Of a stretch of 63,295 nt of DNA, positions 1-63,295 are shown one piece after another (position 1 is the stretch's first letter; each line of letters starts with the position of its first letter). The notes under the pieces are model-generated. The model made no database searches and was not told where the DNA came from. It was given only the letters and a program-made list of their open reading frames with translations. This stretch comes from Bacillota bacterium (lineage in GTDB: Bacteria > Bacillota > Clostridia > Peptostreptococcales > Anaerovoracaceae): the NCBI GenBank assembly GCA_017431785.1, contig JAFRKJ010000011.1, positions 1 through 63,295 on the forward strand, in the 5' to 3' direction. The translations under genes were made by a program, and so were the position numbers.

Positions 1-455
<455 letters not shown>

Positions 456-528
456 TCATCTGTGATATACACACTTGAACATGAATAAATATGCGAAAAC
501 GCATACAAAAAACAATGCCTTTTTTCCT

Positions 529-556
529 TTGATTTTAAGAGGGCTTTTGTTATACT
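529..556 (+). promoter_or_regulatory. mgtE promoter
   Basis: TTGATT (529-534) and TATACT (551-556) with a 16-base spacer. The leader is only about 40 bases, too short for an M-box magnesium riboswitch. A small palindrome ATGCG-AAAA-CGCAT (491-504) lies upstream of the -35 and could be an operator or a weak hairpin. Confidence 0.6.
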
Positions 557-604
557 AAAATAAGTGTGGAACACTGAATAGAACAGAAAGGAGGAGAAGG
601 TATC

Positions 605-2119
605 ATGACAGAAGAAAAAAACACAAATGAAGTCTTTGGTGAATCTGACGGACTGTATGAAACAGTGTATGAAGAAATGGCTGAAGGCGAAGAGCCAAGT
701 GCAGATGATTCCGACCAGCTGGCGCTCGATATGGAGACAAAAAACCAGCAGTTCGAAGAAGATACTGAAAAAGCACTTGAGCTCCTCAGAAACGGTGATT
801 ATTTTGATACCCGCGCCCTCCTTCTCACATACAACGAAGTAGATATTGCAGAAATTTTCGAGGACATCCTTGATGAAGTCGGTATCGAGAAAGCGATCAT
901 CGCCTTCCGTATGCTGCCGAAGAATGTTGCTGTTGAGGTGTTCTCCTATCTTCCAGGCGACGATCAGGTCAAAATCATTGATGGCATAACAGATAAGGAA
1001 ATTGCCTTCATCATGGATGAAATGGACTTCGACGATAAGATCGACGTACTGGAGGAACTTCCCGCGAATATTGTAGATAAGATTCTCGACCAGACGCCGC
1101 GGGAAGAGCGAAGACTGATCAACATCTTCCTCAACTACCCGGAAGACAGTGCAGGCAGCCTGATGACACCTGATTACATCAGTCTTCAGGAAACCATGAC
1201 CGTCGGTGAGGCTCTTGCCCACATCAAACAGCAGGGAATGGATAGTGAAACTGTCTACACCTGTTATGTAAAACACGGCGGAAGAGAGCTGGAAGGTATC
1301 GTATCCCTCAGCGCACTCGTGACAGCAGACGATGATGTACTCGTATCCGACCTGATGCATAAAGATTATGTTTATGTCAATGTCTACGACGATCAGGAGG
1401 AAGTTGCTGAAGTATTTAAGAAGTACGGCTTCCTCGCAATTCCTGTCGTAGATAATGAAAACAGACTGGTCGGCATCGTCACCGTCGACGATATTATGGA
1501 GGTTATCGAAGAAGAAGCCACCGAGGATATCGAACGTATGGGTGGTATCGTCGGTAATGAACCAGATGATGAATACCTGGATATCGGTGTGTTCAGACAT
1601 GTAAGAAACAGACTTCCGTGGCTGCTGTTCATGACCGTCATGCTCATGATCACAGGATCGCTGATCGCACAGTTTGAAGAAGTGCTTTCACAGGTCATCA
1701 TACTGGTCGCTTATCTGCCGCTCCTTATGGGAACCGGAGGAAATACCGGAACACAGGCTGCAACGCTCATCATACGTGGTCTGTCTGTTGACGAAATCGA
1801 CCTGAAAGATGCCGCCAAGATACTCTGGAAGGAGTTCCGCGTCAGTATCATCCTGGGTGTGATACTTAGTGCGTTCAACTTCCTTAAGATCCTGATCATC
1901 GATGGTCAGCCTCCACTCATTGGTTTAACGGTAGCCATGTCCATGATACTGGTCATTATCTTCGCCAAGCTGCTGGGCGGCATGCTCCCGATGCTGGCCA
2001 AAAAAGTCGGCGTCGACCCCGCCCTCATGGCAACCCCGATGATTTCGTCCCTGACGGACATGGTATCATCCTGTATCTACCTGCTGATTGCATCCATTCT
2101 GCTCGGCGTCGCACTTTAA
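605..2119 (+). CDS. mgtE: Magnesium transporter MgtE
   Basis: A 504-residue MgtE-family Mg2+ channel of the cytoplasmic membrane. Order of parts: an acidic N-terminal extension (about 1-50), the helical MgtE N domain (about 55-185), a CBS pair (about 190-310, starting LMTPDYISLQETMTVGEAL) that senses Mg2+, and five hydrophobic segments from about 335 to the end. The membrane part carries GTGGNTGTQAATL and DPALMATPMISSLTD, the conserved pore-lining blocks with the ion-binding Asp. The start follows AAAGGAGGAGAAGG closely. It is monocistronic and divergent from gdhA, and ends at a strong hairpin terminator. The only unusual point is the acidic extension, which is longer than in many MgtE proteins. 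Confidence 0.96.
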   Translation: MTEEKNTNEVFGESDGLYETVYEEMAEGEEPSADDSDQLALDMETKNQQFEEDTEKALELLRNGDYFDTRALLLTYNEVDIAEIFEDILDEVGIEKAIIAFRMLPKNVAVEVFSYLPGDDQVKIIDGITDKEIAFIMDEMDFDDKIDVLEELPANIVDKILDQTPREERRLINIFLNYPEDSAGSLMTPDYISLQETMTVGEALAHIKQQGMDSETVYTCYVKHGGRELEGIVSLSALVTADDDVLVSDLMHKDYVYVNVYDDQEEVAEVFKKYGFLAIPVVDNENRLVGIVTVDDIMEVIEEEATEDIERMGGIVGNEPDDEYLDIGVFRHVRNRLPWLLFMTVMLMITGSLIAQFEEVLSQVIILVAYLPLLMGTGGNTGTQAATLIIRGLSVDEIDLKDAAKILWKEFRVSIILGVILSAFNFLKILIIDGQPPLIGLTVAMSMILVIIFAKLLGGMLPMLAKKVGVDPALMATPMISSLTDMVSSCIYLLIASILLGVAL

Positions 2120-2130
2120 TCAAAAAACAA

Positions 2131-2156
2131 AAAAGGCTGCATTGCGCAGCCTTTTT
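2131..2156. terminator. Bidirectional terminator between mgtE and the crotonase gene
   Basis: A ten-base-pair stem AAAAGGCTGC / GCAGCCTTTT with a short loop, flanked by A-runs on the left and T-runs on the right. It can end mgtE on the plus strand and the nine-gene acyl operon on the minus strand. Confidence 0.88.
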
Positions 2157-2166
2157 ATGATGCCTT

Positions 2167-2943
2167 TTATTTGTTCTTGAATTCTGCTGGTCTCTTCTCC
2201 AGGAATGCTGTCGTTCCTTCTTTCATGTCCTCAGATGAGAAGGAAAGTCCAAAGGAGTTCACTTCCAGCTCTGAAGCAGACTTCATGTCCATATCGTAAC
2301 CGTTGTTGATGCAGTGTTTTGCAATTGCAACAGCAATCGGCGCCTTGCTCATGATTGTCTTTGCGAGAGCTTCGCATGCCGGAAGCAGTTCATCAGGTTC
2401 TACTACCTTCTCTACCAGTCCGATGCGTCCCGCTTCTTCAGCCCCAATCACTTCTGCAGAGTAGATCAGGTATTTCGCCATACCCTTTCCTACCAGTCTC
2501 GAAAGTCTCTGTGTTCCGCCGAATCCAGGAATGAGTCCCAGACCTACTTCAGGCTGACCGAACTTGGCCTTTGCAGACGCGATTCTGATATCACATGCCA
2601 TGGAAAGCTCACAGCCGCCGCCCAATGCGAAACCATTGACTGCAGCAATGACAGGTTTGCTGACATTTTCGATGAAATTCATCGTTCTGTGTCCTGCCTT
2701 TGCAAAATCTCTCGCTTCAATTGTGTTGAGTTTTGACATCTCTGCGATATCTGCGCCGGCAACAAAAGATCTGCCTTCACCAGTCAGAATAGCAACCTTA
2801 GCATCTTCATCTGCATCAAATGCTGCAAAAGCATCGTAGAGTTCACTGATGACTTTTGAATTCAGTGCGTTCAGAGCCTCCGGTCTGTTGACAGTTACGT
2901 AAGCAATTCCTTCTTTTACTTCGTATTTTAGTGTTTCATACAT
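2167..2943 (-). CDS. Enoyl-CoA hydratase/isomerase family (crotonase)
   Basis: A 258-residue crotonase-fold enzyme, full length for the family. The oxyanion-hole segments SFVAGADIAEM (about 59-69) and GFALGGGCE (about 104-112) are present, as are both glutamates of hydratases: Glu112 in GGGCELSM and Glu132 in GQPEVGLGLIPGFGG. It should therefore hydrate 2-enoyl-CoA, for example crotonyl-CoA to 3-hydroxybutyryl-CoA. It is the last gene of the operon starting near 11.26 kb, 45 bases after the LarA-like gene, and also has a possible promoter of its own (2988-3016). It could serve the butyrate pathway, with bcd-etfBA at 31-35 kb, rather than the LuxEC pathway. Confidence 0.9.
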   Translation of the reverse strand: MYETLKYEVKEGIAYVTVNRPEALNALNSKVISELYDAFAAFDADEDAKVAILTGEGRSFVAGADIAEMSKLNTIEARDFAKAGHRTMNFIENVSKPVIAAVNGFALGGGCELSMACDIRIASAKAKFGQPEVGLGLIPGFGGTQRLSRLVGKGMAKYLIYSAEVIGAEEAGRIGLVEKVVEPDELLPACEALAKTIMSKAPIAVAIAKHCINNGYDMDMKSASELEVNSFGLSFSSEDMKEGTTAFLEKRPAEFKNK

Positions 2944-2987
2944 GATTGATCATTCTCCTTTCATGTGATAATCATAATTCTCACTGG

Positions 2988-3016
2988 ATTATAACACAAT
3001 CCTGAACTCTTTGTCA
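2988..3016 (-). promoter_or_regulatory. Possible internal promoter for the crotonase gene
   Basis: On the minus strand TGACAA (3011-3016) and TATAAT (2988-2993) have a 17-base spacer and an extended -10 TG. It lies at the very end of the upstream LarA-like gene and could uncouple the crotonase from the rest of the operon. Confidence 0.45.
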
Positions 3017-4209
3017 TCCGAACAGAGTCCAAGCATGTTCGCTGATATTTCAATTTCAGACAAATGCAGTGTGTCTTTGATCCTTACGATTTTGGGATTA
3101 TCGATATCCGTCTGATGAGCGGTCTGGATGGCAGCGCGCAATGCCTCTTCCTCTGTTTCTGCAATGACAGGTATCCGGGCACCTTCCGGGTTCCCTGACG
3201 CCATGCCATTTGTATAAGTCATTCCCAGATCAACTTTCTCAAAAGCGCGCCGCAATATAAAATCAGCCATTCCGAATCCGATGGCATTTCCATGGGAATC
3301 TTCTGTCAAATCTTCGATAATGATGCGTTTCACGCGCGGAACAGCTCCGGGAATCTGTCCGTATGAATCCCTCCCGATAATATTTGGGTCCATTCCTGTT
3401 CCGCTTATATTCTTACCAATCTGTTCGACAATCAACACGTCCACATCATCGAATTTGATGCGCGGCATCAGGCTTCTGGCAAGATCAAGCAGTTCAGGTT
3501 CTCTTGAAAAGATCTCTGAACCTGGAATGGCTTCGATCGTATGGGGTTTATCAAAGGCATTTTCCACGATAGCAAGTGCAAATGGTATTTCCACCTTGTC
3601 GATGATGACGCCGGCCGCATCCGGAATGATGTGGGCAAGCGCCGGAAACCCTTCTCTATGCAATCTGGAACAGCCGTTATGTTTCCCCCCGCCGATAGCC
3701 AGCATCTTGCAGATGCCACTTTCAATCGGTCCGCTGAAATCGGTATGGGGTTTGACGCGGCATACAGGTATTACATAGTCGGCTTCCAGAGCAGGTTTTG
3801 AGAAATGAACCTCGATTCCTTCCGGCGTAAAACCGATCACTTCAGTATCCATGGAGGAGTTGATCGGAACGCCCATCGTTTCTTCTGTGATTCCATATGA
3901 TTTCAGGATTTCCTCCTGACCCTCGGAAGTTCCTCCACCATGGCTTCCCATAGCAGGCACAATGAAAGGTCTGATGCCTGATGCCAGCAGCGTATTCAAA
4001 ACCGTCTTCACGATGCTGTCAATATGCTGAATTCCCCTGCTCCCTGCAAGTACCGCAGCTGTACAGCCAGGTTCCATAGTTGCTGCTAACGGCAGAACTG
4101 CATTTCTGACAGACATTTCAACATCATCCAGATGATCATCCGGAAAGATCTGCTCTATCTTTACCATCTCAGGTAATTTGATTGTACGTACTGCTTCAGG
4201 AAGTCTCAC
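2989..4209 (-). CDS. LarA-like (DUF2088) nickel-pincer racemase family protein
   Basis: A 406-residue protein of the lactate racemase LarA superfamily. Visible family marks are MGSHGGGTSEGQ with His90, CRVKPHTDFSGPIESGICKMLAIGGGKHNG with His155, Lys168 and His177, and His184 just after. In LarA the equivalent His and Lys residues hold the nickel pincer cofactor and do catalysis. Known LarA proteins racemise lactate; relatives act on other 2-hydroxy acids, so the substrate here is open. The cofactor-making genes larB, larC and larE are not in the window. It lies 18 bases after the aldo/keto reductase, inside the acyl operon, which suggests a hydroxy-acid step or an unrelated passenger role. 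Confidence 0.78.
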   Translation of the reverse strand: MRLPEAVRTIKLPEMVKIEQIFPDDHLDDVEMSVRNAVLPLAATMEPGCTAAVLAGSRGIQHIDSIVKTVLNTLLASGIRPFIVPAMGSHGGGTSEGQEEILKSYGITEETMGVPINSSMDTEVIGFTPEGIEVHFSKPALEADYVIPVCRVKPHTDFSGPIESGICKMLAIGGGKHNGCSRLHREGFPALAHIIPDAAGVIIDKVEIPFALAIVENAFDKPHTIEAIPGSEIFSREPELLDLARSLMPRIKFDDVDVLIVEQIGKNISGTGMDPNIIGRDSYGQIPGAVPRVKRIIIEDLTEDSHGNAIGFGMADFILRRAFEKVDLGMTYTNGMASGNPEGARIPVIAETEEEALRAAIQTAHQTDIDNPKIVRIKDTLHLSEIEISANMLGLCSDDKEFRIVL

Positions 4210-4227
4210 GGGTTTCTCCTCTTGTCT

Positions 4228-5376
4228 CTATTTGCTGAACTGCTCTATTGCATCCGTCATGATATCTGAGATAGCAAGCCTTTGCGGACATTTTTCTTCA
4301 CATGCCCTACAGTGAATACATTTGGAAGCATGACCATCGAGCCATTCTAAATACTCGATTTTCGTGCTCGGAATCTTGTCAAAAGCATACCAGTTATTCA
4401 GATAGCGGATGACGTCCGGAATTTCAACTTCCTGTGGACAAGGCATGCAGTAACCGCATTTGGTGCACTGGTATTTGATTTTTCTATCGTACTCATCCGC
4501 AGCTTCATCGCATACTGCGTATTCAGCTTCCGACATTTTATTCATGTCATCCTCTGAAAAGATCTTAATGTTTTCATCCAGCTGAGCAAATGAATTCATT
4601 CCGCTCAATATCAGTGAAACACCCGGCTGACTTGCGACCCATTTGAATGCCCATTGTGCAGGCGTCCTTTCAGGTGGAGCGATTCCTTCTGCTGCAGCGC
4701 GGTCCCAGATAGCCTGCACGGAAGGCGGTACCTTATCTGACAGTCTCCCACCCTTCAGCGGTTCCATTATGATGACGTCAATATCTCGTTCCCGAGCATA
4801 TGCAAGGCCTTTCAAACCTGCCTGAATGTTCTTATCCAGATAATTGAGCTGAATCTGGCAGTATTCCCATGGATACTCGTCAATAACTTCTGTAAACAGA
4901 TCATAATCCCCGTGGAACGAGAAGCCGATGTGCCCGATGCGTCCCTCTTCCTTGAGCTTCTGAAGATGCCTGAATACATTGAACTTCTTGATTGGTTCCC
5001 ATACCTCAGGAACGATATTGTGTATGAGATACATATCAATATGGTCCACATCCAAACGCTTGAACTGTTCGTCAATGATTGGAAGAATATCTTCTTCCTT
5101 TTCGACAAGCCAGATCGGCAGTTTATCCGCAACCAGGACCTTTTCCCTATATCCATCCTTCAGTGCTTTTCCAATGATACGTTCACTGTCACCACCGTGA
5201 TATGTGTACCCGGTATCGATGTAGTTGACACCGTGATCGACCGCATATCTGATCAGATCGATCCCAGTCTTCTCATCCGCCTTTCCGTTTTCCAGCCTTG
5301 GAAGGCGCATCACACCCAGTCCCAGGAGTGATATCTCTTTATCAACGGATTTGAACTTTCTGTACTGCATTTGCAT
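4228..5376 (-). CDS. Aldo/keto reductase with C-terminal [4Fe-4S] ferredoxin domain
   Basis: A 382-residue fusion of an aldo/keto reductase TIM barrel (about 1-290) and a bacterial ferredoxin-like tail. The AKR residues are Asp54 and Tyr59 in YIDTGYTYHGG, Lys85 in VADKLP and the His of MYLIHN. The tail has CTKCGYCMPCP and CIHCRACEEKCP, ligands for two [4Fe-4S] clusters. AKRs reduce aldehydes to alcohols with NAD(P)H; the Fe-S tail may allow ferredoxin electrons. Its place 17 bases after the AMP-ligase gene, in the same operon as a LuxC-type aldehyde-forming reductase, makes an aldehyde-to-alcohol step plausible but unproven. This Fe-S AKR type is common in Clostridia. Confidence 0.87.
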   Translation of the reverse strand: MQMQYRKFKSVDKEISLLGLGVMRLPRLENGKADEKTGIDLIRYAVDHGVNYIDTGYTYHGGDSERIIGKALKDGYREKVLVADKLPIWLVEKEEDILPIIDEQFKRLDVDHIDMYLIHNIVPEVWEPIKKFNVFRHLQKLKEEGRIGHIGFSFHGDYDLFTEVIDEYPWEYCQIQLNYLDKNIQAGLKGLAYARERDIDVIIMEPLKGGRLSDKVPPSVQAIWDRAAAEGIAPPERTPAQWAFKWVASQPGVSLILSGMNSFAQLDENIKIFSEDDMNKMSEAEYAVCDEAADEYDRKIKYQCTKCGYCMPCPQEVEIPDVIRYLNNWYAFDKIPSTKIEYLEWLDGHASKCIHCRACEEKCPQRLAISDIMTDAIEQFSK

Positions 5377-5393
5377 ATTCCTTTCAAATACTT

Positions 5394-6668
5394 TTATAAC
5401 TTTGAATACAGGACTTTACCTGACGAGTTCCTCGGAATCTCGTCAAGATAATTCAATGTGACAAGTCTCGCACGGACTTGCCATTTATCCATAAACAGCT
5501 GGATGATTTCATCTTCTCTGTCGGCCACTTCCCGACTGCTTGTGTTCACCTTGATTCCGTCATCATCATTGCCGGTGCAGATGATTTCCTCGCAGTCAAA
5601 TGCTTCCTGCAGGATTTCCTGAACCTGATCCAGACTGAAGCGCTTGCCCTGCAGTTTCACAAACCGTTTTTTACGGCCGGTGATGTAGAAGTATCCTTCT
5701 TCATCCATGCGGGCCATATCACCTGTTTTCAGGCATCCTCCGTTGACATCACCGAGAGCCATGTCTTCGCGTTTTACAGCGTATCCCATAGAAACATTTG
5801 CGCCGAAGTAGATCAGTTCCCCATCTTCGGCGATGGCAAAACTGCCTCCTGGAATCGGAATGCCGATGCTGCCTATTTTTTCGATACATTTATCCGGCGG
5901 AATGTAGCTCATTCGAGCTGTAGCTTCCGTCTGCCCATACATGACGAAGAGCCTTCTGCCTGTTTCTGATGCCCAGTCTCCAAACTTCCTCTGTAATTCC
6001 TCATGCAAATGTCCGCCAGCCTGGGTGAGCGTCTTCAGATGCGGCAGATCCATCTCCCTGAGCCGCAACCGCTCGAACATTTCGTAGGTATACGGCACAC
6101 CCGCCATGGATGTAACTTCATATTTCTCAACCATCTCCCAGAATTCCTTCTGGAACAAAGTCCTGTTTGTCAGAATGATGGTCGCTCCCACCGCCACATG
6201 GGAATGAATCACGGACAATCCGTAAGTGTACTCCATGGGAAGAGTCGTGATTGGGCGTTCCTCTTTCGTCAGTCCCAGATATTCGACAATGGAATCACAG
6301 TTCGACTGTATGTTTGTATAACTCAATCGAACCAGCTTCCTGTCCCCGGTGCTCCCTGATGTTGAAAGCAAAAGCCCCAGTTCCGGATTGTATGGATACT
6401 CTCCTTCATAGGTGCTTTTCAACGCCTTCTTCGCGTCATCATCAAGGTCCTTTCCGATGAGGATCACCGGACATCCTTTCCGGAGCAGCGCCAGATATCT
6501 TGCAAGACTCTCCGCATCATTGGAACACTCCAAAACTGAGATTCCCCTGCAGTCTTTCGTCAGTGTATCTCCCAGATCCCAGATTTGCCCATACGTATAT
6601 TCCCTGCCCTCGTCATCGATGCAGATTATTCTGTCTCTGAATTCTTCATTTCGTTCAAAAAAGTACAT
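5394..6668 (-). CDS. AMP-dependent acyl ligase (ANL superfamily)
   Basis: A 424-residue adenylating enzyme, shorter than the usual 500-550 because the N-terminal lobe is reduced. Core motifs are complete: STSGSTG (102-108), YGQTEAT (244-250), TGD (315-317), GRKKR (331-335) and the catalytic Lys418 in RNSSGK. It should activate a carboxylate with ATP and pass it to a thiol, either CoA or the acyl carrier protein encoded four genes upstream. It starts inside the end of the LuxE-LuxC gene (43-base overlap), behind GGTGGAGATG, so translation is probably coupled. The substrate cannot be read from sequence. The lack of a large N-terminal lobe resembles small loading ligases of natural-product clusters. 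Confidence 0.85.
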   Translation of the reverse strand: MYFFERNEEFRDRIICIDDEGREYTYGQIWDLGDTLTKDCRGISVLECSNDAESLARYLALLRKGCPVILIGKDLDDDAKKALKSTYEGEYPYNPELGLLLSTSGSTGDRKLVRLSYTNIQSNCDSIVEYLGLTKEERPITTLPMEYTYGLSVIHSHVAVGATIILTNRTLFQKEFWEMVEKYEVTSMAGVPYTYEMFERLRLREMDLPHLKTLTQAGGHLHEELQRKFGDWASETGRRLFVMYGQTEATARMSYIPPDKCIEKIGSIGIPIPGGSFAIAEDGELIYFGANVSMGYAVKREDMALGDVNGGCLKTGDMARMDEEGYFYITGRKKRFVKLQGKRFSLDQVQEILQEAFDCEEIICTGNDDDGIKVNTSSREVADREDEIIQLFMDKWQVRARLVTLNYLDEIPRNSSGKVLYSKL

Positions 6669-8908
6669 GATAACATCTCCACCAGGTCCTTACGGTCCCA
6701 TACTGTATTGAAATCCAGGGCTTCACCGATTGCTGTGACCCTGTCAACGCCATCGCATTCTGCTGCGCGTATGCTTTCATAAAGTTCTGCCTGATCGCTG
6801 CCGCTGCTTACCATGGTTTGGATCTTGGCCTCCATGAACGGCAAGAGTTCATCCAATCCGCTGATCTCTTTTTCATAGAACAGACCAAAGCGTGCCGTAA
6901 GGTTTGTCAGGCTGCCTTTGTATTGTCCGCATGGCACAACGCAAAGTCTGTTGCCCCACTTTCTGACTGGACCCAAACCCTCATTTACGGCATAGGTTCT
7001 GCAGAGCATTCTGTATTTTTCCGTCGCCTTCCAAGGCTGCAGATCATAGGCGGCTGCTTCCTCTGCAACAGCATTCCACCACTTATCCTTGATTGCATCC
7101 ATATCCGCATTCTTACTGTCGCGCAGCCAGAATACCGTACGCGGGCTGGAGCAGGCATTCTGATCCGCTCCATAAGTGTCATTAAAAAACAGATGAGCCA
7201 AATGTCTGAAATCCCGATCCTCAAGAGCCTCAAAATCACTCTCTTTAAAGAGTGCGATAGAGTACTTATCCGGGAAGGTAATATCTGTACAATCATCTGC
7301 TTTCGGTATACTGCAGATGCTGCTGACGGTCTCATCGCCGCCCCATATGACTCTTGCCTTTGCCCTTTTCGATATGTCCTCGAGCAGCCTGTCTCCTCTC
7401 GGGAACGTGATGAAAGCATTCCGCTCACAGATCTCCTGAAACTCAGGACGACCCAAAACACTCTCGATTCCTCTTAGAGCCGCTTCTGTGATCTCATTTG
7501 TCCGTTCGGATATGCGGACGATATTCGGATTCCCGGCAAGCAGTGAGGTGATCCATGAATAAGCAAACATGGTCGGCATATTTGACGGTGCTATATGCAG
7601 TACAAGTCCTCTTCCTCGTCTGTTTTCACTCTTCCGGATTTTTTCGATATGGGCTCTGCGGCACCAGAATCCCAGTGCGTAAATCTCGGGATACTGTCTG
7701 TACAGAGGATCCTTCGTATAAAGTGTCGACAACGCTTCCAGAAAATCGATTGTTTTCTCTGCAAAAGCAGGACAAACTTTCTCCTGAACTGGATAACGGC
7801 CGGCCAGAATCTGCAGATTTCCATCTCCTGCACGTTCTGTTGACTTCATCTGTGCTGCAGCAGCTCCTTCAAAGGTATCACTGCATCCGCGCACTTCCGC
7901 TTTCTGGATTCTTCCGCTGATTTCAAAGTACTTGCCCTTTCTTCCGCATGGGCAGTCATCGGTTCCCAGTATTCTGCCCCAGTCCTCCGTAAGCAGTCTG
8001 TGTCCCGGATAGGATTTTGGAATCAGGGAATCCAAGGCGATCAGTCCCCACTTCCCCTCCTCGCATTCCGAGAAATCTTCCGGATCAAGTATGGAAATGT
8101 CTGAAAAAATGCTGGCATGCAGATGTCCTTCATTGCACTGCATAAATATGCTGCCTGTCTGCTCCGCCATACCATAGTAATCGCTGATACTTTCTATACC
8201 GCAGACTTCTCTCAATCCAGCGCGGAAGACCTCATCTGAAACACTTCTGTTCTGCAACTTCTTCCAACCGCCGCCGTGGATCAGATGGCATCCCGGCAGA
8301 TCAATTGTTGCGCCTTTTGCTCTAAGGGCTTCATAGAGATATTGCCAGATCATGTAGGTGAATCCGAATGCGAAGGTAGGGCCTTCTTTTGCCAGTTCCT
8401 GAAACAGTTCCAGAGATTCCATATCCAGATTCATATTCTCATCCAGTGCATAGATGCGTTTGGATGCCATCATGGAGAAGCCGAGAATTCCAGCACCTCT
8501 GGCCGTAAACTTACTTCTGTCTCTGAGTACATCCGGTGAATCGATGATGAGCATCGGAATGCGCCTGGAGCCGATGAAATCACCGGTGATGGCGCAGAGC
8601 GCCCTCTGCTGCAGTGCGGAAGTTTCCGCATCGAGATAGATCTTTGAGACCTGCTGCCCCGTCGTCCCTGACGATGTGATTTTTCTTATGATTTTTTCCT
8701 CCGGTACACTTTTGAGATCTGTATCTTTGAACAGTGAAACCGGAAGATAAGGACCGTTCTCATGCAGCCCATTGCAAATATCATCGTAAGCTTTGCAAGC
8801 AGTACGATGATAATCTGTCATTTCATTCATTTGTTCCCTGTAGAAGGAATCCTTCTCTTCCTGCGGGATACTGAAGGGTTCCAGTTCCAGAAATTCATCA
8901 CGGGTCAT
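6626..8908 (-). CDS. LuxE-LuxC fusion: acyl-protein synthetase plus acyl reductase
   Basis: A 760-residue natural fusion. Residues about 1-355 are LuxE-like (ANL fold): KITSSGTTGQQ at 77-87, HGGGWKK near 211 and YGMAEQTGSIF at 245-255. Residues about 365-745 are LuxC-like: HIAPSNMPTMFAYSW near 438, IWGGDETV near 521, and QNACSSPR with the probable acyl-accepting Cys586. In luminous bacteria LuxE activates a fatty acid and hands it to LuxC, which reduces it with NADPH to an aldehyde; here both are one chain. There is no luxA, luxB or luxD nearby. It shares an ATGA overlap with the hydrolase gene upstream and overlaps the ligase gene downstream, so it is the core of the operon. Luminescence is not implied. 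Confidence 0.88.
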   Translation of the reverse strand: MTRDEFLELEPFSIPQEEKDSFYREQMNEMTDYHRTACKAYDDICNGLHENGPYLPVSLFKDTDLKSVPEEKIIRKITSSGTTGQQVSKIYLDAETSALQQRALCAITGDFIGSRRIPMLIIDSPDVLRDRSKFTARGAGILGFSMMASKRIYALDENMNLDMESLELFQELAKEGPTFAFGFTYMIWQYLYEALRAKGATIDLPGCHLIHGGGWKKLQNRSVSDEVFRAGLREVCGIESISDYYGMAEQTGSIFMQCNEGHLHASIFSDISILDPEDFSECEEGKWGLIALDSLIPKSYPGHRLLTEDWGRILGTDDCPCGRKGKYFEISGRIQKAEVRGCSDTFEGAAAAQMKSTERAGDGNLQILAGRYPVQEKVCPAFAEKTIDFLEALSTLYTKDPLYRQYPEIYALGFWCRRAHIEKIRKSENRRGRGLVLHIAPSNMPTMFAYSWITSLLAGNPNIVRISERTNEITEAALRGIESVLGRPEFQEICERNAFITFPRGDRLLEDISKRAKARVIWGGDETVSSICSIPKADDCTDITFPDKYSIALFKESDFEALEDRDFRHLAHLFFNDTYGADQNACSSPRTVFWLRDSKNADMDAIKDKWWNAVAEEAAAYDLQPWKATEKYRMLCRTYAVNEGLGPVRKWGNRLCVVPCGQYKGSLTNLTARFGLFYEKEISGLDELLPFMEAKIQTMVSSGSDQAELYESIRAAECDGVDRVTAIGEALDFNTVWDRKDLVEMLSCTFLNEMKNSETE

Positions 8909-9552
8909 TTTGTCTCACCCTCCTGACCTTTGATGTAGGTAGCCCCGTGTCCCGGATGAATGATTACTCCATCTGGGATTCCATTGATGATAGGCTCCGT
9001 AATCTTCACAAAATCCTCTTCACTGCCGCCGCGAAGCCTCAGAGTCGTCTCTTCATTGAAGAGCATGTAATCCCCTGTAAAATAATGATCTCCGTCCAAA
9101 ATGATGAGCACACCGCCCGGGGAGTGTCCCGGTGCTTCAATAAATGCAAACTGATGACCCCTCCACTGAAGTTCATATTCGCCCACGAAAGTGATTTCTG
9201 CTTCTCCACACACAAACCGTGGAGATTTTTCTTCTGAAACCACACCAGTCTTATAGTACGAAAGAATGTCCTCAATGATAGAAAGATTTGTCTTGGGGTC
9301 CCCCAGTCTTTCGCTGCACAGTTTGCTCGCGACTACTGGTATGTTGTATTTACTGCGCACAGCTTCCAGATCCTGCACATGATCAAAATGTTCATGTGTC
9401 AGAAGAATATATTCCGGTGTGTAGCCTTTGCTGTCTATTTCTGTTTCAACAACGCCATCCTGACCCGGGTCTATAATCACAACAAAACCACCCTCTTCTA
9501 TGAGATAACTGTTGCAGATGGTTTTTGTCGATGTGAGTTTAGTGATATTCAT
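8905..9552 (-). CDS. Metallo-beta-lactamase-fold hydrolase (glyoxalase II-like)
   Basis: A 215-residue MBL-fold protein with all zinc ligands: THEHFDH (His53, His55, Asp57, His58), EAPGHSPGG, the Asp of FTGDYML and IHPGHGATY. Length and layout match glyoxalase II-type thioester hydrolases. In this operon it may remove acyl groups from the carrier protein or from CoA, as an editing or release enzyme; that role is inferred from position. It overlaps the acyl carrier protein stop by one base and the LuxE-LuxC start by four, so the three are tightly coupled. Confidence 0.86.
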   Translation of the reverse strand: MNITKLTSTKTICNSYLIEEGGFVVIIDPGQDGVVETEIDSKGYTPEYILLTHEHFDHVQDLEAVRSKYNIPVVASKLCSERLGDPKTNLSIIEDILSYYKTGVVSEEKSPRFVCGEAEITFVGEYELQWRGHQFAFIEAPGHSPGGVLIILDGDHYFTGDYMLFNEETTLRLRGGSEEDFVKITEPIINGIPDGVIIHPGHGATYIKGQEGETK

Positions 9553-9797
9553 TATTCGTCGAAGTTGACACCGTACTTTTCGGACAGAATTCTGATACCC
9601 TTCTCGTAGGTGGAAAGGTCCAGTACATCCTTCGTATCCATCTGAATTCCGTATGCTGATTCGATATCAGCGATCAGGTCCATATGGCCGACGGAATCCC
9701 ACTGGATGATGCCCATGTATTCAAGACCCGGAAGGTCTTCTTCTTTTACTCTGAAATTCAGCATGAATGCTCTCTTGTACTGTTCAAGATTTGTCAT
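9552..9797 (-). CDS. Acyl carrier protein
   Basis: An 81-residue acyl carrier protein. The phosphopantetheine site is Ser35 in WDSVGHMDL, followed by the typical helix II-III pattern LIADIESAYGIQM. It differs from primary-metabolism ACPs, which have DSLD, so it is probably a dedicated carrier for this operon. A carrier lying between a hydrolase and a MaoC-type enzyme, with a ligase and LuxE-LuxC downstream, suggests that the pathway works on ACP-bound acyl groups. The phosphopantetheinyl transferase needed to activate it is not in the window. Confidence 0.9.
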   Translation of the reverse strand: MTNLEQYKRAFMLNFRVKEEDLPGLEYMGIIQWDSVGHMDLIADIESAYGIQMDTKDVLDLSTYEKGIRILSEKYGVNFDE

Positions 9798-9845
9798 TTT
9801 CGTTCCTTTCTTATGTTAATAATAATTGCGTATTGTCTTCGTTCG

Positions 9846-10289
9846 TTATTCGATGACCTCAAAAAACCGTTTCAGAAGAAGCTGTTTGCATGTTGCTTCT
9901 GCAACGGTGATCCCATCCTGATTAAAGCACATCCCTTGCAGCGATGCGATATAGTATTTTTCTTTCTCCTCTACGGATTCAAGAACCACTCTGGCTGTGA
10001 CTTCATCCCCGGGATAAACAGGATTCGTGTACTTGCAGTCCATTTTCTGAAGAACAGTGCCATGCCCCGGAAGTTTCGTCCCCATAACGGAAGAAATCAG
10101 ACTTCCCACAAAAACACCGTGCACGACCGGACGTCGGAACAGACCTCTGCGCGCTAATTCCGCATTCGTATGCATCCCGTTGTCATCCAGCGTAAGTCTG
10201 GCAAATTCGTCTATATCATCTTCCGTAAATGACTTTGTGAGCTCCGCACTGTCCAGAAGATGCAGCACGCGCTTTTCATGATTATCCAT
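9846..10289 (-). CDS. MaoC-like (R)-enoyl hydratase
   Basis: A 147-residue hot-dog-fold protein of the MaoC family. The hydratase signature is present as LTLDDNGMHTN, giving Asp35 and His40, then RRPVVHGVFVGSLIS. Such enzymes hydrate trans-2-enoyl thioesters to (R)-3-hydroxyacyl thioesters or the reverse. I place the start at the ATG of MDNHEK because AAGGCGGA sits correctly before it; an upstream ATG in frame (at 10331) has no such site. It lies between the E2-like gene and the ACP gene with about 50 bases on each side, and no terminator is visible. Acting on the neighbouring ACP is a reasonable inference. Confidence 0.85.
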   Translation of the reverse strand: MDNHEKRVLHLLDSAELTKSFTEDDIDEFARLTLDDNGMHTNAELARRGLFRRPVVHGVFVGSLISSVMGTKLPGHGTVLQKMDCKYTNPVYPGDEVTARVVLESVEEKEKYYIASLQGMCFNQDGITVAEATCKQLLLKRFFEVIE

Positions 10290-10339
10290 AATGTTCCGCC
10301 TTGTTTTTATTCCAGTATCAGTATACCACAAAACCCTTC

Positions 10340-11218
10340 TCAGTCTATATCTTCCACGACCTTTTCAGGTGGTTCATCCAGTTGATACGGATCGCTGAAG
10401 TACCGTTTCATCTTCCTGAAGGCAGTCGCATAATAGTAACCGTCAACGATCCTCTCATCTGTTGAAATAGTGTAATCCAGATACATTTTCCTGACGATTT
10501 CCCCGCTTCTGTCGATTTCATATTCCGTCCTCTTGGGACCGATCGCACAGAATATCGGTACATTTCCGAAACTGTAAAGGTGATGGAATATCGGCGGAAT
10601 CCCAAGAGATCCCATGGAAGTGATGAAGAAGCTGCCGTGGAAAGGGCTCACATCCAAAAGCGACTTCGGAAGCCATCCGAAATAATCCAGCAATTTCAGA
10701 AACCAAATGGAGAATTTGAAGAAGAGTTTCGGGAATTTCGCCAGGGTGCCTGCAACGGAATCAAAATCACTGTCGCCTTCACTATTCTTCTCTCCATCGA
10801 TGACTTTCTTCATCTTGCGATAGACATCTTCTGCGGTGTCTTCAGGGCTGAGGATAATTTTGACGCAGGTATTCGGTGCCTCAAGGGTCATCTCTTTTTT
10901 GATATCGATATTCACCTCGATCCTGTCTCTGGCATACACCCTCTGCCCAGAGACAAACCTGTTTACCGCAGGCATCTGTGATGCAACTCTGACATAGGTC
11001 GCAACCATGAAATGCATCAGTCCGAATCCTGTCAGACCTTCTTTTCTTTTGGCTTTGATATACTCTTCAGTCTTTGAGATTTCAACCTTGTCCTGTATAT
11101 AGTTGGTAGCTCCAGTTCTATCGACAAGTATGAACGTCTCAACTACACTCATTGGTTCACGCGTACGGAGCAATCTGCCGTCTTTACGATCACCAAGTTT
11201 TTTCTTTCTGCTTTCCAT
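10340..11218 (-). CDS. E2-type acyltransferase catalytic-domain protein without active-site His
   Basis: A 292-residue stand-alone relative of the 2-oxoacid dehydrogenase E2 catalytic domain (CAT-like fold), with no lipoyl or peripheral-binding domain. Family marks include FGLMHFMVATYVRVASQMPAVNRF, FFITSMGSLGIPPIFHHLYSFGNVPIF and the C-terminal STDERIVDGYYYA. In active E2 proteins this last motif reads DHRxxDG; here His is replaced by Glu255, so normal acetyl-transfer chemistry is unlikely. A hydrophobic, aromatic-rich stretch (about 163-184) might bind membrane or a fatty chain. It is the first gene of the acyl operon, with an AGGTGGG ribosome-binding site. It may be an acyl-binding or altered-chemistry protein. 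Confidence 0.75.
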   Translation of the reverse strand: MESRKKKLGDRKDGRLLRTREPMSVVETFILVDRTGATNYIQDKVEISKTEEYIKAKRKEGLTGFGLMHFMVATYVRVASQMPAVNRFVSGQRVYARDRIEVNIDIKKEMTLEAPNTCVKIILSPEDTAEDVYRKMKKVIDGEKNSEGDSDFDSVAGTLAKFPKLFFKFSIWFLKLLDYFGWLPKSLLDVSPFHGSFFITSMGSLGIPPIFHHLYSFGNVPIFCAIGPKRTEYEIDRSGEIVRKMYLDYTISTDERIVDGYYYATAFRKMKRYFSDPYQLDEPPEKVVEDID

Positions 11219-11260
11219 TCTATGCCCACCTGTAAATGATTGTGCGCACCCCTTACGAAA

Positions 11261-11269
11261 AGTATACCA
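11261..11269 (-). promoter_or_regulatory. Promoter of the LuxE-LuxC/ACP operon
   Basis: On the minus strand an extended -10 element TGGTATACT lies about 40 bases before the first gene; the -35 region (CTGAAT) is weak, as usual for extended -10 promoters. It comes directly after the terminator of the preceding operon. Confidence 0.55.
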
Positions 11270-11294
11270 TATTTCTGCTGTTTATTCAGGTCAC

Positions 11295-11322
11295 AAAAAA
11301 GCGGTGATTTCCCACCGCTTTT
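11295..11322 (-). terminator. Terminator of the NuoE/NuoF-type operon
   Basis: A ten-base-pair stem AAAAGCGGTG / CACCGCTTTT with a six-base loop, followed on the minus strand by a T-run. It separates the flavin-complex operon from the acyl operon. Confidence 0.85.
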
Positions 11323-11364
11323 GTTGGTTTTAGATGTCGCTCATGCATCTTAATTGCTGCAAGG

Positions 11365-14300
11365 TTATGCTGTCGGATCTGCCATGACTGGGATTCTTTC
11401 AGCAATCGCGTTCATCAGCGAGTCTGTGCAAGGCAGCCTGTCGCCGAATACGTTGCCTTCAGGAACGACCAGTTTCGCATCAACTGGTGCGAGCACTCCG
11501 CCGAGTACTTCGTCCAGTTCCGCATACTTGTAAGTCGGTACCAGATCGTCCATTTCTTCAGAAATATCATCTGTAGATTCCCATCCGCATTCAACTTCGA
11601 AGATGCTCGCAATATCTGCAGCAACTTCCCAGTTGGAGAGCAGAACTTCTTCATCGATTGCAGCGAATACAGGCTGCAGACGACGTTCTGTGTTGGTGTA
11701 AGTTCCGTCAGTGGAAGCAAATCCTGTTCCCGGAATGACAACGTCAGCCTTTGCAGCGAGGGCTGTCATATGCGTATCACATACTGCCAGGAATTCCAGA
11801 GCATCTCTGTCGACATCGAATTCTTCACCGAATACGAAGAGTGCCTTAAGTCCTTCCAATTCTTCAGCGCCTTCTGTGATTCCCAGATCAACGAGACCCT
11901 GTGAATTATTCTTCGCCTTAACCTGGAGAATGCCATCACGAGGTGTTCCGATGTGTCCGGACAGAAGTGCGATATCTGCAATCAGGCGGGCTGCATCTAC
12001 AGAAACGAGATTCTGGTTGAATACGATCATCGCCTTCTTTGCACCGAGATACATATCTGCGATTTCCTTTGCGTCTTCGCTGACGGCAACACCTTCAAGG
12101 GAAGCTGCAAAAGCATCAAATCCTTCGATGCCGGCTCCCTTGCCGGAGTCAACGATTGCCTTTGCGATTTCCTTGAGGAATCCCAGATCATCTGCGTAAA
12201 CTTCCTTGCTTACGTTGTTCAGATGCTGTGGGAACTCACCAGGATTTACGAGTGCCAGCTTCGCACCGTTTTCTGTTGCCTGCTTCATCTTGATCTGGAT
12301 AACCGGATTATCGATCGCATTGTATCCAATCGCCAGGATGAAGTTTGTGGAAAGCAGTTCATCAATCGTATTAGGAGAAGCATCCAGACCGATGACATCC
12401 TTGATGCCGCTTGCACGGTTGTTCGCAGAGAAGATCTTAGCGCCCATTGCTTCTGCCATGGACTTGATGGCATATGCTTCTTCGTTTGTATATCTGTCTG
12501 AAATCGATACGCCGATCTGATCGAAGCTGTACTTCGCAGCTGTTGACTGCATCTTCTTCGCGATGAGCGTCAGAGCTTCATGATAATCAGCTTCTCTGAA
12601 GGAGTCGCCTTCCTTGATAAGCGGCTCTTCCAGCTTATCTTCCAGAACTGCACAGTCGAATCCCCACTTGCCCTTGCCGCATGCAAGACCTGCGTTGACG
12701 ATACCTTCCTTGTCAGGGTTTGCCTTGACGAGGATGTCGCCGTAGGACTCAAGCTTCAGGGAGCATCCTACTGAGCAGTATGAGCATGTTGTATCTGTCT
12801 CAACTGTGTCGAGCGGAACTTCCTTAGCCATCGTGGTTCTCTCCTGCAGAGCGCCTGTAGGACATACGCTTACGCACTGTCCGCAGGATACGCAGCCTGA
12901 CAGAGCCAGCGGCTTTTCAAGGTTAGGTTTGACAACTGTATCGAAACCTCTGTGAACGAGTCCGAGAGCACCAATACCCATAACTTCATCACAGACTCTT
13001 ACGCAAAGACCGCACAGGATGCACTTGTTCGGATCTCTGACGATGAACGGATGCTCATCATCGTATTCGATGGTGTTCTTGTCTCCTGCGAATCTTGATG
13101 GTTCAACATCGTACTGGTGCGCCAGATCAATCAGCTTGCACTCGAAGTAATCGTGGCATCCGCATTCCAGGCATCTGTTTGCTTCCTGCTCTGCTTCTTC
13201 CGGAGTATATCCGTCAGGAATGACTTCTGAGAAGTTGCCCTTTCTCTGTTCCGGGCTGAGCTGAGGCATCTCAGGTCTGCACATCTTCTCTCTGTCTTCG
13301 AATGTCTTTTCTGTGATGTCATCTCTTGTAACAAAGTAAGGCTGTTCGTACTTCACAGTCTCACCTGCCAGATAAGCATCGATGATGTCCGTTGCCTTCT
13401 TCGCATCTGCGATCGCTTCTACTGCGATGGAAATCTTATCATTTCCGCAGTCTCCGCCTGCAAATACACCAGGGACGGATGTCATGAATGTTTCCTTATC
13501 ATATGCGATAGCACCCTTTCTGGTCTTATCGCAGTCGAATATGCTGGCGTCAACAGCCTGGCCGATTGCCAGAATAACGTTGTCCAGAGCAATAGTCTCA
13601 GTCTTTCCTTCGATAGGAACAGGACGTCTTCTGCCTGATTCATCAGGTTCACCCAGTTCCATGCACTGAAGAACAACTTCCTTAACATGTCCGTTTTCGT
13701 CTTTGACGATTTCCAGAGGGTTTGTCAGGTTCTTAAAGATAACGCCTTCTTCCTCAGCTTCTTCGATTTCAACCATATCAGCAGGCATTTCATCCTTGGT
13801 TCTTCTATAGATGTTGTAAACTTCATCAGCACCAAGTCTTACTGCAGTTCTACAGGCGTCCATTGCTGTGTTTCCGCCGCCTACGATAGCAACCTTCTTA
13901 CCAAGTTCGATCGGTTCGTTTCTTACGACCTTGCGCAGGAAGTCGATACCACCGATGACGCCGTCAGCATCCTCGCCAGGACAGCCTGTTCCTGTTGAGA
14001 TCCATGCGCCGATTCCGAGAAGAACTGCGTCATACTCATCATGAATCGTCTCGAACGGAATATCAACGCCGACTTTTGTGTTGGTGATGATTTCAGCGCC
14101 CATCATCTCGATGGTTGCGATTTCATCATCGAGAACTTCCTTCGGAAGTCTGTATTCCGGAATGCCATAGCGGAGCATACCGCCTGCCTTTGGCATGGAC
14201 TCGAATACTGTTACAGCATGACCCATCTGTCTGAGGAAGTAAGCTGCCGACAGACCCATAGGACCGCCGCCGATGATTGCTACGCTCTTGCCTGTGTCTT

Positions 14301-14868
14301 CGCCGACCTCAGGGATGAAGCGTTCAACATCATCCAGATCCTGATCTGCAACGAATCTCTTGAGCCACTGAATGGAAACAGGCTCATCGATGAGACCGCG
14401 TCTGCATTCTTCTTCACAAGGATGCGGGCATACTCTTCCCAGTGATGCAGGAAGAGGAATCTTATCCTTTACGAGTTCGAGAGCTTCTTCGTATTCACCG
14501 TTTGCAATCAGGCCTACGTAACCCTGGCAGTCAGTATGTGCAGGACATGCCAGTACGCATGGCGGTCTGCAGTCTCCTGTATGATTTGAAAGCAGGAGCT
14601 CCAGATTTGTCTTGCGTGATTCGATAACTCTCTCTGTGTTTGTTCTTACGACCATGCCAGGAGCGATTACAGTTGCACAGGCTTTGCAGAGCTTAGGGTT
14701 GCCCTCTACCTCGCACATGCAGATACCGCATGATCCATAGATTCTGGTTCTTTCATCGTAGCAGAGAGTAGGAATGAATATATCATTTTCTCTGGCAACT
14801 TCCAGAATGGTCTGGCCTGGAACGCCGGTGACTTCTTTGCCGTTAATGTTAAGTCTGAATTTATCCAT
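11365..14868 (-). CDS. Multidomain Fe-S flavoprotein with GltD-like and degenerate molybdopterin domains
   Basis: A protein of about 1167 residues with many electron-transfer modules. In order: a plant-type [2Fe-2S] domain (Cys near 36, 47, 50, 61); a GltD-like Fe-S helix region (DCRPPCVLACPAHTDC; CPHPCEEEC); FAD binding IIGGGPMG near 200; NAD(P)H binding IVGGGNTAMD near 329; two [4Fe-4S] clusters (CILCGLCVRVC and CVSCGQCVSVC near 616-669); and a NuoG/formate-dehydrogenase-like domain with CSYCSVGC (near 695) and a fourth Cys near 730. The place where formate dehydrogenases carry catalytic Cys/Sec reads NNRASGIKDVIGLDAS, without either. An AGGAGG nine bases before the second ATG favours that start over an ATG two codons upstream. 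It follows NuoF by about 19 bases. It is probably a subunit of a soluble NAD(P)H/ferredoxin flavin complex. Confidence 0.85.
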   Translation of the reverse strand: MDKFRLNINGKEVTGVPGQTILEVARENDIFIPTLCYDERTRIYGSCGICMCEVEGNPKLCKACATVIAPGMVVRTNTERVIESRKTNLELLLSNHTGDCRPPCVLACPAHTDCQGYVGLIANGEYEEALELVKDKIPLPASLGRVCPHPCEEECRRGLIDEPVSIQWLKRFVADQDLDDVERFIPEVGEDTGKSVAIIGGGPMGLSAAYFLRQMGHAVTVFESMPKAGGMLRYGIPEYRLPKEVLDDEIATIEMMGAEIITNTKVGVDIPFETIHDEYDAVLLGIGAWISTGTGCPGEDADGVIGGIDFLRKVVRNEPIELGKKVAIVGGGNTAMDACRTAVRLGADEVYNIYRRTKDEMPADMVEIEEAEEEGVIFKNLTNPLEIVKDENGHVKEVVLQCMELGEPDESGRRRPVPIEGKTETIALDNVILAIGQAVDASIFDCDKTRKGAIAYDKETFMTSVPGVFAGGDCGNDKISIAVEAIADAKKATDIIDAYLAGETVKYEQPYFVTRDDITEKTFEDREKMCRPEMPQLSPEQRKGNFSEVIPDGYTPEEAEQEANRCLECGCHDYFECKLIDLAHQYDVEPSRFAGDKNTIEYDDEHPFIVRDPNKCILCGLCVRVCDEVMGIGALGLVHRGFDTVVKPNLEKPLALSGCVSCGQCVSVCPTGALQERTTMAKEVPLDTVETDTTCSYCSVGCSLKLESYGDILVKANPDKEGIVNAGLACGKGKWGFDCAVLEDKLEEPLIKEGDSFREADYHEALTLIAKKMQSTAAKYSFDQIGVSISDRYTNEEAYAIKSMAEAMGAKIFSANNRASGIKDVIGLDASPNTIDELLSTNFILAIGYNAIDNPVIQIKMKQATENGAKLALVNPGEFPQHLNNVSKEVYADDLGFLKEIAKAIVDSGKGAGIEGFDAFAASLEGVAVSEDAKEIADMYLGAKKAMIVFNQNLVSVDAARLIADIALLSGHIGTPRDGILQVKAKNNSQGLVDLGITEGAEELEGLKALFVFGEEFDVDRDALEFLAVCDTHMTALAAKADVVIPGTGFASTDGTYTNTERRLQPVFAAIDEEVLLSNWEVAADIASIFEVECGWESTDDISEEMDDLVPTYKYAELDEVLGGVLAPVDAKLVVPEGNVFGDRLPCTDSLMNAIAERIPVMADPTA

Positions 14869-14886
14869 TGTCATTTACCTCCTCTC

Positions 14887-16635
14887 TTATTCCTTCACGA
14901 TTGCACCAAACTTGCAGTGATCCATACACTTGCCGCACTTGATGCACTTGTCATGATCGATAACGTGTACTTCCTTGACCTTACCGGAAATTGCGTCAAC
15001 AGGGCAGTTTCTCGCGCAGAGTGTACAGCCTTTGCACGCATCGGTAATGTTGTAGGTGATCAGTGCCTTGCAGGACTTCGCAGTGCACTTGTGGTTGTAA
15101 ATATGATCTTCATACTCGTTTCTGAAGTATCTGATCGTGGTCAGTACTGGGTTCGGGGCTGTCTGTCCAAGTCCGCACATGGAACCGTCCTTGATCTTGT
15201 TTGCAAGTTCTTCGAGCAGTTCGATGTCACCGTCCTTGCCTTTGCCCTCCGTGATTCTCTCGAGAATCTCCAGCATTCTCTTCGTACCGATTCTGCAGTA
15301 GTTGCACTTACCGCATGACTCATCACGTGTGAAGTTGAGGAAGTATCTTGCCATGTCTACCATGCAGGTATCTTCGTCCATGACGATCATACCACCGGAA
15401 CCAACGATAGCTCCTGTCTTCGTGATATCTTCATATGTAACAGGTGTGTCAACCAGGCTTGCCGGTACGCATCCGCCTGATGGACCGCCCATCTGAACTG
15501 CCTTGAACTCTTTGTCGTTCTTGATGCCGCCGCCGATTCCGAAGATGACTTCTTTGATCGTCATGCCCATAGGAACTTCCACGAGTCCGCCCTTCTTGAT
15601 CTTTCCGGCCAGAGCGAATACCTTCGTACCAGGTGACTTCTCTGTTCCGAAGTTGGCGAATGCAGCGCCGCCGTTGTATACGATCCAAGGAACATTGGCA
15701 AATGTTTCTACGTTATTGATGTTTGTTGGCTTCTGCCAGTAACCTTTAGCTGCAGGGAATGGCGGTTTCAGACGAGGCATGCCTCTTTCGCCTTCCAGTG
15801 AAGCGATCAGTGCTGTCTCTTCACCGCATACGAATGCGCCTGCGCCGGCTTTGATTCTGATATCGAAATCCCATCCGCTGCCGAAGATGTTCTTGCCGAG
15901 GAATCCCTTCTCTCTTGCCTGCTCCATTGCGATCTCAAGTCTCTTGATTGCCAGAGGATACTCAGCACGGCAGTAGATAATGCCTTCGCATGCTCCCATA
16001 GCGTATCCGCCGATGATCATGCCTTCCAGCAGTGAATGAGGGTCACCCTCCAGGACGGATCTGTCCATAAATGCACCCGGGTCGCCTTCGTCGGCATTGC
16101 AGACGATGTACTTCTCATTGCCTGGGCTGGCCTTGGCAGCATTCCACTTGAACCATGTCGGGAAGCCTGCGCCTCCTCTTCCTCTGAGTCCTGATACCTT
16201 GATCTCTTCAATGACATCCTCAGGTTTCATTTCCTTTAATACTTTTTCGATGGCTTTGTATCCATCAACTGCAATGTAGTCATCGATGTTTTCAGGGTTG
16301 ATGACACCGCAGTTTCTCAGAACGACTCTCTGCTGTTTTGCGATAAACTGCTTGTCTTCTTCTGAGATGGCATCTTCTTCAACAGGTTTTCCGCCTGCGA
16401 GATGCTCTTCAACGATTCTTTCTACCTTGTCCGGCTGTACCTTGACGTATCTTGTCAGTTCATCGTTGTCATCATATACGTCAACAATAGGCTCGAGATA
16501 GCAAGTACCAACACATCCTGTAACGGATACAGGAATATCGAGGCCCTTGTCTGCTATCTGCTTTTCCAGCTCAGCGGCAGTTTTTCTGGCACCAGTGGCG
16601 ACACCACAGCTGCCCTGTCCTACTACAACTCTCAT
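14887..16635 (-). CDS. NuoF/HydB-type NADH-binding flavoprotein
   Basis: A 582-residue NuoF-family subunit of the HydB type. An N-terminal thioredoxin-like domain (about 1-90) shows Cys10, Cys41 and Cys45. The FMN/NADH core has GLRGRGGAGFPTWFKW, NADEGDPGAFMDR and GAGAFVCGEETALIASLEG. The [4Fe-4S] site is ESCGKCNYCRIG plus SMCGLG, and the C-terminus adds two ferredoxin clusters (CKGCTLCARNC and CIKCGKCMDHC). It oxidises or reduces NAD(H) through FMN in bifurcating hydrogenases and related complexes. Only three of the four Cys usual in the N-terminal [2Fe-2S] domain are visible. It is encoded between NuoE (11 bases upstream) and the multidomain partner. Confidence 0.94.
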   Translation of the reverse strand: MRVVVGQGSCGVATGARKTAAELEKQIADKGLDIPVSVTGCVGTCYLEPIVDVYDDNDELTRYVKVQPDKVERIVEEHLAGGKPVEEDAISEEDKQFIAKQQRVVLRNCGVINPENIDDYIAVDGYKAIEKVLKEMKPEDVIEEIKVSGLRGRGGAGFPTWFKWNAAKASPGNEKYIVCNADEGDPGAFMDRSVLEGDPHSLLEGMIIGGYAMGACEGIIYCRAEYPLAIKRLEIAMEQAREKGFLGKNIFGSGWDFDIRIKAGAGAFVCGEETALIASLEGERGMPRLKPPFPAAKGYWQKPTNINNVETFANVPWIVYNGGAAFANFGTEKSPGTKVFALAGKIKKGGLVEVPMGMTIKEVIFGIGGGIKNDKEFKAVQMGGPSGGCVPASLVDTPVTYEDITKTGAIVGSGGMIVMDEDTCMVDMARYFLNFTRDESCGKCNYCRIGTKRMLEILERITEGKGKDGDIELLEELANKIKDGSMCGLGQTAPNPVLTTIRYFRNEYEDHIYNHKCTAKSCKALITYNITDACKGCTLCARNCPVDAISGKVKEVHVIDHDKCIKCGKCMDHCKFGAIVKE

Positions 16636-16646
16636 GCTGTCACCTC

Positions 16647-17165
16647 CTATGCTCTCGCACGGATCTCATCGAGAACTTCTTTGACTCTGTCCTTCGTGAG
16701 GTTTCCGTACGTTTCATCACCTTCTGCACTCTTGACCATCATAACAGGCGCCAGTGAGCAGCATCCCAGACACGCAACGTTGTTGAGTGTGAAGATACCG
16801 TCTTCTGTCGTTTCGCCGTCCTGAATCTCAAGATGTTCGCAGATAGCTTCTTCGATCATATCTGCCCCGTTTACGTGGCACGCTGTACCCTTGCAGAGCA
16901 TGATGAGATACTTACCAATCGGCTGAAGTCTGAACTGTGCGTAGAAAGTCGCTACTCCATAGATTTTGGCAGGTTTGATACCAGTGCACTCAGAAATGTA
17001 ATTGATCGCATCCAGGGAAAGATACCCATAGATTTCCTGAGTTTTCTGCAGAATGGTAATCAGACTGCCAGGCACTTTAGCATACTGCTCAAGCGTAGGG
17101 GCAAGTTCTGTGAACTGAGCCGCTCTATCACCTGCGCAGCCGCAGTTGCAAGCTTTTTCGCTCAT
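16647..17165 (-). CDS. NuoE/HydC-type [2Fe-2S] subunit
   Basis: A 172-residue thioredoxin-like [2Fe-2S] protein of the NuoE family. The cluster ligands are CKGTAC (LIMLCKGTACHVNGA) and CLGCC (NVACLGCCSLAPVM). The family motif IYGVATFYAQFRLQPIGKY precedes them. A short Cys-rich start (SEKACNCGCAG) is an addition. It carries electrons near NuoF in the NADH-binding module. It is the first gene of the operon, with a good ribosome-binding site (CAGGAGGAATATT) and a promoter at 17227-17255. No hydrogenase H-cluster subunit or membrane Nuo subunit is encoded beside it, so this is not complex I. Confidence 0.93.
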   Translation of the reverse strand: MSEKACNCGCAGDRAAQFTELAPTLEQYAKVPGSLITILQKTQEIYGYLSLDAINYISECTGIKPAKIYGVATFYAQFRLQPIGKYLIMLCKGTACHVNGADMIEEAICEHLEIQDGETTEDGIFTLNNVACLGCCSLAPVMMVKSAEGDETYGNLTKDRVKEVLDEIRARA

Positions 17166-17226
17166 GATAATATTCCTCCTGTTTATCCACCTTCTTATGT
17201 CCGTTATTTCGAAACATATCTAGCTT

Positions 17227-17255
17227 ATTGTACCTTAGTTACGTCTTGTATACAA
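17227..17255 (-). promoter_or_regulatory. Promoter of the NuoE/NuoF-type operon
   Basis: On the minus strand TTGTAT (17250-17255) and TACAAT (17227-17232) have a 17-base spacer. The -35 is part of a ten-base palindrome TTGTATACAA (17246-17255) that might be a regulator site. Confidence 0.55.
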
Positions 17256-17295
17256 TATCCAAGGCATAACTTAACATGTCTTTTTTACCAAACAT

Positions 17296-17346
17296 AAAAA
17301 AGACTTTCTGCTGTATGATAGTGTATCAAACCTAAAACAGAAAGTC
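17296..17346 (-). terminator. Terminator of the shikimate operon
   Basis: Arms GACTTTCTG (17302-17310) and CAGAAAGTC (17338-17346), with extra pairing CTGT/ACAG possible inside, then a T-run on the minus strand. It lies about 40 bases after the AroQ stop. Confidence 0.75.
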
Positions 17347-17386
17347 CATGTATTAAAATCATGTATACAATATATGCGGTTCAGGC

Positions 17387-17824
17387 CTACTCATCCTGCC
17401 CGGTTTGTGCTAGATATCTGATTGCCTCCCGATATCCTTCAAACCCTTTTCCTTTGATCATTTTCTCTGCAAAAAGGGAAACATACGATGTCTTTCTGAA
17501 GGTTTCACGGTTTTCCGTATCAGTCAGATGGACTTCCACAGTTGGAATGTCCACTGCTTTCAAAGCATCCAGTATCGCAATGCTCGTGTGCGTATAGGCA
17601 CCGGCGTTCAAAACGATCCCGTCCGCTTTCTGGTAAGCCTGCTGTATCCAGTCTACAATATCTCCCTCATGATTGGACTGATAGATATCCCCTTCCACAC
17701 CGGCTTCTTCAAAAGCCGCCTTGATAAAAGCAACCAGATCTTCATAGGTCTGCCGACCGTATAGTTCAGGTTCTCTGATTCCGATCATATTCAAGTTCGG
17801 TCCATTGATAACAATGATTCTCAT
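17387..17824 (-). CDS. aroQ: 3-dehydroquinate dehydratase, type II
   Basis: A 145-residue type II dehydroquinase, which converts 3-dehydroquinate to 3-dehydroshikimate. The start MRIIVINGPNLNMIGIREPELYG holds the conserved Asn residues and catalytic Tyr22; NAGAYTHTSIAILDAL and PTVEVHLTD carry the other conserved segments, including the catalytic His. It is the last gene of the holA-transporter-aroF-fusion-aroQ run, nine bases after the fusion gene, and so supplies the step just before the AroE part of the fusion. A dehydroquinate synthase (aroB) and an EPSP synthase (aroA) are not in the window. Confidence 0.95.
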   Translation of the reverse strand: MRIIVINGPNLNMIGIREPELYGRQTYEDLVAFIKAAFEEAGVEGDIYQSNHEGDIVDWIQQAYQKADGIVLNAGAYTHTSIAILDALKAVDIPTVEVHLTDTENRETFRKTSYVSLFAEKMIKGKGFEGYREAIRYLAQTGQDE

Positions 17825-17833
17825 TTCTTCTTC

Positions 17834-20419
17834 CTATCTGTTTCTGATCATTTCCGCGATTTCTGCTGCGGTTTGTTCCGGAGTCTTTCCGCTGACGTTC
17901 ACTCTGATGTCGCTCCAAAGCTCATAGTTGTCTTTTCGTCTGTCAAATACAGCCTGCAGCCCATCCATCTGAGAAACAGGACGGCCCTCTGCAGAAAGCT
18001 CCGCCAGGTCTCTTTCCAGATAAACTGATACGCTGTTCTCAAGCAAAGGCACCATATTCTCTTCCCTTTCAACACACCCGCCTCCTGCAGCGAATACGAT
18101 TCCGGACGAAGTGCCCTCTGCATCAGGTTTTTTTCTCATAACCTTCCTGATGATTGCGGATTCAATGCTGCGGAAATAATCAACACCTGTTTCCATGATG
18201 ATTTCCCCCGCATCACATCCATAGATATCTCTGATCATCTCGTCGCAGTCAACAAAACGCTTTCCCGTCAGTTCTGCCAGAATCCTTCCTGCTGTCGTCT
18301 TGCCGCAGCCCGGCATTCCAATGAGCACAATGTTCTCGATTTCCCCAATCAGCTGACTGCAGGCAAGCTGTGTTGCATAAGCTGTATCCATCTCCTTTCC
18401 CAAGAAGAGCTGGCTTGCCTTTGCTGCTTGCGCCGCAAGCATATGAAATCCGCCGAACGCCTGGATTCCCGCCTTGCGCGCATCCAGCATGAGCTTTGTC
18501 CGCAGCGGATTGTAGATGAGATCGAAAACAGCTTCGCATGCAGGAAAATCCCGAATATCAATAACTGCCTGTCCGGCATTTGGATACATTCCAACAGGTG
18601 TTGTATTCACAATGATCCGTGCATCCGCATGTTTGTTCAGATTCCCATAGTGATTGCTGCCTTTTCTGGAAATCACGATGACCGGATCTGCTCCCAAGTC
18701 TTCCAGCACCTTTACGACCGTTCCGGAGACGCCGCCGCTGCCGAGAACGATTGCCTTTGCATCCTTCACATTTACATCGGATTCTTCCACAGTCCGCAGA
18801 AATCCGTAGTAGTCCGTATTATCACCATAGTAGGTTCCATCGTCACATTTCACGATGGTGTTCACACTGCCGCAGCGACGTGCCCTGTCGGACAGCCGGT
18901 CGCAGTATTTCATGACCTCTTTTTTGTATGGCATGGTGACAGTAATACCCCTGAAAGCTCCTTCTCTGAAGAACGTGTCCAATTCTACTGGCTCGCGCTC
19001 AAAGAGTCCGAACTCATAACCGCCGATTATTTTGTGGACCTGAGGAGAATAGCTGTGTCCAAGCTTCCTTCCGAGCAGACCGTATTCGATCCTGTTATCG
19101 TGCTGATATCTTCTGCTCTGTGCCATAATTTCCTTCATCACCTCTGTGACATATGATCTTTTCTCTTTGTCGCAAAGGCTTCCCAGTTTGTCCGTTTTCT
19201 CTTTTTCTCTGGCAGCATCCAGAACAGGAAGACCGTTTTGCTCTTTGAATCCAGCAATGTCTTTCACAACATCAAAACGCTTCCCCAGCAGTTCTGTGAT
19301 TTCCTCATCAATGGTATCAATCTGATTCCTGAAATCTCTCAGATCTTCCGGCGCACGTTCTTCCAGCAGCATATCAAATACAGCGATTGCAGCTGCTGCC
19401 TCGATACACGGAACTGCCCGTGGAACAATACAAGGATCATGTCTGCCGATAATCTTGAGTTTCGCAGGCCTCATATGATCAAGATCGACGCTGTACTGCT
19501 CTTTTCCAATCGATGGAGTCGGTTTTATCGCTGTCCGGAACACAACGGGCATGCCGGATGCCAGCCCGCCCAGTATGCCTCCGTGGTTGTTCGTCCTCGT
19601 GACGACTTTTCCATTTCTTATTTCAAAAGGATCATTGTTCTCAGAACCCTTCATTCTTGCCGCAGCAAATCCTGCGCCGAATTCAATTCCTTTCACGGCG
19701 GGAACAGCAAAAACAGCCTGACATATCCTGCTCTCCAGACTGCCGAATACAGGCTCGCCCAAACCAGCAGGGATTCCCGTAATCATGCACTCTACGATTC
19801 CTCCTATGGAATCCTCATCCCCTTTTACTCCCGCGATCAGCTCCTTCATCCACTCGCCGGCAACGGAATCTACGACCGGGAAGTCATCTTCCACATGGCT
19901 TTCTGCTGTAAGCGCCGCATCCTTGACATCTCCAATAGCGTAAATATGGGCTTTGACCGCAATGCCTTGCTTCTGAAGCCACTGGAGGCAGAGACCCCCT
20001 GCCACACAGAGAGGCGCGGTCAATCTGCCGCTGAACGAACCTCCGCCAGGTTCGATTTCACCGTACTTCACCCATGCCGGATAATCAGCATGAGATGGTC
20101 TTGGCACAGCAACCATATCTTCGTAATCCGACGGATGTGCATCGGTGTTTTCGATCTCCGCTTTAATCACCCCTCCATCTGTGATATAGCTGCCATCTTC
20201 TTTCTCTGTTACGCCCGAGATGAATTGCGGTCTGTCCTTCTCTTTCCTTGACGTGGACCAGTCCTTTGTCCCGGGCGCCCTGCGGTCAAGGAACTGCTGC
20301 AAAACGGAACCATCAAAAGAAAGTCCTTCCGGAACGCCGTCTATTCTGACTCCGATGTTTGGCCCGTGGGACTTTCCGTATAATTCAATCTTTAGTTTTT
20401 CCCCAAAAACGGTTGTCAT
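17834..20419 (-). CDS. Four-domain shikimate-pathway fusion: AroC-chorismate mutase-AroE-AroK
   Basis: An 861-residue fusion of four enzymes. Residues about 1-355 are chorismate synthase: GKSHGP with His18, RRAPG, RPSHADYP with His110, NNHGGILGG and IIGRHDPC. About 357-440 are an AroQ-fold chorismate mutase, starting LRDFRNQIDTIDEEITELLGKR. About 444-690 are shikimate dehydrogenase: GHSYSP, TMPYKK with Lys499, GDNTDYYGF and the NADP loop GSGGVSG at 560-566. About 695-861 are shikimate kinase: P-loop GMPGCGKTT at 701-709, the Asp of FVDCDEMI, and AAGGGC. All four active sites look intact. The order differs from fungal AROM, which has no chorismate synthase or mutase. It is joined to aroF by a TGATG overlap. 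Confidence 0.93.
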   Translation of the reverse strand: MTTVFGEKLKIELYGKSHGPNIGVRIDGVPEGLSFDGSVLQQFLDRRAPGTKDWSTSRKEKDRPQFISGVTEKEDGSYITDGGVIKAEIENTDAHPSDYEDMVAVPRPSHADYPAWVKYGEIEPGGGSFSGRLTAPLCVAGGLCLQWLQKQGIAVKAHIYAIGDVKDAALTAESHVEDDFPVVDSVAGEWMKELIAGVKGDEDSIGGIVECMITGIPAGLGEPVFGSLESRICQAVFAVPAVKGIEFGAGFAAARMKGSENNDPFEIRNGKVVTRTNNHGGILGGLASGMPVVFRTAIKPTPSIGKEQYSVDLDHMRPAKLKIIGRHDPCIVPRAVPCIEAAAAIAVFDMLLEERAPEDLRDFRNQIDTIDEEITELLGKRFDVVKDIAGFKEQNGLPVLDAAREKEKTDKLGSLCDKEKRSYVTEVMKEIMAQSRRYQHDNRIEYGLLGRKLGHSYSPQVHKIIGGYEFGLFEREPVELDTFFREGAFRGITVTMPYKKEVMKYCDRLSDRARRCGSVNTIVKCDDGTYYGDNTDYYGFLRTVEESDVNVKDAKAIVLGSGGVSGTVVKVLEDLGADPVIVISRKGSNHYGNLNKHADARIIVNTTPVGMYPNAGQAVIDIRDFPACEAVFDLIYNPLRTKLMLDARKAGIQAFGGFHMLAAQAAKASQLFLGKEMDTAYATQLACSQLIGEIENIVLIGMPGCGKTTAGRILAELTGKRFVDCDEMIRDIYGCDAGEIIMETGVDYFRSIESAIIRKVMRKKPDAEGTSSGIVFAAGGGCVEREENMVPLLENSVSVYLERDLAELSAEGRPVSQMDGLQAVFDRRKDNYELWSDIRVNVSGKTPEQTAAEIAEMIRNR

Positions 20420-21186
20420 CAGCTGATTGCCTCTCTGATTTTCATGATTTTTTGAGCAGTTTCATCGAACACCTGTGGTGTAAGCGCCTGCGCCCCATCA
20501 CAAAGAGCATTGACCGGATCATTGTGCACTTCGATCATGACTCCGTCAGCACCTGACGCCGCTGCCGCAAGTGCCATGGAAGGAACGAGTGAGGCCTTTC
20601 CTGCAGCGTGGCTCGGATCTACGACGACCGGCAGATCTGTCATCTCCTTCAGTGCCGCCACAGCAGACAGATCGAGGGTGTATCTGGTATATGTTTCAAA
20701 TGTCCTGATGCCTCTTTCGCATAGGATGACATTATTATTTCCTTCTGAAATAATGTACTCCGCGCTCATCAGAAACTCCCTGAGCGTATTCGTCATGCCC
20801 CTTTTGAGGAGAATGACCTTGTCCGTCTTTCCGAGGACCTTCAGCAGTTCAAAATTCTGCATGTTTCTGGCACCGACCTGTATGACATCGATATCTTCAA
20901 ACAATGAAAGATGATTTTCGCTGACGATTTCGGAAACAACAGGCATCCCCGTAGCTTCTTTTGCTTTCAGCAGCAGTTTGATGCCTTCTTCACCCAAGCC
21001 CTGAAAATCGTATGGAGATGTCCTTCCCTTAAATGCGCCGCCCCTGAGCAGAGATGCTCCCGATTGCTTGACGCTCCTTGCCACCTCCAGAATCTGAGAT
21101 TCGGATTCCACAGTGCAAGGTCCGGCAATCAATGCGAACTGCCCGCCGCCGATTTGGATGTTGCCTATCTTAAATGCTTTACTCAT
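20419..21186 (-). CDS. aroF: 3-deoxy-7-phosphoheptulonate (DAHP) synthase, type I beta
   Basis: A 255-residue DAHP synthase, which joins phosphoenolpyruvate and erythrose 4-phosphate at the start of the shikimate pathway. GPCTVES (22-28), [23 protein letters not shown] and [11 protein letters not shown] match the type I beta (KDO8P-synthase-like) group. It has no N-terminal ACT-like or ferredoxin-like domain and no C-terminal chorismate mutase, so it is probably not directly feedback-inhibited by an attached domain. The chorismate mutase that sometimes provides this is encoded in the next gene. It overlaps the transporter gene by four bases and the fusion gene by one. Confidence 0.94.
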
Positions 21187-22088
21187 CTGTCCTCTCCTGT
21201 ATCTATCTCATCTTTCTCTTCCGCCGATGATCCGACTTCCATAATCAATATACTCGCCAGCATCATGACCATTCCGACATAACTGCGCGGCAGCAGTCTT
21301 TCACCTGCGAACAGATATGCCACGATTGCCGCAAAAACGGGTTCCAGTGTGAAAATAACGCCCACATGGGTCGCCGTTGTGTACTGCTGTCCGATTACCT
21401 GCGCAATATATGCGATTCCCGTGCAGAATACGGTCAGGAATATCAGCGACGCCCAGCATCCGCCGCTCTGCGGAAGGCTGATATCCTCAAAGATCAATGC
21501 GAGTATGAGCATCCATACGCCTGTGAATCCCAGCTGATAGATACCAAGCTGGTAAGCATCGACCTCCTCATGCCGCACGCCTGCTTCATTGATCAGAAGA
21601 TCCACCGCATAAAACAGACCGCACATGAGACACAGGATATCTCCTGAAGCCACACGCATGTGCTCGTTGAGCGTCAGCAGCGCCATGCCTGCAGTACAGA
21701 GCAAAACGACGAAAACGATCCTCTTTTCAGGCACGACCTTCTTGAAGAAGAAGGCCAGTATCGGGGTGAAAATCACCGCGGTCCCGCATAAAAAACCTGC
21801 GTTTGACTGGGAGGTGTATTTCACGCCGTACGTCGCACCTATATATACGATGACCAGCGAAAGGGAAACAAGAAACGCGTACTTTAATGTCATTCTGTTT
21901 ACATGAATCGCCCGTTTTACTGTCAGCAGCCAGGCCACCACAAACGCACCCAAAAACCGGAAGGCATTCAGCGTCAGAGGATCGATCTCCTGCAGACATA
22001 AGTCCATCATAAAATAGGATACGCCCCATCCCAGTGTCACCAGCATGAGCATCATATCTGCTTTGAGTTGTGTCCCTTTGTTCTCCAT
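21183..22088 (-). CDS. EamA/DMT-family membrane transporter
   Basis: A 301-residue protein with about ten hydrophobic helices in two EamA repeats, beginning [22 protein letters not shown] and ending in a charged tail ([18 protein letters not shown]). The second repeat contains [26 protein letters not shown], the DMT hallmark. Family members export amino acids or other metabolites, or take up small solutes. It overlaps aroF by four bases and ends the start codon of holA's neighbour by one, so it is cotranscribed with the aromatic pathway. Export of an aromatic amino acid or precursor is an inference from this position alone. Confidence 0.88.
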
Positions 22089-23209
22089 TACATGTTTCCA
22101 ATGAAGTATTCCAAAGCCAGGCGTCCCGGCATCAGCCCTGATTTGATGTTCTCTTCTGTCTTGTATCCTGTTTTGAGTGCTCTTCTGAGATTGCTCATTC
22201 CAAGGCGGCTGCCGCTCTCCAGTGCTTTCTTTGTCCTGTATTCCGCGATTCTTCTCTTTCCCAGATATCCGCTGGAAAGCGTCTTCTGGATCTCACCGAG
22301 GCTCTTTCCCTCATCTTTCATCTCACAGGCTGTGAGCATGATCTCCAACTGTTCCGTGATCATCGCAAGAATGCTCATCTCCGACGTACCGTCCTGAAGC
22401 AGATAATGCAAAAGCCGGAAAGCCTCGTCCTTTCTGCTCATCGTCATGGCGTCAATCATACGGAAGACGTTTTTTTCGGGGCTGGTCCCTATGACTTCTG
22501 ACACATCCTGCGGTGTGATTTCCTGTGCATCACCGCAATAAGCAATGATTTTACGCAAGTCGTTGTTCAGTTCATACAGACCGTAGTCATTATCCCGGCT
22601 TTCATAACCCGTTTCCTTGATGACCATGGATACGATGCCGGGTCGATAGCTTTTGCCTGCAGCTCTGAATCGCTTCTCAATAAAACCGCTGAGCTGTTTC
22701 CTGCTGAGGGGACCGAAGTCATACACTCTGCCAAGTCCCTTCCTGCCCTGTTTTGATACTTTTTTGTACAGTTCAGAGTCTTTTACAAGCTTCTCCGCTT
22801 TGTAATCCTCAGCATTTGCTGCCGTGATAATCAACAGCGTTGTTGCGGGATCGATCTTCTCCAGCTGCTCTGCCAGCTCTTTCTTGTCATTTGTCCCCCG
22901 GTCTATCGCCTTTGGCATTCTTCCTCTGTCATCAAAAAATTCCGGAAGGTACACAACCTTTCGTTCCGACATAAACGGGAGGGTCTCCAGATTCCCGATG
23001 ATGTCCTGTACATCAGCCTTATCTCTTTCAAAGGTCGTCAGATCCAGCATCCTGCACTCTTTGCTTACAAACCGATCGATCAGTGTTTCCGCATAAAAAT
23101 CAATCAGGTACTCCTCGCTGCCTCTGAGTATGACAACTGCGGGTATGTCGCCTGATTTCATATCCGCCGTAAGCTGTTCAAATGCATGTTTTTCTTCGCT
23201 GTAAGCCAT
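22088..23209 (-). CDS. holA: DNA polymerase III delta subunit
   Basis: A 373-residue HolA, the clamp-loader wrench subunit that opens the beta sliding clamp. N-terminal segments DIPAVVILRGSEEYLIDFYAETLIDRFV and the central PEKNVFRMIDAMTMSRKDEAFRLLHYLLQDG match the AAA+-like HolA family, which has no working P-loop. The C-terminal collar domain is complete. The gene heads the run with the transporter and shikimate genes, overlapping the transporter gene by one base. The promoter appears to lie within the end region of comEC (23228-23236). Confidence 0.92.
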   Translation of the reverse strand: MAYSEEKHAFEQLTADMKSGDIPAVVILRGSEEYLIDFYAETLIDRFVSKECRMLDLTTFERDKADVQDIIGNLETLPFMSERKVVYLPEFFDDRGRMPKAIDRGTNDKKELAEQLEKIDPATTLLIITAANAEDYKAEKLVKDSELYKKVSKQGRKGLGRVYDFGPLSRKQLSGFIEKRFRAAGKSYRPGIVSMVIKETGYESRDNDYGLYELNNDLRKIIAYCGDAQEITPQDVSEVIGTSPEKNVFRMIDAMTMSRKDEAFRLLHYLLQDGTSEMSILAMITEQLEIMLTACEMKDEGKSLGEIQKTLSSGYLGKRRIAEYRTKKALESGSRLGMSNLRRALKTGYKTEENIKSGLMPGRLALEYFIGNM

Positions 23210-23227
23210 AATAACCCCCGCAGCGTG

Positions 23228-23236
23228 ATTATAACA
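23228..23236 (-). promoter_or_regulatory. Promoter of the holA-shikimate run
   Basis: An extended -10 TGTTATAAT on the minus strand about 20 bases before the holA start; the -35 region is weak. It falls in the short gap between comEC and holA, so these two genes may still be partly cotranscribed. Confidence 0.45.
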
Positions 23237-23248
23237 TGAATATCGGTT

Positions 23249-25645
23249 CTATTCATCATTAATCATTGTCTTGATGTCCACAACTTCACCTTTTTTGATC
23301 TCAAAACCGACTGCTCCCATGAGATCATTGCGGTAAATGGCCGCCCCTGCATCCGCAAGGCGCTGCAAGGCCTCCGGTGCAGGATGACCGTACATGTTGT
23401 TCTTTCCCACCTGGATCACAGCGAACTCCGGCCGCACAGCATCCAGAAATGCTTCCATACTGCTGGTTTTGCTGCCGTGATGGCCGACTTTGAGAATTTC
23501 AGAACACAATTCTGATGATGAAGCACCTGACACATGACGACCGTATTCCCTGATCATTTCCTTTTCTCCTTCTTCTCCCATGTCGCCTGTGATCAGAAGT
23601 GCGGTATTGCCTTTGCGCCCGGAAAAAGTAATCTTAAATACGAGGCTCAGCAGATTTTCATCAGTCTCGTCATCAATCAGTTTCTGATATTGCGCATCAG
23701 ATTTGCGGGCCGGATGCAAAATCTCTAAATAAACAGAATTGTTTTTACGTAAACTAATGTAATCACCCTTTCCCAGGTACACAAACCGCTCAGCACCAAG
23801 GCCTGTTTCCTCCATGAGCTGCGCCTGCTTCCACTTATTTGCCTCATACACATACAGTTTGTCTATCATTCCCTCTTGTGCAAGTTCACATATCCCTTTG
23901 TAGTGATCCATATGCAGATGCGTTACAAATGCTCCATCCACATGAGAGACTCCGTTTTTGAGAAGATAGGTTCGCAAGGTATTCTTCCCTATATTATAAT
24001 CTGCGCTCCCGCCGCCATCGAAGAGAAAACATTGATCGTTTTTCCATAAACCTCCCTCTGTTTTTACACAGACACAGTCTCCCTGCCCCACGTCAACAAA
24101 GGTGATATCACATTGATCAAATCCATCTGACGCAAAGGCATGAAAACTGATGCTGAGAACTGTTATCAGAAGCAGCACCTTAAGAATATACATGCTTTTA
24201 TGTACCGCCCTGATCAGCTGCAGCCGTCCTTCTTCTGTTGCAAAGGTCAGGAGACTCAGATAATAGGCGGCCATGATCCACAACGGAGGACTCGCCACCT
24301 GAAAGGATGTGATTCCGTCCACTTGTGTCACTTCGTTGAGCCGGACTAACACCGCACACAGCGGCTTAATCAGACTTGCTGCCGGATCAATCAATGGAGT
24401 TGGGCTCACCGCCATAGCAAGCAGCGCGGAAGGTACGATGAGACCTGCAAGGGCTACCACAGGCACATTGACGATGACGGCAAGCACAGAAAGGTAATTA
24501 AACTGGTAGATCAGGAATGGCCCAAGCCCTGCCTGCACCGCCAGACTGGCCAGAAAAATGCCGGAGTAAAGCCTGCTGAAATAAGGGAAAAACAGAGCGA
24601 TGGTGAGCACTGCCAGAAGAGACATCTGAAATCCCGTATTGAAGAGCATAAACGGATTTTTCAATATCACAGCCAGAAAGACGAAAAAAGCAGCGTTGAC
24701 CAAGTCATACCGCTTTCCTGTCATTCCTGCTATGATGTGCAGCAGTACCATCACAACGGCTCTTGTTACCGATGGTGAAAACCCGGATGCCATGGCATAC
24801 AGCAGGAAGAAACTCATGTTGAAAGCGAAGAACACCCATCTTCTTCTCCATCGCCACAGTTTCAGTATGAATCCATATATGATGCCGATGTGAAGTCCGC
24901 TGACGGCCAGAATATGGGCCGTTCCGTTCTTCTGAAATGTTTCCAGCACATCTCCATCCAGATCACCTTTGTCACCGAATATCACGGCTCTGATAACGGA
25001 TGCTGTTCGGGCATCGGCGACGCCGGCCAGTTTCTCCAGGAACTGTTCTTTGAAACAGTACACTCTGCCTGCCGCAAAAGCTGCAGGATTCTGTGTGTAC
25101 TTCCTCTGTCCATGCACATCCACGTTGCTGCAGGTCACCGTCCTCGCAATGCCTAATGACCTCAAATACAGTGCGTAGTCAAAGCACCCCGGATTGCGTC
25201 TGCCCTCCGGCACCTGCATTTCCCCCGTAATGCTGACAAGACTTCCCGGAATCACATCTTCCGCACCCTGACAGGATTCATAGCATTTTGCCAGGACCTT
25301 TCCCTGATCTGATTGTATGACGAGCCGCAGATATGGCTCCCCTTGCTGATTCACTCTTTTCCCGCAATCCTTGACTTCACCGTACAGGCTGTTTCCTTCC
25401 AACTGATGAATCTGTTTCTGAAGTAGCCGTTCCTCATGCCAGAAGGACGCCGCACCCAGACAATATGCGGCAAGCATAACTGCGAAAATGCGCTTCATTC
25501 TGGGATCTGATGCCTTTGCATGCAGCAGATAGCACAGGGAAAACAAGCCTAACGCTGCTGCCGCGATGGCAATCCCCGTATAGTACGAAATCATAACAGC
25601 TGCCGCACACCCCAATGCGGCAAAAAACATCGGTCTTCTCATCAT
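23249..25645 (-). CDS. comEC: DNA internalisation competence protein ComEC/Rec2
   Basis: A 798-residue full-length ComEC. An N-terminal membrane helix pair precedes an OB-fold DUF4131 region (NSLYGEVKDCGKRVNQQG ...), the Competence domain has many helices (LAVSGLHIGIIYGF is the family signature), and the C-terminal part (about 525-790) is a metallo-beta-lactamase-like domain with HLHMDHYKG, TGDMGEEG and VGHHGSKTS. It forms the inner-membrane channel for single-stranded DNA during transformation; the MBL domain may digest the other strand. No other com genes are nearby, so competence cannot be claimed from this window. Confidence 0.95.
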   Translation of the reverse strand: MMRRPMFFAALGCAAAVMISYYTGIAIAAAALGLFSLCYLLHAKASDPRMKRIFAVMLAAYCLGAASFWHEERLLQKQIHQLEGNSLYGEVKDCGKRVNQQGEPYLRLVIQSDQGKVLAKCYESCQGAEDVIPGSLVSITGEMQVPEGRRNPGCFDYALYLRSLGIARTVTCSNVDVHGQRKYTQNPAAFAAGRVYCFKEQFLEKLAGVADARTASVIRAVIFGDKGDLDGDVLETFQKNGTAHILAVSGLHIGIIYGFILKLWRWRRRWVFFAFNMSFFLLYAMASGFSPSVTRAVVMVLLHIIAGMTGKRYDLVNAAFFVFLAVILKNPFMLFNTGFQMSLLAVLTIALFFPYFSRLYSGIFLASLAVQAGLGPFLIYQFNYLSVLAVIVNVPVVALAGLIVPSALLAMAVSPTPLIDPAASLIKPLCAVLVRLNEVTQVDGITSFQVASPPLWIMAAYYLSLLTFATEEGRLQLIRAVHKSMYILKVLLLITVLSISFHAFASDGFDQCDITFVDVGQGDCVCVKTEGGLWKNDQCFLFDGGGSADYNIGKNTLRTYLLKNGVSHVDGAFVTHLHMDHYKGICELAQEGMIDKLYVYEANKWKQAQLMEETGLGAERFVYLGKGDYISLRKNNSVYLEILHPARKSDAQYQKLIDDETDENLLSLVFKITFSGRKGNTALLITGDMGEEGEKEMIREYGRHVSGASSSELCSEILKVGHHGSKTSSMEAFLDAVRPEFAVIQVGKNNMYGHPAPEALQRLADAGAAIYRNDLMGAVGFEIKKGEVVDIKTMINDE

Positions 25646-25667
25646 ATTCCTGTATACCCCTTATTCG

Positions 25668-25696
25668 AATGTATCATATGTAAATGGTAATTACAA
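25668..25696 (-). promoter_or_regulatory. comEC promoter
   Basis: Minus-strand TTGTAA (25691-25696) and TACATT (25668-25673) with a 17-base spacer, upstream of an AAGGGG-type ribosome-binding site. Confidence 0.45.
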
Positions 25697-25759
25697 GAAT
25701 CTATTCCTTTTATTTCCATTTATTTTTTTGATTCTTTATCACATAAAATACTCAGCCTA

Positions 25760-25768
25760 TGATATAAT
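25760..25768 (+). promoter_or_regulatory. PBP gene promoter, extended -10
   Basis: TGATATAAT, a perfect extended -10, about 40 bases before the TTG start; no clear -35. It stands back to back with the comEC promoter. Confidence 0.55.
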
Positions 25769-25806
25769 TTTGATGTATGTAAATTCTAAGTTCGGAGGAT
25801 AGTATT

Positions 25807-28800
25807 TTGTCTGACAAGTATAATGAAACAAACGACGATTTCTTCGCAAAGTTCGATGAAATAGCAGATAAGAAAAACAAGATTTCTGAAACCGATACAT
25901 ATAGTGCCGATGCTGCGGACGCAGAGTATTCCTATGGCTCTGCTTCCAGCTATCGCTCTGATAAGAAAACAACCGGTTCTGAAAAAGCTCCATCTGAGAG
26001 AAAACGCAGAAGCGATAAAAATAAACGCGATAAGACGAAAAGCGCTAAACCTAAGAAGGCTGCGGTTGCAAAGGCCAAGAAGAATCTTTCCAGCGCTAAG
26101 GCGAAAGGCATTGCTGCATCATCTAAATTCGGAGGCAGCGCATCCGGACAGACGAAGCGCAAGCCACTGAAGAAAGACACTGCAGGCAAAGCGTTTCTCA
26201 AGACTTTCGTGGCAATCGCTCTCATCGCTGTTTTTGCAGTTGGCATCTACGTTGGAGTCATCTTCCTCAAAGCCCCTGCAATCAATACCGATGATATCTA
26301 TTCACAGATCAGCCAGCGTTCCGTCATGTACGATACAGATGGCAATGAAATCGAGAGTCTCTACTTCTCGAATGGCAACAGAACTGTTATCAAGTATAAG
26401 GATATTCCTGAGAACATGGTCAACGCTGTCATCGCAATTGAGGACCATAAGTTCTGGTCTCACAGTGGATTCAACTTTATCCGTATGATTGGTGCTGTGA
26501 AGGAAAGTCTCTTCGGCGGAGGTGAAGTCAGCGGTACTTCCACTGTAACGCAGCAGTTGGCCAGAAACGTATATCTGTCTGAGATCAAGAGCCAACGTAC
26601 CCTTTCGCGTAAAATCACGGAGATGTACTGCACCATTGTGCTTGAAAAAGATCTGTCTAAAGAACAGATCATGGAAGCTTACCTCAACACCATCTATCTT
26701 GGGTTCAACTCCTACGGTGTAGAAGCTGCCGCAGAGTCCTACTTCAACAAAAAGGCCAGCGAACTAAATCTGGAGCAGTGCGCCGCTTTGGCTGCCCTGC
26801 CGCAGTCTCCTGACGTCTATGCTCTGGTTTATTCAGATTACTATAACACGCAGACTTCACTGCCTAAGATCAAAAAGACTTCGACAGTAACCTATCTCTA
26901 CAATGGAGAGTTGACAAAGGACAGAAGAGAATACATCCTGAACAACATGTGCAGCAATGGAGCTATTACAGAACAGCAGCGTGATGAAGCTCTGGCCCAT
27001 GATATCAAGGATGAAATCAAAATCGGTACTGCTGCAGACGCAAGCAAGACTTCATACTTTACGGATTATGCCCTTGAGCAGCTGATCGACGATATCATGG
27101 AGGAATATGGCGTATCTGAAAATGACGCTGAGAACATGGTATACACCAAGGGCCTCAAGATCTATACTTCCATGGACTCCAAAATCCAGAAGATCATGGA
27201 AGAAGAGTTTGCGGATGATGATAACTTCACAAGTATTTCATACACTAGAACAAATGAAGACAACAATCTGGTGAGTGAAAACGGCGTTGTACTTGCTTAC
27301 GCTTATTCTAATTACATCCAGAATGGAAGATTCACCCTCTCGCCGGAAGAATACCAAATGAATTCCGACGGAAGCATGACCATACTCAAAGATAAAAGGC
27401 TGAATTTCTATGAGACAACTTCCTCAACAGGTGATGATATCAGCGTTGAGTTCAAGAGTATGTACAAGAAGGAAGATGACGGAAAGTTCTACTTCATCGA
27501 AAGTGGTGCTCTTTCCATTCCTGCTGAGTACAAGACGCTTGACGGAAACGGAAACTGTGTTGTTTCAGCCCAGTTCTTTGCAGATTATCCTGAATTCTTT
27601 AAGAAAACAGATGATGGCCTGAGAGTATCGGATGATAACTTCACGCTCAAGCAGAAGATTCGTCAGCCTCAGGCTGCTGCCGTTATCATCGAGAATAAGA
27701 CCGGTGAAGTCAAAGGTATGATGGGCGGCCGCGGGGCTACAGGTAAACAGCTTTACAACAGAGCCGTTAATCCTCGTCAGCCTGGATCCTCCATCAAGCC
27801 AATTGCGGTATACGGTCCTGCTATTCAGATGAGCTACGAATATCAGAAGGCAAACAAAAGACTTAGTCTGGATACCAGCGAAGGTTCTGACTGGGGTAAA
27901 TATGTAACGGCCGGAAGCGTCATCAACGATTCCCTGACCAAGGACGGAAACGGCAAAGTATGGCCGAAGAATGATGACGGCGGATACCATGGCCCTACTA
28001 CAGTCAGAGAAGCACTCCAGCAGTCCCTGAATGTATGCTCCTATAAGATATTCCAGCAGATTGACCGCAACGAAGGTGCTGATTACTGTCTGGATATGCT
28101 GAAGAAAGTCGGCATTACGACGCTCAATGATGAAAGCGACTGCAACCCTGCTGCAATCTCCCTCGGTGGTCTGACTTACGGTCTGACCCCTCTCGAAGAA
28201 GCTGCAGCATATGAGACCTTCGTTAATGGCGGAGTCTATAAGACACCGATCTTCTACACCAAGGTACTCGACTCAAATAATAATACACTCTTCGAGAAGC
28301 AGGCAGAAGAGACACAGGTATATGATCCGGGTGTAGCATGGATCATGACTGATGTTCTCCACACTGTAGTAACCAAGGGTATCGGCCGCAGCGCATACAT
28401 CAACTCACAGCCTGCAGGCGGCAAGACTGGTACAACAAGTAATATGTACGATATCTGGTTCTCCGGATTTACGCCTTACTACTCCATGGCACTGTGGATG
28501 GGCAATGATATCAATATGTCAGTATCCAACTACTCCTACAAAGCTGCAGGATTCTGGGCTGCCATTATGGAACGTGTCTGTGAAGATCTTCCGAGAGCCA
28601 GCTTCTCAGATAAACCTGCCAACGTAACCCAGGTCAATGGAGAGTATTATACGGAAGGCACTTATTCTAAGGTGGCAAAGAGAAAGACAAAGACGAAGAA
28701 GAGCAAGAAAGAAACAGAGTCGACAACAGAATCACAGACAGTTACACTGCCTCCTGCCACAACAAAGGGAACTACAGCTGCGCCGCCACCAACAGAACCG

Positions 28801-28890
28801 GAACCAGAACCACAACCAGAACCAGAACCGGAACCACAACCAGAACCAGATACACAACCAGATACACAACCACAAACTCAAACACCATAA
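25807..28890 (+). CDS. Class A penicillin-binding protein (PBP1a-type)
   Basis: A 1027-residue bifunctional peptidoglycan synthase. The cytoplasmic N-terminus (1-128) is Lys/Ala-rich and low-complexity; a membrane anchor follows (about 131-154). The GT51 glycosyltransferase domain has AIEDHKFWSHSGFNF with its catalytic Glu. The transpeptidase has GSSIKP (SxxK), a central SxN region and GGKTGTTSNMYDIWF (KTG). A Pro/Glu/Gln tail follows a KKSKKETEST linker. The start is TTG at 25807, set by GGAGG about eight bases before it; no ATG in frame has a better site. It is the first gene of a plus-strand trio with maf and ald. Confidence 0.95.
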   Translation: MSDKYNETNDDFFAKFDEIADKKNKISETDTYSADAADAEYSYGSASSYRSDKKTTGSEKAPSERKRRSDKNKRDKTKSAKPKKAAVAKAKKNLSSAKAKGIAASSKFGGSASGQTKRKPLKKDTAGKAFLKTFVAIALIAVFAVGIYVGVIFLKAPAINTDDIYSQISQRSVMYDTDGNEIESLYFSNGNRTVIKYKDIPENMVNAVIAIEDHKFWSHSGFNFIRMIGAVKESLFGGGEVSGTSTVTQQLARNVYLSEIKSQRTLSRKITEMYCTIVLEKDLSKEQIMEAYLNTIYLGFNSYGVEAAAESYFNKKASELNLEQCAALAALPQSPDVYALVYSDYYNTQTSLPKIKKTSTVTYLYNGELTKDRREYILNNMCSNGAITEQQRDEALAHDIKDEIKIGTAADASKTSYFTDYALEQLIDDIMEEYGVSENDAENMVYTKGLKIYTSMDSKIQKIMEEEFADDDNFTSISYTRTNEDNNLVSENGVVLAYAYSNYIQNGRFTLSPEEYQMNSDGSMTILKDKRLNFYETTSSTGDDISVEFKSMYKKEDDGKFYFIESGALSIPAEYKTLDGNGNCVVSAQFFADYPEFFKKTDDGLRVSDDNFTLKQKIRQPQAAAVIIENKTGEVKGMMGGRGATGKQLYNRAVNPRQPGSSIKPIAVYGPAIQMSYEYQKANKRLSLDTSEGSDWGKYVTAGSVINDSLTKDGNGKVWPKNDDGGYHGPTTVREALQQSLNVCSYKIFQQIDRNEGADYCLDMLKKVGITTLNDESDCNPAAISLGGLTYGLTPLEEAAAYETFVNGGVYKTPIFYTKVLDSNNNTLFEKQAEETQVYDPGVAWIMTDVLHTVVTKGIGRSAYINSQPAGGKTGTTSNMYDIWFSGFTPYYSMALWMGNDINMSVSNYSYKAAGFWAAIMERVCEDLPRASFSDKPANVTQVNGEYYTEGTYSKVAKRKTKTKKSKKETESTTESQTVTLPPATTKGTTAAPPPTEPEPEPQPEPEPEPQPEPDTQPDTQPQTQTP
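28794..28884 (+). repeat. Tandem Pro-Glu/Gln-rich coding repeat
   Basis: Degenerate six-base units of the type GAACCA/CAACCA encode the PBP tail PEPEPQPEPEPEPQ followed by DTQPDTQPQTQ. Such tracts change length easily by slippage and the extracellular tail probably acts as a wall-spanning spacer. Confidence 0.8.
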
Positions 28891-28897
28891 GATAAAA

Positions 28898-29578
28898 ATG
28901 ATCATATTAGCATCTGCCTCACCGAGGCGTATAGAAATGTTACATAATGCCGGCTATGACCCAGTGGTCAAGCCGGCATCAATCATAGAAAAACTGCCCT
29001 TCGACATGAAGCCGGAAACTGCGACAATGTATCTGGCCATGACGAAGGCTTTTGCCGTTGCTGACGAAATCATTCCTGTTTCAGAAGACGGTGTAACAGT
29101 CCGCGATCCTGTTCGTTTTTCTGTCAATCGCGACTGGCCCCCTGCCGGCGAAGATATCATCATCGTCGCAGCTGATACCGTTGTTGTACAGGATGGAAGC
29201 ATTATCGGCAAGCCTGCAGATGAAAGCGAGGCATATGCCATTCTGAGCCGTCTCAGAGGTACATCACATCATGTAGTCACCGGGTGCTGTGTATGCCGTA
29301 TCTCCTATTTTGGACAGATGAAACTTGAAAATGCAGGACAGTATGAACTTACGGATGGCATAAGACACACCAGCTGCTTTTATGAGGATTCTGAGGTCTT
29401 TTTCAATTCCTATTCCAATGAAGAACTCAAGGCGTATGTCAAAACGGATGAACCTTATGACAAAGCCGGCGGATACGCGATCCAGGGATCCTTTCGTAAA
29501 TATATCGACCACATTGAGGGCGATTACGACAATGTCGTCGGTCTTCCCCTCACCCACCTCAAGAAGTACATAGACTAA
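28898..29578 (+). CDS. maf: Maf-type nucleoside triphosphate pyrophosphatase
   Basis: A 226-residue Maf protein, which hydrolyses non-canonical or excess nucleoside triphosphates such as dTTP/UTP and is linked to septum control. SASPRR (5-10), AADTVV, IGKPADESEAYAIL, VVTGCCV and YDKAGGYAIQG are the family motifs. It is about 35 residues longer than usual because of an insert near residues 55-85 (SEDGVTVRDPVRFSVNRDWPPAGED). The gene begins seven bases after the PBP stop with only a weak ribosome-binding site, so it is probably translated by coupling. An in-frame reading that runs further upstream overlaps the PBP gene and is not the real start. Confidence 0.9.
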   Translation: MIILASASPRRIEMLHNAGYDPVVKPASIIEKLPFDMKPETATMYLAMTKAFAVADEIIPVSEDGVTVRDPVRFSVNRDWPPAGEDIIIVAADTVVVQDGSIIGKPADESEAYAILSRLRGTSHHVVTGCCVCRISYFGQMKLENAGQYELTDGIRHTSCFYEDSEVFFNSYSNEELKAYVKTDEPYDKAGGYAIQGSFRKYIDHIEGDYDNVVGLPLTHLKKYID

Positions 29579-29623
29579 CAGCTTTTCAGACTGCAAGTAG
29601 TATAGATAAAATGGAGGAATACT

Positions 29624-30793
29624 ATGAAATTCGGAATACTGAAAGACATCAAGAACGGTGAATTCCGTGTCATTGCTACACCTACAGAAGTCGGTATCCT
29701 CGTGGCTGACGGCAACGAAGTATTTGTATGCAGCGGTGCTGGATTCAAAGCAGGTTTCGATGACGACGAGTATGCAAAAGCAGGCGCAACAGTCGTGGCA
29801 GATAATGAAACCATTTGGAAGGAATGCGACTTTATCGCTAAGGTAAAGGAAATCGAGGCAAGTGAATATGATTACCTGAGAGAAGGTCAGATCATTTACA
29901 CCTGTATCCACCCTGCTGCACACAAAGAAGAAGTTGATGCGCTGTTAGAGAAAAAGGTCATTGCATTCACCGCTGAAGATTCTCATAGATTCGGTTCCCC
30001 GAATTGCGAAGCTGCAGGTAAGGCAGGTGCGTTCATGGGTCTGTGGTCAATGATGAGCACAAACGGAGGAAGCGGAAAATTCGCTTCCGGGCTTGCCGGT
30101 GCACCTGGGGTCAGAGCTGTTGTCTGCGGATGCGGTATCGTCGGCAAAGCAGCCATTGAAGTTCTTGTCAACATAGGATGTCAGGTTACAGTCGCTGACG
30201 TAAACGTAGGCGTTCTCCGAGATATCAGCAGTAAATACAATGGCAAGATTTCAACCATCATCTCAAACCACGTCAATCTGCAGAACATTCTTCCGTCGAC
30301 GGATCTGGTTATCAACTGTGTCCGCTGGCCAAAGAATGCAACAGAATTCATGATCGATCGTGCAATGGTCGCTTCCATGAAACGCGGTTCCGTAATCGTA
30401 GATATCAGCAACGACTATGGCTGCATTGAAACATTCCATGAAACAACTCATGAGAATCCAACTTATATCGAAGAAGGCGTTGTTCACTACTGCGTCAGCA
30501 ATATCCCTGGAGCAATCGCAGGTTCAACATCTGTTTCCTATGCAGCATCTGTGCTCCCACACTTCAGAAACATCATCAAAAACGGTGTGGCCGAAGCATG
30601 TGTAAGAGACGGTTTCCTGAGGAGAAGTCTGACTGCATACCGCGGTTACCTGACCCATGAGGAGACAAGCGGCATTCAGAATCGTCCATGGGTACCTGCT
30701 GAGAAGATTCTCGGCATTGAAGATCAGAAGTTGGATCCGGCACCAAAACCAACCCTTACCAGATCAGACAACTACTATCCGGAATTCAAGTAA
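29624..30793 (+). CDS. ald: Alanine dehydrogenase family protein
   Basis: A 389-residue protein of the alanine dehydrogenase/pyridine nucleotide transhydrogenase family. The substrate-binding Lys is in AKVKEI (near 72), the catalytic His in IHPAAHKE (near 95), the Rossmann loop in CGCGIVGKAAIEVL, and VDISNDYGCIET and VSNIPGAIAGSTSVSYA match the C-terminal half. Ald reversibly converts L-alanine plus NAD+ to pyruvate and ammonia. Some residues differ from classical Ald (GCGIVG in place of GGGVVG, an extended C-terminus), so a related N-(carboxyalkyl) amino acid dehydrogenase is possible. A strong ATGGAGGAA site precedes the start. The gene ends at the hairpin at 30901-30951. Confidence 0.82.
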   Translation: MKFGILKDIKNGEFRVIATPTEVGILVADGNEVFVCSGAGFKAGFDDDEYAKAGATVVADNETIWKECDFIAKVKEIEASEYDYLREGQIIYTCIHPAAHKEEVDALLEKKVIAFTAEDSHRFGSPNCEAAGKAGAFMGLWSMMSTNGGSGKFASGLAGAPGVRAVVCGCGIVGKAAIEVLVNIGCQVTVADVNVGVLRDISSKYNGKISTIISNHVNLQNILPSTDLVINCVRWPKNATEFMIDRAMVASMKRGSVIVDISNDYGCIETFHETTHENPTYIEEGVVHYCVSNIPGAIAGSTSVSYAASVLPHFRNIIKNGVAEACVRDGFLRRSLTAYRGYLTHEETSGIQNRPWVPAEKILGIEDQKLDPAPKPTLTRSDNYYPEFK

Positions 30794-30846
30794 GTAACAA
30801 ACTATACTTAGCATCATTTATTTTTATGCGTGCCAGGAAGTACCAC

Positions 30847-31263
30847 GGCTACGTCCTCGTCGCAGACAATCATAAATGTTCCATTCACAGAAAACATATA
30901 ATCCCTGACAAACTCGCGGTTACACCGCTCAAACAGTGTCAGGGATTTTTGTTTTCTAAGTTCATTTCACATATGATTGTTCCTGCTCCTGCGGATATCG
31001 CCTTAGGCACTGCCCGGCACGCTCAAAAATACGCTAAGAGCTTAATTCCAGCATTCTTTCTAGTGTTGGATTCGCCGGAGAGTGTCGCAGCTATTTCCGC
31101 AGGAGCGGTTGCAACTGCGGATGAAATGAACAAATGAAACAGCTAAACGTCAGGCATGTTTGAGCAGCTTCTGCTGCGAGTTTGCCTGACGTTCTGTTTC
31201 ATGTGAACAAGTCACTGCAGTTGCCCGCGACGAGGACTTAAGCTGCGACACTCTACGGCAATC
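30847..31263. ncRNA. Possible structured non-coding RNA in the ald-etfA gap
   Basis: About 560 bases lie between the stop codons of ald and etfA with no convincing gene. Apart from two terminators, this stretch has many distant complementary segments: 30853-30863 with 31227-31237 (11 bp; 18 of 23 over the wider arms), 30960-30969 with 31122-31131 (10 bp), 30985-30995 with 31096-31106 (11 bp), 31079-31092 with 31241-31254 (14 bp perfect), 31111-31118 with 31217-31224, and a local hairpin 31134-31202 (9 plus 11 bp). Some pairs cross, which would mean pseudoknots or alternative folds. The last terminator would end a plus-strand transcript. I do not recognise a known RNA family, and old inverted duplications could also explain it. 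Confidence 0.4.
30901..30951 (+). terminator. ald terminator
   Basis: Arms ATCCCTGACA (30901-30910) and TGTCAGGGAT (30937-30946), an inner GCGGT/ACCGC pairing, and a T-rich run after it. Confidence 0.78.
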
Positions 31264-31277
31264 TAATACATAAAATA

Positions 31278-31307
31278 AAGGATGCTGCGGTTGCAGCATC
31301 CTTTTTA
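31278..31307. terminator. Terminator between the RNA-like region and etfA
   Basis: Stem GGATGCTGC (31280-31288) / GCAGCATCC (31293-31301) with a four-base loop and a T-run on the plus side; the minus side is also T-rich, so it may serve both the plus-strand transcript and etfA. Confidence 0.8.
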
Positions 31308-31355
31308 TTGTTATTGAACTTTCAACTGATTTTATGGTTATTATTTGTTGATCGT

Positions 31356-32663
31356 TTATTTCGTTGAAGCATCATACAGAGCTTCTGCGTTGTCCCACTC
31401 AGCAATGATTTCAGGAACTACCTTGTACAGGTCGCCTACGATACCGAAGTCAGCAACTTCGAAGATCGGAGCGTCTGAATCCTTGTTGATAGCTACGATG
31501 CACTCTGAAGTCTGCATTCCTGCCAGGTGCTGGATAGCGCCGGAGATACCACATGCGAAGTAGATCTTAGGCTTAACTGTTGTACCAGTCTGTCCAACCT
31601 GATGTGAGTGATCGATCCAGCCAGCGTCAACTGCAGCACGTGATGAACCAACAACTCCGCCAACCTTGTCAGCGAATTCCTTGATGAGTTCGAATCCTGA
31701 TGGATCGCCAAGTCCTCTTCCGCCTGAGCAGATGATGTCAGCGTCTGTCAGTGATACCATTTCCTTAGCTGACTTAACAACGTCCTTGATCTTGATCTTA
31801 ACATCGTCTTCGGATACAGTTGTCTTAACATCGATAACTTCACCAGTAGCGCCTTCAACAGGCTCTCTCTTCTGCATTACGCCAGGACGAACTGTTGACA
31901 TCTGAGGTCTAGTTCTTGGGCAGATGATAGTAGCCATCAGGTTACCACCGAATGCAGGACGAGTCTGCTTGATTCCAGTTGATGGGTCGTTAGGATCCAG
32001 TGTTGAAGTATCAAGTGTAGTGTTCTTCTTAGCGAATTCGATGTAGCTTGATACCTTAACGTCCAGTCTTGTACAGTCAGCTGTCAGACCAGTGTTGCAT
32101 CTTGCAGCGATTCTTGGAGCGAAGTCACGTCCGATGTGAGTTGCGCCGTAGAGAACGATCTCAGGCTTGTACTCATCGATAGCTTCCTTCAGTGCATAAG
32201 TGTATGCATCTGTTGTGTAGTGCTGCAGAACAGGGCTTGCGATCTTGTAAACCTTCTCTGCGCCATACTTGAAGCACTCGTCAGCCAGAGGAGCGATGTC
32301 TTCTTCTGAACCGATAAGAACAGCACATACTTCTGTATCTTCGCTGATTTCCTTAGCCAGTCTGTGACCTTCGCCGATCAGTTCCAGTGCAACGTTCATG
32401 AGCTTGCCGTCTCTCTGCTCAGCAAATACCCAAACGTGCTTGTAGTCGCCCAGGTCAGCCTGAACTTCGATTTTCTTTTCTTCGATAGCTCCGAATCTAC
32501 ATGAAGTCAGACACTGATTACAGAAATCGCAGCTAGGTCCGATAGCAGCAACCTTACCGAGCTTGTTGCCATCATATGGTTCGAAATAAAATGCATCCTT
32601 AGGGCAGCTCTTGAAGCACTGTCCGCAACCAATACATTTTTCTTTTATAATGTTAATAGCCAT
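31356..32663 (-). CDS. etfA: Electron transfer flavoprotein alpha subunit with N-terminal ferredoxin domain
   Basis: A 435-residue EtfA, longer than the basic ~320 because residues 1-60 form a two-cluster ferredoxin ([12 protein letters not shown] and [11 protein letters not shown]). The flavin-binding C-terminal domain includes [44 protein letters not shown] and [16 protein letters not shown]. With EtfB it carries electrons to or from butyryl-CoA dehydrogenase and, in bifurcating systems, to ferredoxin. The added ferredoxin domain is known from caffeyl-CoA reductase CarE and related clostridial Etfs. It ends the bcd-etfB-etfA operon, 18 bases after etfB. Confidence 0.95.
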
Positions 32664-32681
32664 TTATATTCCCTCCTACTC

Positions 32682-33488
32682 TTAGATTACGTGCTTGCCC
32701 TTAAGCTTGATCAGTAAGTTCTTAGCCTGTTCGTTCTCGCTGTCGCCTTCGATTTTAACGCCCGGCTGCTTAGGAGCAGGTGTAAATGATCTGAATACGT
32801 TTGTAGGTGATGCCTCAAGACCTACCTTAGTCAGGTCAACTTCGATATCCTTGGCGTTCCAAACCTTCATTTCTTTGTCGCCATAGATTCCTGAAATTGT
32901 CATGTATCTAGGAGTGTTCAGCTCTTTGATAGTTGTCAGCAGGCAAGGGAGAGGAACTTCGATGAGTTCATATCCGTCTTCCAGCTGTCTCTTAACTGTA
33001 ACAGTTTTTCTGTCATCAGCGATCTCAAATTCCTCAACATATGAAACCTGAGGGAGTCCCAGCTTCTCTGCCAGCTGTGGTCCAACCTGTGCAGTATCTC
33101 CGTCGATAGCCTGTCTGCCTGTGAAAATCAGGTCATAGTCGCCGTTTTCCTTGACCCATTTTCTTACTGCAGCTTCCAGAGTGTTGGAAGTAGCCCATGT
33201 GTCTGATCCGCCTACAGCTCTGTCGGATACGAGGATTCCTTCGTCAGCGCCCTTAGCGATACATTCGAAGAGAAGATCGTTAGCCTGAGGAGGTCCCATT
33301 GTGATAACAGTGATGTGTACGTCATCAAACTTGTCTTTGATTCTCAATGCTTCTTCGAGAGCATTTGCATCGTCGTTGTTCAGGATACTTGGAACGCCAT
33401 CTCTGATCAGAGTACCAGTCTTAGGGTTGATCTTGATAACGTTAGTATCAGGAACCTGCTTTGCACATACTATAATATTAAATGCCAT
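32682..33488 (-). CDS. etfB: Electron transfer flavoprotein beta subunit
   Basis: A 268-residue EtfB, beginning MAFNIIVCAKQVPDTNVIKINPKTGTLIRDGVPSILNNDDANALEEAL, a typical clostridial start. GRQAIDGDTAQVGPQLAEKLGLPQVSYV is the AMP/flavin-binding signature. In bifurcating Etfs this subunit binds the flavin that splits electrons from NADH. It lies 20 bases after bcd in the order usual for the butyrate-type complex. EtfB, EtfA and Bcd together reduce crotonyl-CoA with NADH and drive ferredoxin reduction. Confidence 0.95.
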   Translation of the reverse strand: MAFNIIVCAKQVPDTNVIKINPKTGTLIRDGVPSILNNDDANALEEALRIKDKFDDVHITVITMGPPQANDLLFECIAKGADEGILVSDRAVGGSDTWATSNTLEAAVRKWVKENGDYDLIFTGRQAIDGDTAQVGPQLAEKLGLPQVSYVEEFEIADDRKTVTVKRQLEDGYELIEVPLPCLLTTIKELNTPRYMTISGIYGDKEMKVWNAKDIEVDLTKVGLEASPTNVFRSFTPAPKQPGVKIEGDSENEQAKNLLIKLKGKHVI

Positions 33489-33508
33489 TTGTAATTCCTC
33501 CTATTTGC

Positions 33509-34651
33509 TTATTTACCAAGAACTGATGCAGCGATTACCATCTTCTGAACTTCAGTAGTTCCTTCGTAGATCTCAGTGATCTTAGCATCTCTCATCATTC
33601 TCTCTACTGGATAATCCTTAGTGTAACCATATCCGCCGTGGAGCTGTACACACTTAGTAGTTACGTGCATTGCAGTTTCAGCAGCGAAGTACTTAGCCAT
33701 TGCAGCAGCTGGTCCGTAAGGAAGGTGCTTGTCCTTCATATCAGCAGCTCTGTAAACAAGCAGTCTTGCAGCTTCGATCTCAGTAGCCAGTTCTGCAACC
33801 ATGAACTGCAGTGCCTGGAACTTGGAAAGGGACTTGCCGAACTGCTTACGAGCCTTCATGTAATCAACTGTTACATCAAGTGCTCCCTGAGCGATTCCCA
33901 GTGCCTGTGAAGCGATACCGATACGTCCGCCGTCGAGAGTTGACATTGCAACCTTGAAGCCCTGTCCTACTTCACCAAGAAGTCTGTCCTTAGGAATCTT
34001 GCAGTTCTGGAAGATCAGCTCTGTAGTTGAGGATGCGCAGATACCCATCTTGTCCTCTGTCTTACCGATTGAGAATCCTTCGTCGCCCTTCTCTACGATG
34101 AATGAGCTGATTCCGTGATTACCCTTTGACTTATCTGTCATTGCCATTACTACGAATACGTCTGCATATCCGCCGTTTGTAATGAACACCTTAGCTCCGT
34201 CGAGGATCCAGCAGTCACCGCCGTCGACTGCTCTTGTCTGCTGTCCGGATGCGTCTGTACCAGCGTTTGGCTCAGTAAGTCCGAATGCGCCAAGCTTCTT
34301 TCCTGAGAGAAGATCCGGCAGATACTTCTGCTTCTGTTCTTCTGTTCCCCAGTTGAAGATAGGCCAGCAGCACAGTGAAGTATGAGCTGAGCAGATTACG
34401 CCTGTTGATGCGCACTTCTTTGAAAGTTCTTCAACAGTGATAGCATAGGAAATGTGATCTCCGCCTGCTCCACCATACTCAGTTGGGAATGGCACGCCGA
34501 GTAAGCCGTACTTGGCCATTTTCTCAACAGTCTCTTCTGGGAATCTGTGTTCCGCATCGATGTCTGCTGCGAGAGGTTCAACCTCGGTTTCGGCAAAATC
34601 GCGTACCATTTTTCTTACGAATTCTTGTTCCTTCGTCAGTGAAAAGTTCAT
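33509..34651 (-). CDS. bcd: Short-chain acyl-CoA dehydrogenase (butyryl-CoA dehydrogenase type)
   Basis: A 380-residue acyl-CoA dehydrogenase starting MNFSLTKEQEFVRKMVRDFAETEVEPLA. Flavin and substrate segments GAFGLTEPNAGTDASG and CASSTTELIFQNC are present, and the catalytic base is the Glu of ITEIYEGTTEVQK near the C-terminus, as in Bcd and short-chain enzymes. It reduces crotonyl-CoA to butyryl-CoA with EtfBA. It is the first gene of the operon and its promoter overlaps a Rex operator, which supports a role in NADH disposal. A different short acyl-CoA (for example an aromatic or branched one) cannot be ruled out. Confidence 0.93.
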   Translation of the reverse strand: MNFSLTKEQEFVRKMVRDFAETEVEPLAADIDAEHRFPEETVEKMAKYGLLGVPFPTEYGGAGGDHISYAITVEELSKKCASTGVICSAHTSLCCWPIFNWGTEEQKQKYLPDLLSGKKLGAFGLTEPNAGTDASGQQTRAVDGGDCWILDGAKVFITNGGYADVFVVMAMTDKSKGNHGISSFIVEKGDEGFSIGKTEDKMGICASSTTELIFQNCKIPKDRLLGEVGQGFKVAMSTLDGGRIGIASQALGIAQGALDVTVDYMKARKQFGKSLSKFQALQFMVAELATEIEAARLLVYRAADMKDKHLPYGPAAAMAKYFAAETAMHVTTKCVQLHGGYGYTKDYPVERMMRDAKITEIYEGTTEVQKMVIAASVLGK

Positions 34652-34670
34652 TCTATTGCCTCCTTAAATA

Positions 34671-34698
34671 ATTATCATATTTGTTATTTTTATAACAA
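34671..34698 (-). promoter_or_regulatory. bcd-etfBA promoter
   Basis: Minus-strand TTGTTA (34693-34698) and GATAAT (34671-34676) with a 16-base spacer. The -35 is half of the Rex-like operator. Confidence 0.55.
34681..34698. promoter_or_regulatory. Rex-type redox operator
   Basis: An 18-base palindrome TTGTTA-6-TAACAA, which matches the known Rex consensus TTGTTAAnnnnTTAACAA except in the centre. It overlaps the -35 of bcd-etfBA. Rex represses such operons when NADH is low and releases at high NADH/NAD+; bcd operons are known Rex targets in Clostridia. The rex gene is not in the window. Confidence 0.8.
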
Positions 34699-34719
34699 AT
34701 CATACCATAGTAATTAAAC

Positions 34720-34754
34720 CACAAATCCCCCCATCTGACAAGGGGGGATTTGTG
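34720..34754 (-). terminator. fbp terminator
   Basis: A 13-base-pair stem CACAAATCCCCCC / GGGGGGATTTGTG, nine-base loop, then a moderately T-rich stretch on the minus strand. Very stable, located between fbp and the bcd promoter. Confidence 0.75.
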
Positions 34755-34813
34755 TTTATTGTTGCAGAATTGCATATTATTTTAATGAACGAACAGAAAC
34801 TATCTTGCTGACT

Positions 34814-36760
34814 TTATCTTTCCTTCAGAGTACCGTCTCTGTACGCTTCGACCAGTGCTCTGAGTTCCTCTCTTTCTCTCAAAAGTTCACCGCCCAGATC
34901 TGTGTCGACAACAAGCATTCGCTTATCCATATTCCTTACGATCTCTATCACCGGTGCATGGAAAACCTGTGTGCCGTCTTCCTGCAGCGGACTGTAAGGT
35001 TTATGCTGAGCCAGCGCCATATATCTTGAATTGATGAAGAAAGTATAGCCGGCAATTCCAGTTGTCTTCTGATAGGCCTTCGACATTCCGCCGTCGATGA
35101 TGAACAGTCTTCCGCCGCCCTTGATCGGACTCTCCCCGTCTTTGAGCTTAACAGGTACATGACCGTTCAGAATAATCGATGTGTCCGGATCCAGACCAAA
35201 CTCCTTGAGTATTTTTTCACAGATGTCCTGACGCTCAATCAGTCTGTAGTAAGGAACTGTATGCTCTTTGTGCGTCTTCTTGTCGTCGATCAGACATCTC
35301 TCCAAAGTCGTCATCTGATCCTTGCCGAAGAGCGGACTGTTGGCGGACAGCCACAGGTACCACATGATATCGCCGTTCCATCCCGGCATCTCATAATCCT
35401 TCGGATGGAAGTACGCCTGGCGTACATGTTCATCGAGGTAGTCCATATAAGCTTTTCCGCTCAGAACATGTCCGTTGATTTCACATTCCTTGAAGCTGCC
35501 GTCCTCATTCATAGGGATGCTGCCATGATACAGCAAATTGCCGTTCACGATCGTATACAGCGCACCGTGGGTAAAGAGAAATTTGATATGCTTTTGCAGC
35601 TTGTCGTTCTTCGTGAAGCCCGGCTCCAGCGCATCCATCATGGCTTCCTCTTCCGGTGTCAGTTTGTACGGATCTGCCGGATCAATGGTTGGGAAGTTTG
35701 TATCATTCAGCTCATATTCACCGATCGGCAGTTTGATGGTTCCCTTCTCATAATCGATCTTATCAAGCAGCAGTCTGTGCTCAAGATGATATTCCGGGTG
35801 CGCCATGATCCTCTGTCCTTCTATCTTGAACTGGCAGATGGAAATCGCCTTGTTCATCTTGGCGGCGAGTGCATCGTCGACAGGGTCATACTTGTTGCGT
35901 TCTATTGTCTTCGGCCAGAATGCTTTGCATGGGTCATCTGCATAAATTTCTGCCGCCATGGTTGCCAGCGGTCTCAGATTGATACCGTATCCGACTTCCA
36001 GCATATCGAAGTTGTTGTACTTCGTGTTGATTCTAAGTACATTCGTTATGCACGCCCAGCTTCCTGTAGCTGCACCCATCCAGAGAATGTCGTGGTTGCC
36101 CCACTGGAAATCTACGTCGTGAAAATCCATCAGGTAGTCCATGATCTTGTCCGGTGCGGCGCCTCTATCCCAGATGTCTCCTATGATGTGAAGTCTATCA
36201 ACAGCCAGGTTGCTGATGCACTCGGTCATCTCGATGATGAAGTCCTCTGCTTCTCTGCAGTCAACGATGGTCTCTACGATTTTCACATAGTAATCACCCA
36301 TGTTGTACTTGGAGTCAGCGTGGAGAAGTTCGTCAATGATATATGCATACTGTTTCGGCAGTCTTTTACGTACCTTTGACTGCGTGTATTTGTTTGTGAC
36401 TGACTTGAGAACCTGTGTGAGCTGACTGATGGCGGTCCTGCACCACTTATCGAAATCTTCCTCGCTCTTCTTCCTGCGCTCTATCTCTGCCCTTGCATTG
36501 TAAACAAGCGCTGCAAGTGCGTCTCTCTCCTCAATGGAAAGGGTTGGACCGAAAATGTCATCGATCTTGTTTCTGATAACGCCGGATGCGCTCTTAAGCA
36601 TATGTACAAAACCATCATGCTCCCCGTGAAGGTCACTCAGAAAGAACTCTGTGCCCTTCGGAAGGCTGAGTATCGCACTGAGGTTTACGATTTCTTCCGT
36701 GGCGGCCTTGATATCCGGATACTGCTTGGATAGATTCTTCAGTAACGCTTTGTTGATCAA
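34814..36760 (-). CDS. fbp: Fructose-1,6-bisphosphatase, class III
   Basis: A 648-residue class III FBPase (Firmicutes type), which makes fructose 6-phosphate in gluconeogenesis. The calcineurin-like metal site is visible: FLSDLHGEHDGF, IIGDIWDRGAAPDKIMD, WGNHDILWMGAATGSW and, late in the chain, GHVPVK and IDGGMSKAYQK. Length matches the family (640-670). It is flanked by terminators on both sides and appears monocistronic. It would let the organism make sugars from amino acids or other non-sugar carbon. Confidence 0.95.
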   Translation of the reverse strand: MINKALLKNLSKQYPDIKAATEEIVNLSAILSLPKGTEFFLSDLHGEHDGFVHMLKSASGVIRNKIDDIFGPTLSIEERDALAALVYNARAEIERRKKSEEDFDKWCRTAISQLTQVLKSVTNKYTQSKVRKRLPKQYAYIIDELLHADSKYNMGDYYVKIVETIVDCREAEDFIIEMTECISNLAVDRLHIIGDIWDRGAAPDKIMDYLMDFHDVDFQWGNHDILWMGAATGSWACITNVLRINTKYNNFDMLEVGYGINLRPLATMAAEIYADDPCKAFWPKTIERNKYDPVDDALAAKMNKAISICQFKIEGQRIMAHPEYHLEHRLLLDKIDYEKGTIKLPIGEYELNDTNFPTIDPADPYKLTPEEEAMMDALEPGFTKNDKLQKHIKFLFTHGALYTIVNGNLLYHGSIPMNEDGSFKECEINGHVLSGKAYMDYLDEHVRQAYFHPKDYEMPGWNGDIMWYLWLSANSPLFGKDQMTTLERCLIDDKKTHKEHTVPYYRLIERQDICEKILKEFGLDPDTSIILNGHVPVKLKDGESPIKGGGRLFIIDGGMSKAYQKTTGIAGYTFFINSRYMALAQHKPYSPLQEDGTQVFHAPVIEIVRNMDKRMLVVDTDLGGELLREREELRALVEAYRDGTLKER

Positions 36761-36774
36761 TTTTTTTCCTCCTC

Positions 36775-36800
36775 AAAAACCCGCCCTTAACCAGGCGGGT
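36775..36800 (-). terminator. Terminator after the 114-residue orphan gene
   Basis: Stem ACCCGCC (36779-36785) / GGCGGGT (36794-36800), eight-base loop, T-run on the minus strand. Confidence 0.78.
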
Positions 36801-36808
36801 CTTCTTCG

Positions 36809-37153
36809 CTATTTGCTATATCCTGTGAATTTCTTTTCTTTCGGTGTTGGACGAAGTGCTTCGATAGATGCAGGTTTTGGATTGTAAACCCTGTATTCAC
36901 CGTACTCCTGCCAATCTGTAACAGGCACAAGACCGGACATTGCATAACCCGATCCTTCTGCTGTGCAATTCACTCTAAACAGATAATTGTCGTTTCCGAC
37001 CATTCTGAGAACATGAACCGTTACCACGCCGCTCTCAGGATCTTTTTCTGAGCCAATGATTCTGACGGATTTCAGATGTGTGTTTCCCAAACGGGTCTTC
37101 ACTGCTTTCTCTGCAGCTTTATCTCTTTCCTTGCCGTTTTTGTTCCATGCCAT
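36809..37153 (-). CDS. Hypothetical protein, 114 residues
   Basis: I do not recognise a family. The product is small, charged, without signal peptide or membrane helix, and begins with a Lys-rich helix (MAWNKNGKERDKAAEKAVKTRLGN). The middle (VRIIGSEKDPESGVVTVHVLRMVGNDNYLFRVNCTAEGSGYAMS) reads like a small beta-sheet domain. It is a real gene by its signals: GGGAGGTGCA before the ATG, a near-consensus promoter at 37195-37223 and a terminator right after the stop. It is thus a stand-alone unit between fbp and metA, probably with its own control. Confidence 0.8.
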   Translation of the reverse strand: MAWNKNGKERDKAAEKAVKTRLGNTHLKSVRIIGSEKDPESGVVTVHVLRMVGNDNYLFRVNCTAEGSGYAMSGLVPVTDWQEYGEYRVYNPKPASIEALRPTPKEKKFTGYSK

Positions 37154-37194
37154 CAGATTGCACCTCCCATATCTTTAGTATGTTCCTAAATAAC

Positions 37195-37223
37195 TTTATA
37201 CTATATATGGGGTTTTAAGTCAA
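37195..37223 (-). promoter_or_regulatory. Promoter of the 114-residue orphan gene
   Basis: Minus-strand TTGACT (37218-37223) and TATAAA (37195-37200) with a 17-base spacer. The small palindrome CAACTTTAAGTTG (37221-37233) touches the -35. Confidence 0.65.
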
Positions 37224-37249
37224 CTTTAAGTTGATAAAAGTACTGTTTC

Positions 37250-38230
37250 TCAATCTTTGTCGTCCAATGGATCCTCATCCTTGAAGGCTTCTTTCCATGC
37301 ATCTTCTGTTCCATTGCGAAGATCATCAAGATTGTAAGGCGTTGCCTGATACAGGTAGTAGTTCAGCCAGTTAGAGAACAGCAGGCTTGCGTGTCCTCTC
37401 CAACGGAACATGATCTCCTGCTGTGGGTCGTCATTTCTGAAGTAATTCGCAGGCACATCTGTTTTCAGGCCTTTGTTGATGTCTCTGAAATATTCATCTG
37501 CCAGCGTTGTCTTATCATATTCCTGGTGCCCCAGAACAAAGATCTGTCTTCCGTTCTCTGTGGATATGATATGCGGTCCCGCTTCCTCAGACTCGGCCAG
37601 GATTCTGAGTTCCGGATGCTTTAGAATATCTTCCTTCTTCGTGATTGCATAGCGGGAATGAGGTGCATAAAACAGCTCGTCAAACCCTCTGACAAGCGGA
37701 TTGTGAGGACGCAGCGTACGATGCTCAAAAACCCCGAAGAGCTTTTCCTTCTGGACGTATTTCGGTATACCATAGTAATAATACAAGGCTGCCTGCGCGC
37801 CCCAGCAAATGAACATATTGCTGTAAACATGTGTCTTCGCAAACTCGAAGATCTCACACAGTTCCGGCCAGTAATCTGCTTCTTCAAATTCCAGCGTTTC
37901 AATCGGGGAACCCGTGATGATCATACCATCGAAGTACTCTTCCTTGAACTGTTCCAGTGTTGTATAGAAAGATCTCAGGTGATCCTGTGAGGTGTGCGTC
38001 GATGTATGCATATCCATGCCGACCAGCTTCATCTCTATCTGCAACGGGCTGTTCGCCAGTACTCTCGCCAGCTGTGTTTCCGTCGCGATCTTCGTCGGCA
38101 TCAGATTAACGATGATGACTTTGAGGGGACGGATATCCTGTGATGCCGCTCTGGCACCCGTCATGGTAAATATGTTTTCATCCTTCAGCGCACCTGCTGC
38201 AGGTAATTTGTCAGGTATTATTAATGGCAT
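37250..38230 (-). CDS. metA: Homoserine O-acetyltransferase, MetA type
   Basis: A 326-residue MetA-family homoserine acyltransferase for methionine synthesis. The catalytic Cys142 (ICWGAQAALYYYYG) and the His235-x-Glu237 pair (LGHQEYDK) are present. Residue 111, in GSPIETLEFEE, is Glu; in this family Glu111 goes with acetyl-CoA use, while Gly111 as in E. coli goes with succinyl-CoA. The product is therefore probably O-acetylhomoserine, the substrate of the MetY enzyme encoded 25 bases upstream. Despite its historic name (succinyltransferase) acetyl transfer is the better call. A C-terminal tail (AWKEAFKDEDPLDDKD) makes it about 20 residues longer than usual. Confidence 0.94.
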   Translation of the reverse strand: MPLIIPDKLPAAGALKDENIFTMTGARAASQDIRPLKVIIVNLMPTKIATETQLARVLANSPLQIEMKLVGMDMHTSTHTSQDHLRSFYTTLEQFKEEYFDGMIITGSPIETLEFEEADYWPELCEIFEFAKTHVYSNMFICWGAQAALYYYYGIPKYVQKEKLFGVFEHRTLRPHNPLVRGFDELFYAPHSRYAITKKEDILKHPELRILAESEEAGPHIISTENGRQIFVLGHQEYDKTTLADEYFRDINKGLKTDVPANYFRNDDPQQEIMFRWRGHASLLFSNWLNYYLYQATPYNLDDLRNGTEDAWKEAFKDEDPLDDKD

Positions 38231-38255
38231 GTTTACTCCTATTTCACATTATTAG

Positions 38256-39551
38256 TTATTTCACTTTATTCAGCGCCTGATCAAGATCGGCGACAATATC
38301 ATCTACGTTTTCAAGACCTACGGATAGTCTGATAAGACCCGGGTCGATACCAGCAGCCAGCTGTGCTTCTTCTGAAAGCTGTCTGTGGGTCGTGCTTGCA
38401 GGGTGCAGCACGCTTGTATGGATGTCCCCTACGTGTACTACGACACTGCAGAGGTCGAGATTCTCCAGGAACTTCTCGCCTGCTTTTCTTCCGCCCTTTA
38501 CACCGAAGCTCATGACAGCGCTCGCGCCTTTAGGCATGTACTTCTTAGCCAGTTCGTAGTACTTGTCCCCTTCCAGACCAGGATAGATGATCCAATCAAC
38601 CATAGGGTGATCTTTCAGGAATTTCGCTACTACTTCCGCATTCTTAACATGGCGTTCCATTCTGACATCCAACGTCTGCAGTCCCTGATGTGTCAGATAA
38701 GCATTCATCGGTGACATGGTGCATCCGAGGTCTCTGACCATAACTGCCTTCAGTCTTGTACAGAAAGCGGCCTGACCGAACTTCTCGTAGAAATTCAATC
38801 CATGGTAGCTTTCGTCGGGAGCAGCCATCTCCGGAAATTTGAGGTTTCCGTTTTCATCTTTTACTGTCCAATCAAAGTTTCCGCCTTCCACGACACATCC
38901 GCCAATGCTGGTTCCGTGACCGTCAGCAAATTTGGTCGTCGAATGGGTCACGATATGTGCTCCATATTCAATCGGTCTGCAAAGAGCCGGTGTAGCAAGA
39001 GTATTATCCACGATGAGCGGAACCTTCATCTCGTTTGCCGCTTTGGCGAACTTTTCGATATCCAGAACGCTGAGGGCCGGGTTTCCAAGGGTCTCTCCAA
39101 AGAGCGCCTTCGTATTCGGCCGCTGCAGCTTGAGGATTTCTTCCAGTTCCATATCCTGATCAAAGAACTCTACATCGATCCCAAGTCTTCTGAGTGTTAC
39201 GTTGAACAGATTATATGTTCCGCCATATATATTTGTACCGCTGAGCACATGATCCCCTGCTTTGCAGATGTTGAGCAACGCAATCAGGTTCGCAGACTGA
39301 CCGGAAGAAGCTGCCATTCCGCCCGTTCCGGATTCCAGGAGAGCCATCTTCTGTTCCAGATAATCTACTGTCGGGCTGCCCAGTCTGGCATACATGTGAT
39401 TCGGACTGTCCAGATCGAAGAGTTCTGCAACATCATGTGCGTTGTAGTATCTGTATGTCGTACTCTGGATAATCGGCATATTCTGCGGCTGTGCGCTTTC
39501 TGCTTTATATGCACCGTGGACACATTTTGTTTCAAATTTCTTATCTTTCAT
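38256..39551 (-). CDS. metY: O-acetylhomoserine sulfhydrylase
   Basis: A 431-residue PLP enzyme of the Cys/Met-metabolism family. It starts KFETKCVHGAYKAESAQPQNMPIIQSTTYRYYNAHDVAELFDL, has SSGQSANLIALLNICKAGDHVLSGTNIYGGTYNLF and the PLP-lysine region VTHSTTKFADGHGTSIGG. It makes homocysteine from O-acetylhomoserine and sulfide (or methionine with methanethiol). Length fits MetY (about 425-430) rather than MetB/MetC (about 380). It is cotranscribed with metA and a thioesterase gene, together giving a direct-sulfhydrylation route to homocysteine. Confidence 0.94.
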   Translation of the reverse strand: MKDKKFETKCVHGAYKAESAQPQNMPIIQSTTYRYYNAHDVAELFDLDSPNHMYARLGSPTVDYLEQKMALLESGTGGMAASSGQSANLIALLNICKAGDHVLSGTNIYGGTYNLFNVTLRRLGIDVEFFDQDMELEEILKLQRPNTKALFGETLGNPALSVLDIEKFAKAANEMKVPLIVDNTLATPALCRPIEYGAHIVTHSTTKFADGHGTSIGGCVVEGGNFDWTVKDENGNLKFPEMAAPDESYHGLNFYEKFGQAAFCTRLKAVMVRDLGCTMSPMNAYLTHQGLQTLDVRMERHVKNAEVVAKFLKDHPMVDWIIYPGLEGDKYYELAKKYMPKGASAVMSFGVKGGRKAGEKFLENLDLCSVVVHVGDIHTSVLHPASTTHRQLSEEAQLAAGIDPGLIRLSVGLENVDDIVADLDQALNKVK

Positions 39552-39571
39552 TCTTACTCTCCTTGTGTTCC

Positions 39572-40048
39572 TTAAACTCCGAGTTTCTTCTCTGCAGCCT
39601 GCTCATAGTCAACATGCATGAAACTGCCGGTTGACATGGCAAGACATTTACCGGTTTCTTCATCAAAGGCCTTTGCCATCAGTCTGATGACACGACTTCC
39701 TACCTGAACTGCCTCTGACTCAACAATAAATGATTTGCCTCTGAATGGTCTCAGAAAACTGATCGTCATGTCCGAGGTGGAAACGCTGCCATCCGTCAGC
39801 GCGATCGCGTTGATTCCCATGGTCGTATCCATCATCGCCGAAATGACACCGCCGTGAACCTCACCGCGCCCGTTGTCTTCCCATTTGAATTTTCTGTATC
39901 TGACTTTACACGTCATATGTTCCGGATCACATTCCACGAACTGCGGGTCAATCATATCGTTGAGCATACCAAAACCATAGCCTTTGATCTCTCCGATAAT
40001 ATCTTTGACTCTCTGTTCGAAATCCAGATTAACGTTTTTGTTCGTCAT
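39572..40048 (-). CDS. PaaI-type hot-dog thioesterase
   Basis: A 158-residue hot-dog-fold protein. The family motif EVHGGVISAMMDTTMGINAI holds the HGG and the catalytic Asp, and GSVSTSDMTISFLRPFRGKSFIVESE is the second half. PaaI-type enzymes hydrolyse acyl-CoA thioesters, often short, aromatic or stalled ones. It is the first gene of the metY-metA operon (20-base gap), but no direct link to methionine is known; it may recycle CoA. The start has a GGGAGG site at good spacing. Confidence 0.86.
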   Translation of the reverse strand: MTNKNVNLDFEQRVKDIIGEIKGYGFGMLNDMIDPQFVECDPEHMTCKVRYRKFKWEDNGRGEVHGGVISAMMDTTMGINAIALTDGSVSTSDMTISFLRPFRGKSFIVESEAVQVGSRVIRLMAKAFDEETGKCLAMSTGSFMHVDYEQAAEKKLGV

Positions 40049-40080
40049 GACTTCATTTCCTCCCTTTTGCCATATTTTTC

Positions 40081-40086
40081 ATTATA
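40081..40086 (-). promoter_or_regulatory. Candidate promoter of the thioesterase-metY-metA operon
   Basis: A TATAAT -10 on the minus strand about 33 bases before the first gene; no convincing -35. No SAM or T-box leader is present, because the leader is too short. Confidence 0.4.
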
Positions 40087-40113
40087 CAACAAAACATACT
40101 CCTTGTTACAGGA

Positions 40114-41811
40114 TTATTCGGTCCTCTTCCACGAAATTATCTTGTCTTCATCACTTCCGAGGCCGTAGAGGTAATCGTCTATATAAAGACACCTGTCAAT
40201 TCCTGTATCACCAGTGAAATCGGCCGTCTCATCCAGCTTATCTCCTGAAACCTGAAGCTGTAGCACGCCGCCCGTTTCATCATTCCAGGAATAATACGGC
40301 AAAGCATACCATCCTTCCCTGTTGTTTACGACAAGTGCTTTATGGTCATACTGAACATCACTGGATCTGTCTTTATATTCCTTGCTGTCCAGCACTTTTG
40401 GCTTCAGCGGATCGCTGATGTCAAAGAGAGCTACCTTCAGACCATCTTCCACCTCACCAAACTTCCCTTCAGAAGTAGACATCCCGATACCGATCAGCTT
40501 TCCGTCGCCGGCAGGAACAAGCAGTGAAGAAAATCCTGTGATTTCGACACTTCCGAGCATTTCCGGTTCTGCAGGATTACTCAAATCGATGACGAACAGC
40601 GGATCAGTCTGCTCATAAGTGATCACATATGCGGTTTCTCCCATGAATCTGACTGCTTTGATCTCTTCACCTGCCGCAAATCCTCTCAATTTACCAACAG
40701 TCTTCAGCTGATCGCCAAGAACATACAGGTAGTTCACGTCTTTCCCATTGATGTTCGCCGTGGCGGCAACCCTGAGATATCCGTCTTTTTCATCCATGGA
40801 AAACTGGTTCAGAACACGACCCCTGATAGAGCCTTTTTCTGCAAAAGCAATATCGCCTTTGTCGATGTTTGCGCGGATAATGGAGGTCCACTCATCTGAC
40901 CTGTTTTCATCATAATTGAACTGGTAATCCATGAAGTAGATCGCGTTACCATTGCAATAGATGTCCTCAGACGCGCCCAGAAGAGCTCTGGTCTGTGTTT
41001 TAATCTTTTCGGCAGACTGTTCGATGCTGATGGAACCTGCTACAACATAGGAACGGGTTGATGGATTTGGGAAGCTGCAGATCTGCTCAGGCTGCAGTTT
41101 TATAAAATCATCTCCACAGCCTGCCATCGGTACGATTCGGTCCTTCGCTTCGCCCAGGTAATCCCGTGTGATCAGATAGAGATACCCGCCGCTGATGCGG
41201 GAAGAAATACGGCCGCCGCTCTGTGTGTATTTTTGGATGAGTTCCGGATCTTCCGGTTTGGAAACATCGTAAATGCATACGGATGTATTCAAAGGTCTCA
41301 TATAGTCATACGGAAGTTCTGAAGGATTATACTCCGTACCAACAATGATCAGTCTTCCATCTGCGAGATACAGTTCATCTGCTGATACACCAGTTTCTTC
41401 TTCGCTTAACACAGCGACCTCTTCGGTTTTCCCCTCTGATGCCTTTGCAACAATGACATCGTAACCTAATCTGGATGTGTAGTAGATATAATGACCGTCC
41501 GTCTTAATGATATCTGCTTCGTCAACACCGTCTACCTGCAGATAGGTGTCGGAGTGTTCCGTCTCTTTGACAGAAGCGCCGCTTCCGTTTTCCGCAGCCA
41601 TATCTGCGTCCTCTGCGACACCCATCGCATAGACAATCGGTTCTTCTTCCTGGATGTCCTTCAGGACGTTCTCGATTTGGCTGTAGCTTTTGAACGTCTT
41701 GATGCCGGCTGTGTTCTCTTCATCGCCGTCCCAGACGCCACTCCCAAATAGGCACAGGACTGCCGCAGCTGCGATTGCAAAGGCGACGCCCGCGATTACT
41801 CTCAGTTTCAT
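40114..41811 (-). CDS. Membrane-anchored beta-propeller domain protein
   Basis: A 565-residue secreted or membrane-anchored protein with one N-terminal hydrophobic segment (about 5-25, VIAGVAFAIAAAAVLCLFG). The rest reads as the secreted beta-propeller family known from Firmicutes and Archaea (Pfam 'beta_propel'): STDYLQVDGVDEADIIKTDGHYIYY, then repeated YVVAGSISIEQSAEKIKTQTRALLGASEDIYCNGNAIYFMDYQF and LFVIDLSNPAEPEMLGSVEITGFSSLLVPAGDGKLIGIGM. No enzyme motif is visible and the function of the family is unknown. It precedes, on the minus strand, no close gene, and follows the 34-residue membrane peptide by about 24 bases, so the two may be cotranscribed. Confidence 0.85.
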   Translation of the reverse strand: MKLRVIAGVAFAIAAAAVLCLFGSGVWDGDEENTAGIKTFKSYSQIENVLKDIQEEEPIVYAMGVAEDADMAAENGSGASVKETEHSDTYLQVDGVDEADIIKTDGHYIYYTSRLGYDVIVAKASEGKTEEVAVLSEEETGVSADELYLADGRLIIVGTEYNPSELPYDYMRPLNTSVCIYDVSKPEDPELIQKYTQSGGRISSRISGGYLYLITRDYLGEAKDRIVPMAGCGDDFIKLQPEQICSFPNPSTRSYVVAGSISIEQSAEKIKTQTRALLGASEDIYCNGNAIYFMDYQFNYDENRSDEWTSIIRANIDKGDIAFAEKGSIRGRVLNQFSMDEKDGYLRVAATANINGKDVNYLYVLGDQLKTVGKLRGFAAGEEIKAVRFMGETAYVITYEQTDPLFVIDLSNPAEPEMLGSVEITGFSSLLVPAGDGKLIGIGMSTSEGKFGEVEDGLKVALFDISDPLKPKVLDSKEYKDRSSDVQYDHKALVVNNREGWYALPYYSWNDETGGVLQLQVSGDKLDETADFTGDTGIDRCLYIDDYLYGLGSDEDKIISWKRTE

Positions 41812-41835
41812 ATTGATACCCCCTTTTATGACTTC

Positions 41836-41940
41836 CTACTTGTCTTTATCTCTTTTTCTCTTGTCTATGATATATATTACGATGATCGCTATGATGATAA
41901 CGATCGCGAAGAAGTTCATTCCTGCCATTCCGTCTCCCAT
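41836..41940 (-). CDS. Small membrane protein, 34 residues
   Basis: A tiny gene encoding MGDGMAGMN, then one strongly hydrophobic helix of Ile/Val/Ala (about residues 10-25) and a charged tail DKRKRDKDK, which by the positive-inside rule would lie in the cytoplasm. The evidence that it is real is a near-perfect AAGGAGGAA site six bases before the ATG and a location in a gap that is otherwise unused between DUF554 and the beta-propeller gene. All three, with the YkvI-like gene, are on one strand with short gaps. No family is recognised. Such peptides often tune a partner membrane protein; the partner is unknown. Confidence 0.7.
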   Translation of the reverse strand: MGDGMAGMNFFAIVIIIAIIVIYIIDKRKRDKDK

Positions 41941-41952
41941 TATGCTTCCTCC

Positions 41953-42636
41953 TTATAATAAATGAGTTGCTATGACACACCAGATTGGTGGAACGATCAG
42001 CGCAGGAAGGAAATTAACCGTCTTGCAGTCTTTCAGTCCGAGGATTCCGATGCCGGACATGGCAATGAGAAATCCTCCGACGATGCTGAGTTCACACATC
42101 ATGGTATCTGTAATGAAATTGCCCAAGAGCAGTGTAAGTCCGTAGATGCCCCCCTGCCAGCAGAAAAGAACGGCTGCAGCAAGGCACATACCGATCCCGT
42201 AGGTGCTTGCAAGCACCATCGCTGTTACAAGATCAAGCGTAGCGTTGGTAAACAGGAAAGTGTGATCCTGATACAGAGCACTCTGCACCGGTCCCAGAAT
42301 GGAGAGTGTGCCAACGCAGAACAACAGACATCCTGTAACGATGCCTTCACCGAGTCTTCCGTCTCCACCTTTCTTCTTCGTGATATGATCCACTCTATCC
42401 TGAAGCCTGAGGATGGTTCCTATGGCTCCTCCGAAGGCCAGACTGAAGATGAACAGAACCGGATACTGGGTGTTCGGCATATTCTGCACCACAGCGTTGA
42501 TGCCCAGACCGAAGGCCGCCATACCCATGGCAACGAAGAGAGCGTCATTGACCCTGTCGCTCATGATTTTTTTGAAAAGCCCGCCTATGAGGCTCCCAAC
42601 AATAATGGTTCCGACATTTACAAATGTTCCGATCAT
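41953..42636 (-). CDS. DUF554 family membrane protein
   Basis: A 227-residue integral membrane protein with about six or seven helices. It starts MIGTFVNVGTIIVGSLIGGLFKKIMSDRVNDALFVAMGMAAFGLGINAV, characteristic of DUF554 (YdfK-type) proteins, and contains EGIVTGCLLFCVGTLSILGPVQSAL. The function of the family is not established. It overlaps the upstream YkvI-like gene by four bases, so the pair is translationally coupled. The 34-residue membrane peptide starts 12 bases after its stop. Confidence 0.9.
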   Translation of the reverse strand: MIGTFVNVGTIIVGSLIGGLFKKIMSDRVNDALFVAMGMAAFGLGINAVVQNMPNTQYPVLFIFSLAFGGAIGTILRLQDRVDHITKKKGGDGRLGEGIVTGCLLFCVGTLSILGPVQSALYQDHTFLFTNATLDLVTAMVLASTYGIGMCLAAAVLFCWQGGIYGLTLLLGNFITDTMMCELSIVGGFLIAMSGIGILGLKDCKTVNFLPALIVPPIWCVIATHLL

Positions 42637-43715
42637 TGTACTTTTCTCCCAATGATTGTCTGAATGCGTTTATATATAACACAGGCTGCGAAAACAAGTC
42701 CCGCATATCCAAGCACTGTGTAGACTTTTCCAACTAACTCAGCGAAAGGCAGCAGCCCCAGCAGGAACGCTGCAATGCAAAGGCATCCTGCAAAGATGCG
42801 GCTCTTTGCTGTCCCCTGCTTCACAAACTTCTCACTCACCGTCCACAGCATTGCGCTGCAGGAGGAGAAGATTCCCATGATGAGAATGATACTGAACACT
42901 GCGCCCAGTGGATATGATATCTTTCTCGTAAGGTAAAGGGTCGGCACTTCCTGTACTGCGGTCTGCCCGATATCCGTCAGCATAGCGCAGTTCATAAGGA
43001 GAATGGCAGCCATCAGAGCGATTGTCCCGACTACTGCACCCCAAAAGGCTTCCTTTACCGTATTTGCAGATTTCCCCAATGCTGTGTAGTATTTGGATCC
43101 TCCGCAAAGATTATAAGAGATGTACAGAAGTCCGGACAGCCACGGGAATATGACAGGCTGCTTGGCCTCCATCTCATCCGGGAAGTTGTTCACCAGAGCA
43201 AGACCATCCCAGTCTCTGCACAGCGTTACAACACCCACAAAAACCGTAAACGCAATAATGGCTGGCCCGATGAAGGAAACAACCTTCACAAACCTCTGAA
43301 ATCCTGCAATGTACGCAATCAGAGCCGCCGCTGCCATGATGAGCGCGCCCACATAGTGATTGAGCCCGTAATACTCCTGCAGTGTGGCGCCAGCGCCTGA
43401 AATCAGTATGACCATACCTGCGAACATGCTCACCGGCAGGAACCAATCATAGAAAGTACCTATATATCTGCCGCAGAAGTATTGGAAATGGCTCTGCTGA
43501 CCGTTTTTGAACCCCGATTCCAGAATCATCGGTCCGATGAGCAAAAATCCGATCAGGTTCATTCCTATAAGAAGCAGACTGTTGTACCCGAAGCTTGTAA
43601 AAAACTGCAGGATTTCCTGCCCCGTAGCAAATCCCGAGCCCATAACCCATGCAACATACGCTCCTGCGATTTTTATTATTGTTCCCTTATTGCACATACA
43701 AACTGATGATAACAT
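42633..43715 (-). CDS. YkvI-like polytopic membrane protein (APC/SSS-like)
   Basis: About 360 residues and ten or more hydrophobic helices. It reads like the YkvI family of the amino acid/solute transporter superfamily: KIAGAYVAWVMGSGFATGQEILQFFTSFG at the first helix, with the unwound-helix GSGFATG. The substrate is unknown. The start is uncertain: I choose an ATG preceded by AAAGGG; a TTG ten codons upstream and an ATG six codons downstream are possible. It is the first gene of the DUF554/small peptide/beta-propeller group. Confidence 0.82.
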   Translation of the reverse strand: MLSSVCMCNKGTIIKIAGAYVAWVMGSGFATGQEILQFFTSFGYNSLLLIGMNLIGFLLIGPMILESGFKNGQQSHFQYFCGRYIGTFYDWFLPVSMFAGMVILISGAGATLQEYYGLNHYVGALIMAAAALIAYIAGFQRFVKVVSFIGPAIIAFTVFVGVVTLCRDWDGLALVNNFPDEMEAKQPVIFPWLSGLLYISYNLCGGSKYYTALGKSANTVKEAFWGAVVGTIALMAAILLMNCAMLTDIGQTAVQEVPTLYLTRKISYPLGAVFSIILIMGIFSSCSAMLWTVSEKFVKQGTAKSRIFAGCLCIAAFLLGLLPFAELVGKVYTVLGYAGLVFAACVIYKRIQTIIGRKVQ

Positions 43716-43775
43716 ACGGTCACATGCCCTTTCAAGGGAACTCAATCGGTTTCACATAAGATTCACATTTTATTG

Positions 43776-43805
43776 TTGACAAACGAACCCTGACGCGTGT
43801 ATACT
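43776..43805 (+). promoter_or_regulatory. rpmF promoter
   Basis: TTGACA (43776-43781), a perfect -35, and TATACT (43800-43805), with an 18-base spacer. Transcription would start near 43812, giving a leader of about 100 bases. Confidence 0.75.
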
Positions 43806-43811
43806 TTCAAT

Positions 43812-43913
43812 GTTGCGACATATGGGTTTTTCGTATGTCAAGAAATATTGAAATCAGTCGCCGATGCCAGTTCGGCGGAGGCGTGCTATAACCGGCACGA
43901 AGGAGGTGTAAAC
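43812..43913 (+). other. Structured 5' leader of rpmF
   Basis: Three small hairpins can form in the leader: GACATA/TATGTC (43817-43840 region), CGCCGA/TTCGGCG (43860-43878) and CGTGC/GCACG (43881-43898), the last ending next to the AAGGAGGTG site. It could be a ribosomal-protein autoregulatory leader; I know no matching family. Confidence 0.35.
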
Positions 43914-44093
43914 ATGGCAGTACCTAAGAGAAAAACTTCAAAGGCAGTAACTCATCAGAGAAAGGCAGCAAACATGAAGAAGAAGGCTCCTGGCATTTCA
44001 ATTTGTCCACAGTGCCACGAACCAAAGCTTCCTCACAGAGTATGCCCTAACTGCAACTACTATGATGGCAAGGACATCATGGCTACCGAGTAA
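43914..44093 (+). CDS. rpmF: Ribosomal protein bL32
   Basis: A 59-residue bL32 of the large ribosomal subunit: [24 protein letters not shown], then the zinc-binding [17 protein letters not shown] with all four Cys (a C+ version). The start is set by AAGGAGGTGTAAAC before ATG; a longer in-frame reading upstream falls in the leader and is not coding. Unlike in many Firmicutes, no YceD/DUF177 gene precedes it, and it stands alone with its own promoter and terminator. Confidence 0.96.
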
Positions 44094-44110
44094 TTGGTAA
44101 AACAAAGCGA

Positions 44111-44138
44111 AAAAAACGGACCGTATGGTCCGTTTTTT
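44111..44138. terminator. Bidirectional terminator between rpmF and asd
   Basis: A perfect 12-base-pair stem AAAAAACGGACC / GGTCCGTTTTTT with loop GTAT; it serves convergent rpmF and asd. Confidence 0.92.
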
Positions 44139-44157
44139 AGTGTTTCTGTTAGTACGG

Positions 44158-45165
44158 TTAGTCCGGCATTTCCTCCAGGAGTTTTTCTGCGATCTGAACA
44201 GCGTTCGTCGCAGCTCCTTTGCGGATGTTGTCCGCTACGACCCAGATGTTGATTCCGTTTTCTACGGAGTAGTCTCTTCTGATTCTGCCTACATAAACCT
44301 CGTCAGTTCCTGCTGCATCCAGAGCAAGCGGATAAACGTTGTTCGCTACGTCGTCCTGAACGATGAGGCCCGGGAAATTTCTGAAGCACTCAACAACATC
44401 TTCCAGTTCAAATGGTTTTTCGAGTTCAATGTTGATCGACTCACTGTGGGAATCAAAGACAGGAACACGAACTGTCGTAGCTGTTACCTTGATATCATCA
44501 TCGTGAAGAATCTTGTGGGTCTCATTGATCATCTTCATCTCTTCCTTGGTGTATCCATTGTCCATGAATACATCGATGTGCGGAAGGCAGTTTCCTGCAA
44601 TCGGATGAGCGTAAGCCTGCAGTTCTTCGTCATTTCCCTCGAGTCCGTTCTTCAGATCGTTGATGCCTTTGACCCCGGATCCTGATACGGCCTGATAGGT
44701 TGAATATACAACTCTCTTGATACCGTATTTATCCTGCAGCGGCTTCAGTGCAACCATAGCCTGAATCGTGGAGCAGTTCGGATTTGCGATGATGCCTTTG
44801 TTCCAGGAAATATCCTCAGGATTGACTTCAGGTACAACCAGAGGAACGTCATCATACATTCTCCACTGGCTGCTGTTATCTACGACAACAACGCCCTTTG
44901 AAGCGGCGATCGGAGCGAACTTGGCGCTCGTGCTGCCGCCGGCTGAAAACAGCGCGATATCGATTGGCTTGTCAAAAGAGTGCTCGGTCAGCTCTTCAAC
45001 GGTGTATTCCTTTCCCTTGAATGTCAGCTTCTTTCCTGCTGATTTGGCAGATGCCATCATATAGATGTTCTCAAATGGAAAATCTCTTTCTTCAAGGACC
45101 TTCAGGAACGTCGATCCTACGACTCCCGTTGCTCCGACTACTGCGATGTTTGGTTTTCTCTTCAT
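44158..45165 (-). CDS. asd: Aspartate-semialdehyde dehydrogenase
   Basis: A 335-residue Asd, which reduces aspartyl phosphate to aspartate semialdehyde with NADPH, the branch point to lysine, diaminopimelate, threonine and methionine. GATGVVGSTFL (11-21) binds NADP, Cys131 in NPNCSTIQ forms the thioester, and the catalytic His region is VRVPVFDSHSESINIE. It feeds the homoserine used by MetA at 37-38 kb. It appears monocistronic, 40 bases after ackA ends. Confidence 0.95.
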   Translation of the reverse strand: MKRKPNIAVVGATGVVGSTFLKVLEERDFPFENIYMMASAKSAGKKLTFKGKEYTVEELTEHSFDKPIDIALFSAGGSTSAKFAPIAASKGVVVVDNSSQWRMYDDVPLVVPEVNPEDISWNKGIIANPNCSTIQAMVALKPLQDKYGIKRVVYSTYQAVSGSGVKGINDLKNGLEGNDEELQAYAHPIAGNCLPHIDVFMDNGYTKEEMKMINETHKILHDDDIKVTATTVRVPVFDSHSESINIELEKPFELEDVVECFRNFPGLIVQDDVANNVYPLALDAAGTDEVYVGRIRRDYSVENGINIWVVADNIRKGAATNAVQIAEKLLEEMPD

Positions 45166-45205
45166 AATCTTCTGACCTCTCTTCTGACTTATCTTTTTGT
45201 TGATT

Positions 45206-46411
45206 TTAGTGTATTTTCCCAGTAACGATTGCTACAGTATCTCTTGCAATCATCAGTTCCTCATTGGTAGGGATAAGGATGAGCTTTACTCTGGAATCAT
45301 CTCTTGAGATGATTGTTTCCTTACCTCTGATTCTGTTCTTTACGACATCCAGCTTGATTCCCAGATTTCCAAGATCGTTGCAGATGATGTCTCTCATGCC
45401 GATATCATTTTCACCAACGCCTGCTGTAAATACGATTGCATCGCATCCGTTCATCTCAGCAATGTATGCTCCGATGTAGAATCTTACTTTGTGTGCGAAT
45501 ACCTTCAGTGCGAGCAGTGCTCTTTCATTTCCTTCTTCTGCAGCTGCTTCCAGGTCTCTGAAGTCGCTTGATACGCCGGAGATGCCCAGTACGCCTGACT
45601 TCTTGTTCAGGATTTCATTTGCAACACCCTGATCAAGGTTTTCGCACTGTCTCATGTAAGTTACGATGGCAGGGTCGATGTCGCCTGATCTTGTTCCCAT
45701 TACGAGACCTTCCAGCGGAGTGAATCCCATGGAAGTGTCGATGCACTTACCTCTCTTGATGGCTGATACGGATGCGCCGTTGCCCAGGTGGCATGTGATC
45801 AGCTTCAGATCGTCGAGATTGACATTGAGGATGTCCGCAGCTCTCTCAGCAACATACTTGTGTGAAGTTCCGTGGAATCCGTATCTTCTGATGCCGTGCT
45901 TTGTATAGAACTCATAAGGGATTGCGTATATGTATGATTCAGGAGGCATTGTCTGGTGGAATGCTGTATCGAAAACACCAACCATAGGAGTTCCCGGCAT
46001 AAGTTCCTGACAAGCTGCGATACCGAGAAGGTTCGGTGGGTTGTGGAGCGGTGCCAGCGGAGTACACTCTTCAAGAGCCTTGATGACTTCATCAGTGATG
46101 AGAACTGACTTCGCGAACTTTTCGCCTGCATGCACTACTCTGTGTCCTACAGCGCCGATTTCACTCATATCTTTTACTACGCCGTGTTCCTCGTCCTGAA
46201 TCGCTGCAAGTACGTGACCGATTGCGTCCTTGTGGTTTTCCATCGGTACTACCAGCTTGAACTTGTCCATTCCAGTCTTCTCGTGTGTGATCTGTGATCC
46301 GTCCATGCCGATTCTCTCAACGAGACCTTTGCACTCAAGCGTTTCATTCTGCATGTCGAGCACCTGATACTTCAGTGAAGAACTTCCGCAATTGATAACC
46401 AATACTTTCAT
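45206..46411 (-). CDS. ackA: Acetate kinase
   Basis: A 401-residue acetate kinase, full length. [17 protein letters not shown] is the first phosphate-binding segment, [29 protein letters not shown] and [17 protein letters not shown] are active-site signatures, and FTAGVGEND lies near the end. It turns acetyl phosphate plus ADP into acetate plus ATP, the main substrate-level phosphorylation of many fermenters. A pta gene is not adjacent. The gene has its own promoter (46474-46479), which shares a long motif with a promoter near the 5S rRNA gene. Confidence 0.96.
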
Positions 46412-46473
46412 TGTAGTTTTCCTCCTGTGATCAATTATTTGCTGTAATTAAAGTGCGCAAGGGCACATATAGC

Positions 46474-46496
46474 ATTATATCACAAATAGTGTGCAA
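46474..46496 (-). promoter_or_regulatory. ackA promoter region with TTGCAC motif
   Basis: Minus-strand extended -10 TGATATAAT (46474-46482) about 60 bases before ackA. The wider block TTGCAC-3-ATTTGTGATATAAT recurs at 63041-63063. Confidence 0.55.
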
Positions 46497-46549
46497 TATG
46501 TCCTCTGCGCATGATTTTTTTATGCAAATTATGCAAATATGAATTGGTT

Positions 46550-47749
46550 TTATCCGATGTACGGCCGCATCACCCTATCGGATGAGGTCCTGATATCCCT
46601 TGCCCTGAGGAGATTATAGAGATCTGCTGCCCGTTCGTCCAGATCAAGGAGCTCTCTGGATGCAAGAGAAAGCTGCTCATCCTCTTTGTTTCTGTTCGTC
46701 ACGATCCTGAGGGTCTCATCATTACGCTCCCGCATTAATCTTCTGCCGGCATCACGGGCAGCCAATAGTCTGACCGCAGATGGACCTTCTGCTGTTAATC
46801 GATCCACCTCATCCCAGCTAGTGCCCACGAGCAGATGAGTCAATGCGCGTCTTACGGTAGCCTGGGTGTATCTCTTCGAGGTGAGCGCCGATATCAGCTG
46901 CCCGAGGCTTTCCGCCTTTCTCAGTTCTCTGATGATAGCGTTTTCCATACCCTCTCCTACGCCATAGATGCGGCTCAACTGATCCGCATCGCTCCGGAGG
47001 GCAATTCCCTTGAGTTGCTGCAGATATCTGGACTGCAACTGCACAGTGTCTTCAAACTGCTGCGCGCATGGAATGTACCCACTGACATCTTCTCCCGCTT
47101 CAATCATCTTCCGCAGCGCACCTGCTCCGGCAAATCCTGCATTCTCCCCTGCTGCTTCCTTGTAGCCGCTGCCGAACCGTCTGACAGGAAGACTCATTAC
47201 CGTACGGCCTTTGCCGCACCAATACAGGATCCGTTTCAGATACTCGATCGCCAGAATGTTGTTAGGCGCAAGCAAAAGCATCGCGGCCTGCTCACCGGCA
47301 GCCTCTGTCACGGCCATCTCGTATGCCTTTGCGCTGGAAATTCCTTTCTTCATGTAGCCCGACCGGCTCTCCTCGATCTCCGCAGCATCAGACACAAGCA
47401 TCTCTGCGAGCTTTTGCAGCTGTGATGGATCTTCCGCTTCACATCCGAAAGAAATGCAGTCAGCTCCGAGTCCGATGAGACTATCCACGGCTCCCGCTGC
47501 GAAAACGGATGCCCTGCTGCATGCAAAGGCAAACGGAAGCTCTGCCACCAGATCCACTTCTGCGGAAACAACGGCTGCTTTTGCCCTCTCCCATTTATCG
47601 CATACGGCCGGTTCACCGCGCTGGGTGAAGTTTCCGCTCATGACGGCAATGACACAATCAGCGCCTGACAGCTTCCTGGCCTGCGCTGCATGATACACAT
47701 GTCCATTGTGGAGCGGATTGTATTCAGCTGTAATGCCTACTGTTGTCAT
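46550..47749 (-). CDS. tmcAL: tRNA(Met) cytidine acetate ligase
   Basis: A 399-residue protein of the YlbM/TmcAL family. The nucleotidyltransferase-like start MTTVGITAEYNPLHNGHVYH holds the HxGH motif at 14-17, and CVIAVMSGNFTQRGEPAVCDKWERAKAAV is conserved. TmcAL activates acetate with ATP and acetylates C34 of elongator tRNA-Met. It is the last gene of the rpmB-to-tmcAL group on this strand, although a terminator at 47764-47802 separates it from the coiled-coil gene upstream. Confidence 0.93.
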   Translation of the reverse strand: MTTVGITAEYNPLHNGHVYHAAQARKLSGADCVIAVMSGNFTQRGEPAVCDKWERAKAAVVSAEVDLVAELPFAFACSRASVFAAGAVDSLIGLGADCISFGCEAEDPSQLQKLAEMLVSDAAEIEESRSGYMKKGISSAKAYEMAVTEAAGEQAAMLLLAPNNILAIEYLKRILYWCGKGRTVMSLPVRRFGSGYKEAAGENAGFAGAGALRKMIEAGEDVSGYIPCAQQFEDTVQLQSRYLQQLKGIALRSDADQLSRIYGVGEGMENAIIRELRKAESLGQLISALTSKRYTQATVRRALTHLLVGTSWDEVDRLTAEGPSAVRLLAARDAGRRLMRERNDETLRIVTNRNKEDEQLSLASRELLDLDERAADLYNLLRARDIRTSSDRVMRPYIG

Positions 47750-47763
47750 ACTGAAATTCTCAC

Positions 47764-47802
47764 TAAAAGAAAATGTGTCAGAGAGGATACCCCTGACACA
47801 TT
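47764..47802 (-). terminator. Terminator after the coiled-coil gene
   Basis: Arms AATGTGTCAG (47772-47781) and CTGACACATT (47793-47802), then a T-rich stretch TTTTCTTTT on the minus strand. Confidence 0.68.
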
Positions 47803-47821
47803 CCTGCTTGCTGCTTTCGGT

Positions 47822-48424
47822 TTATTCTTCCGGCGCCTCTTCATCCATCGCTGGCTCCATGTCCATATCAGGCAGAGGTTTTGAGAATTCAGGTCTGCTC
47901 TCAGCGCTGATCTGAGCTTTGTATGCCATATCCTGGAGTTCTCCTCTGTTGGCTGCCAAAGCTGTGTTGATTTCTTCAAAGGCCTTCTCGATGCTCCCGA
48001 ACATCTCGCCGAAGTATATGGAGTTCAGGTGTTCCATCTTACCCTGGAAATTGTAGAGGATACCGTCGAGATACTCATATGTGCTGACCTTCAGCTGCTT
48101 CGCCGTCTCCTCTGTAACGCTCATCAGCTCGTCTGCTCTCATCTTGGATCTGACTGTGATGTCATTGTTTTCAACAAGAGCGTCTGCCTGTTTCTGCGCA
48201 TCTTCGATGACTGACTCATACTGGTTCTTCGCCTCAGCAATGATTCTCTCGCGCTCATTCTTGATCCACTGTGCCTGCTGGATCTCATCCGGAAGCTCGG
48301 AACGGATCTCTCTTACGATCTCAAGAAGTTCCTCTGAGTCGATCATGATCTTTCCTGTGAGCGGAAATCCCGCCGCAGTATCCACTATCTCTTCGATTTC
48401 TTCAAGTAATTCCAAAACTCTCAT
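47822..48424 (-). CDS. Coiled-coil protein, ATP synthase subunit-like
   Basis: A 200-residue cytoplasmic protein, mostly long helices (about 30-150), rich in Glu, Gln and Lys, ending in a disordered acidic tail (PDMDMEPAMDEEAPEE). It looks like the DivIVA- or V-type ATPase subunit H-like proteins often encoded beside coaD in Clostridia. The core ERERIIAEAKNQYESVIEDAQKQADALVENNDITVRSKM is typical. Function is unknown; a role in division or cell-envelope placement is possible. It starts 24 bases after coaD ends. Confidence 0.78.
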   Translation of the reverse strand: MRVLELLEEIEEIVDTAAGFPLTGKIMIDSEELLEIVREIRSELPDEIQQAQWIKNERERIIAEAKNQYESVIEDAQKQADALVENNDITVRSKMRADELMSVTEETAKQLKVSTYEYLDGILYNFQGKMEHLNSIYFGEMFGSIEKAFEEINTALAANRGELQDMAYKAQISAESRPEFSKPLPDMDMEPAMDEEAPEE

Positions 48425-48448
48425 TCGTGTCCTCCTGACAATAAATGT

Positions 48449-48919
48449 TTATTTGACCATTCTTTTTAGTATTTCTTCCGGAACGAGTCCTTCTATGTTT
48501 CCGCCAAGTGAGCTCACTTCCCTGACCACACTTGAACTGATAAACGAATATCGCGGATCTGCCATCAGGAATACTGTTTCTGTAAAATCATTGAACAGTC
48601 TGTCGTTCACCTGTGCCATCTGCATCTCATAATCGAAATCTGTCGTGTTTCTGAGACCTCTCACAACGACATCGAACCCACTCCTGTTGACGTAATCAGC
48701 CAGAAGCCCCGAAAAATGATCTACTTTAACATTATCGTAATCCTTCAGGACTTCTTTGAGCATTTCCTCTCTTTCTTCAAGAGTGAACATTGCTTTCTTT
48801 GAAGGATTGACTATTATACCTATTGTCAGCTCATCATACAGCTTCGCTGCCCTTCTGATGATGTCCAGATGTCCCATCGTCAAAGGATCAAATGAGCCTG
48901 AATAGAGTGCCTTTGTCAT
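48449..48919 (-). CDS. coaD: Phosphopantetheine adenylyltransferase
   Basis: A 156-residue CoaD, which joins 4'-phosphopantetheine and ATP to dephospho-CoA. SGSFDPLTMGHLDII (8-21) has the TxGH nucleotide motif, and the ISSSxVRE signature reads FISSSVVREVSSLGG. Length matches the family. The usual neighbour order rsmD-coaD is kept. It supplies CoA and thus the phosphopantetheine used by the ACP in the acyl operon. Confidence 0.97.
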   Translation of the reverse strand: MTKALYSGSFDPLTMGHLDIIRRAAKLYDELTIGIIVNPSKKAMFTLEEREEMLKEVLKDYDNVKVDHFSGLLADYVNRSGFDVVVRGLRNTTDFDYEMQMAQVNDRLFNDFTETVFLMADPRYSFISSSVVREVSSLGGNIEGLVPEEILKRMVK

Positions 48920-48977
48920 CGTAGATTACCTCCTGCGGCTTCTAAAAAATTCTATCATAGTTCATTTTATAAAGCAA

Positions 48978-49544
48978 CTACATATTGTTGTAAATCGAAA
49001 GCTTCACCACACCATATCGTCTTTCTTTCACTTTGACGAAGCCGTGGAATTCCTCCGGAAGATCTTCCTCTTTTCTGTGCTCTGCGACGATTGTTCCGTC
49101 GCTTTCCAGAAGGCCTCCTTCTGAGATCAGCTCAAAGATCTCAGCCATATATCCTCCGTCATATGGAGGATCCAGAAGGATGATATCAAAAGGTTCTTCC
49201 AGCCCGTCTTCGATTCTGCCTGCCAGGTTTTTGAGCACCTTCCGGTAATCTCCCGCCTTGATTCTGATTTCCTCTTCGATCTTACAGTGTTCCAGGTTCG
49301 ATCTGAGGATTTCCAGACTCCTTCTGGAAGAATCCGCAAACAGACAGTACTCTGCGCCGCGGCTCAGCGCCTCAATACCGAGACCCCCTGTCCCTGCGAA
49401 CAAATCCAATACGCGTGCTCCGTACAGCTCATTTGTCAGGATGCTGAACATGGCCTCTTTTACCTTGTCTGTGGTCGGTCTTACGCTGTAATCATCAGGA
49501 GAATTCAGTCTCCTGCCTTTGTATTTCCCTGCTATGACTCTCAT
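48978..49544 (-). CDS. rsmD: 16S rRNA (guanine-966 N2)-methyltransferase
   Basis: A 188-residue RsmD. It begins MRVIAGKYKGRRLNSP, has the SAM loop VLDLFAGTGGLGIEALSRGA and the catalytic DPPYDGGY (about 125-132). It methylates G966 of 16S rRNA. It overlaps the end of recG by four bases and is followed by coaD after about 58 bases. Confidence 0.96.
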   Translation of the reverse strand: MRVIAGKYKGRRLNSPDDYSVRPTTDKVKEAMFSILTNELYGARVLDLFAGTGGLGIEALSRGAEYCLFADSSRRSLEILRSNLEHCKIEEEIRIKAGDYRKVLKNLAGRIEDGLEEPFDIILLDPPYDGGYMAEIFELISEGGLLESDGTIVAEHRKEEDLPEEFHGFVKVKERRYGVVKLSIYNNM

Positions 49545-51580
49545 AAGTTCAGTGACATATCCTTTCCCATTAATTTTATCACTCTGCGCTTCAGCGGCTG
49601 GTTCTGCGGTTTTTGCAGCTTCGGATCATCTTCCAGGATTGCTTTTGCTTCATCCCTGGCGTCATTCAGGACATTCATGTGCTTCGCCATATCCGCCAGT
49701 CTCATGTCCGGAAGACCGTGCTGCCGTGTGCCGAAGATCTCACCTGGTCCCCTCAGTTTCAGATCCTCTTCTGCGATATAAAATCCATCAGAAGATGCTT
49801 CCATGATTTCGCCTCTCTTCAAAGCCAGTTCAGACTGTCCTTCCGTGATCAGAAAGCAGTACGACTGCCATCTGCCTCTGCCTACACGCCCTCTCAGCTG
49901 ATGGAGCTGTGCAAGACCGAAGCGTTCTGCGTTTTCGACCACCATGACGGTGGCATTTGGTACATTGATACCGACTTCGATCACCACTGTGGCAACAAGA
50001 ACATCGATCTCCCCTGCGCTGAAACGCGCCATGATATCATCCTTTTCCGTTTGTTTCATACTGCCGTGGATCATTTCCGTCCTGGCGAAACGTGCGGCAA
50101 GCTCTTCAAAGACCTGGGCGGCGGATCTGGCGTCCATAGCCTCAGACTCATCGATCAGCGGCGTGACGACGTAGATCTGATGCCCCTCCCGGATCTGCCG
50201 TTCAACGAAGTCGTAGCATTTCTCCCTCGCATCGAACCCCGTAAGGCACTTTGTGACGACCGGCATGCGGCCAGGCGGCATCTCGTCGATGACAGAGACG
50301 TCCATATCACCGTACAGCACGACTGCCAGTGTCCTCGGGATCGGCGTTGCTGTCATAACAAGCACATTGGCCCAGTCACCCTTATCTTTGAGTTTGATTC
50401 TCTGACTGACGCCGAATCTGTGCTGTTCATCGGTAATGACAAGCCCGAGATTGTGGAATACAACATCAGGCTGAATCACGGCATGGGTGCCGATGAGCAC
50501 CTGGATAGAACCATCGAAAAGCCCTTCCAGCACCTGTCTTTTTTCTGTTACCTTCATGCTTCCGGAGAGAAATCCTGTCCTGATTCCAAAGGCCTCAAAT
50601 TCCCTGCTGATTCCCTCGTAATGCTGCCTTGCAAGAATTTCCGTCGGTGCCATCATGACAGCCTGATATCCACTTCTGACGGCCTTGAACATCGCGATCT
50701 GTGCAACTGCAGTCTTTCCGGATCCCACGTCTCCCTGGATCAGCCTGTTCATCGGTCTGTCCGATGTGAGATCTGCCATGATTTCACTGACGCAGCGCTG
50801 CTGTGCTCCCGTCAGGGGATACGGCAATGACTCTATGAACTCTTTTTCTGAGCTGTCATCAAGGAACCGGCTTCCCTTCTCATACTCCTGTTCGCTAATT
50901 TTTGATGCCATGAGCCCTGTTTCCAGAACCATGAACTCATCGAATACCAGTCTGTACTTTGCTTCCAGGTAGTTCTGTCTGTCTTCCGGGAAATGGACAT
51001 TCTTTATAGCATACTCGATTCTGCACAGGTTATTTCTGTGGATCGTCTCTTCGCTGAGGATATCCTCCACCTGGCTGTAAATCGGACAGACGAGTTTCTG
51101 CAGCCGCCGCATCTCCCTCTGCGTGATGCCGCTTGTGAGCGGATATACGGGAAGTATTCCGGTTTCAGCATTGTCCGCCTTTTCGAACTGCGGATGGACG
51201 ACCTGCAAACGGTCTCTGTTGTACACAGGCTTCCCGTAAAAAGCGAACTTGTCGCCCTTGTGTATGGTCTTTGCCAGATAAGCTGCATTAAAAAATACAA
51301 CCTCAATTGAGCCTGTATCATCTGTTGCGAGCATCCGCAGCACTCTGGAACCCCTTCCTCTGTAATACCCTCCTGGTCTGATCACATCGATTTCACCGAT
51401 GAAGAGTGCCGTTTCACCTTCTTTGAGCTGTGCGATCGGAACGATGTTCTTTCTGTCCTCATAGATTCTGGGAAATGCGAATACAAGATCCTCCACGGTT
51501 TCTATGCCGAGCCGCGCGAAAGCCTCTGCCTTCTTCGGCCCTACACCTTTTAATGTTGTGATCTTATCTTCAAGCTCCAT
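49541..51580 (-). CDS. recG: ATP-dependent DNA helicase RecG
   Basis: A 679-residue RecG, which reverses stalled replication forks and processes Holliday junctions. The wedge (OB) domain is in the first ~150 residues; Walker A GDVGSGKT is at 283-290, DEQH at 384-387, TATPIPRT follows, and the C-terminal helicase half has QLHQLRGRVGRGRWQSY. Full length. It begins three bases after the Asp23 stop. In many relatives a DhaK/FakA-like gene lies between asp23 and recG; it is missing here. Confidence 0.97.
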   Translation of the reverse strand: MELEDKITTLKGVGPKKAEAFARLGIETVEDLVFAFPRIYEDRKNIVPIAQLKEGETALFIGEIDVIRPGGYYRGRGSRVLRMLATDDTGSIEVVFFNAAYLAKTIHKGDKFAFYGKPVYNRDRLQVVHPQFEKADNAETGILPVYPLTSGITQREMRRLQKLVCPIYSQVEDILSEETIHRNNLCRIEYAIKNVHFPEDRQNYLEAKYRLVFDEFMVLETGLMASKISEQEYEKGSRFLDDSSEKEFIESLPYPLTGAQQRCVSEIMADLTSDRPMNRLIQGDVGSGKTAVAQIAMFKAVRSGYQAVMMAPTEILARQHYEGISREFEAFGIRTGFLSGSMKVTEKRQVLEGLFDGSIQVLIGTHAVIQPDVVFHNLGLVITDEQHRFGVSQRIKLKDKGDWANVLVMTATPIPRTLAVVLYGDMDVSVIDEMPPGRMPVVTKCLTGFDAREKCYDFVERQIREGHQIYVVTPLIDESEAMDARSAAQVFEELAARFARTEMIHGSMKQTEKDDIMARFSAGEIDVLVATVVIEVGINVPNATVMVVENAERFGLAQLHQLRGRVGRGRWQSYCFLITEGQSELALKRGEIMEASSDGFYIAEEDLKLRGPGEIFGTRQHGLPDMRLADMAKHMNVLNDARDEAKAILEDDPKLQKPQNQPLKRRVIKLMGKDMSLNL

Positions 51581-51583
51581 GTG

Positions 51584-51952
51584 CTACTCTGTTATTTCTA
51601 TATGTCTTTTTGCAATATTGTCCTTTGACTTCAGACCTGTGACTACAATGGTTACACTGCTCGGTCTTCTGCCCATCACCTTTTCCACATTTTCATAGAT
51701 GTACGTAAGCATCCGCTTGGAGTACTTGCCGATGCTTGCACCGAATGACATGATAACATAGACCGTAATGATGATTCCTGCGTCCTTTTCCTCTGCTGTA
51801 TCGTCGCCGCCGGGCACTATACTCATATATTTCCCTTTGTACTTGTTGAGGAAAACTTTTTCGTCACAGGTGTTTACAGCATCTTTTACAATTCTCTCTA
51901 TGACACTTGTGGGAAAGTGTATTTTTCCTAAATCAGTTTCTTTATCGAACAT
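51584..51952 (-). CDS. Asp23/Gls24-type protein
   Basis: A 122-residue Asp23/Gls24 family protein, a small alpha/beta cytoplasmic protein linked to envelope stress. The start KIHFPTSVIERIVKDAVNTCDE and the end IYENVEKVMGRRPSSVTIVVTGLKSKDNIAK match. I take the ATG of MFDKETDLG; a reading starting 28 codons earlier would run through the rpmB terminator. No Shine-Dalgarno sequence precedes this ATG, and TACAAT lies only eight bases upstream, so the mRNA may be leaderless. Confidence 0.83.
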   Translation of the reverse strand: MFDKETDLGKIHFPTSVIERIVKDAVNTCDEKVFLNKYKGKYMSIVPGGDDTAEEKDAGIIITVYVIMSFGASIGKYSKRMLTYIYENVEKVMGRRPSSVTIVVTGLKSKDNIAKRHIEITE

Positions 51953-51980
51953 AGGTGAATTGTAACATAAAAAAGTGATA

Positions 51981-52007
51981 AAAAAAACACCTGCCAAAGG
52001 CAGGTGT
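51981..52007 (-). terminator. rpmB terminator
   Basis: A nine-base-pair stem ACACCTGCC / GGCAGGTGT with an AAA loop and a T-run on the minus strand, right after the rpmB stop. Confidence 0.9.
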
Positions 52008-52019
52008 ACATGGTCTGGT

Positions 52020-52211
52020 TTAGAGGGCACGCTCAACTTTGCCTGATCTGAGGCATCTTGTGCATACCTTGGCTCTTCTTACTGTTCCGTTGTCATTGAT
52101 TCTGACTGTCTGAATATTAGCATTCCACTTTCTCTTAGTGTGTCTGTTTGAGTGGGATACGTTATTACCGGAAACCTGACCTTTTCCGCATATTTCGCAC
52201 TTATTTGACAT
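52020..52211 (-). CDS. rpmB: Ribosomal protein bL28
   Basis: A 63-residue bL28 of the large subunit: [37 protein letters not shown], then [16 protein letters not shown]. The four Cys (CEIC and CTRC) make this the zinc-binding form. AAGGAGGTGCGCC precedes the ATG; a start 20 codons earlier is not supported. It has an extended -10 promoter upstream and a terminator downstream. Confidence 0.96.
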
Positions 52212-52276
52212 CTGGCGCACCTCCTTGTTTTCTAGTATATTAATGCATTCGCATAATTTCAGCTCGAACATTTGAG

Positions 52277-52305
52277 ATTATAGCACATGGCAATGACCTA
52301 TGCAA
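52277..52305 (-). promoter_or_regulatory. rpmB promoter
   Basis: Minus-strand TTGCAT (52300-52305) and extended -10 TGCTATAAT (TATAAT at 52277-52282), with a 17-base spacer. Confidence 0.6.
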
Positions 52306-52312
52306 GGAATTT

Positions 52313-52822
52313 TTATTCCTCCCAGAGAACAAGCCGCCCTTCTTTCCATGTCTTCTGCATATCTATGAGCCTCTGATTCGAACTTCCGCGGAATTTGAGG
52401 GTCAAATCGCGCTTTGCCTTAACGAATGGCCCGTCGATGAGAAGGTCGCACATCTGCAGCAGTTCCTTCACGTATTTATCTTCTCTTGCCTTTGCGAGAA
52501 GCTGTTCAAGGGTGTAACCACTGTATATGGTGATGGTCTTGCCTCTTTCTTTGATCCCTCTGCCGAATGCCGCGAAACCTTCTGCCTGACACATCGGCTC
52601 ACCGCCTGAAAATGTCGCGCCAGCCAAAAGCGGGTCCTTATCGAATTCCTTCAGCAGCCGTTCGACTGATACTTCTGTACCGCCGGCAAAATCATGAGTC
52701 TCAGGATTGTGACATCCCGGGCAATCGTGAGGACAGCCCTGGCAAAAGACTGCAAATCTTATACCCGGGCCGTCAACGATCGATTCTCTCATTATTCCGG
52801 CGATTCTGATTGAATCTGCCAT
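52313..52822 (-). CDS. nrdG: Anaerobic ribonucleotide reductase activating protein
   Basis: A 169-residue radical-SAM activase that installs the glycyl radical on NrdD. The cluster motif is C30-x3-C34-x2-C37 in FCQGCPHDCPGCHNP, followed by the SAM-binding GGEP in ATFSGGEPMCQ. It follows nrdD by 26 bases. The two-gene unit makes deoxynucleotides without oxygen. Confidence 0.96.
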   Translation of the reverse strand: MADSIRIAGIMRESIVDGPGIRFAVFCQGCPHDCPGCHNPETHDFAGGTEVSVERLLKEFDKDPLLAGATFSGGEPMCQAEGFAAFGRGIKERGKTITIYSGYTLEQLLAKAREDKYVKELLQMCDLLIDGPFVKAKRDLTLKFRGSSNQRLIDMQKTWKEGRLVLWEE

Positions 52823-52848
52823 TTTATCGTCCTCTCTATTGTCAGAGT

Positions 52849-55212
52849 TTACTCTGCAGCCTCATCCAGCTGCTCCATCGTCTCATTTCCAAGTGAATGC
52901 TTGACTCTGTCCTTTTCCTCAGCTGTCTTGGCGTCGTTCCACTTGTCCATCGTTCCTACAAGATATCCTGTAATACGTCTGATTCTCTCGAATCCTGTAT
53001 CGCCGTCATCTTCCGTTCTGCCGCAGCAAGGACATTCATTGTCGATGATTCCGGTGTATCCGCATACAGGGTCTCTGTCTACAGGATGGTTGATGCTGCC
53101 GTATCCTACGCCGCTCTCTTTCATGCATCTTACAACCTGTTCAAATGCATCCAGATTCTTGGTTGGATCTCCGTCCAGCTCAATATAGCTGATGTGTCCT
53201 GCATTTGTGAGTGCGTGATAAGGCGCTTCCAGTTTGATCTTTTCGAAGGCATTGATGTTGAAGTATACAGGGATGTGGAATGAGTTCGTGTAGTACTCTC
53301 TGTCTGTTACTCCTTCGATCACGCCGTATCTAGCTCTGTCGATTTTTACAAATCTTCCTGACAGACCCTCTGCCGGTGTTGCCAGCAGTGTGTAGTTGAA
53401 ACCTGTCTTCTTGGACTCTTCATCCAGTCTCTTTCTCATGAAACCGATGATTTCCAGTCCCAGGCTCTGTGCTTCCGGACTTTCGCCGTGATGTACTCCC
53501 ATCAGCGCTTTCAGTGTCTCAGCAAGGCCGATGAAGCCTACGCTCAGTGTTCCGTGCTTGAGGACTTCTCCTACTGTATCGTCTTCCTTCAGCTTATCGG
53601 AATCCATCCATACACCCTGTCCCATAAGGAACGGATAGTTTCTGACCTTCTTGCTTGCCTGGATCTTGTATCTCTCCATAAGCTGATCGATAGCCAGATT
53701 CAGTTTGCGGTTCAGTTCTTCAAAGAAGAAGTCGATATCACCGTGGGCCTTGATTGCGATTCTCGGCAGGTTGATTGATGTGAAACTGAGGTTTCCTCTT
53801 CCGCCTACAACCTGTCTGGAAGGATCGTGGACATTTCCGATGACCCTTGTTCTGCATCCCATATAAGCAATCTCTGTATTCGGATCTCCTTCTTTGTAGT
53901 ATGCGAGGTTGAACGGCGCATCGATGAATGCGAAGTTCGGGAAGAGTCTCTTAGCAGACACTTTCATCGCAAGTTTGAACAGGTCGTAGTTCGGATCTTC
54001 CGGATTGTAGTTGATGCCTTCCTTGACCTTGAAGATGCTGACAGGGAAGATCGCTGTTTCACCGTTGCCCAGCCCTGCTTCGATGGACAGAAGGATGTTC
54101 TTGATGACAAGTCTTCCCTCAGGAGTCGTATCCGTACCGAAGTTGATGGATGAGAACGGAACCTGCGCGCCTGCTCTGGAGTGCATTGTGTTGAGATTGT
54201 GCACGAACGCTTCCATTGCCTGATACGTCGCTCTGTCTACTTCCTCGTTGGCATATTTTGTGGCCTTTTTCTGAATCGTAGGAATGTACTTGGCATCGAT
54301 GAGCTTCTCAAGATACTGCTGCTCGATTTCCTTATATCCATTGTCGTCTGCGATAATCGGCCAGAGGTTGTACTCCTCCATGATTTCCTTGCCGATGGCC
54401 TTGACCTTCTCAACACCTTCCTCGATGTCAAAGAGCAGATTGAGCATCTTGCCGACGTTCGTCCAGTACAGCTTTCTGTATGTCTTGACAACGCCATGCG
54501 CCATACCGTAATCAAAGTCCGGGATACTCTGTCCGCCGTGCTGGTCGTTCTGGTTTGACTGGATCGCGATGCAGGCAAGCGCGGAATAGCTCTGGATATC
54601 ATTCGGCTCTCTCAGATGGCCGTGACCAGTTGAAAATCCGCCCTTGAAGAGCTTTTCGATGTCGATCTGGCAGCAAGTCGTTGTCAGAGTCAGGAAGTCC
54701 ATATCATGAATATGGATGTCACCTTCTCTATGGGCTTTTGCGTGCTCCGGCTTGAGTAAAATCCTCTCATAGAACTGCTTCGCACCCTCAGATCCATATT
54801 TGAGCATGGTGCCCATCGCAGTATCGCCGTCGATATTGGCGTTTTCACGCTTGGTGTCATTATCCTTGGCATCCTTAAATGTTAGATCCTCATAGGTCTT
54901 CATCAGTCTGGTGTTCATATCTCTTACTCTGGTACGTTCCGCTCTGTAGAGTATGAACTCCTTGGCAGTTCTGGCGTGACCGTTTTCGATGAGAACCTTC
55001 TCAACGGTATCCTGAATCTGCTCTACTGTAGGGATTTCATTGTGCTGAACCTCTGTAAGATAGAGCTCGACCTGTCTTGCCAGATAGTTTGATGTATCTC
55101 TATCCTGTCCGCCCAGGACTTCTGCTGCTTTATAGATAGCATCTGATATTTTTGATATGTCGAACTCCACGGTTCTACCGTCTCGTTTGATGATTTCTTT
55201 GATTTCACTCAT
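52849..55212 (-). CDS. nrdD: Anaerobic (class III) ribonucleoside-triphosphate reductase
   Basis: A 787-residue class III reductase that turns ribonucleoside triphosphates into deoxy forms. An ATP-cone allosteric domain (KEIIKRDGRTVEFDISKISDAIYKA) starts the chain. Conserved HIHDMDFL and the central NxxCC-like core follow, and the zinc site CGYTGIIDNECPCCG is near the end. The glycyl-radical loop RRITGYLVG places the radical at about Gly749. It is the first gene of nrdDG, with a promoter overlapping a repeated ATACACAAAA element, a candidate NrdR site. Confidence 0.96.
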   Translation of the reverse strand: MSEIKEIIKRDGRTVEFDISKISDAIYKAAEVLGGQDRDTSNYLARQVELYLTEVQHNEIPTVEQIQDTVEKVLIENGHARTAKEFILYRAERTRVRDMNTRLMKTYEDLTFKDAKDNDTKRENANIDGDTAMGTMLKYGSEGAKQFYERILLKPEHAKAHREGDIHIHDMDFLTLTTTCCQIDIEKLFKGGFSTGHGHLREPNDIQSYSALACIAIQSNQNDQHGGQSIPDFDYGMAHGVVKTYRKLYWTNVGKMLNLLFDIEEGVEKVKAIGKEIMEEYNLWPIIADDNGYKEIEQQYLEKLIDAKYIPTIQKKATKYANEEVDRATYQAMEAFVHNLNTMHSRAGAQVPFSSINFGTDTTPEGRLVIKNILLSIEAGLGNGETAIFPVSIFKVKEGINYNPEDPNYDLFKLAMKVSAKRLFPNFAFIDAPFNLAYYKEGDPNTEIAYMGCRTRVIGNVHDPSRQVVGGRGNLSFTSINLPRIAIKAHGDIDFFFEELNRKLNLAIDQLMERYKIQASKKVRNYPFLMGQGVWMDSDKLKEDDTVGEVLKHGTLSVGFIGLAETLKALMGVHHGESPEAQSLGLEIIGFMRKRLDEESKKTGFNYTLLATPAEGLSGRFVKIDRARYGVIEGVTDREYYTNSFHIPVYFNINAFEKIKLEAPYHALTNAGHISYIELDGDPTKNLDAFEQVVRCMKESGVGYGSINHPVDRDPVCGYTGIIDNECPCCGRTEDDGDTGFERIRRITGYLVGTMDKWNDAKTAEEKDRVKHSLGNETMEQLDEAAE

Positions 55213-55260
55213 TTTTTACTTCCTCACTATATCTTGTGGTCATTTTGACGTCTAGGAATG

Positions 55261-55288
55261 ATTATACACAAAATAGACTACCAGTCAA
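55261..55288 (-). promoter_or_regulatory. nrdDG promoter
   Basis: Minus-strand TTGACT (55283-55288) and TATAAT (55261-55266) with a 16-base spacer. Confidence 0.7.
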
Positions 55289-55315
55289 TAAGAAATTCAT
55301 CAAAAATACACAAAA
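55264..55315. promoter_or_regulatory. Possible NrdR-type paired elements
   Basis: The ten bases ATACACAAAA occur at 55264-55273 (over the -10) and again at 55306-55315, 42 bases apart (four helical turns). ACACAAAAT resembles one half of the NrdR box, but the other half is poor in both copies. Confidence 0.35.
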
Positions 55316-55336
55316 ACTCCGAAAAAACCGGAGTTT
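55307..55336 (-). terminator. Terminator of the GNAT gene
   Basis: Stem AAACTCCG (55314-55321) / CGGAGTTT (55329-55336), followed on the minus strand by a T-rich run that overlaps the nrdDG control region. Confidence 0.68.
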
Positions 55337-55408
55337 ACTGTATTAATGTTTATGTCAATGAAACGTGAGCCCTTTTATACCATAGGACTGGTATTTCTTT
55401 CCTGCTTC

Positions 55409-55957
55409 TCAGGCCTGTCCATATTTAGCGAAATATTCGTCCCTGAGTATGGACATCAGGTTCAGATCGTAATACATTCCATCCTTGCAGGTGGCGTTTC
55501 GTGCCACGCCCTCATCTACAAATCCCAGTTTCCGATACAGATCCGCCGCTCTCGTATTGCCTGTGTAGTAATCGAGCGTTACTCTCTGCAGGCCGCGCTC
55601 CTCAAACAGATACTTCATCAGGCCCAGGAGAGCCTCGCTTCCAATGCCGGATCCCCTTTTGTTTCCGCCTACATAGATCTTTGTGACATCAAGAGACCTG
55701 GAATGAGTATCGATTCTGGTTATGATGATCCTTCCCAAAGGGGCTCCATCCTCTTTTCGTGTGATTGTCAGATCCAGTATGCTCTTATCCCCCTTGAATT
55801 CGAATCCCTCTGTGACGACATCCTCATATGTCCTGTCCGCATCCAGCGAAAAGTACTTTGTCATATCCGGATCTACCTCCCACTGGGCGAATTGCTCATA
55901 ATCGCTGAAGCAGACATCCCGGATGATAAGATTGTCGGTTTCTATTCTTGTGTTCAT
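55409..55957 (-). CDS. GNAT-family N-acetyltransferase
   Basis: A 182-residue RimJ/RimL-type acetyltransferase: LIIRDVCFSDYEQFAQWEVDPDMTKYF at the start and the acetyl-CoA loop KRGSGIGSEALLGLMKYLFEERGLQRVTLDYYTGNTRAADLYRKLGFVDEG. The target is not predictable. It is a single gene with its own terminator, placed between nrdD and the divergent lipoprotein gene. Confidence 0.9.
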   Translation of the reverse strand: MNTRIETDNLIIRDVCFSDYEQFAQWEVDPDMTKYFSLDADRTYEDVVTEGFEFKGDKSILDLTITRKEDGAPLGRIIITRIDTHSRSLDVTKIYVGGNKRGSGIGSEALLGLMKYLFEERGLQRVTLDYYTGNTRAADLYRKLGFVDEGVARNATCKDGMYYDLNLMSILRDEYFAKYGQA

Positions 55958-56059
55958 TTTTATGCCCTGCCTTAATGTATTTTTAACACGAATGAAGTAG
56001 ATGTGATGTATAATGATATTATAATTACAGGTTCAGGCATTCACAAGGAGAAATCTACA

Positions 56060-57451
56060 ATGAAACGGCTACTTCTTTTTATCATATCTATTATTTTTGT
56101 TATCTCACTCTCCCTATCAGGATGCAGTGAAGTGGACCGGAGCGGTGAGCTCCGTGAATTCCTCAGTGCGAATGAAGATGCATTCAGTGAAGTGTTTACA
56201 GAGGAAAGCTGTGAATTCTCAGTATTTACCGATTACATGAACAAGTGGGCTGAGGCAAACAGCATTGATGTTGTTTTTGAAGGAGACCACTCCATGGTGC
56301 TGAAAAACAGCGCTACGAAAGGCTATGAAGACGAACCTGACTGCGTTTTCCTGTGCAGTTTCAATACAGAAAACCCTCATTCCAGCAAGGATTTGATCGC
56401 CACCGGGCAGACTGCCCTTCTCGGCCCTATTGAACATGGCGACATTACCCTTGCTATTACAGACTGTGCAGACGGTCAGTTCGTTGGAATTGATGAAATT
56501 CCTGAGAAATACATCAAATGTGATAATCTCATCAACCTCAACACCGGAAACAACAATATCATTTTGACTTCCGGCCCTGTTGCTGCGGTAAGCACGTTCC
56601 ACAATTCCAGCAAAGATACAGAATCCACTTATGCGCAGGCTTTTGAAATCAAGATGTCTATACCTGAATATACGGATCCTTTTGATTTCGTCAAAGGGAA
56701 CAGTTATCCGAATCCGATCAACACCATCGGCGGTTTCCTGGCTTCCGGCAAAAGCACCGGTAAACTCTTTGACATTGCTTCCTTTACAAGCAAAAGCAAC
56801 AAAGGCTACACGCCATACTATGCCAGCGCCGTCGTCGTTGTGGACTCCAACCACATAGAAAGCTTCCAATCGAGATTTGAGAAGTCCTATGAGAATATGG
56901 CCGAGAAATTCGAAAAACTGGAAGCTGAATTTGAATACACTATGGAAGAAACTGATATGCCGAAAAAGGTCCTCAGCGAGGACGTTGCAGGAAATCTCGT
57001 CAGCCTCATGTACACCCTCAACACTGGTGTATGCCAGCAGGATGAAGATTCCGGCCTCATCTATTCTGCTTCCTATATTGAATCTGTGAATGCCACCAAT
57101 GGCACTCTGGATCTGGTCGTAAACATCAGAGCGCGTGGGGAAAGCTATCTCGACAGTCTTTCAACGGAATATGAAACAACTGCAGGTCTTTGCAGCACTA
57201 CATATAAATGTAAAAAAACAGGCCGTCTCTGGAATTCCGATGCCAAAAGCCGCCTCGTAAGTTTCTTTACAAGTGCTGTTCCTCTCCAGGGACAGATCGA
57301 GAGTGCGACCAGTCTCAGACAGTATGAGAATGATATCATCGCCAAGGATATGCCGGAGCAGAACATGATCATCTATACCTTCGAAAAAGGCGACAGAAAG
57401 ACAGTTCTGGAGAACATCATTAACTTCCTGGACCCTTCCGTTCAGAAGTAA
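56060..57451 (+). CDS. Lipoprotein resembling PepD (M20) but without metal ligands
   Basis: A 463-residue lipoprotein: MKRLLLFIISIIFVISLSLSGC is a signal peptide with lipobox LSGC. AAGGAG sets this start; an ATG 19 codons upstream has no such site. The body follows the layout of aminoacyl-histidine dipeptidase PepD: WAEANSIDVVFEGDHSMVLKNSATKGYEDEPDCVFLCSF (compare the PepD N-terminal core), then CDNLINLNTGNNNIILTSGPVAA where PepD has NLINLDSEEEG and a GCAGG turn, and a late block SGLIYSASYIESVNATNGTLDLVVNIRARGES. The zinc-binding His, Asp and Glu residues of PepD are absent from these places. I infer a secreted pseudo-peptidase, perhaps a binding protein. It is a single gene ending at a strong terminator. 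Confidence 0.72.
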   Translation: MKRLLLFIISIIFVISLSLSGCSEVDRSGELREFLSANEDAFSEVFTEESCEFSVFTDYMNKWAEANSIDVVFEGDHSMVLKNSATKGYEDEPDCVFLCSFNTENPHSSKDLIATGQTALLGPIEHGDITLAITDCADGQFVGIDEIPEKYIKCDNLINLNTGNNNIILTSGPVAAVSTFHNSSKDTESTYAQAFEIKMSIPEYTDPFDFVKGNSYPNPINTIGGFLASGKSTGKLFDIASFTSKSNKGYTPYYASAVVVVDSNHIESFQSRFEKSYENMAEKFEKLEAEFEYTMEETDMPKKVLSEDVAGNLVSLMYTLNTGVCQQDEDSGLIYSASYIESVNATNGTLDLVVNIRARGESYLDSLSTEYETTAGLCSTTYKCKKTGRLWNSDAKSRLVSFFTSAVPLQGQIESATSLRQYENDIIAKDMPEQNMIIYTFEKGDRKTVLENIINFLDPSVQK

Positions 57452-57478
57452 GAAACAAGAAGCATATAACAGTAAAGA

Positions 57479-57511
57479 AAAAAAGCGGCTCATCATCTCG
57501 GCCGCTTTTTT
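57479..57511. terminator. Bidirectional terminator between the lipoprotein gene and murA
   Basis: Stem AAAAAGCGGC (57480-57489) / GCCGCTTTTT (57501-57510) with an eleven-base loop and A/T runs on both sides. Confidence 0.9.
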
Positions 57512-57542
57512 GATTTTGCTTTTTTAGTCCTTGATTCGCTGA

Positions 57543-58814
57543 TCAGTCTTCGATTCGTTCGATATCTGCTCCCAGTGCCTTGAGTTTATCAACGAAATGC
57601 TCATACCCTCTGTCGATGTGATAAATCTGGGATACTTCTGTCTTGCCTTCTGCCACGAGGCCAGTCAGGACAACCGCAGCCCCTGCTCTCAGGTCAGTGG
57701 CAATAACGGGAGCTCCCTGCAGGGATCTGCCGCCAGGTATGATAGCGCACTTTCCTTCTGTTCTGATATTGGCACCCATACGGTTGAACTCTGCTACGTG
57801 CATGAATCTGTTCTCAAATACAGTCTCCATGACCACGCTTGGGCCCTTTGCAACAGTCAGCAGTGCCATGAACGGTGACTGCATGTCTGTCGGGAATCCC
57901 GGATAAGGAAGTGTTTTGATATCTGTAGACACAATGGTGTTCTGGCTTCCGTCCACTATGACGCCTTCATCTGTCATCTCGATAAGGACACCACACTCTC
58001 TGAGCTTGGCGATGACTGCTTTCAGATGATCAGGGAGCATATTTTTAACGAGAATGCGTCCCTTTGTGATCGCTGCACTGACCATGAATGTTCCCGCTTC
58101 GATTCTGTCAGGGATGACATGATGGGAAACACCGTGGAGTTTCTCGACGCCTTCTATCTTGATTGTGTCAGTTCCTGCGCCCTTGATCTTTGCCCCCATT
58201 TTATTGAGATAGTTGGCCAGATCGACGATTTCAGGCTCCTGAGCGGCATTTTCCAGAACAGTAGTACCTTCTGCCAGAGATGCTGCCATAATGATGACTT
58301 CCGTCGCGCCTACACTTGGGAAATCAAGATAAATCGTGCTTCCTTTGAGCTTTCCTGCCTTTGCATCAACGATTCCCTTGGAGAGTGACTGTTCGTCGAT
58401 CTCCGCCCCAAGAGCCCTCAGGCCCTTCAGATGCAACTCAATCGGTCTTTCTCCTATCGCGCATCCGCCAGGCAGGTGGATCAGCGCTCTGCCGCTTCTG
58501 AGGAGCAGTGCTCCGAGCACCAGAATGGATGCTCTCATCATCTTGACCAGTTCGAACGGTGCTTCACACTTGATTTCACCTTCCGCTCTGACTTTTACTT
58601 CATTGTGATCGAGATCGCTCTCAACGGTAGCGCCAAGGCTTCTGAGCAGATCGCACATAACGTCTACATCCCTGAGGGCAGGCGCATCCTTGATAATGCA
58701 TCTTTCCTCCGTCAGAAGTGTTGCTGCCAGAATCGGCAGAACAGCATTCTTGGAACCACTGATTTTGACTTCGCCGTGAAGAGGCTCGCTTTTTCTTACT
58801 ACTAATTTAGCCAC
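57543..58814 (-). CDS. murA: UDP-N-acetylglucosamine 1-carboxyvinyltransferase
   Basis: A 423-residue MurA, the first committed enzyme of peptidoglycan synthesis, which adds enolpyruvate from PEP to UDP-GlcNAc. Lys22 in ISGSKNAVLPILAA and the reactive Cys118 in LPGGCAIGERPIELH are present, so fosfomycin sensitivity would be expected; TDMQSPFMALLTVAKG and EFNRMGANI match the C-terminal half. It is monocistronic, convergent with the lipoprotein gene and 70 bases after the AbrB-type gene. Confidence 0.96.
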   Translation of the reverse strand: MAKLVVRKSEPLHGEVKISGSKNAVLPILAATLLTEERCIIKDAPALRDVDVMCDLLRSLGATVESDLDHNEVKVRAEGEIKCEAPFELVKMMRASILVLGALLLRSGRALIHLPGGCAIGERPIELHLKGLRALGAEIDEQSLSKGIVDAKAGKLKGSTIYLDFPSVGATEVIIMAASLAEGTTVLENAAQEPEIVDLANYLNKMGAKIKGAGTDTIKIEGVEKLHGVSHHVIPDRIEAGTFMVSAAITKGRILVKNMLPDHLKAVIAKLRECGVLIEMTDEGVIVDGSQNTIVSTDIKTLPYPGFPTDMQSPFMALLTVAKGPSVVMETVFENRFMHVAEFNRMGANIRTEGKCAIIPGGRSLQGAPVIATDLRAGAAVVLTGLVAEGKTEVSQIYHIDRGYEHFVDKLKALGADIERIED

Positions 58815-58829
58815 GTCTTATCTCCTTAC

Positions 58830-58866
58830 GTAAAAAAAGGGCAAATGAATTGCACCTTTTCTTTTT
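58830..58866 (-). terminator. Probable terminator after the AbrB-type gene
   Basis: An imperfect stem of AAAAGG-type and CCTTTT-type arms around GCA/TGC, with T-runs on the minus strand, in the gap between the AbrB-type gene and murA. Confidence 0.45.
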
Positions 58867-58883
58867 TTCTCTATTGTTCTGCT

Positions 58884-59126
58884 CTATAACTCCTGAAGCT
58901 CCTTAATGCACTTCGCGCAGACGTTCTTACCGTGAATCTGTTTCACACCATCTGAGCTGCCGCAGAAAATGCATGCCGGCTGATATTTCTTCAGCATGAT
59001 TGATTCTCCGTCAACGTAGATTTCCAATGGATCTCTGATGTCGATGTTCAGTGTTCTTCTCAACTCGATAGGCAAAACGATTCTGCCGAGCTCATCTACT
59101 TTTCTTACTATTCCCGTTGCCTTCAT
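58884..59126 (-). CDS. AbrB/SpoVT-type transition regulator with zinc ribbon
   Basis: An 80-residue DNA-binding protein. Residues 1-47 (MKATGIVRKVDELGRIVLPIELRRTLNI) are the AbrB swapped-hairpin DNA-binding domain, close to AbrB/SpoVT. Residues 50-75 add a Cys4 motif: C52 and C55 (ACIFCGSS), C70 and C73 (NVCAKC), probably a small zinc ribbon. AbrB proteins repress stationary-phase and sporulation genes; the zinc part may sense or stabilise. It has a GAAAGGAG ribosome-binding site and lies downstream of a DUF948-like gene. Confidence 0.9.
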   Translation of the reverse strand: MKATGIVRKVDELGRIVLPIELRRTLNIDIRDPLEIYVDGESIMLKKYQPACIFCGSSDGVKQIHGKNVCAKCIKELQEL

Positions 59127-59152
59127 ATGAAAACTCCTTTCGGTATTATTTC

Positions 59153-59476
59153 CTATTTATTGTCCGACATCATGCCTTTGATGGACGCTGCAGACTTGAC
59201 GATGCTTGCAACAGCGGACATGGTGCCCTGATTGCCTTTGACTGCATCTGAAAGATCTGCAACGGTGCTGGAAACGTTTGTAATGATGCCGTCAACATCC
59301 TGACTGCGTGCTGAAGCAATTGCTGAAACAACCTCAACATCCTCAAGCACCTTGTTCGTGTGATCCAATGTTACCAGAAGTTTCCTGACCGCCAGGATTG
59401 CATAGATGATCAGAATGATAAGTGCGATGAGAACTAATGCTATAAGCAGTGTTTTCAGATCTAATGTTACACTCAT
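59153..59476 (-). CDS. DUF948-like membrane protein
   Basis: A 107-residue protein with one N-terminal membrane helix (LKTLLIALVLIALIILIIYAILAVRKLLVTL, residues about 7-36), then an amphipathic helical segment with coiled-coil pattern and Asp/Val/Ser-rich repeats. This resembles DUF948 general-stress membrane proteins of Firmicutes. The start is the ATG of MSVTLDLK, with GGGAGGCGGGG ahead; a start 18 codons upstream is less likely. No enzyme motif. It is followed by the AbrB-type gene. Confidence 0.78.
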   Translation of the reverse strand: MSVTLDLKTLLIALVLIALIILIIYAILAVRKLLVTLDHTNKVLEDVEVVSAIASARSQDVDGIITNVSSTVADLSDAVKGNQGTMSAVASIVKSAASIKGMMSDNK

Positions 59477-59526
59477 AATTTCCCCGCCTCCCGTATATGA
59501 TATTATTGCACAATTTGGAAATATTT

Positions 59527-60270
59527 TCAACGAGTTTTTTCGTAAATTTCCATGATTTCAGGACTGTAATTCCCGTCCTCACCATAGACATAAAGGTGCT
59601 CCCGGTAATCAAGTTCCCGTCCTCCGCCCTTGGTGCAGTGAACAAGCACGATGTTTGGTTTGGTGTCTCTGCGCGGTGAAATGAACTGGATATCCTTCGG
59701 TTCCAGGGCGTATTTCCTGCAGCTGCAGAAGATATCCACCAGTCTGGATGGTCTGTGAACCAGAACGAAATGGCCTCTTTCTTTCAACAGGAATCCTGCC
59801 GCTGCGGCAAACTCATCAATACCTGCCGTTGACTCCTGTCTGGACAGAAACTTGCTGTCTTCTGTATTGATGATACCTGCACCCCTGGCGACATAAGGTG
59901 GATTGGAAACGACGGCATCTGCACTGCCCCGCAGCTGAGGCATCTGTCCTGCCAGATCAGCCACATCGCATTCCAGAAACCGGATTCTGTCCTCCAGCCC
60001 ATTCAGCGTGCAGCTTCTCCGCGCCAGCTCGATTGCCTTTGCCTGAAGATCGATTCCCGTAAAACTGCATTCCGGCATCTTATGACTCATAATCAGAGGA
60101 ATCACGCCGTTTCCTGTGCCCAGATCCACGACGTGCTCCGCACCTGCACAAAAGCCGGATGCATAATCAGCAAGCAGCACAGCGTCAATTCCGAACCGGA
60201 ATCCTTCCTCACTCTGTACGAGTTTCAGTCCGCCGAACCCAATGTCTTCAATGGTTTCCCTATGCATCAT
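59527..60270 (-). CDS. trmN6: tRNA1(Val) (adenine-37 N6)-methyltransferase-like
   Basis: A 247-residue SAM methyltransferase of the TrmN6/YabB family. The SAM loop is VVDLGTGNGVIPLIM (47-61) and the catalytic N-P-P-Y is at 123-126 in AVVSNPPYVARG, typical for N6-adenine methylation. TrmN6 methylates A37 of tRNA1-Val. It follows ricT by nine bases, and in Firmicutes it commonly keeps company with ricT, holB and tmk, as here. Confidence 0.9.
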   Translation of the reverse strand: MMHRETIEDIGFGGLKLVQSEEGFRFGIDAVLLADYASGFCAGAEHVVDLGTGNGVIPLIMSHKMPECSFTGIDLQAKAIELARRSCTLNGLEDRIRFLECDVADLAGQMPQLRGSADAVVSNPPYVARGAGIINTEDSKFLSRQESTAGIDEFAAAAGFLLKERGHFVLVHRPSRLVDIFCSCRKYALEPKDIQFISPRRDTKPNIVLVHCTKGGGRELDYREHLYVYGEDGNYSPEIMEIYEKTR

Positions 60271-60279
60271 ACGTCAGTA

Positions 60280-61245
60280 TCAGTCCTTCAGCAGTTTTTC
60301 GATTTCCTTGATCTGCTCCGGATCAAGTCCGTTCAGACTGTCGTCTTTCTTATCTCTGACTTTCCCACCGCCTTTGCGGTTCTTTTTGCTGAATCTCCTG
60401 ATTTCCTCCTTGCCGTAGGTATAGAACTCGGTACTGAGCTTCTCCTCGTTGTCGTTTTCCTTTGAGGCTTCTTCGAGAACCAATCTGGTTTTGACCAGAT
60501 TTTCAAGAATGTTGACGTCTGTTACGACGCCTGTTCCATCAGGAGTTCTGACTCTCTCCCCTACGTTCGGCATGCCCTTCTTGAGTTCTGTATAAATCTC
60601 ATTTTCGTACTTCAGACAGCACATCAACCTGCCGCAAATACCGGAAATCTTTGTCGGGTTCAGGGAAAGATTCTGCACTTTGGCCATTTTGATAGATACA
60701 GGTTCAAAATCTCTGAGCCATGTACTGCAGCAGAGACCTCTTCCGCAGCTACCGACGCCGCCTATCATCTTAGCCTCATCTCTTACGCCGATCTGACGAA
60801 GTTCTATTCTCATACGGAATACAGATGCCAGATCTTTGACAAGTTCTCTGAAGTCCACTCTTCCATCTGCTGTAAAGTAGAATACGACCTTGCTGTTGTC
60901 AAATGTGTACTCTACATCGATGAGCTTCATCTCCAGTCCATGGGCATCTATTTTTTCCTGGCAAATCCTCAGCGCCTCATCCTTCTTCGCCAGATTCTCT
61001 TCATGTTTCTTGCGGTCTGCATCTGTCGCCTTCCTGATGATGCTTTTGAGCGGTGCTACAAGCTCCGATTCATCAACGCTTGTGCGCTCTTTGCATATCA
61101 TGCCGAACTCCAGGCCTCTTGCCGTCTCTACAATTACTTCATCCCCGAGTATAACTTCCTCTTCTCCGGGAGAAAAATAGTACATTTTACCTACTTCTTT
61201 AAATTTAACGCCTACAACGTCTGTCATTTCGTTCCTTTCTATCAC
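60280..61245 (-). CDS. ricT: PSP1-domain protein RicT (YaaT)
   Basis: A 321-residue PSP1-family protein. The Cys-rich centre GSCGRGLCCSTWLRDF and GICGRLMCCLKYE supplies Fe-S ligands. RicT works with RicA and RicF as a partner of RNase Y in mRNA processing and affects sporulation and competence in Bacillus. The C-terminus adds a Lys/Gly-rich linker and an acidic helix. It follows holB by four bases. RicA and RicF genes are not in the window. Confidence 0.93.
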   Translation of the reverse strand: MIERNEMTDVVGVKFKEVGKMYYFSPGEEEVILGDEVIVETARGLEFGMICKERTSVDESELVAPLKSIIRKATDADRKKHEENLAKKDEALRICQEKIDAHGLEMKLIDVEYTFDNSKVVFYFTADGRVDFRELVKDLASVFRMRIELRQIGVRDEAKMIGGVGSCGRGLCCSTWLRDFEPVSIKMAKVQNLSLNPTKISGICGRLMCCLKYENEIYTELKKGMPNVGERVRTPDGTGVVTDVNILENLVKTRLVLEEASKENDNEEKLSTEFYTYGKEEIRRFSKKNRKGGGKVRDKKDDSLNGLDPEQIKEIEKLLKD

Positions 61246-61249
61246 AATG

Positions 61250-62050
61250 TTATTCTGTCATTTCAAGCAGCAGCTCTTTCATAGCGTACTCTGCCGACAT
61301 CTTCTGTTTCAGCCTGATTCTGGCTTCTTCTATACTGTTTACATACCTGCAGATATCTTCAAATCTGTATCTGCGCGCATCGCTGCCATCGATTGCCATA
61401 TCCCGGTATACCCGTTCCATGGAATCCAGCAGCATCCATGCTTTTGTTCTGTCTCTCAGATAATCGCCCGCCTCATGGACAAGTTCATGAAAGCGGCATC
61501 CTGAAATGGACATTTCAATCATCTTTCCGGCTTTCTCATCCTCAAGGCTTTCTGTCTGGGCGTCGATCCTGAATTTCACGCATCTGGACAGAATCGTCGG
61601 CGCCAGATTTTCCATATTCTCTGAAAGCAGTATGATGAGCGCATCACCCGGAGGCTCTTCCAAAGTCTTCAGGAGACTGTTCTGTGCCTTTGCAGTAAGC
61701 GTATCACAATCGCTGATGACCATGACATTGCGGTCACCAACAGGTTTGACCTTGATTTTCTCCTGCAGCGCCAGGACCGAAGCATCCTTGATGGACAACC
61801 CGTCTTTTCTGAAGTAAGTGATGTCCTCATGATTTCCATGATCGATCTTGCTGCATATGCTGCATTGGCCGCAGTTCTCACCCAAACCCTTGGGACACAG
61901 AACACCTTTTATAAAGCCCCGCGCAAAAGCTTCCTTATCTATATCTGACGGGCCTTCGAAAATGTATGCGTGGGAGATCCTCTTCTCCCGCACAAGTCTC
62001 TCCAGTCTGTCTTTCAGTCTTAAGTTATCTCTTCCCGTATCAAGTATCAT
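61250..62050 (-). CDS. holB: DNA polymerase III delta-prime subunit
   Basis: A 266-residue clamp-loader subunit, shorter than the usual 310-330. YIFEGPSDIDKEAFARGF replaces the P-loop, as expected for a non-ATPase delta-prime; the zinc site is CPKGLGENCGQCSIC and the sensor helix is LTAKAQNSLLKTLEEPPGDALIIL. It lies between tmk and ricT. Together with HolA (22-23 kb) it forms part of the clamp loader. Confidence 0.9.
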   Translation of the reverse strand: MILDTGRDNLRLKDRLERLVREKRISHAYIFEGPSDIDKEAFARGFIKGVLCPKGLGENCGQCSICSKIDHGNHEDITYFRKDGLSIKDASVLALQEKIKVKPVGDRNVMVISDCDTLTAKAQNSLLKTLEEPPGDALIILLSENMENLAPTILSRCVKFRIDAQTESLEDEKAGKMIEMSISGCRFHELVHEAGDYLRDRTKAWMLLDSMERVYRDMAIDGSDARRYRFEDICRYVNSIEEARIRLKQKMSAEYAMKELLLEMTE

Positions 62051-62061
62051 TACACCTAACG

Positions 62062-62685
62062 TTAACCCCTATTCATCATCTCTTTTACCCTGATGGAAAT
62101 TTCTTCAGCAATCTCATTGATCGTTCCTGAAGCATCGATTCCGACGATTCTGTCCGGATACAGTTCCTCAAGTTTCAGATACCCTTCGTACACTTTTCTG
62201 TGAAATGCATCAGAAGCCTGTTCAATACGGTCATGCTCTCTGTCTGCGATTCTGCTGCTTCCTTTTTCCGGGTCGAGCCTCAGTAAAATGGTCACGTCCG
62301 GCATGCATCCATCGACCGCATAGGTGTTGATGACACCAATCGCATCACCGAGTCCTCTTCCAAAGCCCTGGTAAGCAATACTGGAGTCGACGAATCTGTC
62401 GCATATGACGACTTTCCCTTCCCCCAGGGCCGGTTTGATCAGCTCACTGACGATCTGTGCCCTTGCTGCTGCATACAGGAACGCTTCTGTCATATCATCC
62501 ATCTCGCCGTTGGCGGGATCCAGGATGATTTCTCTGATTTTTTCACTGATCTGCGTTCCGCCGGGTTCTCTGGTCAAGATAACATCATAACCTGCAGCGG
62601 TCAGTTCGTCCTTGAGTATGTTGATCTGGGTGGATTTGCCTGCACCGTCTCCCCCCTCAAATGTAATAAAATATCCTTTTTTCAT
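62062..62685 (-). CDS. tmk: Thymidylate kinase
   Basis: A 207-residue thymidylate kinase, which phosphorylates dTMP to dTDP. The P-loop EGGDGAGKST (10-19), TREPGGTQISEKIREIIL and VICDRFVDSSIAYQGFGRGLG (DR motif) are present. It overlaps nothing but starts soon after a small membrane-protein gene and leads into holB 11 bases later, the standard cluster. Confidence 0.96.
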   Translation of the reverse strand: MKKGYFITFEGGDGAGKSTQINILKDELTAAGYDVILTREPGGTQISEKIREIILDPANGEMDDMTEAFLYAAARAQIVSELIKPALGEGKVVICDRFVDSSIAYQGFGRGLGDAIGVINTYAVDGCMPDVTILLRLDPEKGSSRIADREHDRIEQASDAFHRKVYEGYLKLEELYPDRIVGIDASGTINEIAEEISIRVKEMMNRG

Positions 62686-62699
62686 GACTGATGATCTGT

Positions 62700-62972
62700 T
62701 TATGAATTTCTTTGTTTTCTCTGCTGCTTTCTCTCTTTGCGCCTCTTGCGCTTAGTGGCGTAGTTGATTTCCTTTCTTCTGGATACTGCGGCCTGCTCAG
62801 CGGGAGGACGTCTTCTGCGCCTGTCTGCGCGCCGTCTCTCACTGCGTGTCATCTCCGCCTCCATCTCTTCACGGGAAGGCATGTCATCCATCACCCGATC
62901 GATGATGAACAGCAGGAACAGCACAAAAGGAATGATTATTAAAAGCAAAAACAATATCTTTAGTAATGTCAT
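62700..62972 (-). CDS. Small membrane protein, Arg/Lys-rich tail
   Basis: A 90-residue protein with one N-terminal membrane helix (LLKILFLLLIIIPFVLFLLFIIDRVMDD, residues 3-27), then a charged tail with RRADRRRRRPP and KRKRRKERKQQRKQRNS. The tail would lie in the cytoplasm and could bind nucleic acid or the membrane surface. No family is recognised. It is the first gene after the rRNA operon and just upstream of tmk (14-base gap). Confidence 0.62.
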   Translation of the reverse strand: MTLLKILFLLLIIIPFVLFLLFIIDRVMDDMPSREEMEAEMTRSERRRADRRRRRPPAEQAAVSRRKEINYATKRKRRKERKQQRKQRNS

Positions 62973-63040
62973 CTATATCCCTCGCATACGGCTGTATACT
63001 CTTCACACAGCCCGTCGTTTTCTCGCAAAAATACATAATA

Positions 63041-63063
63041 ATTATATCACAAATCCAGTGCAA
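63041..63063 (-). promoter_or_regulatory. Promoter-like block before the tmk-holB-ricT group
   Basis: Minus-strand extended -10 TGATATAAT within TTGCAC-3-ATTTGTGATATAAT, which matches the ackA promoter block at 20 of 23 positions. The expected -35 at 17 bases is poor (T-run). Confidence 0.45.
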
Positions 63064-63084
63064 AAAAACGCAAAAAAAGAAATA

Positions 63085-63201
63085 AGCGGCAACGTCTTGC
63101 TTTCCCAGGAGGTCGCCCTCCAAGTATCATCAGCGCTAAGGAGCTTAACTTCTGTGTTCGGTATGGGAACAGGTGTGTCCTCCCCGCTATAGTCACCGCA
63201 T
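63085..63201 (-). rRNA. 5S ribosomal RNA
   Basis: About 117 bases on the minus strand with the universal core: GCGGTGACTATAGCGGGGAGG at the 5' side (shown in parts), CACCTGTTCCCATACCGAAC and GAAGTTAAGCTCCTTAGC in loops B-C, and GACGTTGCCGC at the 3' end pairing with the 5' end. The ends are estimated to within a few bases from this terminal stem. Confidence 0.93.
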
Positions 63202-63295
63202 ATTTCTTCTAGACAATGTACAATTAATGCACATTGAAAACTGAATAGTATGGCCTGAACAGCCTGTGTAAAGCAAAGCTCTACTTACCCTTAAA
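63202..63295 (-). other. 23S-5S rRNA spacer
   Basis: The last 94 bases upstream of 5S on the minus strand hold no gene and no tRNA. ATTCAGTTTTCAATGTGC (63229-63246, minus strand) is a phrase often seen in clostridial rRNA spacers, and CAATGT/ACATTG (63214-63236) can pair. The 23S gene would lie to the right. Confidence 0.7.

Follow-up and report, generated by a model that had tools for sequence, protein, structure and literature searches.

A luciferase-free gene set encoding LuxE, LuxC and a dedicated acyl carrier protein in uncultured gut Clostridia: a candidate acid-to-aldehyde module

What use would a bacterium without luciferase have for the enzymes that supply aldehyde to the light reaction? 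The question is raised by a 63,295-nucleotide stretch of DNA (hereafter the window) from an uncultured Bacillota bacterium of the Anaerovoracaceae, in which a fusion of LuxE and LuxC is encoded beside an acyl carrier protein (ACP). The set looks like the aldehyde-making half of bioluminescence, without its light half and with a carrier of its own, in uncultured gut bacteria. The absence of luciferase claimed in a sequence-only reading of this DNA was upheld, as Bac_luciferase (PF00296, luxAB) gave no matches in the organism's own assembly, which is 81 % complete. The Lux aldehyde half is usually tied to light or, in print, to flagellin glycans; the present version occurs without recognized glycan genes in gut Clostridia and, elsewhere in their phylum, beside the gene for 4-hydroxybutyryl-CoA dehydratase.

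The nine genes and the conserved core

Nine minus-strand open reading frames were confirmed in the window sequence between positions 2167 and 11218, and Pfam and NCBIfam matches bore out the families that had been named for them. They are flanked by genes for MgtE, an FDH-like molybdopterin oxidoreductase and NuoF, and are listed here with their associated signals.

11261..11269, minus strand: extended -10 promoter TGGTATACT, ahead of the E2-like gene
10340..11218, minus strand: E2-like protein of acyltransferase fold (PF00198, 33 bits), in close relatives only
9846..10298, minus strand: MaoC-type (R)-hydratase/dehydratase, PhaJ/HTD2-like (PF01575, 62 bits)
9552..9797, minus strand: dedicated ACP, with Ser35 in WDSVGHM
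8905..9552, minus strand: metallo-beta-lactamase-fold (MBL) hydrolase, GloB-like (PF00753, 67.8 bits)
6626..8908, minus strand: LuxE-LuxC fusion (PF04443, 147 bits; PF05893, 84.9 bits)
5394..6668, minus strand: AMP-forming ligase, proposed ACP loader (PF00501, 115 bits)
4228..5376, minus strand: aldo-keto reductase (AKR) with C-terminal 4Fe-4S domain (PF00248, 151 bits; Fer4_9, 36.8 bits)
2989..4209, minus strand: LarA-like nickel-pincer isomerase, GTG start (NF052515, 502 bits against a cut-off of 400)
2988..3017, minus strand: separate crotonase promoter, sigma-70-like, ATGACA-18-TATAAT (11/12) with extended -10 (TG)
2167..2943, minus strand: crotonase, short-chain enoyl-CoA hydratase (PF00378, 239 bits)
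2130..2156, minus strand: intrinsic terminator, strong, 12-pair stem and T tail

The nine open reading frames do not form one pathway operon, as had been proposed. Of the 49 genomes in the genus, 24 carry a complete or partial core of MaoC-ACP-MBL-LuxE.LuxC-ligase, and from these 24 loci ACP, MBL, LuxE, LuxC and ligase were each absent only at contig ends (the ligase, for instance, was present in 22, the other two being contig ends). The E2-like gene (9/24), LarA (8/24) and AKR (15/24) were variable, a shortfall due in part to contig truncation, and crotonase has its own promoter. The core order exceeds chance, being kept within the genus and again in f80, a distant family; the block from ACP to ligase is conserved in relatives, and its dispersal there, named in the sequence-only reading as evidence against itself, was not seen. 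From the E2-like gene to crotonase the gaps are, in order, 41, 48, -1, -4, -43, 17, 18 and 45 bases; the overlaps of 1-43 bases reported earlier are real and confined to the junctions of ACP, MBL, LuxE-LuxC and ligase.

The final terminator (2156-2130) was confirmed, but the claim of a single promoter was not: the extended -10 TGGTATACT is present, yet a better-scoring site lies before crotonase at 3017-2988. At the E2-like promoter position TGnTATACT was found in five of eight close loci (the window, L004, L006, L008 and L009) and the variant AGTATATA in the other three (L003, L005 and L007); a candidate promoter before MaoC (10347-10320, 9/12 with extended -10) was noted in the window. Promoter-like sites as a class occur at the level of shuffled sequence (14 versus 13.6 +/- 3.8), whereas terminator-like sites slightly exceed it (13 versus 7.9 +/- 3.2), and the separate crotonase promoter is therefore argued from its conservation among relatives and not from the site count. 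TGnTATAAT precedes crotonase in the eight closest of 12 loci examined, where the upstream gene is variously LarA, an EamA transporter or AKR; of the four loci that are more distant, TTGACA-18-TAGAAT was found in one and a weak site, placed further upstream, in another, and the other two have no promoter-like site ahead of crotonase. Crotonase is probably its own transcription unit, outside the pathway in which it had been given a step. Because it is the sole full-length crotonase in the assembly (the next matches score 45 and 43 bits) and has its own conserved promoter, it most likely serves ordinary butyrate metabolism.

Core proteins compared with the bioluminescence reductase

The fusion, in which LuxE spans approximately residues 10-347 and LuxC begins at about residue 384, is by sequence a predicted acyl-protein synthetase joined to an acyl-protein thioester reductase. 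Its LuxE and LuxC profiles match LuxE and LuxC of PDB 7xc6, and Cys342 and Cys586 are invariant (15/15 rows, and for Cys586 also 13/13 in another alignment), aligning respectively with Cys364 of the LuxE chain and Cys285 of the LuxC chain, numbers that are chain positions as counted by us. The title of a cited reference gives Cys-286 as the LuxC acylation site. The set shares with the LuxCDE fatty-acid reductase a LuxE family protein with an acyl-accepting-type cysteine near the C terminus of the domain, a LuxC family protein with a cysteine of the same type and, we propose, a hydrolase that frees the acid from ACP; it differs in the fusion of LuxE to LuxC and in having its own ACP, ligase and MaoC step.

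According to PMC8301110, LuxD takes the acyl group from acyl-ACP and releases the acid. No LuxD-type alpha/beta hydrolase was matched by Pfam among the nine proteins, which include instead the MBL-fold hydrolase. The metal-ligand residues H53, H55, D57, H58, H143, D161 and H202 of the latter are invariant (17/17 rows), and its nearest solved relatives include glyoxalase II. We infer that it may be an acyl-ACP thioesterase standing in for LuxD, while membership of the family leaves the bond that is cut unfixed, thioester or other.

Ser35 of the ACP, the phosphopantetheine serine of the DS motif, was confirmed as claimed and is invariant (25/25 rows). Against the Pfam PP-binding model the protein gave no match at 0.001 (15.9 bits, below the cut-off of 20.8), and a profile of the 25 rows matched solved ACPs (best E 4.2e-5); the predicted identity is based on the motif together with this profile match. 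An AcpS-type transferase is encoded in the same genome. The MaoC protein matches PDB 3ir3 (E 2.4e-18) and 1iq6 (E 1.1e-17).

Related sets in other lineages and the proposed route

Outside the genus, MaoC-ACP-MBL-LuxE-LuxC-ligase was found in this order in eight of nine LuxE-bearing genomes of family f80, the ninth being represented by a 4.7-kb contig that spans MBL to ligase. Genome G967 has the core order without MBL. In G986 a FabA-like domain (PF07977) occupies the MaoC place and is separated from ACP by a CoA-transferase and a DUF1097 gene, and in G988 a PF00975 thioesterase lies directly upstream of a LuxE-LuxC fusion, i.e. at the MBL position. Judged by family, these swaps would retain the expected activity. 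A single clade for all 27 rows carrying this set was not rejected (p-AU 0.48), a result that does not prove the clade. LuxE and LuxC are also fused in G799, G867 and G988, which were placed away from the genus in the tree. Since MaoC is missing from G015 and G021 despite an intact ACP-to-ligase stretch, and MBL from G967, both steps are either non-essential or provided in trans.

The neighbours of the set in f80, G967 and G986 are C4 enzymes. The gene for 4-hydroxybutyryl-CoA dehydratase lies 27-4351 bp from the set in all ten loci that reach far enough, which represent three lineages only; the identity of the enzyme was checked for one locus (PDB 1u8v, E 1.3e-234). None was present at the loci of nine other LuxE/LuxC genomes. 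In the six dehydratase-linked loci aligned, a small CGGC protein, whose domain also occurs in the GABA/4-hydroxybutyrate fermentation cluster, forms one polypeptide with MaoC or the FabA-like domain; in G000 it has a gene of its own, lying between those for dehydratase and CoA-transferase. At the genus loci read, in contrast, the dehydratase gene was not seen, nor was it associated with the set within the genus (18/24 genomes with the set versus 19/25 without), so that the C4 reading draws on lineages outside the genus. GABA/4-hydroxybutyrate fermentation chemistry is CoA-based and requires neither ACP nor LuxE/LuxC.

Because its neighbours elsewhere are four-carbon-acid genes, the set probably converts a short acid to an aldehyde. 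Our preferred reading, to which we give a probability of roughly 45 %, is that the core is a luciferase-free acid-to-aldehyde module, a reductase resembling LuxC-LuxD-LuxE with its own carrier and with a short acid, probably of four carbons, as substrate; the carrier-dependent route claimed earlier fits the LuxE, LuxC, ACP and MBL residues and the MaoC match. The AMP ligase would load a short carboxylic acid onto the dedicated ACP, and MaoC would hydrate or dehydrate the bound acyl group (2-enoyl/(R)-3-hydroxyacyl). MBL would then free the acid beside LuxE, LuxE would adenylate it and accept the acyl group on Cys342, and LuxC would take it on Cys586 and reduce it to the aldehyde. In many but not all relatives AKR, a proposed accessory aldehyde reductase, or an Fe-ADH could continue to the alcohol. 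This last step, also proposed in the sequence-only reading, is plausible and not universal: Fe-ADH replaces AKR in G010, and in G007, G015, G018 and G021 the sequence continues beyond the ligase and AKR is absent. As substrates, C4 hydroxy or enoic acids drawn from the 4-hydroxybutyrate/crotonate pool are the likeliest class. Against the preferred reading, two ATP-using activations per turn make a costly fermentation route, and the well-studied LuxE and LuxC use long chains. A wider version, which we regard as rather doubtful, is a hitherto undescribed anaerobic pathway. In it a C4 acid of the same pool would be shifted from CoA metabolism to a private carrier, acted on by a hot-dog hydratase, released by MBL and reduced by LuxE-LuxC, first to a C4 hydroxyaldehyde and from there to a diol. 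Amino-acid/butyrate fermentation in the gut would then include a non-luminous Lux reductase, and the enzyme fold serving as LuxD would vary from lineage to lineage.

Alternative explanations and neighbouring genes

The earlier view that no system with this gene set had been described does not stand as worded, as LuxE-LuxC-ACP-ligase(-FabG) sets without luciferase are known from flagellin-glycosylation islands (PMC7874193, PMC4875605, PMC7575072). The present set might likewise supply a surface glycan with a building block, either an acyl group or something derived from one, the glycan genes lying elsewhere. Glycan-linked sets are published for Aeromonas, Enterobacteriaceae and Dickeya; related sets adjoin NeuB, DegT aminotransferase, Polysacc_synt_2, GNAT, GT2, LicD or flagellin genes in five genomes (G098, G165, G102, G655 and G887), and one on a Deinococcus plasmid lies beside glycosyltransferases. 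However, the published sets sit in glycan/flagellin islands and include a 3-oxoacyl-ACP reductase (FabG/SDR), which is absent from the nine proteins here, where MaoC and MBL are found instead; one published island type has FabZ in one strain. Moreover, no glycan genes were found among the 24 genus-locus and three operon-flanking window open reading frames scanned, and seven of eight glycan-type rows group apart in the tree (98/99), and we consider this explanation unlikely. It is more improbable still that LuxE and LuxC keep their classical substrate and that the long-chain fatty aldehyde or alcohol so made goes into ether lipids (plasmalogens). LuxC, LuxE and LuxD are described as long-chain fatty-acid reductase subunits in PMC8301110, the PDB name for LuxC is long-chain acyl-protein thioester reductase, and an acyl-ACP thioesterase (PF01643, 39 bits) follows crotonase at one genus locus (L016, in G032). 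That thioesterase is, however, the only lipid-synthesis gene recognized among the scanned neighbours, the MaoC likeness is to PhaJ and HTD2, and the C4 neighbours outside the genus point elsewhere.

The set could also run in reverse, with LuxC oxidizing an aldehyde, e.g. succinate semialdehyde from GABA, and LuxE and the ligase recovering ATP or acyl-ACP. Reduction as written consumes ATP, and GABA-aminotransferase-like genes (below NCBIfam cut-offs) adjoin 4-hydroxybutyrate genes in G743 and one G000 cluster; but Fe-ADH and AKR neighbours fit reduction, and we know of no precedent for LuxE/LuxC working in the oxidative direction, which makes this reading distinctly unlikely. That the genes share no pathway, their co-location being due to chance or transcription only, would suit the variable presence of E2-like, LarA, AKR and crotonase genes, but is hardly credible for a stretch from ACP to ligase that is retained in every genus locus uncut by a contig end and recurs in order in f80.

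The variant with hot-dog dehydratase and MBL hydrolase was not found in the published literature. Carboxylic acid reductases (A-PCP-R) follow the same adenylation-carrier-reductase logic, from which the present set differs in its separate proteins and its LuxC-type enzyme in place of the reductase domain. If the preferred reading is true, a carrier-based acid-reduction route would be added to anaerobic C4 metabolism, and six proteins would offer a small testable system for LuxE/LuxC roles beyond bioluminescence. A general rule is also suggested, in which LuxE/LuxC go with a dedicated ACP, its loader, a dehydratase and a thioesterase; it could guide annotation of the sets in glycan islands.

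The LarA-like gene is a lineage-specific neighbour; its product scores above the curated cut-off for NCBIfam NPN isomerase group 22, and a LarC-type gene (PF01969) is present in the same genome. HxxxDG is the catalytic histidine motif of 2-oxoacid dehydrogenase E2 acyltransferases. In the E2-like protein Glu255 replaces this histidine (ExxxDG) in 8/8 rows; PDB 1b5s has histidine at the aligned position.

Genes and promoters of the operon

The sequence-only reading had described nine minus-strand genes served by one promoter, closed by a terminator and lacking luciferase. The nine ORFs and the terminator were all found, and Bac_luciferase had zero matches in the window's own assembly (81% complete, 5.24% contamination); the single promoter is the part that did not hold. 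The features of the window concerned here are as follows.

2167-11218, minus strand: the nine ORFs
10340-11218, minus strand: E2-fold protein, restricted to close relatives among 24 loci of the genus
2156-2130: strong terminator
63084-63200, minus strand: 5S rRNA close to the window's end, the sole match of an Rfam search of the window (gathering threshold)

Pfam and NCBIfam searches of the nine proteins identified, in operon order, an E2-like protein (PF00198, 33 bits), a MaoC protein (62 bits), an ACP of 81 aa without a Pfam match, a metallo-beta-lactamase-fold hydrolase (MBL; 67.8 bits), a single protein of 760 aa comprising LuxE (147 bits) and LuxC (84.9 bits) and here termed LuxEC, an AMP ligase (115 bits), an AKR carrying Fer4 domains, a LarA-like protein and a crotonase. 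The LarA-like protein belongs to NPN isomerase group 22 (502 bits, cut-off 400); the available portions of two LarA papers (PMC7583248, PMC12611868) contain neither 'group 22' nor 'LarAH22'. The intergenic gaps in the same order are 41, 48, -1, -4, -43, 17, 18 and 45; the overlaps noticed earlier are therefore real, but tight coupling is confined to ACP-MBL-LuxEC-ligase.

A second promoter-like site, ATGACA-18-TATAAT with an extended -10, lies upstream of the crotonase gene. When 12 loci were examined, TGnTATAAT was kept at this place in the eight closest, even where an EamA transporter or AKR gene replaces LarA upstream; of the more distant loci, L011 has TTGACA-18-TAGAAT, L051 a weak promoter-like site placed further up, and L010 and L016 no promoter-like site before crotonase at the threshold used. 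A TGnTATACT motif precedes the E2-like gene in 5/8 close loci, and this recurrence supports a promoter of that gene. Crotonase is the sole full-length copy in the assembly (239 bits; next 45 and 43). Because of its separate promoter and this lack of a second full-length copy, we read it as a housekeeping enzyme of butyrate formation, and the same two observations, the promoter being kept in close relatives, led us to reject it as an enzyme of the pathway.

Conservation of the core set within the genus and beyond

A LuxEC set of the window type occurs in 24 of the 49 genomes of the genus (G000-G048, G000 being the window's own; search tally 48/100), weak, PaaK-like matches to LuxE alone (E ~1e-8 to 1e-3) not being scored as LuxEC. 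Genome G006 stands outside the 24, as its LuxE and LuxC are split and group with the glycan type described below, specifically with a gene of G655 from another genus in the family. ACP was found in 20 of the 24 loci, MBL in 21, LuxE in 22, LuxC in 23 and the ligase in 22, every miss falling at a contig end (G002 and G042 show the LuxC end alone, G047 LuxE alone). MaoC was present in 17, with five misses at contig ends and two (G015, G021) on readable sequence. Other genes vary more freely: AKR was found in 15 loci, crotonase in 12, the E2-like gene in nine and LarA in eight; in G007, G015, G018 and G021 the sequence is readable and shows no AKR. On this variation in gene content, one nine-gene unit was rejected. 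An FDH-like molybdopterin oxidoreductase gene lies upstream in 13/24 loci, most others ending before its position is reached; G045 has about 7 kb of upstream sequence without it. Sixteen MAG contigs examined bear the titles Clostridia, Clostridiales, Firmicutes or Bacillota, and several titles mention faeces of horse or jejunum of roe deer or goat.

Two genus loci, L013 and L018, lack the group 22 LarA of the window and have Fe-ADH and a different LarA homologue downstream of the ligase, joined in L018 by a malic-enzyme relative (BLAST grouping); these downstream genes hint at hydroxy-acid metabolism. A gene for a DcuC-type C4-dicarboxylate carrier lies about 6 kb upstream in L013.

Outside the genus, LuxE (PF04443, E <= 1e-12) is rare, being found in 20/398 genomes of the phylum and 12/297 of the order, and a fused LuxE-LuxC protein (E <= 1e-20) in 15/291 of the class, the window's own genome included in each count. 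Two contexts stand out. In one, LuxE and LuxC occur with ACP, ligase and, in most cases, an SDR next to glycan or flagellin genes: NeuB and a DegT aminotransferase in G165, flagellin and a polysaccharide deacetylase in G098, LicD in G655, GT2 in G887, and NeuB, Polysacc_synt_2 and GNAT in G102, which has an MBL and no SDR. The label 'glycan-type' is taken from neighbouring genes, and G379 is so classed without clear glycan genes. Among three plasmid records examined of 36, the set stands beside glycosyltransferases in Deinococcus and with transketolase halves, a glycosyltransferase and FabZ in Rhizobium, and the stretch examined around it in Ponticoccus has no annotated glycan genes.

The second context is metabolic. 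Nine of 17 genomes of a distant family, f80, have LuxE, and the core order from MaoC to ligase, whose ACP-MBL-LuxEC-ligase part the sequence-only reading had proposed to look for in other genomes, is kept both in the window's genus and in eight of these nine, the ninth being a contig of 4.7 kb. The f80 order is NifU-MaoC-ACP-MBL-LuxE-LuxC-ligase-RpoN-sigma54 activator, with no RpoN match in G738. Genome G967 has the set without MBL, and in G986 a FabA-like domain takes the hydratase role, its gene being separated from that of ACP by two genes. A MaoC-ACP fusion was sought in two f80 loci (L101, L102) and not found, ACP being a separate overlapping ORF; the extra domain on their MaoC is a CGGC protein. 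In several f80 genomes two proteins without a Pfam or NCBIfam match adjoin the CoA-transferase (L102:15925-17424 and 17461-18072, plus strand). At L144-L147 (G799, G867) a fused LuxE/LuxC pair and a split one lie some 10 kb from each other in one cluster; between them, judged by eye from the sequence, are one gene like a DRE-TIM aldolase and one like a ThDP enzyme.

Seventeen of the 24 genus loci were taken into the trees, and these rows formed one clade (100/100) both with LuxE and with LuxE, LuxC and ligase together. The latter tree covered 35 of 42 rows (G379 and G867b omitted, five further genomes without one of the three proteins) under LG+G4 with no mixture, with make-up warnings for 12/35 rows and two long rows. 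Constraining all 27 metabolic-type rows to one group lowers the log-likelihood by 0.08 units (p-AU 0.48), a value by which a single origin is neither rejected nor proved. Because the row nearest the genus in the LuxE tree is G102, glycan-type with MBL (92/82, not starred), the genus set may have descended from a glycan-type ancestor.

A putative acid-reduction route and its substrate

Residues expected of an ACP-dependent LuxE/LuxC system are conserved. Ser35 of the ACP is invariant in 25/25 rows from all types, and although the protein scores 15.9 bits against Pfam PP-binding, under the cut-off of 20.8, a profile built from the 25 rows finds solved ACPs (best E 4.2e-5); an AcpS-type transferase gene is present in the genome. 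LuxE Cys342 and LuxC Cys586 are invariant in 15/15 rows (of 17; L014 omitted as a precaution, L018 as partial), the latter also in 13/13 wider rows, and they align with Cys at LuxE chain position 364 and at LuxC chain position 285 (our count) of PDB 7xc6; a reference title in PMC8301110 names Cys-286 as the LuxC acylation site. H53, H55, D57, H58, H143, D161 and H202 of MBL are invariant in 17/17 rows, hydroxyacylglutathione hydrolases, which are thioesterases, are among its nearest solved relatives, and MaoC resembles 3-hydroxyacyl-thioester dehydratase 2 and PhaJ-type hydratase. In the E2-like protein Glu replaces the active-site His in 8/8 rows, so it is probably not a normal acyltransferase.

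Protein families and conserved gene order lead to a model in which the ligase would load the ACP, MaoC would interconvert ACP-bound 3-hydroxyacyl and enoyl groups, MBL would free the acid as LuxD is described to do (PMC8301110), and LuxE and LuxC would yield an aldehyde. Four of its elements are inferences: that this ligase loads this ACP, that MBL acts as a thioesterase, that the system reduces and does not oxidise, and which substrate it takes. The hydratase and acid-releasing steps are supported by like-for-like swaps, since parts are replaced by others of the expected activity: the hydratase part of G986 is FabA-like (PF07977, 58 bits), not MaoC, and the gene just upstream of a LuxE-LuxC fusion in G988, where MBL stands in the window, encodes a PF00975 thioesterase (103 bits). 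The module is proposed to work like LuxCDE, but the window set is not a lux operon and has no LuxD-type enzyme.

As to the substrate, the operon lies 27-4351 bp from a 4-hydroxybutyryl-CoA dehydratase gene in 10/10 metabolic-type loci that reach it, and in 0/9 other LuxE/LuxC genomes checked, although the genomes are related and not independent (no Fisher value was used) and the ten loci represent only three lineages (f80, G967, G986). The L102 dehydratase matches PDB 1u8v (E 1.3e-234); eight more share 78-97% identity with it, and BLAST places the L101 enzyme in its group. The CoA-transferase of L102 has butyryl-CoA:acetate CoA-transferase as its best NCBIfam match, below cut-off, making AbfT a loose label. 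In six aligned loci (G967, G986 and four of the eight f80 hydratases) the hydratase has an N-terminal CGGCN-type domain. This ties it to the 4-hydroxybutyrate system because in G000 a similar CGGCNP protein (L176:6493-6777, plus strand; 38% identical, 48.5 bits; no NCBIfam match) has its own gene, flanked by those of the dehydratase and a CoA-transferase; the protein may serve the dehydratase as an accessory factor. That gene belongs to one of two near-duplicate 4-hydroxybutyrate-type clusters on other contigs of G000 (L175 on C57, L176 on C51), with permease, NifU, dehydratase, CoA-transferase and Fe-ADH genes and, on C57, a GABA-aminotransferase-like gene; with assembly contamination at 5.24%, a second strain may be the source of one of them. 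Since G000 carries these clusters, a C4 pool probably exists in the window's organism. Against the model, the dehydratase was not seen at the genus loci of the set and is no commoner in genus genomes with it (18/24) than without (19/25; p = 1; PF11794, E <= 1e-20, fragments included). Some sets lack MaoC or MBL, four genomes have no AKR on readable sequence, and the route would cost ATP. In one genus genome the crotonase gene is closely followed by a member of the acyl-ACP thioesterase family (PF01643, 39 bits; L016:15608-16300, plus strand), which could point to longer chains. We put the probability of a private-carrier C4 acid-reduction route within anaerobic metabolism at about one in four.

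From the earlier pathway proposal, ACP-dependent acid reduction by LuxE and LuxC fits the families and conserved order, but the crotonase step and the nine-gene unit fall away. The sequence-only reading knew of no described system with this exact gene set, but much of the combination is in print: ACP, LuxE, LuxC, ligase and FabG are reported together, in the available parts of these papers, from flagellin-glycosylation islands of Aeromonas group II (PMC7874193), Enterobacteriaceae (PMC4875605; one strain adds FabZ) and Dickeya (PMC7575072). Those parts report no LuxE or LuxC assay, and the authors of the first two propose a liposugar part of the glycan. The open-licence PMC papers listed yielded nothing on the MaoC/MBL variant, the exact set, or LuxE with 4-hydroxybutyrate metabolism. 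We file the window set with the known non-luminous LuxE/LuxC-ACP modules, its MaoC/MBL version being a new variant.
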